A program made the position numbers and the translations under genes. From positions 1 through 36,215 of the forward strand of contig JAKAPS010000010.1 in assembly GCA_021806925.1 (NCBI GenBank): DNA of 36,215 bases, written 5' to 3'. The number at the start of each line of letters is the position of its first letter. The first letter of the stretch is position 1. The notes under the pieces are model-generated. The model was not told the DNA's origin, made no database searches, and was given only the letters and a program-made list of their open reading frames with translations. Shown here piece after piece: positions 1 to 36,215 of this stretch. Source of the stretch: a bacterium. GTDB lineage: Bacteria > Patescibacteriota > Dojkabacteria > JAKAPS01.

Positions 1-54
1 TATTTCTTCTTCTAAATTCTCTATCGGTTTTAATTTCTTATTTGTTATTTTCAT
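1..54 (-). CDS. Start of an unidentified gene, cut by the window edge
   Basis: An open frame on the minus strand begins with ATG at 54-52 and runs off the left edge after 18 codons (M-K-I-T-N-K-K-L-K-P-I-E-N-L-E-E-E-I). A purine-rich AGGAAAAG lies just upstream, at a good distance for a ribosome binding site, which is rare in this window and supports the start. The visible peptide is charged and gives no clue to function. Nothing but this N-terminus can be judged. Confidence 0.5.
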   Translation of the reverse strand, partial: MKITNKKLKPIENLEEEI

Positions 55-229
55 TTCTTTTCCTTTCTTTTTATTTTACTTTTTTTTATTTCTTTTTGCT
101 TATTTACACAAAATATTGTACAGCCTCTTCTGGACTCCATAATCTCAGAATTGACTCTCGAACTTAACTCCTTTCCTCTTTTGGATAACTCTTACCTTCT
201 TTTTCCCCTTATTCCCGATAATCTCTAAT

Positions 230-808
230 ATGTACTACATGACGTATCAGGGAAGAACACAGTATGCCAGTAGTGATTCTATAAATTGCTATTTTGCTAC
301 ATCGACTGATGGTCTTAACTGGACAAAAGTTAGTAACGACGAAATACAAAAATGCGGAAAATCAGCACTTGAATACATAAATGGGAAGTTTGAATTAATA
401 ACAGGTGCAAATAGATTTGAATCAACAAACTTCACAATTTGGCAAAATATGGGTTCAGTTCTTCCTTTAACAGCTGATCCTGGAGGAATAATATATGTTA
501 ATGGGTTATATTATATGGCAATTCAAGCATATGCAAAATCACCAGCACCAACTACAAACGATCCAGAAGACATTTTTCTATTAGTATCAAAGGATGGTAT
601 TAATTGGTCAAATAAAGGATATAGGATTTTATGGAAACAGCCAAATGGAAGTGTAACAGATTTAAATGCAAAACAATTTGGATTTGAATCAAGCCTATCA
701 ATAGCTCCTGATGGTAGCATCATCTTATATCATGATCCGGCAAGTCAAACATCCCCTTCTCCAATATTTGGAATGAAACTGATATCATCTTTACCATCGT
801 ATCAATAA
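230..808 (+). CDS. Beta-propeller sugar-enzyme-like protein, probably lacking its N-terminus
   Basis: The product has 192 residues. It carries two copies of the D-G-x-N-W strand-loop signature (STDGLNWTK near residue 26, SKDGINWSN near 122) and YYM-type strands, as seen in five-bladed propellers of GH43/GH32-like glycosidases and phosphorylases. It begins at M-Y-Y-M-T-Y, where such proteins are normally already inside the first blade, and has no signal peptide after the ATG. The frame stays open back to about 155, but that stretch does not look like a propeller. A full five-bladed domain needs about 300 residues, so this is probably a 5'-truncated gene or a single exported domain. It converges on the sortase gene with a 12-bp gap and no terminator. 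Fold moderately sure; substrate unknown. Confidence 0.5.
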   Translation: MYYMTYQGRTQYASSDSINCYFATSTDGLNWTKVSNDEIQKCGKSALEYINGKFELITGANRFESTNFTIWQNMGSVLPLTADPGGIIYVNGLYYMAIQAYAKSPAPTTNDPEDIFLLVSKDGINWSNKGYRILWKQPNGSVTDLNAKQFGFESSLSIAPDGSIILYHDPASQTSPSPIFGMKLISSLPSYQ

Positions 809-820
809 ACATAAAGTAAA

Positions 821-1429
821 TTATGTCGACTTGTTTATATATTTTGATATAACCACAAACCTATCAGTGTCTGACCATAATGGTGTACAAGTGTATAGTA
901 TTAATGTGTTGCTAAAATATTTCTCAGATAATATATATGATTCTGTAGAAGGTACAATCTCTGTCTTTTCAACAGTGTATAAATACATTTTATTCATATA
1001 CCTTATGTATATATCTTTTCCAATTCCAATATTTATTAAATTAAAAAATGTAAATGTATTCGGAGGAAGATATTGAAATCTATGTCCAGCAATAATGATA
1101 TTTTCTCCAATTCTGTTAGTTAAAGGATTTGCTCCATTATCATACATAACTACGCCTTTCTTTTCATTTAATATACCAAGACTGTTACTTATATATATTC
1201 GAGCTGAAATATCAAGTGACGGTACTATAAGTAAATTTGGATAAGTTATTTCTTTATTATCAACACTTACAATATTTCTATTTTCTAATACAACTATTTT
1301 TTTGTCTTCGAATACAAAATTATATTGATAATAATAGTATGATATAAACATTAAAATTGATATAACAAAAACAAATAAAAGTATATATTGAAGATATTCA
1401 AATATATTTTTCTTTCTATATTTATTCAA
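821..1429 (-). CDS. Sortase (class D/E-like)
   Basis: Sortases are membrane-anchored cysteine transpeptidases that cut a sorting signal in exported proteins and attach them to a surface acceptor. This 202-residue protein has one N-terminal membrane helix (about 13-33) and then a beta-barrel sortase domain with the whole catalytic set: His116 in AGHRF, Cys181 in LYTCTPL and Arg190 in SDTDRF. The length is normal for class D/E enzymes. It is the last gene of the minus-strand run after the glycosyltransferase, GH18-like and PAP2 genes, so it may link proteins to the polymer they make. No sorting-signal substrate is visible in the window, so the target is unknown. Confidence 0.85.
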   Translation of the reverse strand: MNKYRKKNIFEYLQYILLFVFVISILMFISYYYYQYNFVFEDKKIVVLENRNIVSVDNKEITYPNLLIVPSLDISARIYISNSLGILNEKKGVVMYDNGANPLTNRIGENIIIAGHRFQYLPPNTFTFFNLINIGIGKDIYIRYMNKMYLYTVEKTEIVPSTESYILSEKYFSNTLILYTCTPLWSDTDRFVVISKYINKST

Positions 1430-1488
1430 TTCCTAATATACAAAGATACTCAAAATTTATATAGGGGAAATATTATTCGTTAAAGATA

Positions 1489-2163
1489 TTACTTCGAATG
1501 ATAAAAAAATGCAAATGATATATATATTATATATGATAGCGAAACAATTAATAGACTACCAAAAATATCAGTCCAATGATGAGCACCTACATATACTCTA
1601 GAAATAGGAATAATAATTGAAAAGAATATGAAGAAATATATTACAGCAGTAGCGTACTTTATACGCTCCCTTAGTTCAATTTTTAATATATAGAAAGAAG
1701 AAAACAGTATAGAGAAAACAAGTAATGCATGGTCAGATGGAAATCCATTATCAGCAGAAACATGTATTAAAGGCAATATATGATACTCAATGTATGGTCT
1801 TGTATCGAAAAAGAATCTCTGCAGTATTCTTGATAAGATAAATGATATGAATGGTATAGAAACAAAATACAGTATACTTTCATGAATTTTCCATAAATAA
1901 TACAACACATATATGTATAGTAGTAGAGGTATAATCCACATATAGTATGCGGAAAATTTCATAAAATCATTCAAAAATACATATAAAATACCACTAGAAG
2001 AAAATTTATCGTACACAAGAAAAAATAAATACTTATTAAATGCTGGATACGTATTTGATAATAGAATAATAATTAATGACAATATATAGACATACCCAGC
2101 AATCATCTTTATCTTATTACTGGTATTTTCCCTGTATACAATCAATTTTTTAATATTCTCCAT
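1489..2163 (-). CDS. PAP2-family membrane phosphatase
   Basis: This is a 224-residue integral membrane protein with about six helices. The phosphatase motifs are FDTRP (119-123), PSDHA (142-146, the usual PSGH block) and SRVYVGAHHWTD (188-199), the last with the S-R-x5-H-x3-D spacing of the catalytic histidine and aspartate. The family removes phosphate from lipid phosphates such as undecaprenyl diphosphate or phosphatidic acid at the membrane. Its place between a processive glycosyltransferase/GH18 pair and a sortase suggests recycling of a lipid carrier used in surface-polymer synthesis; that role is inferred. It lies 20 bp after the GH18-like gene, in the same operon. Confidence 0.82.
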   Translation of the reverse strand: MENIKKLIVYRENTSNKIKMIAGYVYILSLIIILLSNTYPAFNKYLFFLVYDKFSSSGILYVFLNDFMKFSAYYMWIIPLLLYIYVLYYLWKIHESILYFVSIPFISFILSRILQRFFFDTRPYIEYHILPLIHVSADNGFPSDHALLVFSILFSSFYILKIELRERIKYATAVIYFFIFFSIIIPISRVYVGAHHWTDIFGSLLIVSLSYIIYISFAFFYHSK

Positions 2164-2183
2164 TTGAGCAAAATGATAAGGAA

Positions 2184-3767
2184 TTAATTCTTATTCATAA
2201 TAGCATTAACCTGGGATTGAGTCAAAGGAGCCCATGGAGATGAATCTGGATTTGAGCTATATGCAGCTGGGCTTTCTGATTCATTCCACCATTTTGCCTG
2301 ATATGGCACACCATTAAACAATACAATTTGTCCGCTGTTGTATACTGTATTACCCTGCCAATCAGGATATGATCCAGCAGGAAGAGTTGGTTGGGGTATA
2401 GGAGTTTCATCTGGTAACACCGGACCTATAAGCTGCCAAGGTGTCTGCCAACTTTCAAGTACAGGATTATCTGGAATATCACCCTGTGTCCACCATTTTG
2501 ATACATAAATGTTATGATGCCATACGATCTTTGTACCTGCTAAATATGCATTAGTAGAACTCCATATAGGATATGGACTTGTTGCTGGATTATCTGGAGA
2601 TGTGAGGTATTGTTTCAGTGCCTGATTTGATACTGTTACAATACTTGCTGAGTCAGTTATGTTTCCTTTAAATTTATTGCCTAATATGTTTTCAAACTGA
2701 TTACTATTTTGAGAAATACCACTACAACTATCATTTACAATTTGTGTGTATACATAATTGCTTCCACACATAACATCTCTGTTATCAGACCACATTGATA
2801 ATCTACCCATGCCATTTTTAATTGCAAAATTATTTAAGTTTGTTGCATCTGATAAGCTAAATACTTCGTTTGTATAATCATTCTGCCCAATAAGAGGAGT
2901 TGCACCTAATTTTGACCACACTTCGCTATCAGTCAAGTATATATTATTTCTTCGGTAAATATTCTTTAATTGACTCTCTGTTGTAGTTAATGCACTAGTA
3001 GAAGCCATATACATTGTTTCTCCATTTTGTATTGCACTGGAAGAAAAATCCATTGTCATAATATTGACTCCTGCAATATCAACTCCTTTTGCAATAAATT
3101 CATTTATCACATTTATTCCGTCAGGTGATAGACCATTGTAATCTACTGGTATTGTTAACCAAACTGCAAGCTTTCCATGGTTATTATCAATGTGCTTTTG
3201 TAATTTTGCAATAACTTCAGCTCTTCTAACATTTGCAGAAGTATTTTGTAAATCAGCCCCCTCAATATCAAGATCAATGGTGTTGATTTTGTAATATTTT
3301 ATTACTGAATCATATGCACTATATAACTTAGCACTATCTGTACAATTTACTGATAATTCAGAATTTCTCTGACCGCCAAAAGATACAGCAACACTTCCGC
3401 CTTCCTCCTGAAGTCTTGCAATACGTGTTCTTAAGTCAAGAGATGAATCAGCACCAGATAAACTATATGCTCCTCCCCAACTTGGGGTACATGAATTAGT
3501 CGGATCAGATACAATAAATGATAGGATTACATTTTTTTGGCTATTACTCGATATATCCTGAAATTCATAGGTAGGTTGCATTGTTACATCGACATATCCT
3601 GCAAACCAAGGTTTAATAGTATTCCCGTTTGAATACACTTTTGTAATAAATGGATTTACATACTTGAGCCATATAAATGGACTTAAGACTAAGATCAATA
3701 TAAACATTACAAATAGAATAACTCTTGTAATGGATACTTTTTTTACATACTTTATTTCTTCATTCAT
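2184..3767 (-). CDS. Membrane-anchored GH18-like chitinase with two chitin-binding modules
   Basis: The product has 527 residues: a short cytoplasmic start, a membrane helix (about 14-34), a GH18-type TIM barrel (about 52-360) and two C-terminal carbohydrate-binding modules of the CBM5/12 type (about 398-440 and 465-515), each with the aromatic Y-P-x-W ... W-W pattern. The GH18 signature D-x-D-x-E is present as D165-L-D167-I-E169, with E169 the predicted acid. Earlier barrel strands (FAGYVDV, ILSFIV, VSFGG) fit chitinase/endoglucosaminidase relatives. The helix suggests it stays anchored outside the cell. It follows the glycosyltransferase by 14 bp, so it may trim the polymer made by that enzyme; attack on foreign chitin or peptidoglycan is the alternative. 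Confidence 0.8.
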   Translation of the reverse strand: MNEEIKYVKKVSITRVILFVMFILILVLSPFIWLKYVNPFITKVYSNGNTIKPWFAGYVDVTMQPTYEFQDISSNSQKNVILSFIVSDPTNSCTPSWGGAYSLSGADSSLDLRTRIARLQEEGGSVAVSFGGQRNSELSVNCTDSAKLYSAYDSVIKYYKINTIDLDIEGADLQNTSANVRRAEVIAKLQKHIDNNHGKLAVWLTIPVDYNGLSPDGINVINEFIAKGVDIAGVNIMTMDFSSSAIQNGETMYMASTSALTTTESQLKNIYRRNNIYLTDSEVWSKLGATPLIGQNDYTNEVFSLSDATNLNNFAIKNGMGRLSMWSDNRDVMCGSNYVYTQIVNDSCSGISQNSNQFENILGNKFKGNITDSASIVTVSNQALKQYLTSPDNPATSPYPIWSSTNAYLAGTKIVWHHNIYVSKWWTQGDIPDNPVLESWQTPWQLIGPVLPDETPIPQPTLPAGSYPDWQGNTVYNSGQIVLFNGVPYQAKWWNESESPAAYSSNPDSSPWAPLTQSQVNAIMNKN

Positions 3768-3781
3768 ATTATATTTTTTCC

Positions 3782-6079
3782 CTATTTTCTACCAAAATTA
3801 AGATGTTTAGAATCTATTTTCCTCTCAAATATTGTTCCGTTAATATCCCCTTCATCAATAATATCAATCCAGCTAGACTCGTAGTTTTCAATTTCATTTT
3901 CACAATTTATACTGGTGTCTGATTTTACAACTACCTTCTTTTCAACTATGAACCATCTACTGAAATTAAAAATTAAATCATTTATCAAGTTTATAACTCC
4001 AATGTATGAAAACACTGCCCAGCTTGCTAGAAATACATTAAATAATGCTGTTATTGTATCTCCAATATTGCCTAAATAGTATTCACGATATGCTACAAAA
4101 AGTGAATAGAAAATTATGAATAGTGGAACTAAAATGAAAATAGATTGAGTAATTGTTCTATTCTTGACTTTAGGTGTTCTTGCAAATGGAATTTTTTCGT
4201 TTGTTAATAATTGCTGGAATGATTTAACAGTCCCTGCAAAATTAACTGGCAAAAGAATTAGATTAAATCCGTATATTCTAAATACATCACTTCTTTTATA
4301 TCCACAATATTTAAGGTCTTCGCTCATTGCATAAAAATATGGCAAAGCAGCGAGCATTACCAATGGACTAAGTAAGGTATTGTAGAATGGGAAGAATAGT
4401 ATAAATATCAATGAAAAACTTGCCCATGTTATTGATGCCATATAATTTAATCTCAATAGGAATTCTGCCAATGATACCTTATTATTCCCGCTATCTTTCA
4501 TTTTACCTATTTTAAGGAATAGTTTTGGTAATATTATTAATCCGCCATTTGCCCATCTTCTTCTTTGTATTACAAGTGATCCAAAATCTGGAGGAGTTGC
4601 AGAATAGCTTAATCTTTCAGGATAGTTATATAACTTCCAACCACATATTGTTATATCCATACTTGACTCAGTATCTTCTATTACAGTTCTATCTTGAACA
4701 TATTTTTTAAATGTATACTTTCCATCTGTTTCTGTTTCAACAATATCCTCAAGTGCAACTTTCCTTATAACTGCATTTGCACCAACCCAAAATGTAGCAT
4801 CGTATTGAGTCAATCCTTGATGCAATATATGTTGTATATCAGTTGTTGCACCAGCAAGCCTTTCAATCCTTGTTCCAGCACCTCGAAATGATGAATAAGG
4901 AGTTTGAGCAACAGCAATCTTTTTATTTTCAGGTGATTCAAGTAAATATACAAGTCTTAAACAGTATTCACGAAGCAATATTGAATCTGCATCTAATGTT
5001 AACAGGTACTCAGAGTCTGGAACATCCATATCATATTTTTCATTATTTGCAACCTTTAACAATTCAGTTCCATTCTTTGTCTCATTAAATCTGTACTTTC
5101 CTCCCATCAATGATATGTATGAGTTCAAATTCATTGCTTTGTTCGGTTCATGGGATAATGAGATATATTTCTTCCTCTCGAAATATGAAACCTCACAATT
5201 AAAAATCCATTTTAGTTTTAGATAATGCTGTATTAACCTATCCTTTGAAAACTCTTCAGGGTTAATATTTTCTTTGTTGTTTTTTACACATAAATGAAGT
5301 GCATCAACTATTTTTGATAGTTCCTTTGATTGAGCAAGTATAACTTGTTCGATGAAAAATATATCAACATGATCTTCAATTTTGAATTTGTCTGCATATG
5401 AGTTTAACCAGTGTATTGCCCAGTTATATTGGTCAACCAATTTATTTATATCTCTTATAGTTACAAAGTTTCTATTAATCAGAGTTTTACACACATTTTC
5501 ATATGCAATATTAAACTTATCTGATGGAAATTTTAAATCATTGTTTATTTCACTAATCAACTCCCTAGTTTTATTCAATTTCTCTTCAACTTGTGATCCT
5601 ATTTTAGGATTAGGATTATCATCTATCAAAAGAACAACCCTTTTTGAAGGATATTCCTGCAATGCAGCTGAAAGAATTGTCTTCTTTATAACTGAAGGCT
5701 CTTCTGCATATGATGGAATTAATGTAGTAATTAAAGGGTTATGCTTAGCAAAATATGAATCAATTTGCTTTCTTGGAACTCTCTTATGATTCTTGAATCT
5801 TATTAAAGCTCCTTGTCTTGCAATTAGATACATAAGAGCTGAAAATGTAAGGAATGTAACAATTACAGAATAAAGAAGTGCTTCAAGTGTAAATGTATAA
5901 TTACCTTTCCCAAGAAAAAAATCCTGAATAATTGTTGAGACAATGTATAGTATCCAAAATGATATTGTTAATATTATTAATATCTTATTGACAACAATTT
6001 TTCTTGTTCCTGGTTTATCATGTAATATTGGTAATGGTGTAGTTCTTTCTTCTGCACCAAATTGTTTTCTATTTTTCAT
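3782..6079 (-). CDS. Processive GT2 glycosyltransferase, cellulose-synthase type
   Basis: This 765-residue membrane enzyme has two N-terminal helices (about 30-50 and 66-86), a GT-A domain and several C-terminal helices (about 540-720). Motifs follow the BcsA/hyaluronan-synthase order: LIDDN (151-155), D363-A-D365, IEDTESS (467-473, the TED motif region) and Q505-R-R-R-W509 for the growing chain. About 150 residues between the first Asp motif and DAD form a charged insert, longer than usual. It should polymerise a nucleotide sugar and move the chain across the membrane, but the sugar cannot be read from sequence. It leads the surface operon, followed by the GH18-like gene. The promoter at 6104-6132 gives a leader of about 18 nt with no Shine-Dalgarno sequence. 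Confidence 0.85.
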   Translation of the reverse strand: MKNRKQFGAEERTTPLPILHDKPGTRKIVVNKILIILTISFWILYIVSTIIQDFFLGKGNYTFTLEALLYSVIVTFLTFSALMYLIARQGALIRFKNHKRVPRKQIDSYFAKHNPLITTLIPSYAEEPSVIKKTILSAALQEYPSKRVVLLIDDNPNPKIGSQVEEKLNKTRELISEINNDLKFPSDKFNIAYENVCKTLINRNFVTIRDINKLVDQYNWAIHWLNSYADKFKIEDHVDIFFIEQVILAQSKELSKIVDALHLCVKNNKENINPEEFSKDRLIQHYLKLKWIFNCEVSYFERKKYISLSHEPNKAMNLNSYISLMGGKYRFNETKNGTELLKVANNEKYDMDVPDSEYLLTLDADSILLREYCLRLVYLLESPENKKIAVAQTPYSSFRGAGTRIERLAGATTDIQHILHQGLTQYDATFWVGANAVIRKVALEDIVETETDGKYTFKKYVQDRTVIEDTESSMDITICGWKLYNYPERLSYSATPPDFGSLVIQRRRWANGGLIILPKLFLKIGKMKDSGNNKVSLAEFLLRLNYMASITWASFSLIFILFFPFYNTLLSPLVMLAALPYFYAMSEDLKYCGYKRSDVFRIYGFNLILLPVNFAGTVKSFQQLLTNEKIPFARTPKVKNRTITQSIFILVPLFIIFYSLFVAYREYYLGNIGDTITALFNVFLASWAVFSYIGVINLINDLIFNFSRWFIVEKKVVVKSDTSINCENEIENYESSWIDIIDEGDINGTIFERKIDSKHLNFGRK

Positions 6080-6103
6080 AAAAACGCAGTATTATGCGCT
6101 TTC

Positions 6104-6132
6104 ATTATACCATAGCAACAGGTATATAACAA
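6104..6132 (-). promoter_or_regulatory. Promoter of the surface-polymer operon
   Basis: On the minus strand a -35 box TTGTTA (6132-6127) is followed after 17 nt by a perfect TATAAT (6109-6104), preceded by TATGG as in extended -10 promoters. Transcription would begin near 6097, about 18 nt before the glycosyltransferase ATG at 6079. No operator-like palindrome overlaps it. Confidence 0.65.
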
Positions 6133-6421
6133 TCCTATAGGAGTGGTTACATAGCTTTACATTGATTTAAAAGCCATTTATATAAGACAGGTTTTATTAA
6201 AAATCATTTTTAATTGATAATTAAGCATTCATTAAATCTCAAGGAATGATAATTAAATTCTTAGATTATACAGTTATTGTAAATATTGTTTAATTATATT
6301 TTATTCAATATAAGCTAATACATGCGTTTAATTCTTCCTGTGACAAAAATCAATATATGTATAAAGACGTAGAGATCAATCAAATTTGCATTTGTTACAT
6401 ATATATATTTCACCTGTGTTA
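6133..6421. other. Gene-free stretch left of the island
   Basis: This AT-rich stretch lies between the divergent glycosyltransferase promoter and the small zinc-finger-like gene. I see no tRNA-like fold, strong hairpin, long repeat or credible reading frame in it. It may hold the promoter for the gene at 6422, but no convincing -35/-10 pair stands out. Confidence 0.4.
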
Positions 6422-6640
6422 ATGAATCAGAGTAAGCTTAAATATATTAATGATAAATTCAAGAGTACTAGATGTGGGTATTCACATTCTTTAGATATAT
6501 ATTGCCAACACTGTGGTAAATATATTTTGTTATATCAAAAAGATGAACCTGGGCAACTTAAACGACTATATTTAGACAGAATATTTTTTCCATCTAAGAT
6601 ATCTGACTTGAGATATATAAATATCCTACATCTCAACTAA
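6422..6640 (+). CDS. Small Cys-pair protein, probably 3'-truncated at the island edge
   Basis: From the ATG at 6422 the product has 72 residues. An earlier in-frame ATG at 6386 adds only unpromising residues. It contains C-x2-C in YCQHCGKY, then a conserved-looking block YQKDEPGQLKRLYLDRI. I recall small zinc-ribbon-like proteins with this pattern in CPR-type genomes that carry a second Cys pair further on; that is memory, not a search. Here the second pair is missing and the frame ends at 6640, 7 bp before the first 29-bp attachment-like repeat, as if its 3' end had been lost when the island formed. Function unknown. Confidence 0.45.
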   Translation: MNQSKLKYINDKFKSTRCGYSHSLDIYCQHCGKYILLYQKDEPGQLKRLYLDRIFFPSKISDLRYINILHLN

Positions 6641-6646
6641 CTATAT

Positions 6647-6675
6647 TTCTTGAGAAGTTGAACGCAATTCGAGCT
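6647..6675 (+). repeat. Attachment-site-like 29-bp repeat, copy A (island left end)
   Basis: This is the leftmost of four direct repeats. It matches copy C at 25 of 29 positions, including the TTCT-GAGAA block and CAATTCGA. In the phase beginning at 6646 it reads F-L-E-K-L-N-A-I-R-A, the same tail as in the serine recombinase near 14733. It lies between the truncated gene at 6422-6640 and the regulator promoter, and is interpreted as the far-left attachment scar. Confidence 0.65.
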
Positions 6676-6695
6676 AAGCTGGAATTTATAAGATT

Positions 6696-6730
6696 TTGAC
6701 AGGGAGGGAAGTTCCTAGTATACTAGGAAC
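6696..6730 (+). promoter_or_regulatory. Consensus promoter with a 20-bp palindromic operator over the -10 box
   Basis: A perfect TTGACA (6696-6701) and TATACT (6719-6724) are separated by exactly 17 nt, the clearest promoter in the window. The -10 box sits at the centre of the perfect palindrome GTTCCTAGTATACTAGGAAC (6711-6730), followed by another CTAGGAAC half-site (6729-6736 region). A protein bound there would block RNA polymerase. The gene it drives encodes a winged-helix protein, so autoregulation is the simplest reading. Confidence 0.8.
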
Positions 6731-6747
6731 TAGGAACTTTTAAATAT

Positions 6748-7722
6748 ATGGCAACTTCAGAGGCAATAATTGAATATATTAAGAAAAATGGCCAAGCTAG
6801 CGGTAAAGATCTGTCAATTTACCTTCCAAATCTTACAACTCGTGCCATTAGGAAACAACTAAAAAACCTTTTGGAAAAGGGAATCCTTAGAAAAATAGGG
6901 CAACCGCCTAAGGTTTATTATCTTATAAATGAAGTAGAGAATACAAAGCAAATAATAGAAATAGATACAACTATAAAAGAAATTATTGATGAGAGGTATC
7001 TATATATTTCTCCGACAGGTGATATTGTTTCAGGGTGGGATGGCTTTGTCCTTTGGTGCAGTAGAACAAAGCAAGATGTAGTAAAAACTGCACATGAGTA
7101 TCTTAAGACTCTAGAAAAGTACGATAAATTTAAAAAAGAAGGTCTTATTGATGGAATGAATAAAATGAGAAACACATTTAAAGATGTCTTTCTTGATGAT
7201 GTTTTCTATATTGATTTCTACAGTATAGAAAGATTTGGTAAGACTAAACTAGGGCAAATGCTATTGTATGCAAAGCAAAGCCAAAATACTTCATTAATAA
7301 GGCAACTGATATCAGAAATTAAGCCTCAAATACTGCATGTTATAGATCTTTTTAATATTGATGGCGTATTGTTTGTTCCTCCAACTGTAAAACGCGAAAT
7401 TCAATTTATGAAGGAATTGGAACAATTTTTGCAATTGCCTGTAAGAACACTTGAAGTAACAAAAATAAAAACAGAAATTATAGTTCCCCAAAAGACTCTG
7501 TCTAAACTTGAAGATCGAGTGGAGAATGCGAAGAAAACTATTATTGTAAATGATACAAAATCGTATAAAAATATCTTGATTATTGATGACGCTGTTGGAT
7601 CAGGTTCTACATTAAATGAGACTGCAAAGCAAATAAGAAAAAGAAATATAGTAGAAGGAAAAATCATTGGTTTGTCAATTACAGGTAGCTTTAATGGATT
7701 TGATGTTATTAGTGAAGTTTAA
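6748..7722 (+). CDS. Winged-helix regulator with C-terminal phosphoribosyltransferase domain
   Basis: The product has 324 residues. Residues 1-60 look like a winged helix-turn-helix (repeated helices, then GILRKIGQPPKVYYL as the wing). Residues 275-324 hold a type I phosphoribosyltransferase PRPP loop, ILIIDDAVGSGSTLNETA, with the paired acids D280-D281. The middle (about 65-270) shows no motif I know. The layout recalls Gram-positive PurR, a DNA-binding protein whose PRTase domain senses PRPP; the similarity is in architecture only. Its promoter overlaps a perfect palindrome, and the convergent neighbour encodes a nucleosidase, so nucleobase or PRPP sensing is plausible. The stop codon abuts repeat B. 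It could also be a working PRTase with an HTH. Confidence 0.72.
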   Translation: MATSEAIIEYIKKNGQASGKDLSIYLPNLTTRAIRKQLKNLLEKGILRKIGQPPKVYYLINEVENTKQIIEIDTTIKEIIDERYLYISPTGDIVSGWDGFVLWCSRTKQDVVKTAHEYLKTLEKYDKFKKEGLIDGMNKMRNTFKDVFLDDVFYIDFYSIERFGKTKLGQMLLYAKQSQNTSLIRQLISEIKPQILHVIDLFNIDGVLFVPPTVKREIQFMKELEQFLQLPVRTLEVTKIKTEIIVPQKTLSKLEDRVENAKKTIIVNDTKSYKNILIIDDAVGSGSTLNETAKQIRKRNIVEGKIIGLSITGSFNGFDVISEV

Positions 7723-7730
7723 ATTTTAGA

Positions 7731-7759
7731 AACTGGAAAACCTGAAAGCAATTCGAACT
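7731..7759 (+). repeat. Attachment-site-like 29-bp repeat, copy B
   Basis: Over 45 positions (7722-7766 against 10051-10095) copies B and D match at 37 without gaps; the first 16, AATTTTAGAAACTGGA, are identical. In phase from 7730 it reads K-L-E-N-L-K-A-I-R-T. It lies between the convergent regulator and nucleosidase genes, filling almost the whole gap. Confidence 0.7.
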
Positions 7760-7760
7760 T

Positions 7761-8483
7761 TTATACTTTGAGTAGAATCTTTACAAATTCTGTAATGAAG
7801 CTAGCAAGGTTGTTCATAGCAATTTCAAAATTAAGAGAGAAATCACTTGCTTGATTATCATCTGAGGTGGTTGGTTCTTCTTTATCAGTTAGAGCTTTGA
7901 TCACATAAATAGATTTTGTAAAACCTAAAATTTGTGTAGCTTGTATAACCCCTGCTGCTTCCATCTCTTTAGCAATTACATCATTCTTTTTCATAACTTT
8001 CCATTCTTTGTCTGAGCTTGTAAAAGATTCTGCACTTGAAACAGTTCCTATTTTATAAGGAAATTGAATATTTTTGAAAATATCTAATTTAGACATTGCA
8101 ATTTTTCTTTCGCCATATCTATCATATCCAGGAAGAGGAATATGAATATCATGATTGGCAACATAATCTGCTACAATAATATCTCCAATTTCAATCCCTT
8201 TAGATGCAATTCCAGCAGCTGTTCCACAATTTATAATGACATCTGGATTATATCTTTCAATAAGTAGGGTAGTCGCAATTCCTGCTGATACTTTTCCAGG
8301 TCTTCCGACAGGGGAGACGTTGTAGGTTAGAAAATTTTTATCTTCTCCGGGAACGACCATAACAATACTTTCACTTGTGTAAATGAAGCATGTGCTATTT
8401 GTATCCACTTTCATAGATAAGTTTAAAGCTTTAGCAAGAATATTTGCTTCATCTTTAATTGCAACAATGATTCCTATTTTCAT
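7761..8483 (-). CDS. MTA/SAH nucleosidase-like enzyme (PNP/UDP phosphorylase family)
   Basis: This is a 240-residue single-domain enzyme of the nucleoside phosphorylase/hydrolase fold, of normal length. Recognisable parts: MKIGIIVAIKDE at the start with Glu12 at the position of the MTAN catalytic water-binding glutamate, INCGTAAGI (85-92, phosphate/ribose loop), K-E-M-E-A-A-G (172-178, ribose-binding glutamate) and Asp200 in ALTDKE, where the catalytic aspartate is expected. The family splits adenine from methylthioadenosine or S-adenosylhomocysteine, or phosphorolyses nucleosides; MTAN type is favoured but the substrate is uncertain. It has its own promoter with a palindrome at the start site and occupies one interval of the repeat array. 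Confidence 0.8.
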   Translation of the reverse strand: MKIGIIVAIKDEANILAKALNLSMKVDTNSTCFIYTSESIVMVVPGEDKNFLTYNVSPVGRPGKVSAGIATTLLIERYNPDVIINCGTAAGIASKGIEIGDIIVADYVANHDIHIPLPGYDRYGERKIAMSKLDIFKNIQFPYKIGTVSSAESFTSSDKEWKVMKKNDVIAKEMEAAGVIQATQILGFTKSIYVIKALTDKEEPTTSDDNQASDFSLNFEIAMNNLASFITEFVKILLKV

Positions 8484-8484
8484 G

Positions 8485-8509
8485 ATTATCGATAATACTA
8501 TGGATTATA
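8485..8509 (-). promoter_or_regulatory. Extended -10 promoter with palindrome at the transcription start
   Basis: On the minus strand TGC-TATAAT forms an extended -10 promoter (TATAAT at 8509-8504) for the nucleosidase gene; the -35 is weak (TTCGAA at 17 nt). The perfect 12-bp palindrome ATTATCGATAAT (8485-8496) lies between the -10 box and the ATG at 8483 and could be an operator. The same TGCTATAATCCA string recurs before the minus-strand gene at 15409. Confidence 0.6.
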
Positions 8510-8523
8510 GCAGAGTTAAAATG

Positions 8524-8571
8524 AAGTTCGAAGTGTTTCCTTAATTCAAATACTAGGATTCGAACTTAAAA
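8524..8571. repeat. Inverted TTCGAACTT arms with a tRNA-Gln T-arm-like sequence
   Basis: AAGTTCGAA (8524-8532) and TTCGAACTT (8559-8567) form a perfect 9-bp inverted repeat. The right arm lies in ACTAGGATTCGAACTTAAAA (8552-8571), which matches the tRNA-Gln T-arm region on the same strand (19287-19306) at 17 of 20 positions. It is probably another fossil of the tRNA-side attachment half, in the gap between the nucleosidase and copy C. Confidence 0.5.
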
Positions 8572-8650
8572 GCATTGATATAACAGTGAAATTACTAAAT
8601 GTCGGAAAATAGCTCTCTAAAGAATCTTGATTTTATGGGAAAAGTTTAAA

Positions 8651-8679
8651 TTCTGGAGAACTTGAACACAATTCGAACT
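8651..8679 (+). repeat. Attachment-site-like 29-bp repeat, copy C
   Basis: This copy is closest to the consensus: TTCTGGAGAAC, then a variable middle, then CAATTCGAACT. In phase from 8650 it reads I-L-E-N-L-N-T-I-R-T. The first 11 bases differ from the tRNA-Gln 3' end (TTCTGGGGAAC at 19278) at only one position. It lies in the 324-bp gene-free region 8484-8807, which otherwise holds the nucleosidase promoter, the inverted repeat at 8524-8571 and the ATPase promoter region. Confidence 0.7.
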
Positions 8680-8738
8680 CTATTTCTAGATATTTTGCTT
8701 TAAGTAAGGCTTTTTTGCTCTTGTCGATTTTTGAATAA

Positions 8739-8801
8739 CCTTAGGAATCCTAGGCTATACATTCCTAAGGTATTGACAGACCATAGGAATTAAGCTATTA
8801 T
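8739..8801 (+). promoter_or_regulatory. Operator-flanked promoter giving a leaderless ATPase mRNA
   Basis: TTGACA (8773-8778) and TATTAT (8796-8801) are 17 nt apart. The start ATG at 8808 lies only 6 nt after the -10 box, so transcription should begin at or beside it. Directly upstream of the -35 is a perfect 10-bp inverted repeat, CCTTAGGAAT (8739-8748) and ATTCCTAAGG (8761-8770), with CCTAGG between. A looser pair, ATAGGAAT (8783-8790) and ATTCC (8803-8807), brackets the -10. The TAGGAAY half-site also makes up the operator at 6711-6730. Confidence 0.7.
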
Positions 8802-8807
8802 TATTCC

Positions 8808-10058
8808 ATGGGTATAACAGGACAACAGCAAAAAACAATTGAATTATTAAACCCTTGGTATACTGGTCAAGAAGTTGATTTAGGGATAAGAAGAAATTCC
8901 TATCTGGATCAGGTTTCGTCCATTGTGAATAAACAAAAAGAGATATTTTTTCTTCTTGGATCTAGAAGAGTCGGTAAAACTGTCATTCTATTGCAATACA
9001 TTTATAAGCTAATAGAAGAAGGTGTTTCACCTAAAAATATACTATTCCTAAGTTTAGATAATACTAATATACAAGATTTAGATTTGTTTTCTTATTTGAG
9101 TGACTCAAGCTATGAGTATGTATTTCTTGACGAGGTACATTATTTCTCTAATTGGGCTCAGATACTAAAATCTTTGTATGATCTTCCACTCTTTAAAGCA
9201 AAAATTATTTGTTCTGGTTCATCGAGTAAGTTGATAGAAGATAATAAGGCATTTTTAACAGGAAGAACTACTTCAATAAGTGTATATCCGTTATCGTTTA
9301 ATGAATTTAAAGAATTTCTTCCCAATAGTCAAAATCAATTACATGATTATTTAAATTATGGTGGATACCCAGAGTACGTACTTGAAAAACAACCAAATTA
9401 TCTAAATGATTTATTACGAGATATTATTGAAAAAGATATATTAAAACTGCATAAGGTAGATAATAGCAAATATCTATTTGATATATGTCAGATATTAGCT
9501 AAACAAATTGGTTTTAAGGGATCTTCAAATAAGATTGCAAACGTTATAGGTATTGATAATAAGACAGCACTTAATTATATTGACTATCTTCATGAAGTGA
9601 AGTTAATTGATCAGATTTATCAATATTCCGATAGTCTTAATGAACAATTGTATGCACCTAAGAAATACTATTTTGAAGATTTAGGCATGCGGAATAGTTT
9701 TGTCGGATTTTCAGATATTGGTTCTTTAGTAGAAAATGCTATATTTATGAAGCTTTCTATAAAATTCGGATTGGAGAATATATATTATCTTTCAGATGGT
9801 AAGGCAAATGAGGTTGATTTTGTAGTTAGGCTTAAGGATGATAAATTACTATTTGTTGAATCAAAATATAATAACTTGCAAGAAAGTATTGCTAACTCTC
9901 TAAATCCACATTTTTTTAAAGATGTTTATGGGAAAACGGTAATAGATAGAATTGTTGTTACCGATAATGTAGAAGGGGGATATGCAATAAAAGATGTTCA
10001 AATTAGGATGGTTTACCTACAAAGTTTCTTGGAGAAGGATTCTACTTTAGAATTTTAG
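8808..10058 (+). CDS. AAA_14-DUF4143 ATPase
   Basis: The product has 416 residues. The N-terminal AAA domain has Walker A GSRRVGKT (51-58), Walker B YVFLDEVH (104-111), a sensor-like ICSGSSS (about 134-140) and GGYPEY (about 186-191), as in the AAA_14 family. The C-terminal part is the DUF4143 domain, ending in a PD-(D/E)xK nuclease-like pattern, N-E-V-D-F-V-V ... L-F-V-E-S-K-Y. Such ATPases are widespread in archaea and CPR bacteria, often in mobile or defence-like settings, with roles still unclear. The length is typical and the motifs are intact. It has its own operator-flanked promoter and ends inside repeat D, so it forms a one-gene interval of the array. Confidence 0.82.
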   Translation: MGITGQQQKTIELLNPWYTGQEVDLGIRRNSYLDQVSSIVNKQKEIFFLLGSRRVGKTVILLQYIYKLIEEGVSPKNILFLSLDNTNIQDLDLFSYLSDSSYEYVFLDEVHYFSNWAQILKSLYDLPLFKAKIICSGSSSKLIEDNKAFLTGRTTSISVYPLSFNEFKEFLPNSQNQLHDYLNYGGYPEYVLEKQPNYLNDLLRDIIEKDILKLHKVDNSKYLFDICQILAKQIGFKGSSNKIANVIGIDNKTALNYIDYLHEVKLIDQIYQYSDSLNEQLYAPKKYYFEDLGMRNSFVGFSDIGSLVENAIFMKLSIKFGLENIYYLSDGKANEVDFVVRLKDDKLLFVESKYNNLQESIANSLNPHFFKDVYGKTVIDRIVVTDNVEGGYAIKDVQIRMVYLQSFLEKDSTLEF

Positions 10059-10059
10059 A

Positions 10060-10088
10060 AACTGGAGAACCTGAACTTAATTTGAACT
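10060..10088 (+). repeat. Attachment-site-like 29-bp repeat, copy D
   Basis: It matches copy C at 23 of 29 positions and copy B over a longer 45-bp stretch. In phase from 10059 it reads K-L-E-N-L-N-L-I and then meets a stop, where other copies have I-R-T, because TCGAAC has become TTGAAC. The ATPase stop codon lies just before it. It is the last repeat copy before the larger replication/integration module. Confidence 0.65.
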
Positions 10089-10114
10089 CTCATGCTAATG
10101 CAACAATATATAAA

Positions 10115-10702
10115 TTAAATGATTTCTTTTAAAGGCTTTGGCATTTTGTCAAAAGTAAGAACATCTGCATGTGTGATTGTTTCTCTTGGAATATTGTAAA
10201 TTTTTTGATAAATCATATCTATACTTCCAAATTCACCTTGATTTTTATCAAATTTTAAGTCATTTACTACAATGTTTACCTTATCTTCATTAGGCCCTTC
10301 AATTTCTACAAATGGTTTTAAGCCAGGCCATGTATCGATTGTAATTTCACAATCTTTATAATGCCATTTTTCTCTATAGTTTTCTTGGTATGAAGTTACA
10401 CTTAATCCTATTTCTTCAAGAAATGAAACAGCATCCTTAAAACCGTTAACAATAATTTCCACTTCTTTGGTTCCATCAACACTATTAGGATCAACCACAT
10501 GCTTTATACTTGCTGTGATTTTATCTCCTTCATCTCTTACTCTTGCCCATTTATTAGGAACAGATAATGAATCAGGAAAATGTAAAACTTTTCGTCTCAT
10601 AAGAAATTTATCTTTTATCTTTTTCGCATTTAATTTTTCTAACTCACTACGAAATGCTGCTTCATCAATATTTAAAAATTTAATTTCAAATTCTATATTC
10701 AT
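10115..10702 (-). CDS. CYTH-domain phosphohydrolase or cyclase
   Basis: This 195-residue protein shows the CYTH hallmark ExExK at the N-terminus (E4-F-E6-I-K8), followed by alternating charged strands: RRKVLHF, WARVRDEGDK, ITASIKHV, VEIIVNGF, ITIDTWPGLKPFVEIEG. These line a metal- and triphosphate-binding tunnel. The family includes class IV adenylate cyclases and inorganic or thiamine triphosphatases; sequence alone does not choose between them, but ITIDTWPGLKPFVEIEG is typical of the CyaB-like group. It converges on the ATPase gene and lies just right of repeat D. Upstream of its ATG I see no clear promoter. Confidence 0.8.
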   Translation of the reverse strand: MNIEFEIKFLNIDEAAFRSELEKLNAKKIKDKFLMRRKVLHFPDSLSVPNKWARVRDEGDKITASIKHVVDPNSVDGTKEVEIIVNGFKDAVSFLEEIGLSVTSYQENYREKWHYKDCEITIDTWPGLKPFVEIEGPNEDKVNIVVNDLKFDKNQGEFGSIDMIYQKIYNIPRETITHADVLTFDKMPKPLKEII

Positions 10703-10764
10703 AATAAATATTAATGTCGGTTTAGCTTAAACATAGGAAAATATGTACCATTAGATGTTTTTTT

Positions 10765-10852
10765 CATATGATGATGTTAATACACAATGTTAGTTCGTTT
10801 TATATACTAACAAACTTTGATAAACTTATCAATACAACATCATACACATATG
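10765..10852. promoter_or_regulatory. Nested inverted repeats before the DUF5659 gene (operator or origin)
   Basis: Three inverted repeats are packed here. The outer pair is CATATGATGATGTT (10765-10778) against AACATCAT (10836-10843) plus CATATG (10847-10852), complementary except for three extra bases. Next is GTTAGT (10789-10794) with ACTAAC (10806-10811). Last is a compact palindrome TTGATAA-AC-TTATCAA (10817-10832). The last arm ends on the start codon of the first gene of the replication module. A regulatory region or a replication origin for a once-mobile element are both possible. Confidence 0.5.
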
Positions 10853-11104
10853 AATAATAATAAACTTTATCAAACAGAAGACCTCTTTCTCTGCGTAACA
10901 CTCACAGTTTTCGGCTTCCATCTAGAAAGTATTGAGATTAATACGAATTCTCAACGTGCAAGTTTTGTCTTTCATATATCTGATGATCTATTAAAAACTA
11001 TTGAAAATTATTGGAAACAACAGTTATCTGTTGAGCCCCAACGGCTATTTCAATCTTACCGCTTGGTGAGAAATAGATTACAAGAAGCTAAAAGAGATAT
11101 ATGA
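10850..11104 (+). CDS. DUF5659-like small protein
   Basis: From the ATG at 10850 the product has 84 residues (the longer form would need a TTG at 10817 inside a palindrome, so the ATG is preferred). It resembles the DUF5659 family: L-Y-Q-T-E-D-L-F-L-C-V-T-L at the start, then alternating strands (IEINTNSQRASFVFHI) and a helix with V-E-P-Q-R-L-F-Q-S-Y-R-L-V-R. The family is common near primase/recombinase genes in CPR-type mobile elements; its biochemical role is unknown. Its TGA overlaps the ATG of the CHC2 gene (ATGA), so they are co-translated. Family assignment is from remembered pattern. Confidence 0.6.
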   Translation: MNNNKLYQTEDLFLCVTLTVFGFHLESIEINTNSQRASFVFHISDDLLKTIENYWKQQLSVEPQRLFQSYRLVRNRLQEAKRDI

Positions 11105-11694
11105 GCAATAATAAAGATAAAAATAAAAATGAAAATAGCTTAAATATTTATCAAGAGGTAGAACTGTTTAACCAAAGTCCATACTTTAAAGAAATGATAC
11201 AAGGACTTTGTAGTGAGAGGGTTAAAGAAGTAAAAGGCTTATATTATGAGGTTTTTAATTACGTAAGTTATCTAAGGAAGAAATATCCTGATGAGGAGTT
11301 TTTAATATATTGCACTTTTGCTGAATATTTATATGAACCATTTTCTTTATATCTTGAGAAGATAAAGAATTTAAGATATTTGAATCTAGTTTTATCGCTA
11401 TTAAATGATAAAAAAGATAAAAATATAATTTACGATTTGGATATACTTAGGCAAGCAGATATCCTTCAAGTTGCACATAATCTTAATATTTCCTTATCCC
11501 GAAAAGGGAATTTATACCTTGCATTGTGCCCATTGCATGAAGAGAAAACTCCTTCATTTACTATTTATCCAAATACAAGCTCATTTTATTGCTTCGGCTG
11601 CGGAATAGGAGGAAATAGTATCGATTTGGCTATGAAAGTTCTTGCTGTAGATTTTGTAACTGCTATTCATTTCTTAACACATGGAAAGGCATAA
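11101..11694 (+). CDS. CHC2 zinc-finger primase-like protein without a catalytic domain
   Basis: The product has 197 residues. The C-terminal third is a DnaG-type zinc finger: C143-P-L-H146 ... S-F-Y-C164-F-G-C167 with G-G-N-S-I-D-L following, the usual DNA-binding module of primases. The TOPRIM catalytic part of DnaG is missing. The N-terminal 120 residues are charged and helical and match nothing I know. With the RecA-like ATPase downstream it looks like a compact replication pair of an integrated plasmid or phage-like element. It overlaps both neighbours' ends (ATGA with the DUF5659 gene), and the ATPase start lies 4 bp after its stop. Confidence 0.78.
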   Translation: MSNNKDKNKNENSLNIYQEVELFNQSPYFKEMIQGLCSERVKEVKGLYYEVFNYVSYLRKKYPDEEFLIYCTFAEYLYEPFSLYLEKIKNLRYLNLVLSLLNDKKDKNIIYDLDILRQADILQVAHNLNISLSRKGNLYLALCPLHEEKTPSFTIYPNTSSFYCFGCGIGGNSIDLAMKVLAVDFVTAIHFLTHGKA

Positions 11695-11698
11695 AGTA

Positions 11699-12556
11699 AT
11701 GGAAGAATTTATTGATAAGGTAAATAAAAATCCTAAGAAGGATGAAACTCCCCCTCCTAAAATGATGATACTTGATGATCTACTGTCAAAGCAGTTTGTA
11801 GAACAGCCAAATATTGTTGAACATATAATCCCATATGGAGGATGCTGCATCATTTCAGGTAGAGAAGGGAGTATGAAATCATATGTGACTGAGCACATTG
11901 CATATGCAGTAGCAAACGGATTATGGGTATTCGATCATTTTAAAGTTGAAGCAGGAAATGTTTGGATAATTGACCTTGAAAATAACGACGTTGAAACAGC
12001 AAAAAGAATGAAGTCCCTATTAAGATCAGAGCAAGAAGATAAAAATAAAGTCTTCTTTACATTCTTTGAAGATTTTCAGAAACCATTTGATGTAACAAAA
12101 GATGATAGTGTTAACTCAATTATTGCAGGCATAAAAAAGGAAGATATAAAGCTGGTAATTTTTGATAGCTTTGGTGATATTCAAAGTGTAGATGAGATTG
12201 ATAAAAGGCAGATGCAAACAGTTTTTAAGCAAATAAAGTTTATTCAAAAATACAATTGTGCTGTACTTCTTATCCAGCATAATAGAAAAGGTAGTGACAT
12301 AGGCGTTCCCAAGATAGATACAATGTTTGGTTCAATCAACATAAAAGCCCAAGCAGATTCTGTATTGATGGTTGATTTAGATGAAGATGAGAAAAAATTA
12401 AGATTTACCCAAGCTAAATATAGATATGGAGAAAAATTAAAGACATTTGAAGTTAGATACTCGTTTGGTGATAAAACTGAATTCATCTATCTAGGTGAGA
12501 GTAATTCTAATAAAAAGGAGCTTTCAAATCTGAACAGTGTAAAGAATATGTTCTAA
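11699..12556 (+). CDS. RecA-like replicative ATPase (AAA_25/RepA type), 3' end frameshifted
   Basis: The 285-residue reading begins at the ATG at 11699, chosen because GGAAAGG sits about 9 nt before it; an in-frame ATG at 11681 has no such site. Walker A is GREGSMKS (54-61), the Walker B-like strand is K-L-V-I-F-D (151-156), and L-L-I-Q-H-N-R-K-G is typical of RepA-like hexameric helicases. The frame stops after N-S-V-K-N-M-F, but the -1 frame goes on smoothly as E-Q-C-K-E-Y-V-L-N-L-L-N-D-Y-P-E-G into the next reading frame. One missing base near 12531 would explain the break. The ATPase core is intact; the C-terminal winged-helix-like part is on the shifted frame. A DNA-unwinding role beside the CHC2 protein is inferred. 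Confidence 0.75.
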   Translation: MEEFIDKVNKNPKKDETPPPKMMILDDLLSKQFVEQPNIVEHIIPYGGCCIISGREGSMKSYVTEHIAYAVANGLWVFDHFKVEAGNVWIIDLENNDVETAKRMKSLLRSEQEDKNKVFFTFFEDFQKPFDVTKDDSVNSIIAGIKKEDIKLVIFDSFGDIQSVDEIDKRQMQTVFKQIKFIQKYNCAVLLIQHNRKGSDIGVPKIDTMFGSINIKAQADSVLMVDLDEDEKKLRFTQAKYRYGEKLKTFEVRYSFGDKTEFIYLGESNSNKKELSNLNSVKNMF

Positions 12557-12582
12557 ATCTCTTAAATGATTATCCAGAAGGC

Positions 12583-12888
12583 ATGCTCAGGCCCGATATT
12601 ATTCAAATAATAGAAGATGAGAAAATTGCTAGCAAAAATATATGTGATGATGTTCTTAAGACTCTGAAATTAGATGGAACACTTATTGCAACAAGAAATA
12701 CAAATAAGGTGCTTCTTTACAAATTAGCTCCACTTTCCCAAAATCCCACTCTCTTTAATAGTAAAGAAAATTGGGAAAATGAAAGTCTATTAGAAACTCA
12801 AGTGGTTAATGTTTCTATTGATGAACTGACCAACCCTGAAACTGATATTTACAAGAAGTTTTTCAAAGATGAAGGAGAGACTGAGTAA
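12583..12888 (+). CDS. Out-of-frame C-terminal part of the RepA-like ATPase
   Basis: From its first ATG this frame gives 101 residues, but it is open back to 12514 and reads E-Q-C-K-E-Y-V-L-N-L-L-N-D-Y-P-E-G-M-L-R-P-D-I-I-Q before and across that ATG. No start codon occurs in the upstream part. It looks like a small winged-helix domain (I-A-S-K-N-I-C-D-D-V-L-K-T-L-K-L-D-G-T as recognition region) followed by an acidic tail. The simplest reading is the detached C-terminus of the preceding ATPase after a one-base deletion. Independent translation from 12583 would lose the first helix. Confidence 0.55.
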   Translation: MLRPDIIQIIEDEKIASKNICDDVLKTLKLDGTLIATRNTNKVLLYKLAPLSQNPTLFNSKENWENESLLETQVVNVSIDELTNPETDIYKKFFKDEGETE

Positions 12889-13036
12889 AGAGGCAATTGA
12901 AAAATTTAAACAGATAATGTTAGAAGATTATGGCTTATCCTTAACAGATGAAGAAGCTGAGGAACAGGCAGAAGATTTGCTATCCTTAATATTTGATGTG
13001 TTCAAGTCTCGTCAAAACATTAACAAAAGAACTTAA
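12869..13036 (+). CDS. Small 55-residue helical protein of the element
   Basis: ATG at 12869 and TAA at 13034-13036 frame a 55-residue protein (begins M-K-E-R-L-S-K-E-A-I-E-K-F-K, ends S-R-Q-N-I-N-K-R-T). It is rich in Glu, Lys and Leu and should be two amphipathic helices. It overlaps the 3' end of the preceding frame by 20 bp and keeps an uninterrupted coding pattern between ATPase and recombinase, which argues it is real. GAAGG and GGAGAG lie inside it, so no clear ribosome site precedes it. Function unknown; excision-factor or regulatory roles are guesses from position. Confidence 0.6.
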   Translation: MKERLSKEAIEKFKQIMLEDYGLSLTDEEAEEQAEDLLSLIFDVFKSRQNINKRT

Positions 13037-13077
13037 GTGGTGTATATTAGTTGTATCATACTCATCATCATAATCAT

Positions 13078-14818
13078 ATGGATAATATCGACCTCAAAAC
13101 CCTTAAAGTTCTCCCTTACGCAAGAAAATCGAAGATAGATAAGGAAGATAAAAAAATACTTAGTATTGAAGGCCAAACATAAGAAATCAAAAGATATGCT
13201 GATAAGTATAAGTTGAATATGCTTCCCATTATTGAAGAAAATGCTTCTGCTTATTCTATTGGAAGAGAAGGGTTTTCACGAGTTATGTCACTAATTGAAA
13301 ACGGAAAAGCAGATGCACTATCGTATATAATGCTACAAGATGCGCTCGAAATGCTCAAGACGGTGGATGGCTTATTTATCAATTAAGCACTGGGAATTTG
13401 AAAGCTATTATTACTCCTGACAAGACCTTTTATAATAATGCAGATGATAAATTCATGCTGCATATTCACTTTGCAATGGCAGAAAAACAATCTGATGATA
13501 CTTCTGCTTATGTAAAGCGTGATATTCAAGGAAAGTTAGACAGAAAAGAAGTTCCGAATAAAGTATGTGCTGGATACTTAAATATAGATAAAGAAGGAAG
13601 AATAGCAGGGAATGCTTTTGATCCAATCAAAAAATGGAAATGTTGTTTAAACTTACTCGACCATTAAAGCGTACAGAAATAGACCCTGTTGAAGGCCCTC
13701 TATGGCGTCAATTAGGTCATGAAATCATAGAAAAGAAGTATACACTTGGTGAAGCGTGGAAACGTGCCTTAGAGCTTGGCATTAAAGGGAGAGATTTTCA
13801 TAGACCTGTATCTAAAAACGTTGTTTCTTCAACATTCGAAAATCCACTAATGTATGGGTATATTCGAAATATAAGAGGCTTGTATGAAGGTGATTTTGAA
13901 TCAATTTTTTCTAAGAAAGAATATGACGAGATTAATGCTATATTGAATGCTTCTGATAAACCGACATATAAAAAAGATAGTGATTTTAATAAATATAATG
14001 GACTTGTTTTTTGTGGAGAGTGTGGAAGGCAATGGACAACTGAACCTCAAAAAAAGAAGCAAGGATATTTATATTTACGATGTGCAAAATCCAGAAAAGA
14101 TTATAAATGTTCCCAAAAGTATTTAGCTTTGAATAAATTTGAAGAGCAAGTAGAAAACTTACTCAGAAATATAAAGTTATCTCCTAAGCTTATTGATTTT
14201 TGTATAGAAGAAATACGCAAGATGAACGACAGAGAGTTTAGTGGTAATGATACGTTAAGAAAATCTCTTCATGCAAAAATTGATGATATAAATAATAGAC
14301 TAGCAGTTTTATTAAAGAAATGGTCTTCTCCAAATAATCTTAATGGAGAGCTTATGACAGATGAGGATTATTTATCTGAGAAAACTAAATTACAAGAAGA
14401 GCTAAAAAACTTACGAGAGCAGGTAGATAGTGTACAACAAATAAGAGATACCTTTTATGACGATTTAGAAGCTTTCTTTAGAGAAGCTAGAGATTTTGCA
14501 GAGATGTATAAGATGAATCCAGACAATATGGATTTAAAAAGAAGAATGCTTCTTAAAATTGCTTCGAACTTTGTGATAAAAGACAAAATAGTGCATATTA
14601 ACTTCAATAATCGATATCAAGGTCTAGCAAACATTCAAAATCTGTTAAAGGACGAAAACGGCTACTTCGAACCGCAAAATATGCAGGAAATATATAGTAA
14701 AGTTAGCTCTGTGAGTGGTTTACATGAAAGTCTTCTGGAGACCTTGATAGAAGTCCGCACTTTTTTAAGAGAGGAACAAAAATATATAGTTGTTAAAGAA
14801 AAGTTACTCGCTATTTGA
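13078..14818 (+). pseudogene. Large serine recombinase, inactivated by one stop and two frameshifts
   Basis: Starting at ATG 13078 the frame gives the resolvase N-terminus Y-A-R-K-S (nucleophile Ser18, codon 13129-13131) and S-I-E-G-Q, then hits TAA at 13180-13182 in place of a Glu/Gln codon. It goes on in frame to about 13324, where an extra AT in TATATA shifts it. The next frame carries A-R-N-A-Q-D-G-G-W-L-I-Y-Q-L and K-L-D-R-K-E-V-P to about 13630, where a six-A run is off by one. The last frame (from 13634) holds the recombinase domain, a zinc ribbon (C-G-E-C-G ... R-C-A-K-S ... K-C-S-Q-K), a coiled coil and the C-terminal tail. The family integrates and excises DNA at att sites. All domains are present, so the loss looks recent, or is partly sequencing error. 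The tail contains an attachment-like site at 14733. Confidence 0.85.
14733..14761 (+). repeat. Attachment-site-like segment inside the recombinase 3' end
   Basis: It begins TTCTGGAGA and matches repeat copy C at 21 of 29 positions. In the recombinase's own frame it encodes L-L-E-T-L-I-E-V-R-T, the peptide that copies A-D encode in the same phase. This links the repeats to recombinase gene ends and marks the probable junction between this module and the cargo module to its right. Confidence 0.5.
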
Positions 14819-14905
14819 TATATTTGGATATATTGAGTCAATGTTTTTAACTAACGGCTTTAGATTAACTTTAATAGTCTGGTAAGTAGAGTATAAACGA
14901 TGTTT

Positions 14906-15409
14906 TCATAATATATTTTGATCAAGTGTATATAGTTGTTGCTCCATTGTATGAAAATCACCAAGACTCATATTAACTAGATTCTTTGAATATTCATCAA
15001 GTGTTTCTATGGATGCAGGAAGAAAAGACTGTGCTAGTACATTTGTTAATGCGGAATAATAGTAAAACATGATATATACACTAATAGTGTAGTCAGAATT
15101 ATCAGTTTTACTGATTTGGTCTGATTTTAGTGCAGGATTACTGAGTCCAAGTGAATTGTAAAACTGTATGAGCAATTCTGCTGATTCATTGTGCGGTGCG
15201 GTTGCAAAGTTTGTTAGTCGATCAAGCCACTTCCCAGTTAGCTTTTCTAAAGAGTTTGTCTGTGTTCTTATCCTTTCAAGTGTTATTGCGGATTCTTTTT
15301 CTCCTTATTTTGATTTACCGTAAAAATATAATGCAAGCCAAATAGCTATTACAGCAAGAAGAAGGGAAGCAATGCTTGCTGATAGATTTATGTAGTCTAA
15401 TATAGTCAT
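14906..15409 (-). pseudogene. Membrane-anchored protein gene with an in-frame stop
   Basis: From ATG at 15409-15407 the frame encodes M-T-I-L-D-Y-I-N-L-S-A-S-I-A and one membrane helix ending W-L-A-L-Y-F-Y-G-K-S-K, then meets TAA at 15307-15305, and goes on without a break for 133 more residues to 14906 (E-S-A-I-T-L-E-R-I-R-T-Q ... L-T-G-K-W-L-D-R-L-T ...). A GAA-to-TAA change would explain the stop. The full product would be 167 residues: one N-terminal helix, then a long helical cytoplasmic part. The part after the stop could start only at a weak TTG (15175). Family not recognised. It is divergent from the cargo operon and has an extended -10 promoter (15435-15430). Confidence 0.65.
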
Positions 15410-15429
15410 AATATATTTATAATATGTGG

Positions 15430-15435
15430 ATTATA
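15430..15435 (-). promoter_or_regulatory. Extended -10 box for the broken membrane-protein gene
   Basis: TGC-TATAAT-CCA on the minus strand (TATAAT at 15435-15430) lies about 20 bp before the ATG at 15409. The same string precedes the nucleosidase gene, so both belong to one promoter style. No good -35 is seen. Confidence 0.5.
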
Positions 15436-15492
15436 GCATAATAAAAGGAAGAAGCTTTGTATAGAACAGTTATTCAAAGCAGAACAATAAAA

Positions 15493-15501
15493 TGATACAA
15501 T
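15493..15501 (+). promoter_or_regulatory. Probable extended -10 promoter of the cargo operon
   Basis: TGA-TACAAT (TACAAT at 15496-15501) has the TGn extension, with a weak TTCAAA 17 nt upstream (15473-15478). Transcription would start near 15508, giving a leader of about 17 nt before the transporter ATG at 15525, with no Shine-Dalgarno sequence. Confidence 0.45.
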
Positions 15502-15524
15502 CATTACAGTTATGATTATGCATT

Positions 15525-16400
15525 ATGTGGATTTTTTTATCATTAATTCAGGCAATTGGAATTTCCTTTGAAGGTGTTCTTCAGAAAAAAAGTACACTTC
15601 ACTTCAATGAATATATTGTTACTTGGTGTATTTTAGCTGTTTCTTCGATTTTTTATATACCAGTTCTGATTGGAACTGGTATCCCATCTCATCTGGATAG
15701 TGCCTTTTGGATTGCTGTTGTTGCAAGATTAGTAGTTGATTCAGCAGCTCTTCTTTTTTATATTAAAGCACTAAAGCATACTAACTTATCATTGGCAATT
15801 CCGATGATGTCTTTTGTTCCTGTTTTTTTAATATTTGTTTCCTTTATTGTTAACCATCTTTTTCCTACACCAATAGGTATACTTGGAGTTATAGTTGTAG
15901 TCTTTGGGGTATACCTTCTTAACTTTGACCATGACACAAAACATATATTATCACCGTTCTTTGCTATTAGAGATGACAAAGGTGTCAGATTTATGCTTCT
16001 TGCTGCATTTCTGTGGAGTTGGGTTAGTGCCTTACAAAAACTTGGTATTGATCACTCAAATGTTACTTTTTATACTTCCTTTTTTCAACCTGTCTGGGCA
16101 ATCCTTTTCTTTCCCTTAGCTTTCTTTTCAAATAGAAAGGAATTTATGACAATATTTCATTTAAAGAACTTGAAGATGCTTTTCCCTATTGGAGGGTTGG
16201 ATGTTATCCAGACAGTTGCTCAAAATATAGCATATACTCTTGCATTGCCTGTATATGTAACAGCGGTTGGAAGTACCAATTTACTCTTTGCTTCAATATT
16301 AGGGCACTATTTTTTTAAAGAAAAAGTTGGAAATAAAATCTTTCCTGTTGTTATTATTATTATTGGAATAGTTTTACTTAGTATTGCACAACCAACATAA
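15525..16400 (+). CDS. EamA/DMT-superfamily permease
   Basis: This 291-residue protein is almost wholly hydrophobic, with about ten membrane helices in two similar halves (roughly 1-135 and 150-290), the pattern of EamA drug/metabolite transporters. Halves start with L-S-L-I-Q-A-I-G-I-S-F-E-G-V-L-Q-K and L-L-A-A-F-L-W-S-W-V-S-A-L-Q-K, each with the small-residue-plus-QK end typical of helix 1 in the repeat. The family moves amino acids, nucleotides, sugars or drugs by exchange or proton coupling; the substrate is not predictable. It is first of a tight four-gene operon (2 bp to the next gene), suggesting its substrate is handled by the kinase, dehydrogenase and hydrolase that follow. Confidence 0.85.
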   Translation: MWIFLSLIQAIGISFEGVLQKKSTLHFNEYIVTWCILAVSSIFYIPVLIGTGIPSHLDSAFWIAVVARLVVDSAALLFYIKALKHTNLSLAIPMMSFVPVFLIFVSFIVNHLFPTPIGILGVIVVVFGVYLLNFDHDTKHILSPFFAIRDDKGVRFMLLAAFLWSWVSALQKLGIDHSNVTFYTSFFQPVWAILFFPLAFFSNRKEFMTIFHLKNLKMLFPIGGLDVIQTVAQNIAYTLALPVYVTAVGSTNLLFASILGHYFFKEKVGNKIFPVVIIIIGIVLLSIAQPT

Positions 16401-16402
16401 TT

Positions 16403-17035
16403 ATGGATATGAGAAAAATTATATTAATTGGAGGAGCTCCATTATCAGGAAAATCTACTCTTGCGTCCGAGCTTTCAAAGAAGTTGCAAATTTCTTGGGT
16501 ATCAACTGATGATATTAGAAAATGGATGGAAGCATTAGTAAGAAAAGAAGATTATCCAGATTTATTTTATGGTGATGGATTAGATGCAATTGCTTTTTAT
16601 GAAAAGTTTAAAACTCCAGATGAAGTGTTTCGTATGGAGAATAAACAAGGAGATGATGTACAAAAGGGTGTAAGAGCTATGATTGAATCTTTTTGGTGGT
16701 GGGATAAATTTATTATAGAAGGTATTGCTATTACTCCTGCTTTTGTAAAACAGTTTCAAGATGCCCATCAAGACATAGCAATTATTCCTGTTTTTATTGT
16801 TGATACTGATAGAGAGAATATAAAAATGCGACTAGAAAAAAGAGGTTTATGGGATGATGCAAATACGTATCCTGATTATATTACGCCACTTGAGCTGGAA
16901 TGGACTATTCTTTTTAATAATTTCTATCAAACTGAAACTGCAAAATATGATTATGAAGTTAGCGATATAAAAGACATCGCTAATACGATAGATCAAATAA
17001 TTACATTATTTAATAATTATGAAGCTACAAAATAA
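16403..17035 (+). CDS. P-loop small-molecule or nucleotide kinase
   Basis: This 210-residue protein begins with a Walker A motif, G-G-A-P-L-S-G-K-S-T (about 9-18), followed by V-S-T-D-D-I-R-K-W as a likely substrate-binding region. F-I-I-E-G-I-A-I-T (about 96-104) serves as Walker B, and E-K-R-G-L-W-D as a lid. It belongs to the broad adenylate/shikimate/2-phosphoglycerate-kinase-like or zeta-toxin-like group; the DDxR after the first helix fits kinases of small sugars or antibiotics as well as nucleotides. The ATG at 16403 or a second Met two codons on may be used. It overlaps the dehydrogenase gene by 17 bp. Exact substrate unknown. Confidence 0.72.
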   Translation: MDMRKIILIGGAPLSGKSTLASELSKKLQISWVSTDDIRKWMEALVRKEDYPDLFYGDGLDAIAFYEKFKTPDEVFRMENKQGDDVQKGVRAMIESFWWWDKFIIEGIAITPAFVKQFQDAHQDIAIIPVFIVDTDRENIKMRLEKRGLWDDANTYPDYITPLELEWTILFNNFYQTETAKYDYEVSDIKDIANTIDQIITLFNNYEATK

Positions 17036-17732
17036 AATAACTGTTGTAACAGGTGCAAGTACTGGTATTGGTAGAGCAATAGCTAAAGCATTTGCACAGG
17101 AAGGAGCTTTTGTGTATCTTCTTGGAAGAAATAAGGAAAGATTAGAAGAAACGTTACGAGAAATTGATAATAAAGGGAAAGTACAAGAGATTGACTTACG
17201 AGATAGAAATGCAATTAATGCATTTATTGAAAAAGTAAAGGAAGAGCAATCAAAGGTAGATATTCTTGCAAATATTGCTGGGATTTATCATAGTGAAAAT
17301 AAAGCATATACAGGCATTGCGTTTACTGATTACAGTGAAGATGAGATTCTTGATACGTATAAGATAGGTATTGATGCTCCAACTCTCCTCTCTTACGGAA
17401 TTATTCCTTTGATGCCAAAAGGAAGCAAAATTATTAATCTCTCTGGAACATTCGAAAGTGGAGCCAAAGGATGGTTACCTTATTATGTATCTAAAAAAGC
17501 TCTTGAAGATTTGACTGTAGGTTTATCTCAAGAACTCAGAGATAAAGAAATTCAAGTCAACTGTATTTCTCCATCTGATACACTTACTGAAAGTTATCAA
17601 AAGTTCTTTCCAGAATATGCAAATGAGGAAGAGAGTGTTAAACCAGAAGAAATAGGACATCTTGCTATATTTCTTGCATCTACAGAGGCAGATAATATAA
17701 CAGGACAAATTATTATTATAAAGCACAAATGA
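17019..17732 (+). CDS. Short-chain dehydrogenase/reductase
   Basis: The product has 237 residues, a classical SDR length. T-G-A-S-T-G-I-G (12-19) is the NAD(P) glycine motif, with L-G-R-N-K-E-R after the second strand (Arg favours NADP). N-I-A-G (about 88-91) stabilises the fold, and N-L-S-G ... P-Y-Y-V-S-K-K gives the catalytic Ser and Y-x3-K. C-I-S-P-S-D-T and N-I-T-G-Q complete the family pattern. All catalytic parts are intact, so it should reduce or oxidise a small hydroxy/keto compound. It is translationally coupled on both sides: a 17-bp overlap with the kinase gene and ATGA with the hydrolase gene. Confidence 0.88.
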   Translation: MKLQNKITVVTGASTGIGRAIAKAFAQEGAFVYLLGRNKERLEETLREIDNKGKVQEIDLRDRNAINAFIEKVKEEQSKVDILANIAGIYHSENKAYTGIAFTDYSEDEILDTYKIGIDAPTLLSYGIIPLMPKGSKIINLSGTFESGAKGWLPYYVSKKALEDLTVGLSQELRDKEIQVNCISPSDTLTESYQKFFPEYANEEESVKPEEIGHLAIFLASTEADNITGQIIIIKHK

Positions 17733-18850
17733 AAAACGCACTTATTTTACACGGTACAGATGCAGATCATAAGGCTAACTGGTTTGAATGGCTTGGTAAA
17801 GAGTTAGAAAAAGAAGGATACAAAGTATGGATACCAGATTTGCCTCATTCTGAAAAATCCAATATTGAAAGGTATAATAAATTCATCTTTGCAAATAAGA
17901 ATTGGGAATTTAATGATGAAAGTATCATTATTGGTCACTCCTCTGGTGCAGTTGCTACGCTAGGCCTTCTACAAGCTCTTCCAAAGGATATTATTGTTAA
18001 GCACGCATATTTAGTAGCTGTCTTTATTAACGATCTTAATTGGGATTCACTGACAGAACTCTTTGAAAAGCCACTTGACTATTCTCTTATAAAAAAACAT
18101 ACACAAAGATTTACTCTTTTTCATTCAGATAACGATCCTTATTGTCCAATGTTCCATGCAGAAACAGTACAGAAAGCATTGAATGCTGAGTTAATAATAA
18201 AAAAGAAACAAGGACATTTTAGTGCGAGTGAAAACCCTGAATACGTCAAATTTCCTGCATTACTAAAGATTATTACAAAAGATGACTTTACTCAACAGGA
18301 GTTATCGCATTTAAATTTATATGTACGAAAGGCGGATGAATTATTGAATAGTAAGTTTATTCAGTTATTAGAAGGGAAAATAACGTACAAGATGAAAGGA
18401 GAAAAAGGAAAGCCTATTACCATTAGTAATAATTTGCCTGACTCGGATTACTTCCTCACTTTTGTTACAAGAATAAGACCTTTTTTGCTGAATGATGAGC
18501 CAATATACTTTGATGCAATCTGCAAGCTATTGAAAGGAAAGAGCAATGACGACAGTTTAAAAAACAAAGTCATTGAAATTAAACGGTATTGTAACGAAGC
18601 CCTTGAGGGTAAACTTATTAATATGGGTTATAAATACGGTGAAAAAGAAATGCCTCCTAAGGATCTAATAGAGCTATTTTTATATGGTGATACGTTTCAT
18701 CTAAATGCTGATAAAGTTAAAATCTGGGAAAATATAAAAAACTATTCACTAGGGGTTACGGAAATCATACTTGCTGATACATTCATACATTTAGCAGATG
18801 GGATAATTGGGATTTCTAATTTGATTAAAGAAAACATTCTAAAAAGTTAA
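17729..18850 (+). CDS. RBBP9/YdeN-type alpha/beta hydrolase with an extra C-terminal domain
   Basis: The product has 373 residues. Residues 1-185 are a small serine hydrolase of the RBBP9/YdeN kind: I-L-H-G-T-D-A-D at the oxyanion strand, N-W-F-E-W-L, I-I-G-H-S-S-G (nucleophile elbow), S-D-N-D-P-Y-C-P (acid region) and K-Q-G-H-F-S-A-S (catalytic His). Residues about 190-373 form a second, mostly helical domain with R-I-R-P-F-L-L-N-D-E-P-I-Y-F and L-F-L-Y-G-D-T-F-H that I do not recognise; RBBP9-type proteins normally end at about 190 residues. It starts with ATGA overlap and ends the operon. An esterase or amidase activity is likely; the second domain may give substrate choice or a separate function. 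Confidence 0.75.
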   Translation: MKNALILHGTDADHKANWFEWLGKELEKEGYKVWIPDLPHSEKSNIERYNKFIFANKNWEFNDESIIIGHSSGAVATLGLLQALPKDIIVKHAYLVAVFINDLNWDSLTELFEKPLDYSLIKKHTQRFTLFHSDNDPYCPMFHAETVQKALNAELIIKKKQGHFSASENPEYVKFPALLKIITKDDFTQQELSHLNLYVRKADELLNSKFIQLLEGKITYKMKGEKGKPITISNNLPDSDYFLTFVTRIRPFLLNDEPIYFDAICKLLKGKSNDDSLKNKVIEIKRYCNEALEGKLINMGYKYGEKEMPPKDLIELFLYGDTFHLNADKVKIWENIKNYSLGVTEIILADTFIHLADGIIGISNLIKENILKS

Positions 18851-18947
18851 TGACACATTAAAAGTTATTCGATTTATCAGTTTATTAGCTTTTTCCTTAT
18901 AGTACTCTATTCTTATAGAGAATCATCCATTTATTATATACATAAGT

Positions 18948-18980
18948 AATCAGTAGAGATAGAACGTATCTCTACTGATT
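18948..18980. repeat. Perfect 14-bp inverted repeat (33-bp hairpin)
   Basis: AATCAGTAGAGATA (18948-18961) and TATCTCTACTGATT (18967-18980) are exact complements around a five-base loop. No T run follows, so it is not a standard terminator. It lies at the start of the recombinase remnant and about 100 bp after the cargo operon, where it could stop or stabilise the transcript. Confidence 0.6.
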
Positions 18981-19309
18981 TAGTCGATGTAGAGGATGAT
19001 AGAAGTATAGATGATACTCTTGATATGCTAAATTTTTGCAAAAGAGCAATTCAGGAGTTTGAGGATGGTGATATGTATAAGCGGAGAGAGATATTTATAA
19101 AGTTAGGTTCGCACTTTACTTTGCAAGACAAAAAACTCGATATTAAGTACAAAAAATCAATCTTCAAGTTAAAAACAGAGCTAGATTCATACAGAGCAGA
19201 AAATACACGGTTCGCACCAGTAGAAAATGCTGATATAAAAGCAAAACTACCTCCTGTTGAGGTAGTAAGTTCTAGGTTTCTGGGGAACCAGGATTCGAAC
19301 CTAGAATAA
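18950..19309 (+). pseudogene. C-terminal remnant of a second serine recombinase, running into tRNA-Gln
   Basis: After a TAA at 18947 an open frame of about 119 codons reads S-V-E-I-E-R-I-S-T-D ... then L-N-F-C-K-R-A-I-Q-E-F, Y-K-R-R-E-I-F-I-K-L-G-S-H-F and K-K-L-D-I-K-Y. It parallels the C-terminal part of the recombinase at 14500-14640 (F-A-E-M-Y-K ... L-K-R-R-M-L-L-K-I-A-S-N-F). The catalytic and zinc parts are absent. Its last codons, F-L-G-N-Q-D-S-N-L-E, are read from the complement of the tRNA-Gln 3' end, as expected for a recombinase whose attachment site lies in its own 3' end after integration into a tRNA gene. An ATG at 19025 could start a 94-residue peptide, but function is unlikely. 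Confidence 0.75.
19270..19306. repeat. Inverted repeat around the tRNA-Gln 3' end (attachment site)
   Basis: TTCTAGGTT (19270-19278) and AACCTAGAA (19298-19306) form a perfect 9-bp inverted repeat centred on the acceptor/T-arm part of tRNA-Gln. The right arm is tRNA sequence; the left arm lies outside the tRNA, in the recombinase remnant. TTCTGGGGAACC (19278-19289), shared with the 29-bp repeats but for one or two bases, is the likely exchange core. Confidence 0.55.
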
Positions 19310-19350
19310 TGGGACCAAAACCCAACGTGATGCCGTTTCACCATTCCCCA
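19280..19350 (-). tRNA. trnQ: tRNA-Gln (anticodon TTG)
   Basis: The minus strand folds as a cloverleaf with acceptor TGGGGAA/TTCCCCA, anticodon loop with TTG, T-loop TTCGAAT and discriminator G. CCA is not encoded. It is the last gene of the cluster, and its 3' end is the apparent integration site of the island. Confidence 0.93.
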
Positions 19351-19352
19351 AA

Positions 19353-19425
19353 AGCGAGAGACGGGACTCAAACCCGCGACCACCTCGTTGGCAACGAGGT
19401 GCTCTATCAACTGAGCTACTCTCGC
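19353..19425 (-). tRNA. trnG: tRNA-Gly (anticodon GCC)
   Basis: Acceptor GCGAGAG pairs with CTCTCGC; the anticodon loop TTGCCAA has GCC on a five-pair CCTCG/CGAGG stem; T-arm GGGTTTGAGTCCC is present. CCA is not encoded. Only 2 bp separate it from tRNA-Gln. Confidence 0.93.
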
Positions 19426-19434
19426 AAATAGACT

Positions 19435-19507
19435 TGCCGAGAAAGGGACTCGAACCCCTGACGCAGAGCTCTTCAGGCTCTCGCTCTACCAGCTGAGCTA
19501 TCTCGGC
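19435..19507 (-). tRNA. trnF: tRNA-Phe (anticodon GAA)
   Basis: Acceptor GCCGAGA pairs with TCTCGGC; anticodon loop CTGAAGA gives GAA; T-loop TTCGAGT; discriminator A. CCA is not encoded. Confidence 0.93.
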
Positions 19508-19529
19508 ACACAAACATACTACTCTTTGG

Positions 19530-19603
19530 TGGGTGGTAAGGGACTCGAACCCCTGACATCTTCGGTGTAAACGAAGCGCTCTACCAAACTGAGCTAACCG
19601 CCC
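19530..19603 (-). tRNA. trnV: tRNA-Val (anticodon TAC)
   Basis: The anticodon stem CTTCG/CGAAG carries the loop TTTACAC with TAC. Acceptor GGGCGGT against ACCACCC pairs except for a C-A mismatch at the fourth pair. The T-arm is normal; CCA is not encoded. Confidence 0.9.
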
Positions 19604-19617
19604 AAACATTCACAATA

Positions 19618-19702
19618 TGGACAGAAGAGGACTCGAACCTCCACGCCTTTTTAAAGCGCTACCACCTCAAGGTAGTGTGTCTACCAGTTCCACCATCTGT
19701 CC
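19618..19702 (-). tRNA. trnL: tRNA-Leu (anticodon GAG)
   Basis: An 85-nt class II tRNA with a long variable arm (CGCTTTAAAAAGGCG region). Acceptor GGACAGA/TCTGTCC; anticodon loop TTGAGGT with GAG; discriminator A; CCA not encoded. A separate promoter may precede it (19716-19745). Confidence 0.93.
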
Positions 19703-19715
19703 TTAGTGTGAATGT

Positions 19716-19745
19716 ATTATACCTTACATTCACTACAAATGTCGA
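19716..19745 (-). promoter_or_regulatory. Internal promoter of the tRNA cluster inside a hairpin
   Basis: TATAAT (19721-19716) lies 18 nt after TCGACA (19745-19740), which is in the tRNA-Leu(CAG) 3' end. The -10 box sits within the inverted repeat GTGAATGTA (19708-19716) and TACATTCAC (19725-19733). It could restart transcription before tRNA-Leu(GAG). Confidence 0.45.
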
Positions 19746-19824
19746 GAAGAGGACTCGAACCTCCATGCATATATTATGCACAACATCCTGAATGTTGCGT
19801 GTCTACCAATTCCACCATCCCGAC
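19740..19824 (-). tRNA. trnL: tRNA-Leu (anticodon CAG)
   Basis: An 85-nt class II tRNA, first of the cluster. Acceptor GTCGGGA/TCTCGAC with one G-T pair; anticodon stem CAACA/TGTTG with loop TTCAGGA giving CAG; long variable arm; discriminator A; CCA not encoded. Confidence 0.93.
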
Positions 19825-19834
19825 ATATCTATTC

Positions 19835-21298
19835 TCACATTATACTCCATTTATATAGATTAGTTAACGAATTCCCTATATTAAGGAATACATTACTATC
19901 ATAGTCCATTTTTACATAACTCTTTGAATTTATTGTAAAGAATTCAACATATAAAGGCTTAAATATAGCTAAATCATAGATTCTTTGATATATTAAATTC
20001 TTTGCTGAAGAATCAAGTGAACCTGTATATACTGTTGATTCCAAATCAATGTACTTGTTAAGAATTGAGTCATTTATACCACTAAAATTTTCACTACCAT
20101 CTGCTAACCAAAGATTTTGAAAATTATCCGATGAATTATCAATTACATTCGTTATATATATGTCATAATTCTGAATACTTTGTGATTGAACAGTTTTAAC
20201 ACTTGATACACCGCAAGACTTTAATTGATTTGATATATTTATTAATACAATTGAATTAATGGAGTCATAACCAATAGTAACGCTACTCATATTTTTAACA
20301 TCAGTCTTTTGCTTATTCATGTAGTTAATACCACCATATTGAGTTAATGGTATTGTTCCAATAGGCAATGATTCCAATACACTATTTTGATTTATACAAT
20401 TAAACAAATATGCTCTCTCATCTTGCTGTAATTTTGAATTTATAAAAACACCTTTAAATGAATTATATAACTGATATATATTATTGTTGATATTACTATA
20501 AATGACACTGTTATTAAAATGGTTAGAATTTGGAATTATATATGTATTAATAATTCCACTGTTATATGCATCAATCATTGACCTCGTTGAATTGTAAACA
20601 ATAACATTCAGATTTTGAATTCCAATCTTACCCGCAAAGTATTTTTGATTTGCAGAAAATCTATATATACCATTGTCAGCAGACTTTGGAATATACATTC
20701 CAGTACCGGAATAATCATTCACATTTATTAATGGTATATTTATATTATCAATAAAATCTGGCTCTTTATGTGGTAAATCAACCTCAATTTCATATTCATT
20801 TATCTTTGAAAACGTATAAGTAGAAAATTCAGAATTTGGAAATGATGAACTAAATAATTTTGCTTCATTTAGAAATGAATCTGCATTAAACTGTTCACCA
20901 TCACTAAAACTTATCCCTCTTTTCAAATATATTATATATTGAGTAGATTGAGCATTCAAATTTATTGAATTACTCGCAACTTCAGGTATAACTGTTAGAC
21001 TATTTTGATTTGTTGATACATCAAAAAGTGTGTTATATTGCAGTGAATTGATAAGGAAAGATAAACTATTCTGAATAAATGGAGAATATGTATCATTAGC
21101 TACAACAATACCAATTGTTAATGTATTACCCCTTATTTGAATTAACTTTGATGTCAAAAAATTTATCCCTATAAAAACAAAAATAAAAGAGAATACAAAA
21201 GCTGAGATTACCCTTATCTTACCAAATCTTAGGAATGTTTTTAGAATAAAATCAGGATAAAACCAGAACCATGATCTTATCCTACCTAATATTGTCAT
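19835..21298 (-). CDS. Membrane-anchored family 5 (oligopeptide-type) substrate-binding protein
   Basis: This 487-residue protein has one N-terminal membrane helix (about 30-52) in place of a cleaved lipoprotein signal, then the fold of family 5 solute-binding proteins: L-T-I-G-I-V-V-A-N-D (first strand), Y-I-I-Y-L-K-R-G-I-S-F-S-D-G-E-Q-F-N-A-D-S-F (the conserved W-x-F-x-L-R-x-G-V-x-F-x-D-G block) and a C-terminal lobe. Relatives bind peptides or nickel for ABC import, but no permease or ATPase gene is in the window. In CPR-like genomes such proteins occur near secG, so a fixed neighbourhood is plausible. It starts within the secG stop (ATGA), so the two are coupled. Confidence 0.75.
   Translation of the reverse strand: MTILGRIRSWFWFYPDFILKTFLRFGKIRVISAFVFSFIFVFIGINFLTSKLIQIRGNTLTIGIVVANDTYSPFIQNSLSFLINSLQYNTLFDVSTNQNSLTVIPEVASNSINLNAQSTQYIIYLKRGISFSDGEQFNADSFLNEAKLFSSSFPNSEFSTYTFSKINEYEIEVDLPHKEPDFIDNINIPLINVNDYSGTGMYIPKSADNGIYRFSANQKYFAGKIGIQNLNVIVYNSTRSMIDAYNSGIINTYIIPNSNHFNNSVIYSNINNNIYQLYNSFKGVFINSKLQQDERAYLFNCINQNSVLESLPIGTIPLTQYGGINYMNKQKTDVKNMSSVTIGYDSINSIVLINISNQLKSCGVSSVKTVQSQSIQNYDIYITNVIDNSSDNFQNLWLADGSENFSGINDSILNKYIDLESTVYTGSLDSSAKNLIYQRIYDLAIFKPLYVEFFTINSKSYVKMDYDSNVFLNIGNSLTNLYKWSIM
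19839..19867 (-). promoter_or_regulatory. Promoter of the tRNA cluster
   Basis: TATAAT (19844-19839) with TTAACT (19867-19862) at 17-nt spacing, in the last codons of the substrate-binding-protein gene. Transcription would start about 8 nt before tRNA-Leu(CAG). Confidence 0.6.
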
Positions 21299-21519
21299 TT
21301 TGTTAAAATCAATAACACAATTGATAATGCAACAAATACTATAGAAACTATAATAGTTTCATAGTACAAAAATTTCTGTAATCCTCTTTTTTCTCTAAAG
21401 TATTCTCCACCGCTTCCTCCAAATACAGAAGAAAAGCCAGATCCTCTAACTTGAAGAAGTACACTCCCTATAAGGATAACTCCAAACAAAATTTCTAATA
21501 TATTTACTGTTGTTAACAT
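21295..21519 (-). CDS. secG: Protein translocase subunit SecG
   Basis: SecG is a small accessory subunit of the SecYEG export channel. From ATG 21519-21517 the product has 74 residues: two membrane helices (about 3-22 and 50-72) around the conserved loop S-V-L-L-Q-V-R-G-S-G-F-S-S-V-F-G-G-S-G-G-E-Y-F. That loop matches the family's L-Q-x-x-x-x-G-L-x-x-x-F-G-G pattern. The chosen start removes an upstream extension that would overlap the previous gene and does not look like SecG. It overlaps the substrate-binding-protein gene by 4 bp. Confidence 0.88.
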   Translation of the reverse strand: MLTTVNILEILFGVILIGSVLLQVRGSGFSSVFGGSGGEYFREKRGLQKFLYYETIIVSIVFVALSIVLLILTK

Positions 21520-21527
21520 AATATTTA

Positions 21528-21953
21528 TTAAATAACTCTCTTCTCTATTATACCCCATATCGCTAGAAATAACGATACAATCAACGAAGAGTATAATTTT
21601 GTAAAATATATATCAATTCTAATGAATTGTATGTATATAGAGAAATTGCTCAGTACCAATATATTTGGGAAATACATGTAGAAAAGATAAAGAAATATAT
21701 AGAATATAAAAAAGAGAAAGATTAATTCAAAATAATACCTTTTCTTTATTGTAAGAAAATCCATTAATGGGTAAGCCATTGTTAAGCAAAGGCTGGATAA
21801 TATCGCTGTAATGGACAGACCAATCGGCCCAGAATGAATTATGATTGCATTTGTGAAATAAGTCATAAATGACAGAATTACATAATATCCAAAGAATTTT
21901 AAAATTAATTTCCTTATCATTTTATACAAATTAATAATAGTAAAAAATAGCAT
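21528..21953 (-). CDS. Small integral membrane protein of unknown function
   Basis: It has up to 141 residues (130 if M-I-R-K-L at 21920 is the start). There are four hydrophobic segments (about 18-38, 45-65, 75-100 and 118-137). I recognise no motif; the four-helix layout is loosely like phage-holin-type families, but without any diagnostic residue. It leads the minus-strand group with secG and the substrate-binding protein, which suggests a membrane or export role. The 75-bp divergent gap to the transglutaminase gene holds a short inverted repeat, CATATT/AATATG (21981-21997), but no clear promoter. Confidence 0.55.
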   Translation of the reverse strand: MLFFTIINLYKMIRKLILKFFGYYVILSFMTYFTNAIIIHSGPIGLSITAILSSLCLTMAYPLMDFLTIKKRYYFELIFLFFIFYIFLYLFYMYFPNILVLSNFSIYIQFIRIDIYFTKLYSSLIVSLFLAIWGIIEKRVI

Positions 21954-22028
21954 ATAAATCTAGAATTTGCGTTTTGTAACCATATTCTATTAATATGTTT
22001 AATAATCATTATTGTATTTGAACATATT

Positions 22029-23915
22029 ATGAGTAAATGGATTTACAGAATATTATTGACTATATTTTTTGTTCCAATTTTTTCATTTTTATTTCCTCTT
22101 TTCTCAAGATTTTTTCCGTTATTCTACAATAATTTCTGTTACGCACAAGGTAATAACACTAACATATCTCAAAATTTCAAACAAGTATTAGATATCACAT
22201 ATACTTTTAGTAAAAGTAATGTAACAAGAATTGATTACAATGTACAAACAACAAATCTTACAGCAACAAATTATGTAACAGATTATACATTTACAATACC
22301 TTCAGATTCAACAAATATTTCTGTTACAGGTGAACCAAACTCATTCACAGTTGATTCTTCTCAAGCAAATCAGAAAAATGTTACAATAAATTTTCAAAAT
22401 ATATTGGCAGGTCTTGGAGTAGTACAGTCGTTCGATCTTTCATTCGACAGTATATCTTATTCACAATTTCTATTTAATTCTGAAAATATATTAACATTAC
22501 CATTTTCTACTGGTGAAAAAATTAATCAGACTCTTATTGTCCCTGACAGTTTCGGTGGTCTTCAATATATATCACATCAATACTCAAGTGTTATTAATAA
22601 TATAAATGGAAATAGAGAGTATATTTTTAATAATTACACAAATTCTATACATATGGAATTTGGAAGCTACGGACTAAGCCACTTTACATACAATTATCCA
22701 ATTGATAACTCATCTTTACTCCCATCATCATATACAATAACAATACCTGCTGATACATGGAACCAAAATGTATCTTTTACAAATATAAATCCAACACCAA
22801 GTACGTTTAATATAAACAATGATGGAGACTATATCCTCACATACAATCTAAATGGAAATTCGAAAATCGATGTTAATATTCAAGGTGACATACAAGTTGA
22901 AAGCTCAATAAATTTGTTGAGTAGTAGACTTAAGACTCCAGTATATTTAAGCAGTACAGAGACAAGTAATTTAACTGCACAAACTAAATATTGGCAAACA
23001 AAGAACCCAATTGTATATAACACTGCTCAGAAATTAACAAGCAATACTTCAGGAATTCTTAATAAGGAATTAAATATATATAACTACCTGGTTAATACAT
23101 TTAAATATAACTATAACGCAATTAATGATCCTAACAGACAAAGAATGGGTGCAGTTTATGCACTTACTAATCCTACAGATGTGATATGTCAAGAATATGC
23201 TGATACTTTTGTAGCTCTTTCCAGAGCTGCTAATATACCTGCAAGACTTGTTGCAGGTTATGCATATTCAGAAGACTCACAGGATACACTTCCAGATAAT
23301 GTTCTTCACGCTTGGGCAGAATTTTATGACCCAAATTACGGATGGGTTCCAGTTGATCCTACTTGGGGTGATACTACATATAACTATTTTGGAAACATGG
23401 GATTAAGCCATTTTACACTTGTAGTATACGGAAATAATGATTCATCTCCTGTTCTTGTTAATTCATTTACAAATACAGTTAACCCTAATGCAGTTAATAT
23501 AACTCAAAATCAAGGTGCAACATTTGATAATACAATTAATATAAATTACCCAAGCCAAGTTAATGCTATAAGTGGGATTGGAAATGTAACTATAAATTTG
23601 TCTAATACAGGTTCTCGTGTACTATATATAAATAATAGGTATGTTTTCCCAACAATGACAATACCTCTAACTGAATCTGAACAAGCTAATATAAATGTGT
23701 TTTCACTTAAATCTTCTCAATTATCAACAAATGTAATTGAAAGTGTTAATAATTTTAATTCAAAATATGTCTTTCAATATCCTATTAACACTTTAGTCAC
23801 ATACTCACCTCTTTTCGTATTCTCAAGAATATTTGTCACAATATTTATCTTTGTGTTATCATTTTTTATAGTAATGAGTATAAGCTTTTTACTAATTAAA
23901 AGAAGAAAAATATAA
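22029..23915 (+). CDS. Exported transglutaminase-like protein with C-terminal membrane anchor
   Basis: The product has 628 residues. A long hydrophobic signal (about 6-39, ending C-Y-A-Q-G) is followed by a large Asn/Ser/Thr-rich beta region (45-300), a transglutaminase-core domain (about 345-470), another beta domain and a membrane helix near the end (about 598-622) with the basic tail K-R-R-K. The catalytic triad is complete: C387 in D-V-I-C-Q-E-Y-A-D, H427 in L-H-A-W-A-E-F-Y and D443 in P-V-D-P-T-W-G-D. Bacterial members act as extracellular proteases or crosslinking enzymes. It is the first gene of the energy-metabolism operon, 6 bp before the next frame, an unusual partner for glycolytic genes. 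Confidence 0.82.
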   Translation: MSKWIYRILLTIFFVPIFSFLFPLFSRFFPLFYNNFCYAQGNNTNISQNFKQVLDITYTFSKSNVTRIDYNVQTTNLTATNYVTDYTFTIPSDSTNISVTGEPNSFTVDSSQANQKNVTINFQNILAGLGVVQSFDLSFDSISYSQFLFNSENILTLPFSTGEKINQTLIVPDSFGGLQYISHQYSSVINNINGNREYIFNNYTNSIHMEFGSYGLSHFTYNYPIDNSSLLPSSYTITIPADTWNQNVSFTNINPTPSTFNINNDGDYILTYNLNGNSKIDVNIQGDIQVESSINLLSSRLKTPVYLSSTETSNLTAQTKYWQTKNPIVYNTAQKLTSNTSGILNKELNIYNYLVNTFKYNYNAINDPNRQRMGAVYALTNPTDVICQEYADTFVALSRAANIPARLVAGYAYSEDSQDTLPDNVLHAWAEFYDPNYGWVPVDPTWGDTTYNYFGNMGLSHFTLVVYGNNDSSPVLVNSFTNTVNPNAVNITQNQGATFDNTININYPSQVNAISGIGNVTINLSNTGSRVLYINNRYVFPTMTIPLTESEQANINVFSLKSSQLSTNVIESVNNFNSKYVFQYPINTLVTYSPLFVFSRIFVTIFIFVLSFFIVMSISFLLIKRRKI

Positions 23916-23921
23916 CTGCCA

Positions 23922-26618
23922 ATGTCAAACATATTTGTTCCAATATACAATAATAGCGATATAACAAAAGCAACAAAAGAAGATGTAGGATTAAAAGCAT
24001 ATAATCTTTCTATTGCAATAAAAAATAATATAAAGACCCAGAAATCTTTTGTTATATCAACAGAATCCTTCTTCTATTTTCTTGACCTTACAAAATTGAG
24101 AGAGAGAATAACAGAACTTCTGTTAAATTTAAAGATTGATGATGAGAATGAAGTATATAAGGTTTCAGAAATCATTCAGGATATGATATTGAAAGCAAAT
24201 ATACCTCCTGTACTTGAGAATGCAATTTTGAAGGCATATAACGGGTTATCAGGATTAATGAGAACAGAGGTTGATGTTATCCCATCTATTTTTATTCCAG
24301 AAAGTGATAAAGTATCATCTTTTGAATCTATATTATCAAGCTTTCAATATATCAAAGGTGGAAAAGATATTTTAATTGCATTAAAAGCAGTATGGGCATC
24401 CAACTATTCTAAGGATGCAATAATGTTTAAGTATAGAAATCAAATACCACAACTCAAACCATTAATTGGAGTATCTGTTCAAAAATCACTCGAACATGAA
24501 ATATCAATTATACTATCTCCATCTCAGGATATAAATGTGTTACAGATTGAAGCTATATTTGGATTTGCAGAAATAATATTTGATAATATAGAAGCACCTG
24601 ATATATATCTATATGACCTTAATACTAATCGAATAATTAATAAAAGAATTGCATTCCAAAGCACAATGTATATAAAGGGAAACAATAAAAATGCAAAAGG
24701 GATAAAGAGAGTTGAGGTTGCTAAAAAATGGAGAAATATTCAAAAAGTTGAGGATAAGAAGATAATTGAATTTGGAAATATATATAAATCTCTAAAGCAA
24801 GCAATGAACAATGATGATAAACTAATCTGTTACATAACAATTGATAATAACAATGTCTATGTAACTGGAATAGAGTCATTTGAAACAAATCAAAGCAATG
24901 TAAATAAAACGTTATCATATAATGTAGAACAGAATATAGATAATATAAATAATTCAAATGTAAATAAAGAGTCAAGAGAATTTATTAATGATACATATTC
25001 TAAGAGTACAGTTGAAACAGAGAATCATATAATTAGACATGTAGAGAATGGTACTGAAGAATACAAGACCTCAAACACTAGGGATATATATACAAGTTTC
25101 GGTAATAATAATAACAACAGTAGTGTTAGCAATATTAACAACAATGAGAGTATTACACCACATGTTTTACTAAAAGCTGAACCTGCGAGCTTTGGTAATA
25201 TTACTGGAGAATTAAGATTATTTAATGAAGGAGAAAATATAGTAAACATAAATCCAAATGAAATTTTAGTAACAAAGAAATTAACACCAGATATGATATT
25301 TTTCATAAGGCATGCTGGTGGTATTATAGTAGAAGAAGGCGGAATGTCATCACATGCTGCAATACTTGCACGTGAATTTAAAATACCATGTATTATTGGA
25401 GCTACAAATGCTTTGAGAATATTAAGAAATGGTGATACTGTTTCAATGAATGCAAAAGATGGTCTTGTCTATAGTACTCAAGACACAAGACAAAAAACAG
25501 TTGATGTTTATTCGGTTAACGTGCAGGAACAACAGAGGAAGGAAGAAATAAATATACCTAACAACTTAGAAACAAATACAAGAAACAACATTGATAAATC
25601 AGATAATGTTGATGTGAGAGGGTACACAGAAGAAAGTAATGAAAATGAGAAATACATTGAGAGTATTGTAGAACATGACAAACTTCCTGATAGAGAAAAT
25701 AAGTTCAGCATTGATAACAAAACGCTATTTCAAGCTAAAACAGCAACGAAAATATATTTAAACGCGTATGACCCACAAATTGCAACGAGTTTACTTGATA
25801 AGGAATCCGATGGAATAGGTTACCTTGATGGAACAAAAATATTGAATAAAATCATAAAGAAACACCCTGAGGATTTTGTTGATGAAGAGAAAGTTTCAAT
25901 ATATTCAAATACTCTTGCAGATATACTTGGGGTATACTGCAAAAATTTTACACCAAATCAGGTTATATATAGACCATCAAATTTAATTTCAAGTCAATTG
26001 AATTTTGAAAATAAATTAAAGGAGACAAACCCAATATTTGGATATAACGGTGCAAGAAGATATATTGAGAATCCATCACTTTTAAATATTGAACTTGAAG
26101 CAATAAAAATTGTTAGAAATAAGCAAGGTCATAAAAATTTGTCCCTACTATTACCAATGATTAGAGATACTCATGATTTAAGAGAGATAAAAAAGATAAT
26201 AACATCAAGCGACCTCAAAAGATCTTCAACATTTAAGATTTATCTTCCAGCTGAAACTCCGTCAACTGTATTATTGATTAACGATTTGATAGATATTGGA
26301 ATTGATGGAATATATATCATGGCAAATTCTCTTTCGGAATACTTAAATTGTATGGATTACTCTAATTCAAAATATAAAAATGTTGAATTATTCAATGATA
26401 CATTTATGAGAAGTGTTGAAGTTATAGTAAAGATAGCTCATAAGGAAAAAATCCCTACGAATATTGTTCTTGAGAATATGGAATTTGATATCGAGGCTCT
26501 AAAAGAATTATTGAATTGGGGTATTATGGGTGTAAGTATTGATCCTTACTATATGGAAAAAACAAAAGAAATAATTTCAATTCTTGAAAAAGAAATTATT
26601 ATATCAAAAATGAAATAA
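23922..26618 (+). CDS. Degenerate PEP-synthase/PPDK-like protein
   Basis: The 898 residues have the three-part layout of PEP synthase: an ATP-grasp-like N-terminus (1-320), an Asn-rich linker (about 330-420), the phosphohistidine swivel domain with H478 in S-S-H-A-A-I-L-A-R-E-F and a C-terminal PEP/pyruvate barrel (about 610-898). The swivel domain is intact. Elsewhere usual active-site signatures are lost: the ATP-grasp R-S-S-A-x-x-E-D and S-G-V-x-F-T blocks (here M-R-T-E-V-D-V and H-E-I-S-I-I-L-S), G-W-R-G (G-Y-N-G), S-N-D-L-T-Q (A-N-S-L-S-E) and the catalytic Cys block C-G-x (V-L-E-N). It may be a pseudoenzyme, a phosphocarrier or a modified enzyme. It lies between the transglutaminase-like gene and enolase, where a PEP-pyruvate enzyme would be expected. 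Confidence 0.72.
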   Translation: MSNIFVPIYNNSDITKATKEDVGLKAYNLSIAIKNNIKTQKSFVISTESFFYFLDLTKLRERITELLLNLKIDDENEVYKVSEIIQDMILKANIPPVLENAILKAYNGLSGLMRTEVDVIPSIFIPESDKVSSFESILSSFQYIKGGKDILIALKAVWASNYSKDAIMFKYRNQIPQLKPLIGVSVQKSLEHEISIILSPSQDINVLQIEAIFGFAEIIFDNIEAPDIYLYDLNTNRIINKRIAFQSTMYIKGNNKNAKGIKRVEVAKKWRNIQKVEDKKIIEFGNIYKSLKQAMNNDDKLICYITIDNNNVYVTGIESFETNQSNVNKTLSYNVEQNIDNINNSNVNKESREFINDTYSKSTVETENHIIRHVENGTEEYKTSNTRDIYTSFGNNNNNSSVSNINNNESITPHVLLKAEPASFGNITGELRLFNEGENIVNINPNEILVTKKLTPDMIFFIRHAGGIIVEEGGMSSHAAILAREFKIPCIIGATNALRILRNGDTVSMNAKDGLVYSTQDTRQKTVDVYSVNVQEQQRKEEINIPNNLETNTRNNIDKSDNVDVRGYTEESNENEKYIESIVEHDKLPDRENKFSIDNKTLFQAKTATKIYLNAYDPQIATSLLDKESDGIGYLDGTKILNKIIKKHPEDFVDEEKVSIYSNTLADILGVYCKNFTPNQVIYRPSNLISSQLNFENKLKETNPIFGYNGARRYIENPSLLNIELEAIKIVRNKQGHKNLSLLLPMIRDTHDLREIKKIITSSDLKRSSTFKIYLPAETPSTVLLINDLIDIGIDGIYIMANSLSEYLNCMDYSNSKYKNVELFNDTFMRSVEVIVKIAHKEKIPTNIVLENMEFDIEALKELLNWGIMGVSIDPYYMEKTKEIISILEKEIIISKMK

Positions 26619-26626
26619 ATAATTCT

Positions 26627-27913
26627 ATGAAAATATCTAAATTAATTGGAAAAGAAATATATGATTCCAGAGGAAACTTTACAATAAGAGTAAGAGTTGT
26701 ACTGGATAGTGGTGTAAGTGATTTCTTCGATGTACCTTCAGGAGCATCAAAAGGAAGTCATGAAGCTATTGAATTAAGGAATACATCAGGGAGTGTCCTT
26801 CCTGCTATACAAAAACTTGATGTAATAGAATCAGCATTGAAAGATATTGACCTTTCATCACCACTTGATTTGGATAAGTTTTTAATTGACATGGATGGGA
26901 CTGAAAATAAGAGTAACCTTGGCGGAAATACTACACTTGGAGTTTCTGTTGCATTCTTAAAAGCATACTCAAAAAATATAGGAGTAAGCTACTATATGAC
27001 AATAAACAAGTTGCTTAATTCACTGCTTAAATCAGAAGGAATTGTAGTTGATATAAATATTCCAGTTCCAATGTTTAATATTCTAAATGGTGGACAACAT
27101 GCTGATAATCATTTACTCTTACAGGAATTTATGGTTATTCCTACTCAATACTTTAATAACGCATCTGAATTAAAGAAAAAACCAGTAAGTGATTACTTAA
27201 ATATAGGAGCCACTATATTGCACCTTTTAAGTAAAAGACTAAAAGATGAAAATTTCTTTTACGGAGTTGGAGATGAGGGCGGAGTCACAACAGATAATAT
27301 AAGTGATTCAATTACAGCACTTGCTAACATATCAGATGCTGTAAAATCATCTGGGTATAAACTATACGATGATGTATGTTTTGGAATTGATTGTGCGTCA
27401 AACTACTATTACAATGAACAAACAAAAGAATTTACCTTTGATAATGCTAAATATACAAGTGAGTCATTACTTCCAGTATATTTGAAATTACTTGATGATT
27501 TCCCTATAAGCTACATTGAGGATCCATATCCTGAAGAATCATTTGATGATTTTGCTTCACTTGTTGAGGACTCATCAAATTCAACTCTTATTGCTGGCGA
27601 TGATTTAATTACAACAAATCCTGTAAGATTAAAGAAAGCTATTGATAATGCTAGTATCAACTCTGTAATTATCAAACCAAATCAAATTGGAACTGTTATG
27701 GAATCACTTGAAACAGTAAAATTATCTATACTTAATGACATCACATATATCCCTTCGCATAGATCAGGCGAAACTCTTGACTCTTTTATAACAGATTTTG
27801 CAGTTGGAACTGGTGCAAAACTTTTGAAGGCTGGTTCAATGCAAAGAGGAGAGAGAATAGCAAAATATATAAGGTTACTTGAGATAGAAGATGAACTTAA
27901 TGGAAATAAGTAG
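26627..27913 (+). CDS. eno: Enolase
   Basis: Enolase converts 2-phosphoglycerate to phosphoenolpyruvate. The 428-residue length is normal. Catalytic and metal-binding residues are in place: H158 (N-G-G-Q-H-A-D-N), E167 (L-Q-E-F-M), E217 (G-D-E-G-G), D255 (G-I-D-C-A-S-N), E298 (Y-I-E-D), D325 (G-D-D-L), K350 (I-I-K-P-N-Q-I-G-T), H378-R-S (S-H-R-S-G-E-T) and K401. Some outer motifs are altered, e.g. V-P-S-G-A-S-K-G for the usual S-T-G loop, fitting a fast-evolving lineage, but activity should be kept. It starts 8 bp after the PEP-synthase-like gene and its end overlaps the mutase gene. Confidence 0.95.
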   Translation: MKISKLIGKEIYDSRGNFTIRVRVVLDSGVSDFFDVPSGASKGSHEAIELRNTSGSVLPAIQKLDVIESALKDIDLSSPLDLDKFLIDMDGTENKSNLGGNTTLGVSVAFLKAYSKNIGVSYYMTINKLLNSLLKSEGIVVDINIPVPMFNILNGGQHADNHLLLQEFMVIPTQYFNNASELKKKPVSDYLNIGATILHLLSKRLKDENFFYGVGDEGGVTTDNISDSITALANISDAVKSSGYKLYDDVCFGIDCASNYYYNEQTKEFTFDNAKYTSESLLPVYLKLLDDFPISYIEDPYPEESFDDFASLVEDSSNSTLIAGDDLITTNPVRLKKAIDNASINSVIIKPNQIGTVMESLETVKLSILNDITYIPSHRSGETLDSFITDFAVGTGAKLLKAGSMQRGERIAKYIRLLEIEDELNGNK

Positions 27914-29537
27914 CTTTACAAAAGGAATTCTATTAATATTAGATGGTTTTGGTATCTCTGAAAATATAGACTACAATGCTATAAAATTAGCAAATACGCC
28001 AAATTTAGATAAATTAAGGAAGATAGGTATAGTTACTAAGTTAAATGCAAGTGGGAAAGCGGTTGGCCTTCCAACTGGAGCAATTGGAAACAGTGAAGTT
28101 GGTCACCTTACAATCGGAAGCGGTAGAATTATTAAGCAATATGAAACTCGTATTAATGATGATATTTTATCTGGTAAATTCTTCCAAAATAAAGAATTAA
28201 TTGAATCGCTAGATATAGCTAGGAAAAGGAATAAAGTACATATAACAGGTTTGCTTAGCAATTCATTAGTTCATTCAAGTATTGAAACACTGTTTGCACT
28301 AATAAAATTCTATTCTGAAAATGGAATAAAAAATATATTTCTGCACTTAATCACAGATGGAAGAGATACTCTTCCGTTTTGTGCACACACATATATTAAC
28401 AGCTTAAATGAATATATAAAAATATTCCCAGCAACAATATCTACAGTATCTGGAAGGTATTATGCAATGGATAGGGATACTAGATGGGATAGAATATATA
28501 AAGCATACGATAATATGACTTGCGATAATACATATAACTCATCTGCAGCATATTTTGATAATATATTTGATGGATTAAAATACAATTATGATAAGAATAT
28601 TTCTGATGAGTTTATCGTTCCATTTAGAATAAATATTAATAATGCTAAGGGTTCTAAAGATCTAAATAATCTTAACAACAGTAGTAACTTTGAGAATTCA
28701 TATAACAAAAACTTCCAATTAATTGAAGATGGAGACCTTGTGGTTCATTTTAATTTTAGAGAAGATAGAGCAAGAGAGATAACAAAAGCATTATGTATTG
28801 ATAATTTTAATGTTGATCAAATATCTTTTTCAAAAGTTAAGAATGTATATTTTGTAAGTATGACTGAATATGAAAAAGATTTAACAAACCATGTAATATA
28901 TAAACAGGAATTGGTTGAGAAAACTCTTACAGAAATTCTTTCAGGTAGAGGACTATCAATACTTAAAGTAGCAGAAACTGAGAAATATGCTCACGTTACA
29001 TATTTCCTTAATGGTTTGAAAGAAGATCCATATGAGAAGGAAGCTAGAATACTGATACCGTCTCTAAGAATACCAACATATGATTTAAAACCTGAAATGA
29101 GAATCAGAGAAATAACGGATAATATAATTGACAATTATGATGCATATGACATGATAATAGCGAATTTTGCAAATGCAGATATGGTTGGACATACTGGGAA
29201 TCTTAATGCAACTATTAAAGCAATCGAATACATAGATGAATCAATTGGCAGGATTTTTGATAGAATTGATAGAGATACATTCCTTTTAATCACTGCAGAT
29301 CATGGAAATGCGGAAAAGATGTTTGATAAGGAAAAAAACTCAATTCTTACAGAACATACAACAAATCCAGTTCCATTAATATTCCTATCAAAAAAGAATA
29401 TCACTAATATATACAATATAAAGGAAAATCGGACAGAAGAATTTGGCCTGCAGGATATTTCACCAACTATATTATATTTGTTTAATTTAGATAAATCTGA
29501 AAGAATGGAAGGAGAAAGTATATATGTCAAAATTTGA
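27891..29537 (+). CDS. gpmI: 2,3-bisphosphoglycerate-independent phosphoglycerate mutase
   Basis: This enzyme interconverts 3- and 2-phosphoglycerate using two metal ions and a phosphoserine. The product has 548 residues, slightly longer than usual. D18 in L-I-L-D-G-F-G is a metal ligand, S68 in G-A-I-G-N-S-E-V-G-H is the phosphorylated serine, T-D-G-R-D-T and S-G-R-Y-Y-A-M-D-R-D follow, and N-F-A-N-A-D-M-V-G-H-T-G-N and T-A-D-H-G-N-A-E supply the second metal site. An Asn-rich insert lies near residues 250-275. ATGs at 27891 and 27900 are both possible; neither has a clear ribosome site. It overlaps the ends of both neighbours. With enolase it makes the step from 3-phosphoglycerate to PEP. 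Confidence 0.93.
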   Translation: MNLMEISSFTKGILLILDGFGISENIDYNAIKLANTPNLDKLRKIGIVTKLNASGKAVGLPTGAIGNSEVGHLTIGSGRIIKQYETRINDDILSGKFFQNKELIESLDIARKRNKVHITGLLSNSLVHSSIETLFALIKFYSENGIKNIFLHLITDGRDTLPFCAHTYINSLNEYIKIFPATISTVSGRYYAMDRDTRWDRIYKAYDNMTCDNTYNSSAAYFDNIFDGLKYNYDKNISDEFIVPFRININNAKGSKDLNNLNNSSNFENSYNKNFQLIEDGDLVVHFNFREDRAREITKALCIDNFNVDQISFSKVKNVYFVSMTEYEKDLTNHVIYKQELVEKTLTEILSGRGLSILKVAETEKYAHVTYFLNGLKEDPYEKEARILIPSLRIPTYDLKPEMRIREITDNIIDNYDAYDMIIANFANADMVGHTGNLNATIKAIEYIDESIGRIFDRIDRDTFLLITADHGNAEKMFDKEKNSILTEHTTNPVPLIFLSKKNITNIYNIKENRTEEFGLQDISPTILYLFNLDKSERMEGESIYVKI

Positions 29538-30549
29538 TGTAGTAGTTATAGGAGAAGCTGTTTTAGACATGTATGTAACTGTTCATGATGAAAGAATTGT
29601 CAAAACAGATGATGGGAAATTATTAGAATTCAGGTTTGGATCTAAAACAGAAGTTGATGACTATTTCATATCAGTTGGCGGTGGCGGAGCAAATGTATCT
29701 ACTGGATTATCAAGGCAAAATCTTGATACTTGTTTCATAACCGCACTTGGAAATGACAATTTTGCTGTAAACATAATATCAAAGTTAAAAAAAGAAAAAG
29801 TTAACCTTTCACACATTGTATCCAGTGACATTCATACTGGAATAGGAATTATTCTACCTGGAGATGGAAGAAACAAAGATAGAACTATTCTTTCATACAG
29901 GGGGTCAAATACAACTATAAAGTTTTCTGATATTGAAAATGTCGTTTCACAAAATGAAAATATTGTATTTTGTGCTCTATTTGGAAATGCGTCCAATGTT
30001 ATTCCTAAGAGCATAAAACAGTTTAAAGATAAAAGATTCTTTGTATCACTAGGGACAAAAGAGATTCTAGATTTTGGTAAAGATATATCTGAATTTATTG
30101 AGGATATTGATTATTTGGTTTTTAATATTGAAGAGGCAGGAACCCTACTTGATGTATTAAAAATAAAAAGTAGGGATGATAAAGAAAATATAAAACTCAA
30201 CAGCAATGAACACATGTATAATGTTTATTTACATGAGATAATAAAGAAAATAAGCTCATACACAAAACTGAAAACTGAAAATAACACTTATAGAAATGTA
30301 ATTATAACTCTTGGAGCTGACGGTGTTATTGGTATTGATAAGAATGGTAAAATATATAGATATAAGAGTTGCAGCCACGAAGGTAATAATACAACAGGTC
30401 TTGGCGATGCGTTTTTCTCAGGATTTATAAGTCATATAGTAATGGGTAAGAGTTTTGCAGACTCTATAGAATTTGGATTAAAAAATTCCGCTTCAGTTAT
30501 GAAACACACAGGGGCAACAACTGGACTCTTAAGAAAAGCTAGGAGCTAA
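29524..30549 (+). CDS. PfkB-family carbohydrate kinase
   Basis: This 341-residue ribokinase-fold protein has V-V-V-I-G-E-A-V-L-D-M (start strand with substrate Asp), G-G-G-G-A-N-V-S-T-G-L-S-R (PfkB signature 1), A-L-G-N-D-N-F-A and, near the end, N-T-T-G-L-G-D-A-F-F-S-G-F (PfkB signature 2, catalytic base D295). Family members phosphorylate ribose, fructose, fructose-6-phosphate or nucleosides; the residues for a choice are not readable here. Its place right after gpmI suggests a sugar phosphate feeding into glycolysis. An insert of about 35 residues (K-I-K-S-R-D-D-K-E region) is unusual. The ATG overlaps the gpmI end by 14 bp, and GGAG lies just upstream of the start. Confidence 0.85.
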   Translation: MSKFDVVVIGEAVLDMYVTVHDERIVKTDDGKLLEFRFGSKTEVDDYFISVGGGGANVSTGLSRQNLDTCFITALGNDNFAVNIISKLKKEKVNLSHIVSSDIHTGIGIILPGDGRNKDRTILSYRGSNTTIKFSDIENVVSQNENIVFCALFGNASNVIPKSIKQFKDKRFFVSLGTKEILDFGKDISEFIEDIDYLVFNIEEAGTLLDVLKIKSRDDKENIKLNSNEHMYNVYLHEIIKKISSYTKLKTENNTYRNVIITLGADGVIGIDKNGKIYRYKSCSHEGNNTTGLGDAFFSGFISHIVMGKSFADSIEFGLKNSASVMKHTGATTGLLRKARS

Positions 30550-30574
30550 TTAAATATATGTTTAGAAATTAATT

Positions 30575-32626
30575 ATGTTTGATAATATAAAGAGCATAGC
30601 AATTATCGGTTCAAGTAATTCAACAGGTAAAGTAGGATATCTACTCACTAAAAATCTTGTGGATTTTGGATTTAATGGAAAAATATTTCCAATTAACACT
30701 AAGGAAAATAAGATACTTGGAATTAATACATTCAGTTCAATTGATGATATTTCAGAAGATATAGATTTAGCTGTAATTGTAATTCCAGCAAAATTTGTTA
30801 ATGATGAAGTAAGAAAGGTTGTAAAGAAAAAGATTAAGTATCTTGTAGTAATATCTGCTGGATTTAAAGAAACAGGTGAAGAAGGTGGTGTTCTTGAAAA
30901 TGAACTTATTGATATAATTAAAAACTCATCAACAAAATTAATCGGTCCAAATTGTTTAGGTTTTATTGATACAAGAAACAAAATAAATGTTTCATTTGCA
31001 AAGAATTTTCCAACAGTTGATAGCTTGTCTTTTATTTCACAATCAGGTGCTATGGGAACTGCATTTCTTGACTGGGCAGAAAAAGAGAACATAGGCGTAG
31101 ACCTGTTTATATCAGTTGGTAACAAAGCTGATATTGATGAAGAATATTTATTAAAGAGAATTAATTCAAAATTAATAAGTTTCTATTTAGAAGATATAAA
31201 GTTTGGTAAAAAATTCTTAGAAACTGGAAGAAATGTAAATAGGAAAACACCATGTATAGTAATAAAGCCTGGTGAAAGCACAAAAGCACAAGGAGCGATA
31301 AGTTCTCATACTGGCTCTATTGCAGGAGACTATAAATTAATTAAATCATCCCTTGAAAAAAATGGATTCACCTTAGCTAGAACAATTGGAGAATTTTTTA
31401 ATCTCGCAAAAACTTTTCTTTTTTCTCCACTTCCTAAAAATGGTGGAGTTGCAATTGTCACAAACGCTGGAGGGCCAGCTGTTATAACAACTGATTTAGT
31501 GATGTCAACAAATTCACTTTATCTTGCAAATATATCTAAAGATACAGAAGATATTCTAAAGAAACATTTACCAAGAGAATCTAATTTTCACAATCCAATT
31601 GATGTAATTGGTGATGCTCTATCAGACAGATACTATTATGCACTAGATGCAGTGCTCAATGAAGATGAAGTTGGAAGTGTTATTGTTATATTAACACCAC
31701 AAATAATGACGGATATAGATAATTGTGCTAAGACAATTGCTTCAATGAAGAAATATAACAAACCAATCTTAGTCAGCTTTATAGGTGGTACAGCAGTAGA
31801 AAATGGATTAACAATATTACATAAAAATAAAGTGCCTGCATTTAATTTTCCTGAAGATGCAGTCAATTCATTAAACAAACTATACAAATACTCAATGTTT
31901 GTAGATAATGAAGTAAGTAAAAGTGAATTAAAAAGTAATGTAGATGGATATACTAATGAAAATAGATTAACAATTAAAAAAGAAGATTCATACATTGACA
32001 CATATGAACTTCTTAAGTCATATAATATTCCACTAATAAATCAGGAATGGATTGAAAATATTGAACATCTTAAAAATTTTTTCGATAATTCAGAAAAGAA
32101 GTCTGTAAGCATAAAGGTAATTTCAAAAACATACACGCATAAGTCTGATCTTGGACTTGTTATAAATAATGTTGATAATGAAGAGAAATTGATTGAATCT
32201 TTTAATAAATTAGAAGGCTTAATATCCCACTATAACATTAAAGATGCAAAAATATTAGCTCAAGAATATATTTCAGGTGGGCTTGATTTATTTATTGGTG
32301 GAACAAATGACACCAATTTTGGTTCATTTGTTTTATTTGGAACAGGAGGCATATTTGCTGAAACGATTAATGATATTAATATACTCTCTTCACCAAACGA
32401 AAATGAAGATATAAAAAGAATGATTGAGGAGACTAAAATGGGTAAGATAATACTACATAATAATAGATCAAAGAAATATAATACAGATGGCGTAATTGAA
32501 CTTATAAAGTCATTAAACTCTCTTCTTATTGAAAATCCATGGATAAAAAATATTGATTTAAATCCAGTAATATTAACAGAAGATGGTGGTATATATATTG
32601 TTGACGCACGAATTGACAAAGTTTAA
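30575..32626 (+). CDS. ADP-forming acyl-CoA (acetyl-CoA) synthetase, fused alpha-beta
   Basis: The enzyme converts acyl-CoA, ADP and phosphate into acid, CoA and ATP. The 683 residues comprise a CoA-binding Rossmann domain (1-125, I-A-I-I-G-S-S-N-S-T-G-K-V-G), a succinyl-CoA-ligase-like domain (about 145-290, with F-I-S-Q-S-G-A-M-G-T and catalytic H245 in S-S-H-T-G-S-I-A-G), a third ligase-like domain (about 295-440) and a C-terminal ATP-grasp (about 460-683, with F-G-T-G-G-I-F-A-E and D-L-N-P-V-I). Length and order fit the fused NDP-forming form found in archaea and many fermenters. Downstream of enolase and mutase it would gain ATP by making acetate. Its own leader is 25 bp with no clear ribosome site. 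Confidence 0.9.
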   Translation: MFDNIKSIAIIGSSNSTGKVGYLLTKNLVDFGFNGKIFPINTKENKILGINTFSSIDDISEDIDLAVIVIPAKFVNDEVRKVVKKKIKYLVVISAGFKETGEEGGVLENELIDIIKNSSTKLIGPNCLGFIDTRNKINVSFAKNFPTVDSLSFISQSGAMGTAFLDWAEKENIGVDLFISVGNKADIDEEYLLKRINSKLISFYLEDIKFGKKFLETGRNVNRKTPCIVIKPGESTKAQGAISSHTGSIAGDYKLIKSSLEKNGFTLARTIGEFFNLAKTFLFSPLPKNGGVAIVTNAGGPAVITTDLVMSTNSLYLANISKDTEDILKKHLPRESNFHNPIDVIGDALSDRYYYALDAVLNEDEVGSVIVILTPQIMTDIDNCAKTIASMKKYNKPILVSFIGGTAVENGLTILHKNKVPAFNFPEDAVNSLNKLYKYSMFVDNEVSKSELKSNVDGYTNENRLTIKKEDSYIDTYELLKSYNIPLINQEWIENIEHLKNFFDNSEKKSVSIKVISKTYTHKSDLGLVINNVDNEEKLIESFNKLEGLISHYNIKDAKILAQEYISGGLDLFIGGTNDTNFGSFVLFGTGGIFAETINDINILSSPNENEDIKRMIEETKMGKIILHNNRSKKYNTDGVIELIKSLNSLLIENPWIKNIDLNPVILTEDGGIYIVDARIDKV

Positions 32627-32632
32627 TTAAGC

Positions 32633-34036
32633 ATGAAATATATATCCATTTGGAATGTTTTAGGTTTTGTTCTTGTTTTACTTCCTCCACTTTTGCCTTG
32701 GCTAAGAAATAACGGATACTTTTCAATTGGTGACATCCTTGGCATTTTATTAATAGTATTTTCTCTTTTTGGAGAATTACCTAATTGGATAAGCTGGACT
32801 CAGGTTTTAGGTGAGAAAATGTATAATGGAATTGCAATTGCAACAATAGTATTCCTATTTTTCTACATAATTCCAACTAATAACCGTCAATCGTCATTTT
32901 TTGCATTTAGTCCTAGTGTTTGGTTAGCATACTCTTCAATTATTATAGTCACATTATCCTTTAGATTCTCACCTATTCCAAAGAAAATATATGAATATTG
33001 TAAAAATTTAGAGATTAAAACACATATTCTAATACCTTTGTTTGTTTTCATAGCTGGATTACTTGGAAATGTATTTGATGGAGTGACAATAATTTCAATA
33101 TCTGTAATTATATTTCTCGTTTTGCTTGATAGAAAATGGGCAATAAAATCATCATTCGCACTTCTTTTTGGTGGATTAACATCAAATCTGATTACAGTTG
33201 CTGCAGAACCTACAAATATTAAATTTGATGATATATTACATAATCAAATAGCTAGAATACATCCCTATTTCTGGGTTACAAATTGGCCAATATCTATACT
33301 TGGTATTTTATTTCCAACTCTTATACTCTCCTTTTTGATGTATAGAAACAAGGCGAAATGGAATACTAATAACTCAACAGATGAAACAATTGATATTGAG
33401 GAGGTTATAAAGGCAAATACATCAATACTTTTTCTATCTATTGCTTCAATTACCTTACTTGCACTTGGGGTTATATTACATACGATTTTCAGCTCATATA
33501 ATTTATTTAACAGTAATATAGAATTATGGATATTCTTATTACCGTCTGGAATAGTTGGATTAATAGATATACTATACATGAATAAGCAGTACGAATTTAT
33601 ACATCATATAAGGCAGGAATCAAAAGTATGGACAAAGTTAATGGTTATATTTTCCCTTCTTTGGGTTATAACGAATATATCTATCAACTATAAGAATATA
33701 TTTTCAATATTCTTTACATTCCCATTTGTTTTAAGGTATATATTAATGATTATTCTTTCTCTTGCTTCATCTGTTACTGATAATGTAGCATTAGCAAGTA
33801 TGCAAGTAGCAATTATGCTGTATCACCCTATTGCAGTTTGGCAAATGAGATTAATATTCTTAATCTTATCTTGGGCTGGTGGTTTAACTTCATTTGGTTG
33901 TCTTCAATCACTATCCTTAAATAGTCATATAAGGTTAAACACAAAACAATGGTTTAATGAAACACTTCTTTGGGCTAGTATATCCTTAATTGGCAGTGTA
34001 TTAGGGTTGATACTCACAATCTGCATATACCACTAA
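32633..34036 (+). CDS. NhaD/ArsB-like ion transporter
   Basis: This 467-residue protein has about 11-12 membrane helices. Two related blocks mark the ion-transporter superfamily: L-L-G-N-V-F-D-G-V-T-I-I-S-I (about 143-156) with G-G-L-T-S-N-L-I-T-V-A-A-E-P-T-N-I-K-F (about 182-200), and S-S-V-T-D-N-V-A-L-A-S-M-Q-V (about 380-393) with L-S-W-A-G-G-L-T-S-F-G (about 414-424). These discontinuous helix pairs with S-N and D-N resemble NhaD-type sodium/proton antiporters. Transport of sodium and protons is likely but not proven. It ends the operon 6 bp after the acyl-CoA synthetase gene and is followed by a terminator-like hairpin. Confidence 0.75.
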   Translation: MKYISIWNVLGFVLVLLPPLLPWLRNNGYFSIGDILGILLIVFSLFGELPNWISWTQVLGEKMYNGIAIATIVFLFFYIIPTNNRQSSFFAFSPSVWLAYSSIIIVTLSFRFSPIPKKIYEYCKNLEIKTHILIPLFVFIAGLLGNVFDGVTIISISVIIFLVLLDRKWAIKSSFALLFGGLTSNLITVAAEPTNIKFDDILHNQIARIHPYFWVTNWPISILGILFPTLILSFLMYRNKAKWNTNNSTDETIDIEEVIKANTSILFLSIASITLLALGVILHTIFSSYNLFNSNIELWIFLLPSGIVGLIDILYMNKQYEFIHHIRQESKVWTKLMVIFSLLWVITNISINYKNIFSIFFTFPFVLRYILMIILSLASSVTDNVALASMQVAIMLYHPIAVWQMRLIFLILSWAGGLTSFGCLQSLSLNSHIRLNTKQWFNETLLWASISLIGSVLGLILTICIYH

Positions 34037-34082
34037 AACATTACATTTTACTATCTTTTAATTAGCGGACTCTTTATAGTAC

Positions 34083-34108
34083 AAATCGTACCTTTTTTAC
34101 GATTTTTT
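34083..34108 (+). terminator. Intrinsic terminator-like hairpin
   Basis: AAATCGTA (34083-34090) and TACGATTT (34098-34105) pair perfectly over a seven-base loop, followed by more T residues. The stem is short and AT-rich, but its position 47 bp after the transporter stop and before an independent promoter suits the end of the long operon. Confidence 0.6.
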
Positions 34109-34145
34109 ACACTTTATCTCAACTATTTTTTTCCTCTAATTTGTA

Positions 34146-34175
34146 TTGATAAATATATAATGCGTATGGTAGAAT
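34146..34175 (+). promoter_or_regulatory. Leaderless promoter of the GT2-like gene
   Basis: TTGATA (34146-34151) and TAGAAT (34170-34175) are 18 nt apart, with TGG before the -10 (extended form). The gene's ATG at 34183 is 7 nt after the -10 box, so the mRNA should begin at the start codon. Confidence 0.65.
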
Positions 34176-34182
34176 ATAGGCT

Positions 34183-35856
34183 ATGTCTTTTGAGCATATA
34201 CATAAGAACGATAATAAGATTGAACTACATAGACGAGAAGAAGCTACTCAAGCAGATGCAATTATTTCTATCCCCATATATTACAATGAATTAACCAATG
34301 GAAATTTATTTAGATTAATTGGTGGATTTTTCCGTCAAAAATTAGATAATAATTGCAGTATAGACATTGTATTGACATTAAATAGAGGTAAAAATAAACA
34401 AACAAAAGAGATTGTTGAAAAAACTGATGAAATTAGAAGAATACTAAACAAAATTATTGAAGTGCAAAGTATTCAGCACAAAATAAATACTTTAAGGAGC
34501 GAAGAAAACTCCCAAATAGTTGAAATACTTGAAAATCAATTATCATTAGAAATATCTACAGAGAATGATGAAAATATTGGGGAAATTCTCCTAGCAGCTA
34601 TAAAAAGAGCCGATGATATTAATATAAGTTATATCGATATATCTAAAGTAGATAATGAGAAATTCGAGGAACTTGGATATCCAGAAGGACACAGAGTTAT
34701 AAGAGCACTTAGAACGTTTGGACTTGATTATGCTAAGAAATATTCAAAAAATGATTCTATATTTCTTACTTATGATGCAGATACTTATTTTTCATCTAAT
34801 TTAGCAATAAGAGAATTAATAAGATATTTTAAAGAGAATCCTGATGCAGAATTTCTTATAGGAAATTTTGGATTACAACTAGCAGGTGATAACCCAGGGT
34901 TATTTCAAACATCAGTATATCATGCAATAGCATTAAATAATGCTTATTCAATATATGACAGAAATAATACAGTACAATTTGTTATTAGAAGAAGTACACT
35001 TGATAAATTTAAATTTATTAGACCCATGCCTGAATCAGGAAGTCAGGTTATAAGTCAAGAATGTGAAGATTATGCATTAGGTCAATTACTATATTTAGTA
35101 TTTCATGCTGTGCAATCAATACCCCTACCGTATTTTATTAACCTGACAACTAATAGAAGTGATGGCAATTGGGATGGAGCAGTAAGTAGGGAAGTATTTA
35201 CTAGAAGTACTATATATGAGGCTCTAGATAGAATTGACGAAATTATAAAGGAAATTAAAAAATTACCACATGAAGAGATAGAAGCAATAGGACAAGATTA
35301 TCTATTAGCAATAAAAAAGTTTGACAAAGAAGTAAGGAAAATCAGATTACTATATAGAATTGGTGCACTTGAGTTTGTAGAATTATTAGATCAAGGTAAA
35401 ATTAGTATAGACCAAAACAATCATTGTTTGCACATTGATAAATCTGCAATAAAAAGCAAATTCCTATTAAGATATTTAGAACAAAATGAGTCCTTTGTAT
35501 CAACATTAACTGATAATGACATAAAATGGTTAAAATATTGTTTAGGAAAGACAATGTACCACCCAGACGAATCTACAATTACAAAAACACAAGAAGCAAT
35601 TATAAACTATTTTGGTAAATACCAAAGTTTTGAGGAAATTCGCAATGATGCACACCACAATGATATTATGTACAGTATATATTATGGGCTATGGGTAGGA
35701 ATACTAGTGTATGGAGAGATATATAGAAAATATTTTGCTAGGAATGATTTATTAAAACAATTAAAAATATTTTATCCTAGTATGATTCCAAATGATGTAT
35801 TAGCTCAATATAATAATACTGAATTTGCAGGGGACAGAACAGAATGGTTAGATTAA
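34183..35856 (+). CDS. Diverged GT2-like (GT-A fold) glycosyltransferase
   Basis: The product has 557 residues with no clear membrane segment. I-I-S-I-P-I-Y-Y-N-E (27-36) and I-D-I-V-L-T-L-N-R-G (60-69) are the first Rossmann-like strands of GT-A enzymes; I-F-L-T-Y-D-A-D-T-Y (193-202) holds the DxD metal/nucleotide-sugar motif (D198-A-D200); S-Q-E-C-E-D-Y-A-L-G (about 288-297) is a likely catalytic acid region. A helical insert (about 70-145) separates the two halves. The C-terminal 230 residues are helical and unrecognised. It could modify a surface glycan or a cytosolic acceptor. It stands alone, with its own promoter, after the operon terminator. Confidence 0.72.
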   Translation: MSFEHIHKNDNKIELHRREEATQADAIISIPIYYNELTNGNLFRLIGGFFRQKLDNNCSIDIVLTLNRGKNKQTKEIVEKTDEIRRILNKIIEVQSIQHKINTLRSEENSQIVEILENQLSLEISTENDENIGEILLAAIKRADDINISYIDISKVDNEKFEELGYPEGHRVIRALRTFGLDYAKKYSKNDSIFLTYDADTYFSSNLAIRELIRYFKENPDAEFLIGNFGLQLAGDNPGLFQTSVYHAIALNNAYSIYDRNNTVQFVIRRSTLDKFKFIRPMPESGSQVISQECEDYALGQLLYLVFHAVQSIPLPYFINLTTNRSDGNWDGAVSREVFTRSTIYEALDRIDEIIKEIKKLPHEEIEAIGQDYLLAIKKFDKEVRKIRLLYRIGALEFVELLDQGKISIDQNNHCLHIDKSAIKSKFLLRYLEQNESFVSTLTDNDIKWLKYCLGKTMYHPDESTITKTQEAIINYFGKYQSFEEIRNDAHHNDIMYSIYYGLWVGILVYGEIYRKYFARNDLLKQLKIFYPSMIPNDVLAQYNNTEFAGDRTEWLD

Positions 35857-35943
35857 TTTTACTTAAATCTAAAAATTACTGTATACACATGTTTTACGTA
35901 TAGCTAAGATGTTCTCTAATAAGATTGAGAGTATATTGTAACC

Positions 35944-36072
35944 ATTCTCTGCCCAAAATTGTTTTAAATCAACACACTACTAACTAATTTTTTACATCTA
36001 ATTGCTTCTACTTTCTTGAAAGATTCACATATGTAAAAAAGACAGTACTGTTTAAACCAAGGGCAGAGGAAT
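35944..36072. repeat. 129-bp nested inverted repeat
   Basis: Three pairs of arms are nested: CTCTGCCC (35947-35954) with GGGCAGAG (36061-36068), extended by ATT/AAT with a one-base bulge; TTGTTTTAAA (35959-35968) with TTTAAACCAA (36051-36060), 9 of 10 paired; and TTTTTTACAT (35988-35997) with ATGTAAAAAA (36031-36040), perfect. A structured RNA or a miniature inverted-repeat element would both look like this. The rest of the 359-bp gene-free end (35857-35943 and 36073-36215) shows no credible gene. Confidence 0.6.
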
Positions 36073-36215
36073 AGTAGTATATAGTAATTATAACTCAAGT
36101 TAAACACTAAAGATAGAAAAAGGTTGAAATGAAGGGACGAATAGAAATAGGTTAGCACCCACGGAAGAATTAAATACTGATTTTAAGCTATTTTATTTAA
36201 TATTTCATCAGATTT

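Follow-up and report, generated by a model that had tools for sequence, protein, structure and literature searches.

A stack of integrative elements and one-gene cassettes at the 3' end of a patescibacterial tRNA-Gln gene, very likely the work of tRNA-targeting large serine recombinases

Several described systems approach the locus considered here. The SCC/ECC are islands made by large serine recombinases (LSRs), with attachment (att) sites as direct repeats at the 3' end of one conserved gene and with variable cargo (PMC6222049). The present locus appears to share with them both the LSR chemistry and this arrangement of att sites. Composites and units without ccr are also found among the SCC/ECC. 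However, whereas these CcrAB-driven islands sit at rlmH and have units of tens of kb, arrays of the type described here are anchored at tRNA 3' ends, occur at five tRNA isotypes, and include many units of 0.5-2.4 kb that hold one gene or a gene pair. A second precedent is provided by CIMEs and the tandem accretion of ICEs and IMEs, in which the recombinase is lost, the att sites are kept and elements stack at the gene-proximal att site (PMC5704250). Our arrays likewise contain stacked, recombinase-less units with att sites, but unlike CIMEs, which are decayed islands, they contain one-gene units that reappear as discrete cassettes in several genera and at several tRNA genes. In their arrays of one-gene cassettes, often toxin-antitoxin, apparently fed at one end of a fixed platform, they are reminiscent of integrons, from which they differ in having short LSR half-sites with a tRNA-copied core instead of attC, a tRNA 3' end as the platform, and a recombinase of the LSR family. 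Finally, the XerC/XerD dif modules of Acinetobacter plasmids are small toxin-antitoxin or accessory modules whose recombinase is encoded elsewhere (PMC6449649, PMC13141974). The same would hold for the small units described here if they move as we infer, but their sites are of the LSR type, lie at chromosomal tRNA genes and stand in direct orientation, in contrast to the plasmid-borne Xer sites.

The window, i.e. the whole stretch of DNA analyzed, is one entire 36-kb contig of a draft genome (0.93 Mb, 92.7% complete). As an earlier note on this DNA had reported, four 29-bp repeats are present in the same orientation on its + strand at 6647, 7731, 8651 and 10060 (spacings of 1084, 920 and 1409 bp), and each of the three intervals between them holds one gene; to these we add a fifth, degenerate site at 14733. 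All five sites keep the same orientation up to the tRNA-Gln 3' end (19279) and set off three one-gene cassettes, followed by a 4.7-kb segment that ends in a broken LSR and a 4.5-kb segment with an LSR remnant at its end, running into the tRNA. The features of the array are as follows.

6647..6678, + strand: putative P'-type attachment half-site 1, bordering the array on the left and diverging more than the other three intergenic copies
6748..7722, + strand: cassette 1 gene, 324 aa, HTH and phosphoribosyltransferase-like protein
7731..7762, + strand: half-site 2, 29-bp repeat
7761..8483, - strand: cassette 2 gene, 240 aa, nucleosidase (PNP_UDP_1)
8651..8682, + strand: half-site 3, 29-bp repeat
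8808..10058, + strand: cassette 3 gene, 416 aa, AAA_14 / DUF4143 ATPase, PDC-S01 by PADLOC
10060..10091, + strand: half-site 4, 29-bp repeat
10115..12888: left part of the LSR-bearing segment, five ORFs
10115-10702, - strand: CYTH
10817-11104, + strand: DUF5659
11101-11694, + strand: CHC2 zinc finger
11681-12556, + strand: AAA_25 ATPase
12583-12888, + strand: small ORF
about 13078..14818, + strand: broken LSR, with a Resolvase domain, a stop, frame changes, then an open frame at 13634-14818
14733..14764, + strand: half-site 5, degenerate, in the 3'-terminal part of the broken LSR gene
15525..18850, + strand: last segment, with EamA transporter, P-loop kinase, short-chain dehydrogenase and serine hydrolase
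18950..19309, + strand: remnant of a tRNA-Gln-family LSR (C-terminal part), with a frame that enters the tRNA 3' end (SRFLGNQDSNLE)
19279..19351, - strand: tRNA-Gln(TTG), its 3' end being the putative B' (attB-type) half-site

The cassette 1 protein matched PRTase-CE below the Pfam cut-off and was recovered as PsyrT-like by PADLOC, while the cassette 2 nucleosidase gave a partial match to an effector model. To the left of the array the chromosomal flank encodes a sortase, a PAP2 protein, a CBM protein and a glycosyltransferase, homologs of the latter two being adjacent in genome G006; to the right, the tRNA cluster Gln-Gly-Phe-Val-Leu-Leu is followed by a flank syntenic with contig C17 of G001. 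Many weak repeats are present in the AT-rich region of the window.

Allowing up to 3 mismatches, the 29-bp pattern has exactly these four matches in the window, none in 100 dinucleotide shuffles and none in the rest of the 0.93-Mb genome. The site at 14733 received a leave-one-out score of 19.4 in a position-weight model, against a control maximum of 16.8 over 0.56 Mb, and whole-genome searches with the model recovered exactly five sites, all in the window array. The case that the earlier note had set against its own proposal, namely genome-wide repeats, was looked for, and sites were found only in the array leading to tRNA-Gln. The note had also read a recombinase-like tail (LENLxxIRT) in all copies. 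The copy at 14733 indeed lies inside a recombinase ORF, but the others are intergenic and share no protein tail, so that their likeness is one at the DNA level, that of an attachment site; the repeats as a shared recombinase C-terminus were thus rejected, only one copy being within such a gene.

The sites bear a specific relationship to the tRNA. The segment TTCTGGAGAAC of the repeat is identical to TTCTGGGGAAC of the tRNA-Gln 3' end at 10 of 11 positions, confirming the one-base difference noticed before, and ATTCGAAC is common to both. When aligned on the central GG, the repeats take the form GG-AGAACYTGAACGCA-ATTCGAAC and the tRNA 3' end the form GG-GGAACCAGG-ATTCGAAC: the core is the same, and ATTCGAAC is at +15 in the repeat versus +10 in the tRNA, i.e. 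the T-loop-like motif lies 5 bp further out in the repeats. The LSR zinc-ribbon motif occupies bp 16-24 of the attP half-site and bp 11-19 of attB, 5 bp nearer the center (Rutherford et al., PMC3783163). As the observed offset equals this published difference, the window repeats are, by their geometry, attP-type half-sites and the tRNA 3' end an attB-type half-site. Site models were built from the sites alone, with tRNAs left out, and the fit of sites to tRNAs is therefore an independent test. The best core match fell at shift 5 in 20 of 21 site-tRNA pairs (alone in 13, tied in 7), which span Gln, Ser, Asn, Asp and Glu and are not independent where they come from the same array or lineage; matching runs of at least 5 bases at this shift were seen in 67% of the true pairs versus 0.14% of wrong-isotype pairs. 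The tRNA-Ser sites also show shift 5, their crossover being registered on the shared CGG. The left (P) arms display little conservation beyond NCT-GG or T-CGG; typical attP sites are symmetric. ARAGORN found the tRNA genes at the array ends to be intact, as in a rebuilt target gene.

Pattern and model searches detected sites in nine of the ten genomes of the order. Since the core differs by lineage, model searches took the place of the exact-pattern scan, which across 85,000 genomes gave G001 (Patescibacteria group bacterium CRAIB_MAG31, of the same family as the window genome) as the sole record from the window's group; the other seven records, each with one match and from unrelated taxa, were regarded as chance. 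The earlier note had proposed a search for the repeat beside trnQ in relatives, and arrays or single sites are indeed present at tRNA-Gln, facing tRNA-Gln(TTG) within the same tRNA cluster in G003 and G004, and tRNA-Gln(CTG) in G001 and G003. Further sites face three tRNA-Ser genes in G007, which like G003 belongs to another family of the order, and one in G009, while G005 has a five-site array on a contig without the tRNA. In a 380-genome sample of the phylum, 36 genomes outside the order matched at E<=0.01; exact E-values, which these are not, would predict about 4. Inspected sites with matching cores lie at tRNA-Asn (G402, G211), tRNA-Asp (G193), tRNA-Glu (G285) and tRNA-Gln (G163), and G249 and G103 have short same-orientation arrays; weak matches spanning the outer arm only were left out unless context supported them. 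In G084, which has tandem LSR elements, tRNA-Gln fragments are duplicated (133 and 5544) and a P'-like arm lies at 262; this is a supporting case only, since its tRNA fragments may be the true ends.

The cassettes themselves recur as units. In G003 and G007, homologs of the cassette 1 protein (66-67% identity) are flanked on the left and the right by sites of matching architecture; in either genome one site of the pair is degenerate. The AAA_14/DUF4143 family of cassette 3 is also found in a cassette at the tRNA-Ser of G009. Moreover, DNA beside the tRNA 3' ends of other genes or other genomes has homology to the left arms of internal sites, and this homology stops at the crossover. The following junctions were recovered, the last being one of cassette ends.

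G003 C2 27269 versus G009 tRNA-Ser(CGA): left arm, 92% over 151 bp
G007 C24 112235 versus G003 tRNA-Ser(GCT): left arm, 90% over 151 bp
G003 C2 25724 versus G003 tRNA-Ser(CGA): left arm, 99% over 151 bp
G007 C24 99699 versus G007 tRNA-Ser(TGA): left arm, 94% over 109 bp
G003 tRNA-Ser(TGA) versus G007 tRNA-Ser(GCT): cassette end, 95% over 152 bp

In right flanks the homology begins with the base immediately behind the site, the left arms being different (e.g. G003 25724 versus G007 112235, 100% over 108 bp). The breakpoints of all junctions lie at the GG of C(T/G)GG, not at the G-TT of an R box as in recombination of the attC type. Hence, as judged from these alignments, cassette ends of identical sequence are attached, exactly at the crossover, to different tRNA genes as well as to other cassettes, and the joining of the same unit ends to several partners at one point is a signature of site-specific recombination.

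The small cassettes typically contain one gene, or a pair or two, and no LSR ORF, while retaining att sites as in CIMEs. Their families, given as match names and hence as predicted functions only, include HicA/HicB (two G003 cassettes), BrnT/CopG with DUF5615/DUF433, YafQ/ParE-type toxins, NYN proteins, AAA_14/DUF4143 and PRTase; larger or neighboring segments hold genes for AbiEi/AbiEii and for a type II restriction enzyme together with its methylase. Small cassettes thus carry predicted toxin-antitoxin or defense-type genes without a recombinase.

LSR genes are found at the tRNA-proximal ends of some segments. Open LSRs are located directly at tRNA-Gln(TTG) in G003 and G007 (579 and 553 aa), their tails reading through the tRNA; the Resolvase domain scored above cut-off in both and the Recombinase domain in G007 only. 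CHC2 and DUF5659 genes precede the LSR gene in G007 and have homologs in the window LSR segment (50% and 44% over the matched parts). In the window both LSRs are broken and adjoin att sites, the first, interrupted by a single in-frame stop and by two or more frame changes, ending at site 14733, and the remnant lying at the tRNA. The earlier note had spoken of a recombinase at 14733; that gene is broken, and tRNA-Gln is entered by a second LSR remnant, 18950-19309, which the note had not reported. The latter shows 59% identity to an LSR of the tRNA-Gln family that likewise enters tRNA-Gln(CTG), on contig C10 of the window's genome, and G001 has the same LSR tail at the same tRNA-Gln as the window. 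A Resolvase-domain search of G001 gave no match. Within the class, LSRs whose tails extend into a tRNA 3' end are common (His, Ser, Gln, Asn, Pro). Over 63 bp, the end of an LSR-less G005 cassette and the 3' end of the LSR gene of G003 share 87% identity; in this case, therefore, LSR-bearing and LSR-less units share site halves.

Taken together, the attP/attB geometry, the two-sided homologous cassettes in other genera, the precise junctions and the tRNA-proximal LSR genes bear out the earlier proposal of serine-recombinase attachment scars around one-gene cassettes in an integron-like layout, and make it very likely that integrative elements and minimal cassettes have been stacked at the tRNA-Gln 3' end by tRNA-targeting LSRs. 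The circular form would carry attP, written P-GG-P', which the recombinase would join to the tRNA 3' end (attB, half-site B'), rebuilding the tRNA. The new DNA would then lie downstream of the tRNA, its far end formed by P', which faces the tRNA, and its tRNA-proximal end by P. A newcomer would enter the tRNA-side junction and push older units outward, leaving borders of the form P(older)-GG-P'(newer), i.e. the observed repeats. Some units carry an LSR gene at the P end, and others only the site halves with one gene or a toxin-antitoxin pair. The geometry, orientation, tRNA core match, precise junctions, presence of the same cassettes at different tRNAs and P-end LSR genes are read directly from the sequences. 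As LSR-less cassettes share site halves with LSR-bearing units, they were probably moved in trans, and the nested junctions suggest that capture was one by one. Some cassettes may have arisen from larger elements by deletion, given that some larger intervals are multi-gene and that cassette 4 of G005 keeps an LSR 3' fragment. The cargo might be kept for defense or addiction. The outermost units would be the oldest, for which the status of 6647 as the most divergent intergenic copy is a weak indication, since 14733 is more divergent still.

The alternative that fares best, though we regard it as unlikely, is that decay alone produced the locus: tandem full LSR elements would have lost most genes and the recombinase, leaving one-gene intervals as CIME-like remnants that were never mobile small units. 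Tandem accretion and CIMEs are established phenomena (PMC5704250), LSR remnants are present at 13078-14818 and 18950-19309, and a 24-codon LSR fragment, of a kind seen in no other cassette, ends a G005 cassette. However, decay does not readily account for the same small units at different tRNA genes in different genera with both borders precise, or for window genes that end 2 to about 30 bp from the sites with untruncated neighbors; independent deletions would seldom repeatedly spare one intact gene or a complete toxin-antitoxin pair. Considerably less probable is that the sites belong to an integron- or Xer-like tyrosine recombinase, with the LSRs as bystanders. Integrons and Xer-driven dif modules typically carry one-gene and toxin-antitoxin cassettes, the left arms are poorly conserved, and no LSR was found at the tRNA-Ser arrays of the order. 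Yet the 5-bp attP/attB shift is a property of LSRs, the crossover lies at the GG of the tRNA acceptor end, where LSR genes also end, and LSR-bearing units share the borders (10060 and 14733 in the window; the tRNA-Gln array of G003). Practically no credence is due to a third view, in which the repeats serve regulation or transcription, or arose by chance, and take no part in recombination: they are intergenic and the AT-rich region has many weak repeats, but within the genome the sites are confined to the array, follow the tRNA isotype at a fixed shift and coincide with homology breakpoints, so that the junction and isotype data already contradict it.

Returning to the LSR-built array, a broader and more tentative proposal, to which we lend slightly less belief than doubt, is that of a Patescibacteria-wide cassette system, in which tRNA 3' ends would serve as platforms, a half-site of about GTGGACGATRTTCGAACYTTT following a tRNA-copying core would define cassettes, and resident or incoming LSRs would collect, shuffle and spread one-gene toxin-antitoxin or defense cassettes in trans, as a serine-recombinase counterpart of the integron. 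In the literature searched on Patescibacteria or CPR together with serine recombinases, integrons or tRNA islands, with subscription journals and preprints outside its scope, we found no description of such arrays, and no integron-type system described from Patescibacteria; there is a real chance that the cassette arrays deserve their own name. Patescibacterial genomes are very small, and a tRNA-anchored LSR array, if true, would explain how they gain and exchange defense and toxin-antitoxin genes. The half-site rule makes recombinase-less cassettes findable, and the target tRNA of an array predictable, from sequence alone, and the several isotype specificities with one shared arm make LSR target choice directly testable.

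Outside these arrays, a search for far ends at other LSR elements with tRNA-derived cores (His, Ser, Asn, Pro, Arg) gave no clear match within 19 kb. A nucleosidase paralog near tRNA-His in the window's genome was considered as a cassette and rejected, being interrupted by a transposase-like insertion. Among viral contigs, the outer-arm pattern gave only one match, in a phage coding gene, and no LSR and AAA_25 relatives were found. A longer pattern had one match in these contigs, and the cassette 1 protein one distant partial match.

Inverted repeats of the form TTCCTAG...CTAGGAA and similar are present directly upstream of the genes of cassette 1 (window 6720-6745) and cassette 3 (8740-8800), and the cassette-1 homologs at two compared loci (L116, L117) also display inverted repeats just upstream. 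These repeats could be operators, which suggests that cassettes arrive with promoters of their own.

Between cassette 2 and site 8651, the sequence ACTAGGATTCGAACTT (window 8550-8567) is identical at 15 of 16 bases to the T-arm of tRNA-Gln(CTG) from G001, a genome of the same family, and forms an inverted pair with AAGTTCGAA at 8524. It is perhaps a fossil attB-type half-site. A paralog of the cassette-2 nucleosidase (60% identical) adjoins tRNA-His on contig C19 of the window's own genome (L055:7030-9129), where it is split by a two-ORF transposase-like insertion.

Three genomes each possess a locus with two attP-type (P') arms in opposite orientation, separated by 2.4-3.2 kb:

L219:3560-6023, inverted P'-arm unit in G238
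L218:3763-7022, inverted P'-arm unit in G182
L220:134-2987, inverted P'-arm unit in G211

Each arm is backed by 98-198 bp of nearly identical sequence, and these loci are units whose long inverted ends start with the half-site.

On contig C19 of G007 (same order, other family), the 2.5 kb preceding a site are crowded with genes (RHH/RelE-like, NYN, HicB/HicA and CYTH; L231:1-2517), and weaker borders within this stretch may have been overlooked by the site model.

Large serine recombinase (LSR) ORFs across this class terminate inside tRNA 3' ends that they read in reverse complement (isotypes His, Ser, Gln, Asn and Pro; loci L095-L110), and the protein tail is therefore encoded by tRNA sequence. 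At tRNA-Gln(CTG) of G084, two LSR elements occur in tandem; at every border, 21 bp of the tRNA 3' end are duplicated, and GTAACATGTC comes next (L097:133, 5544, 17740).
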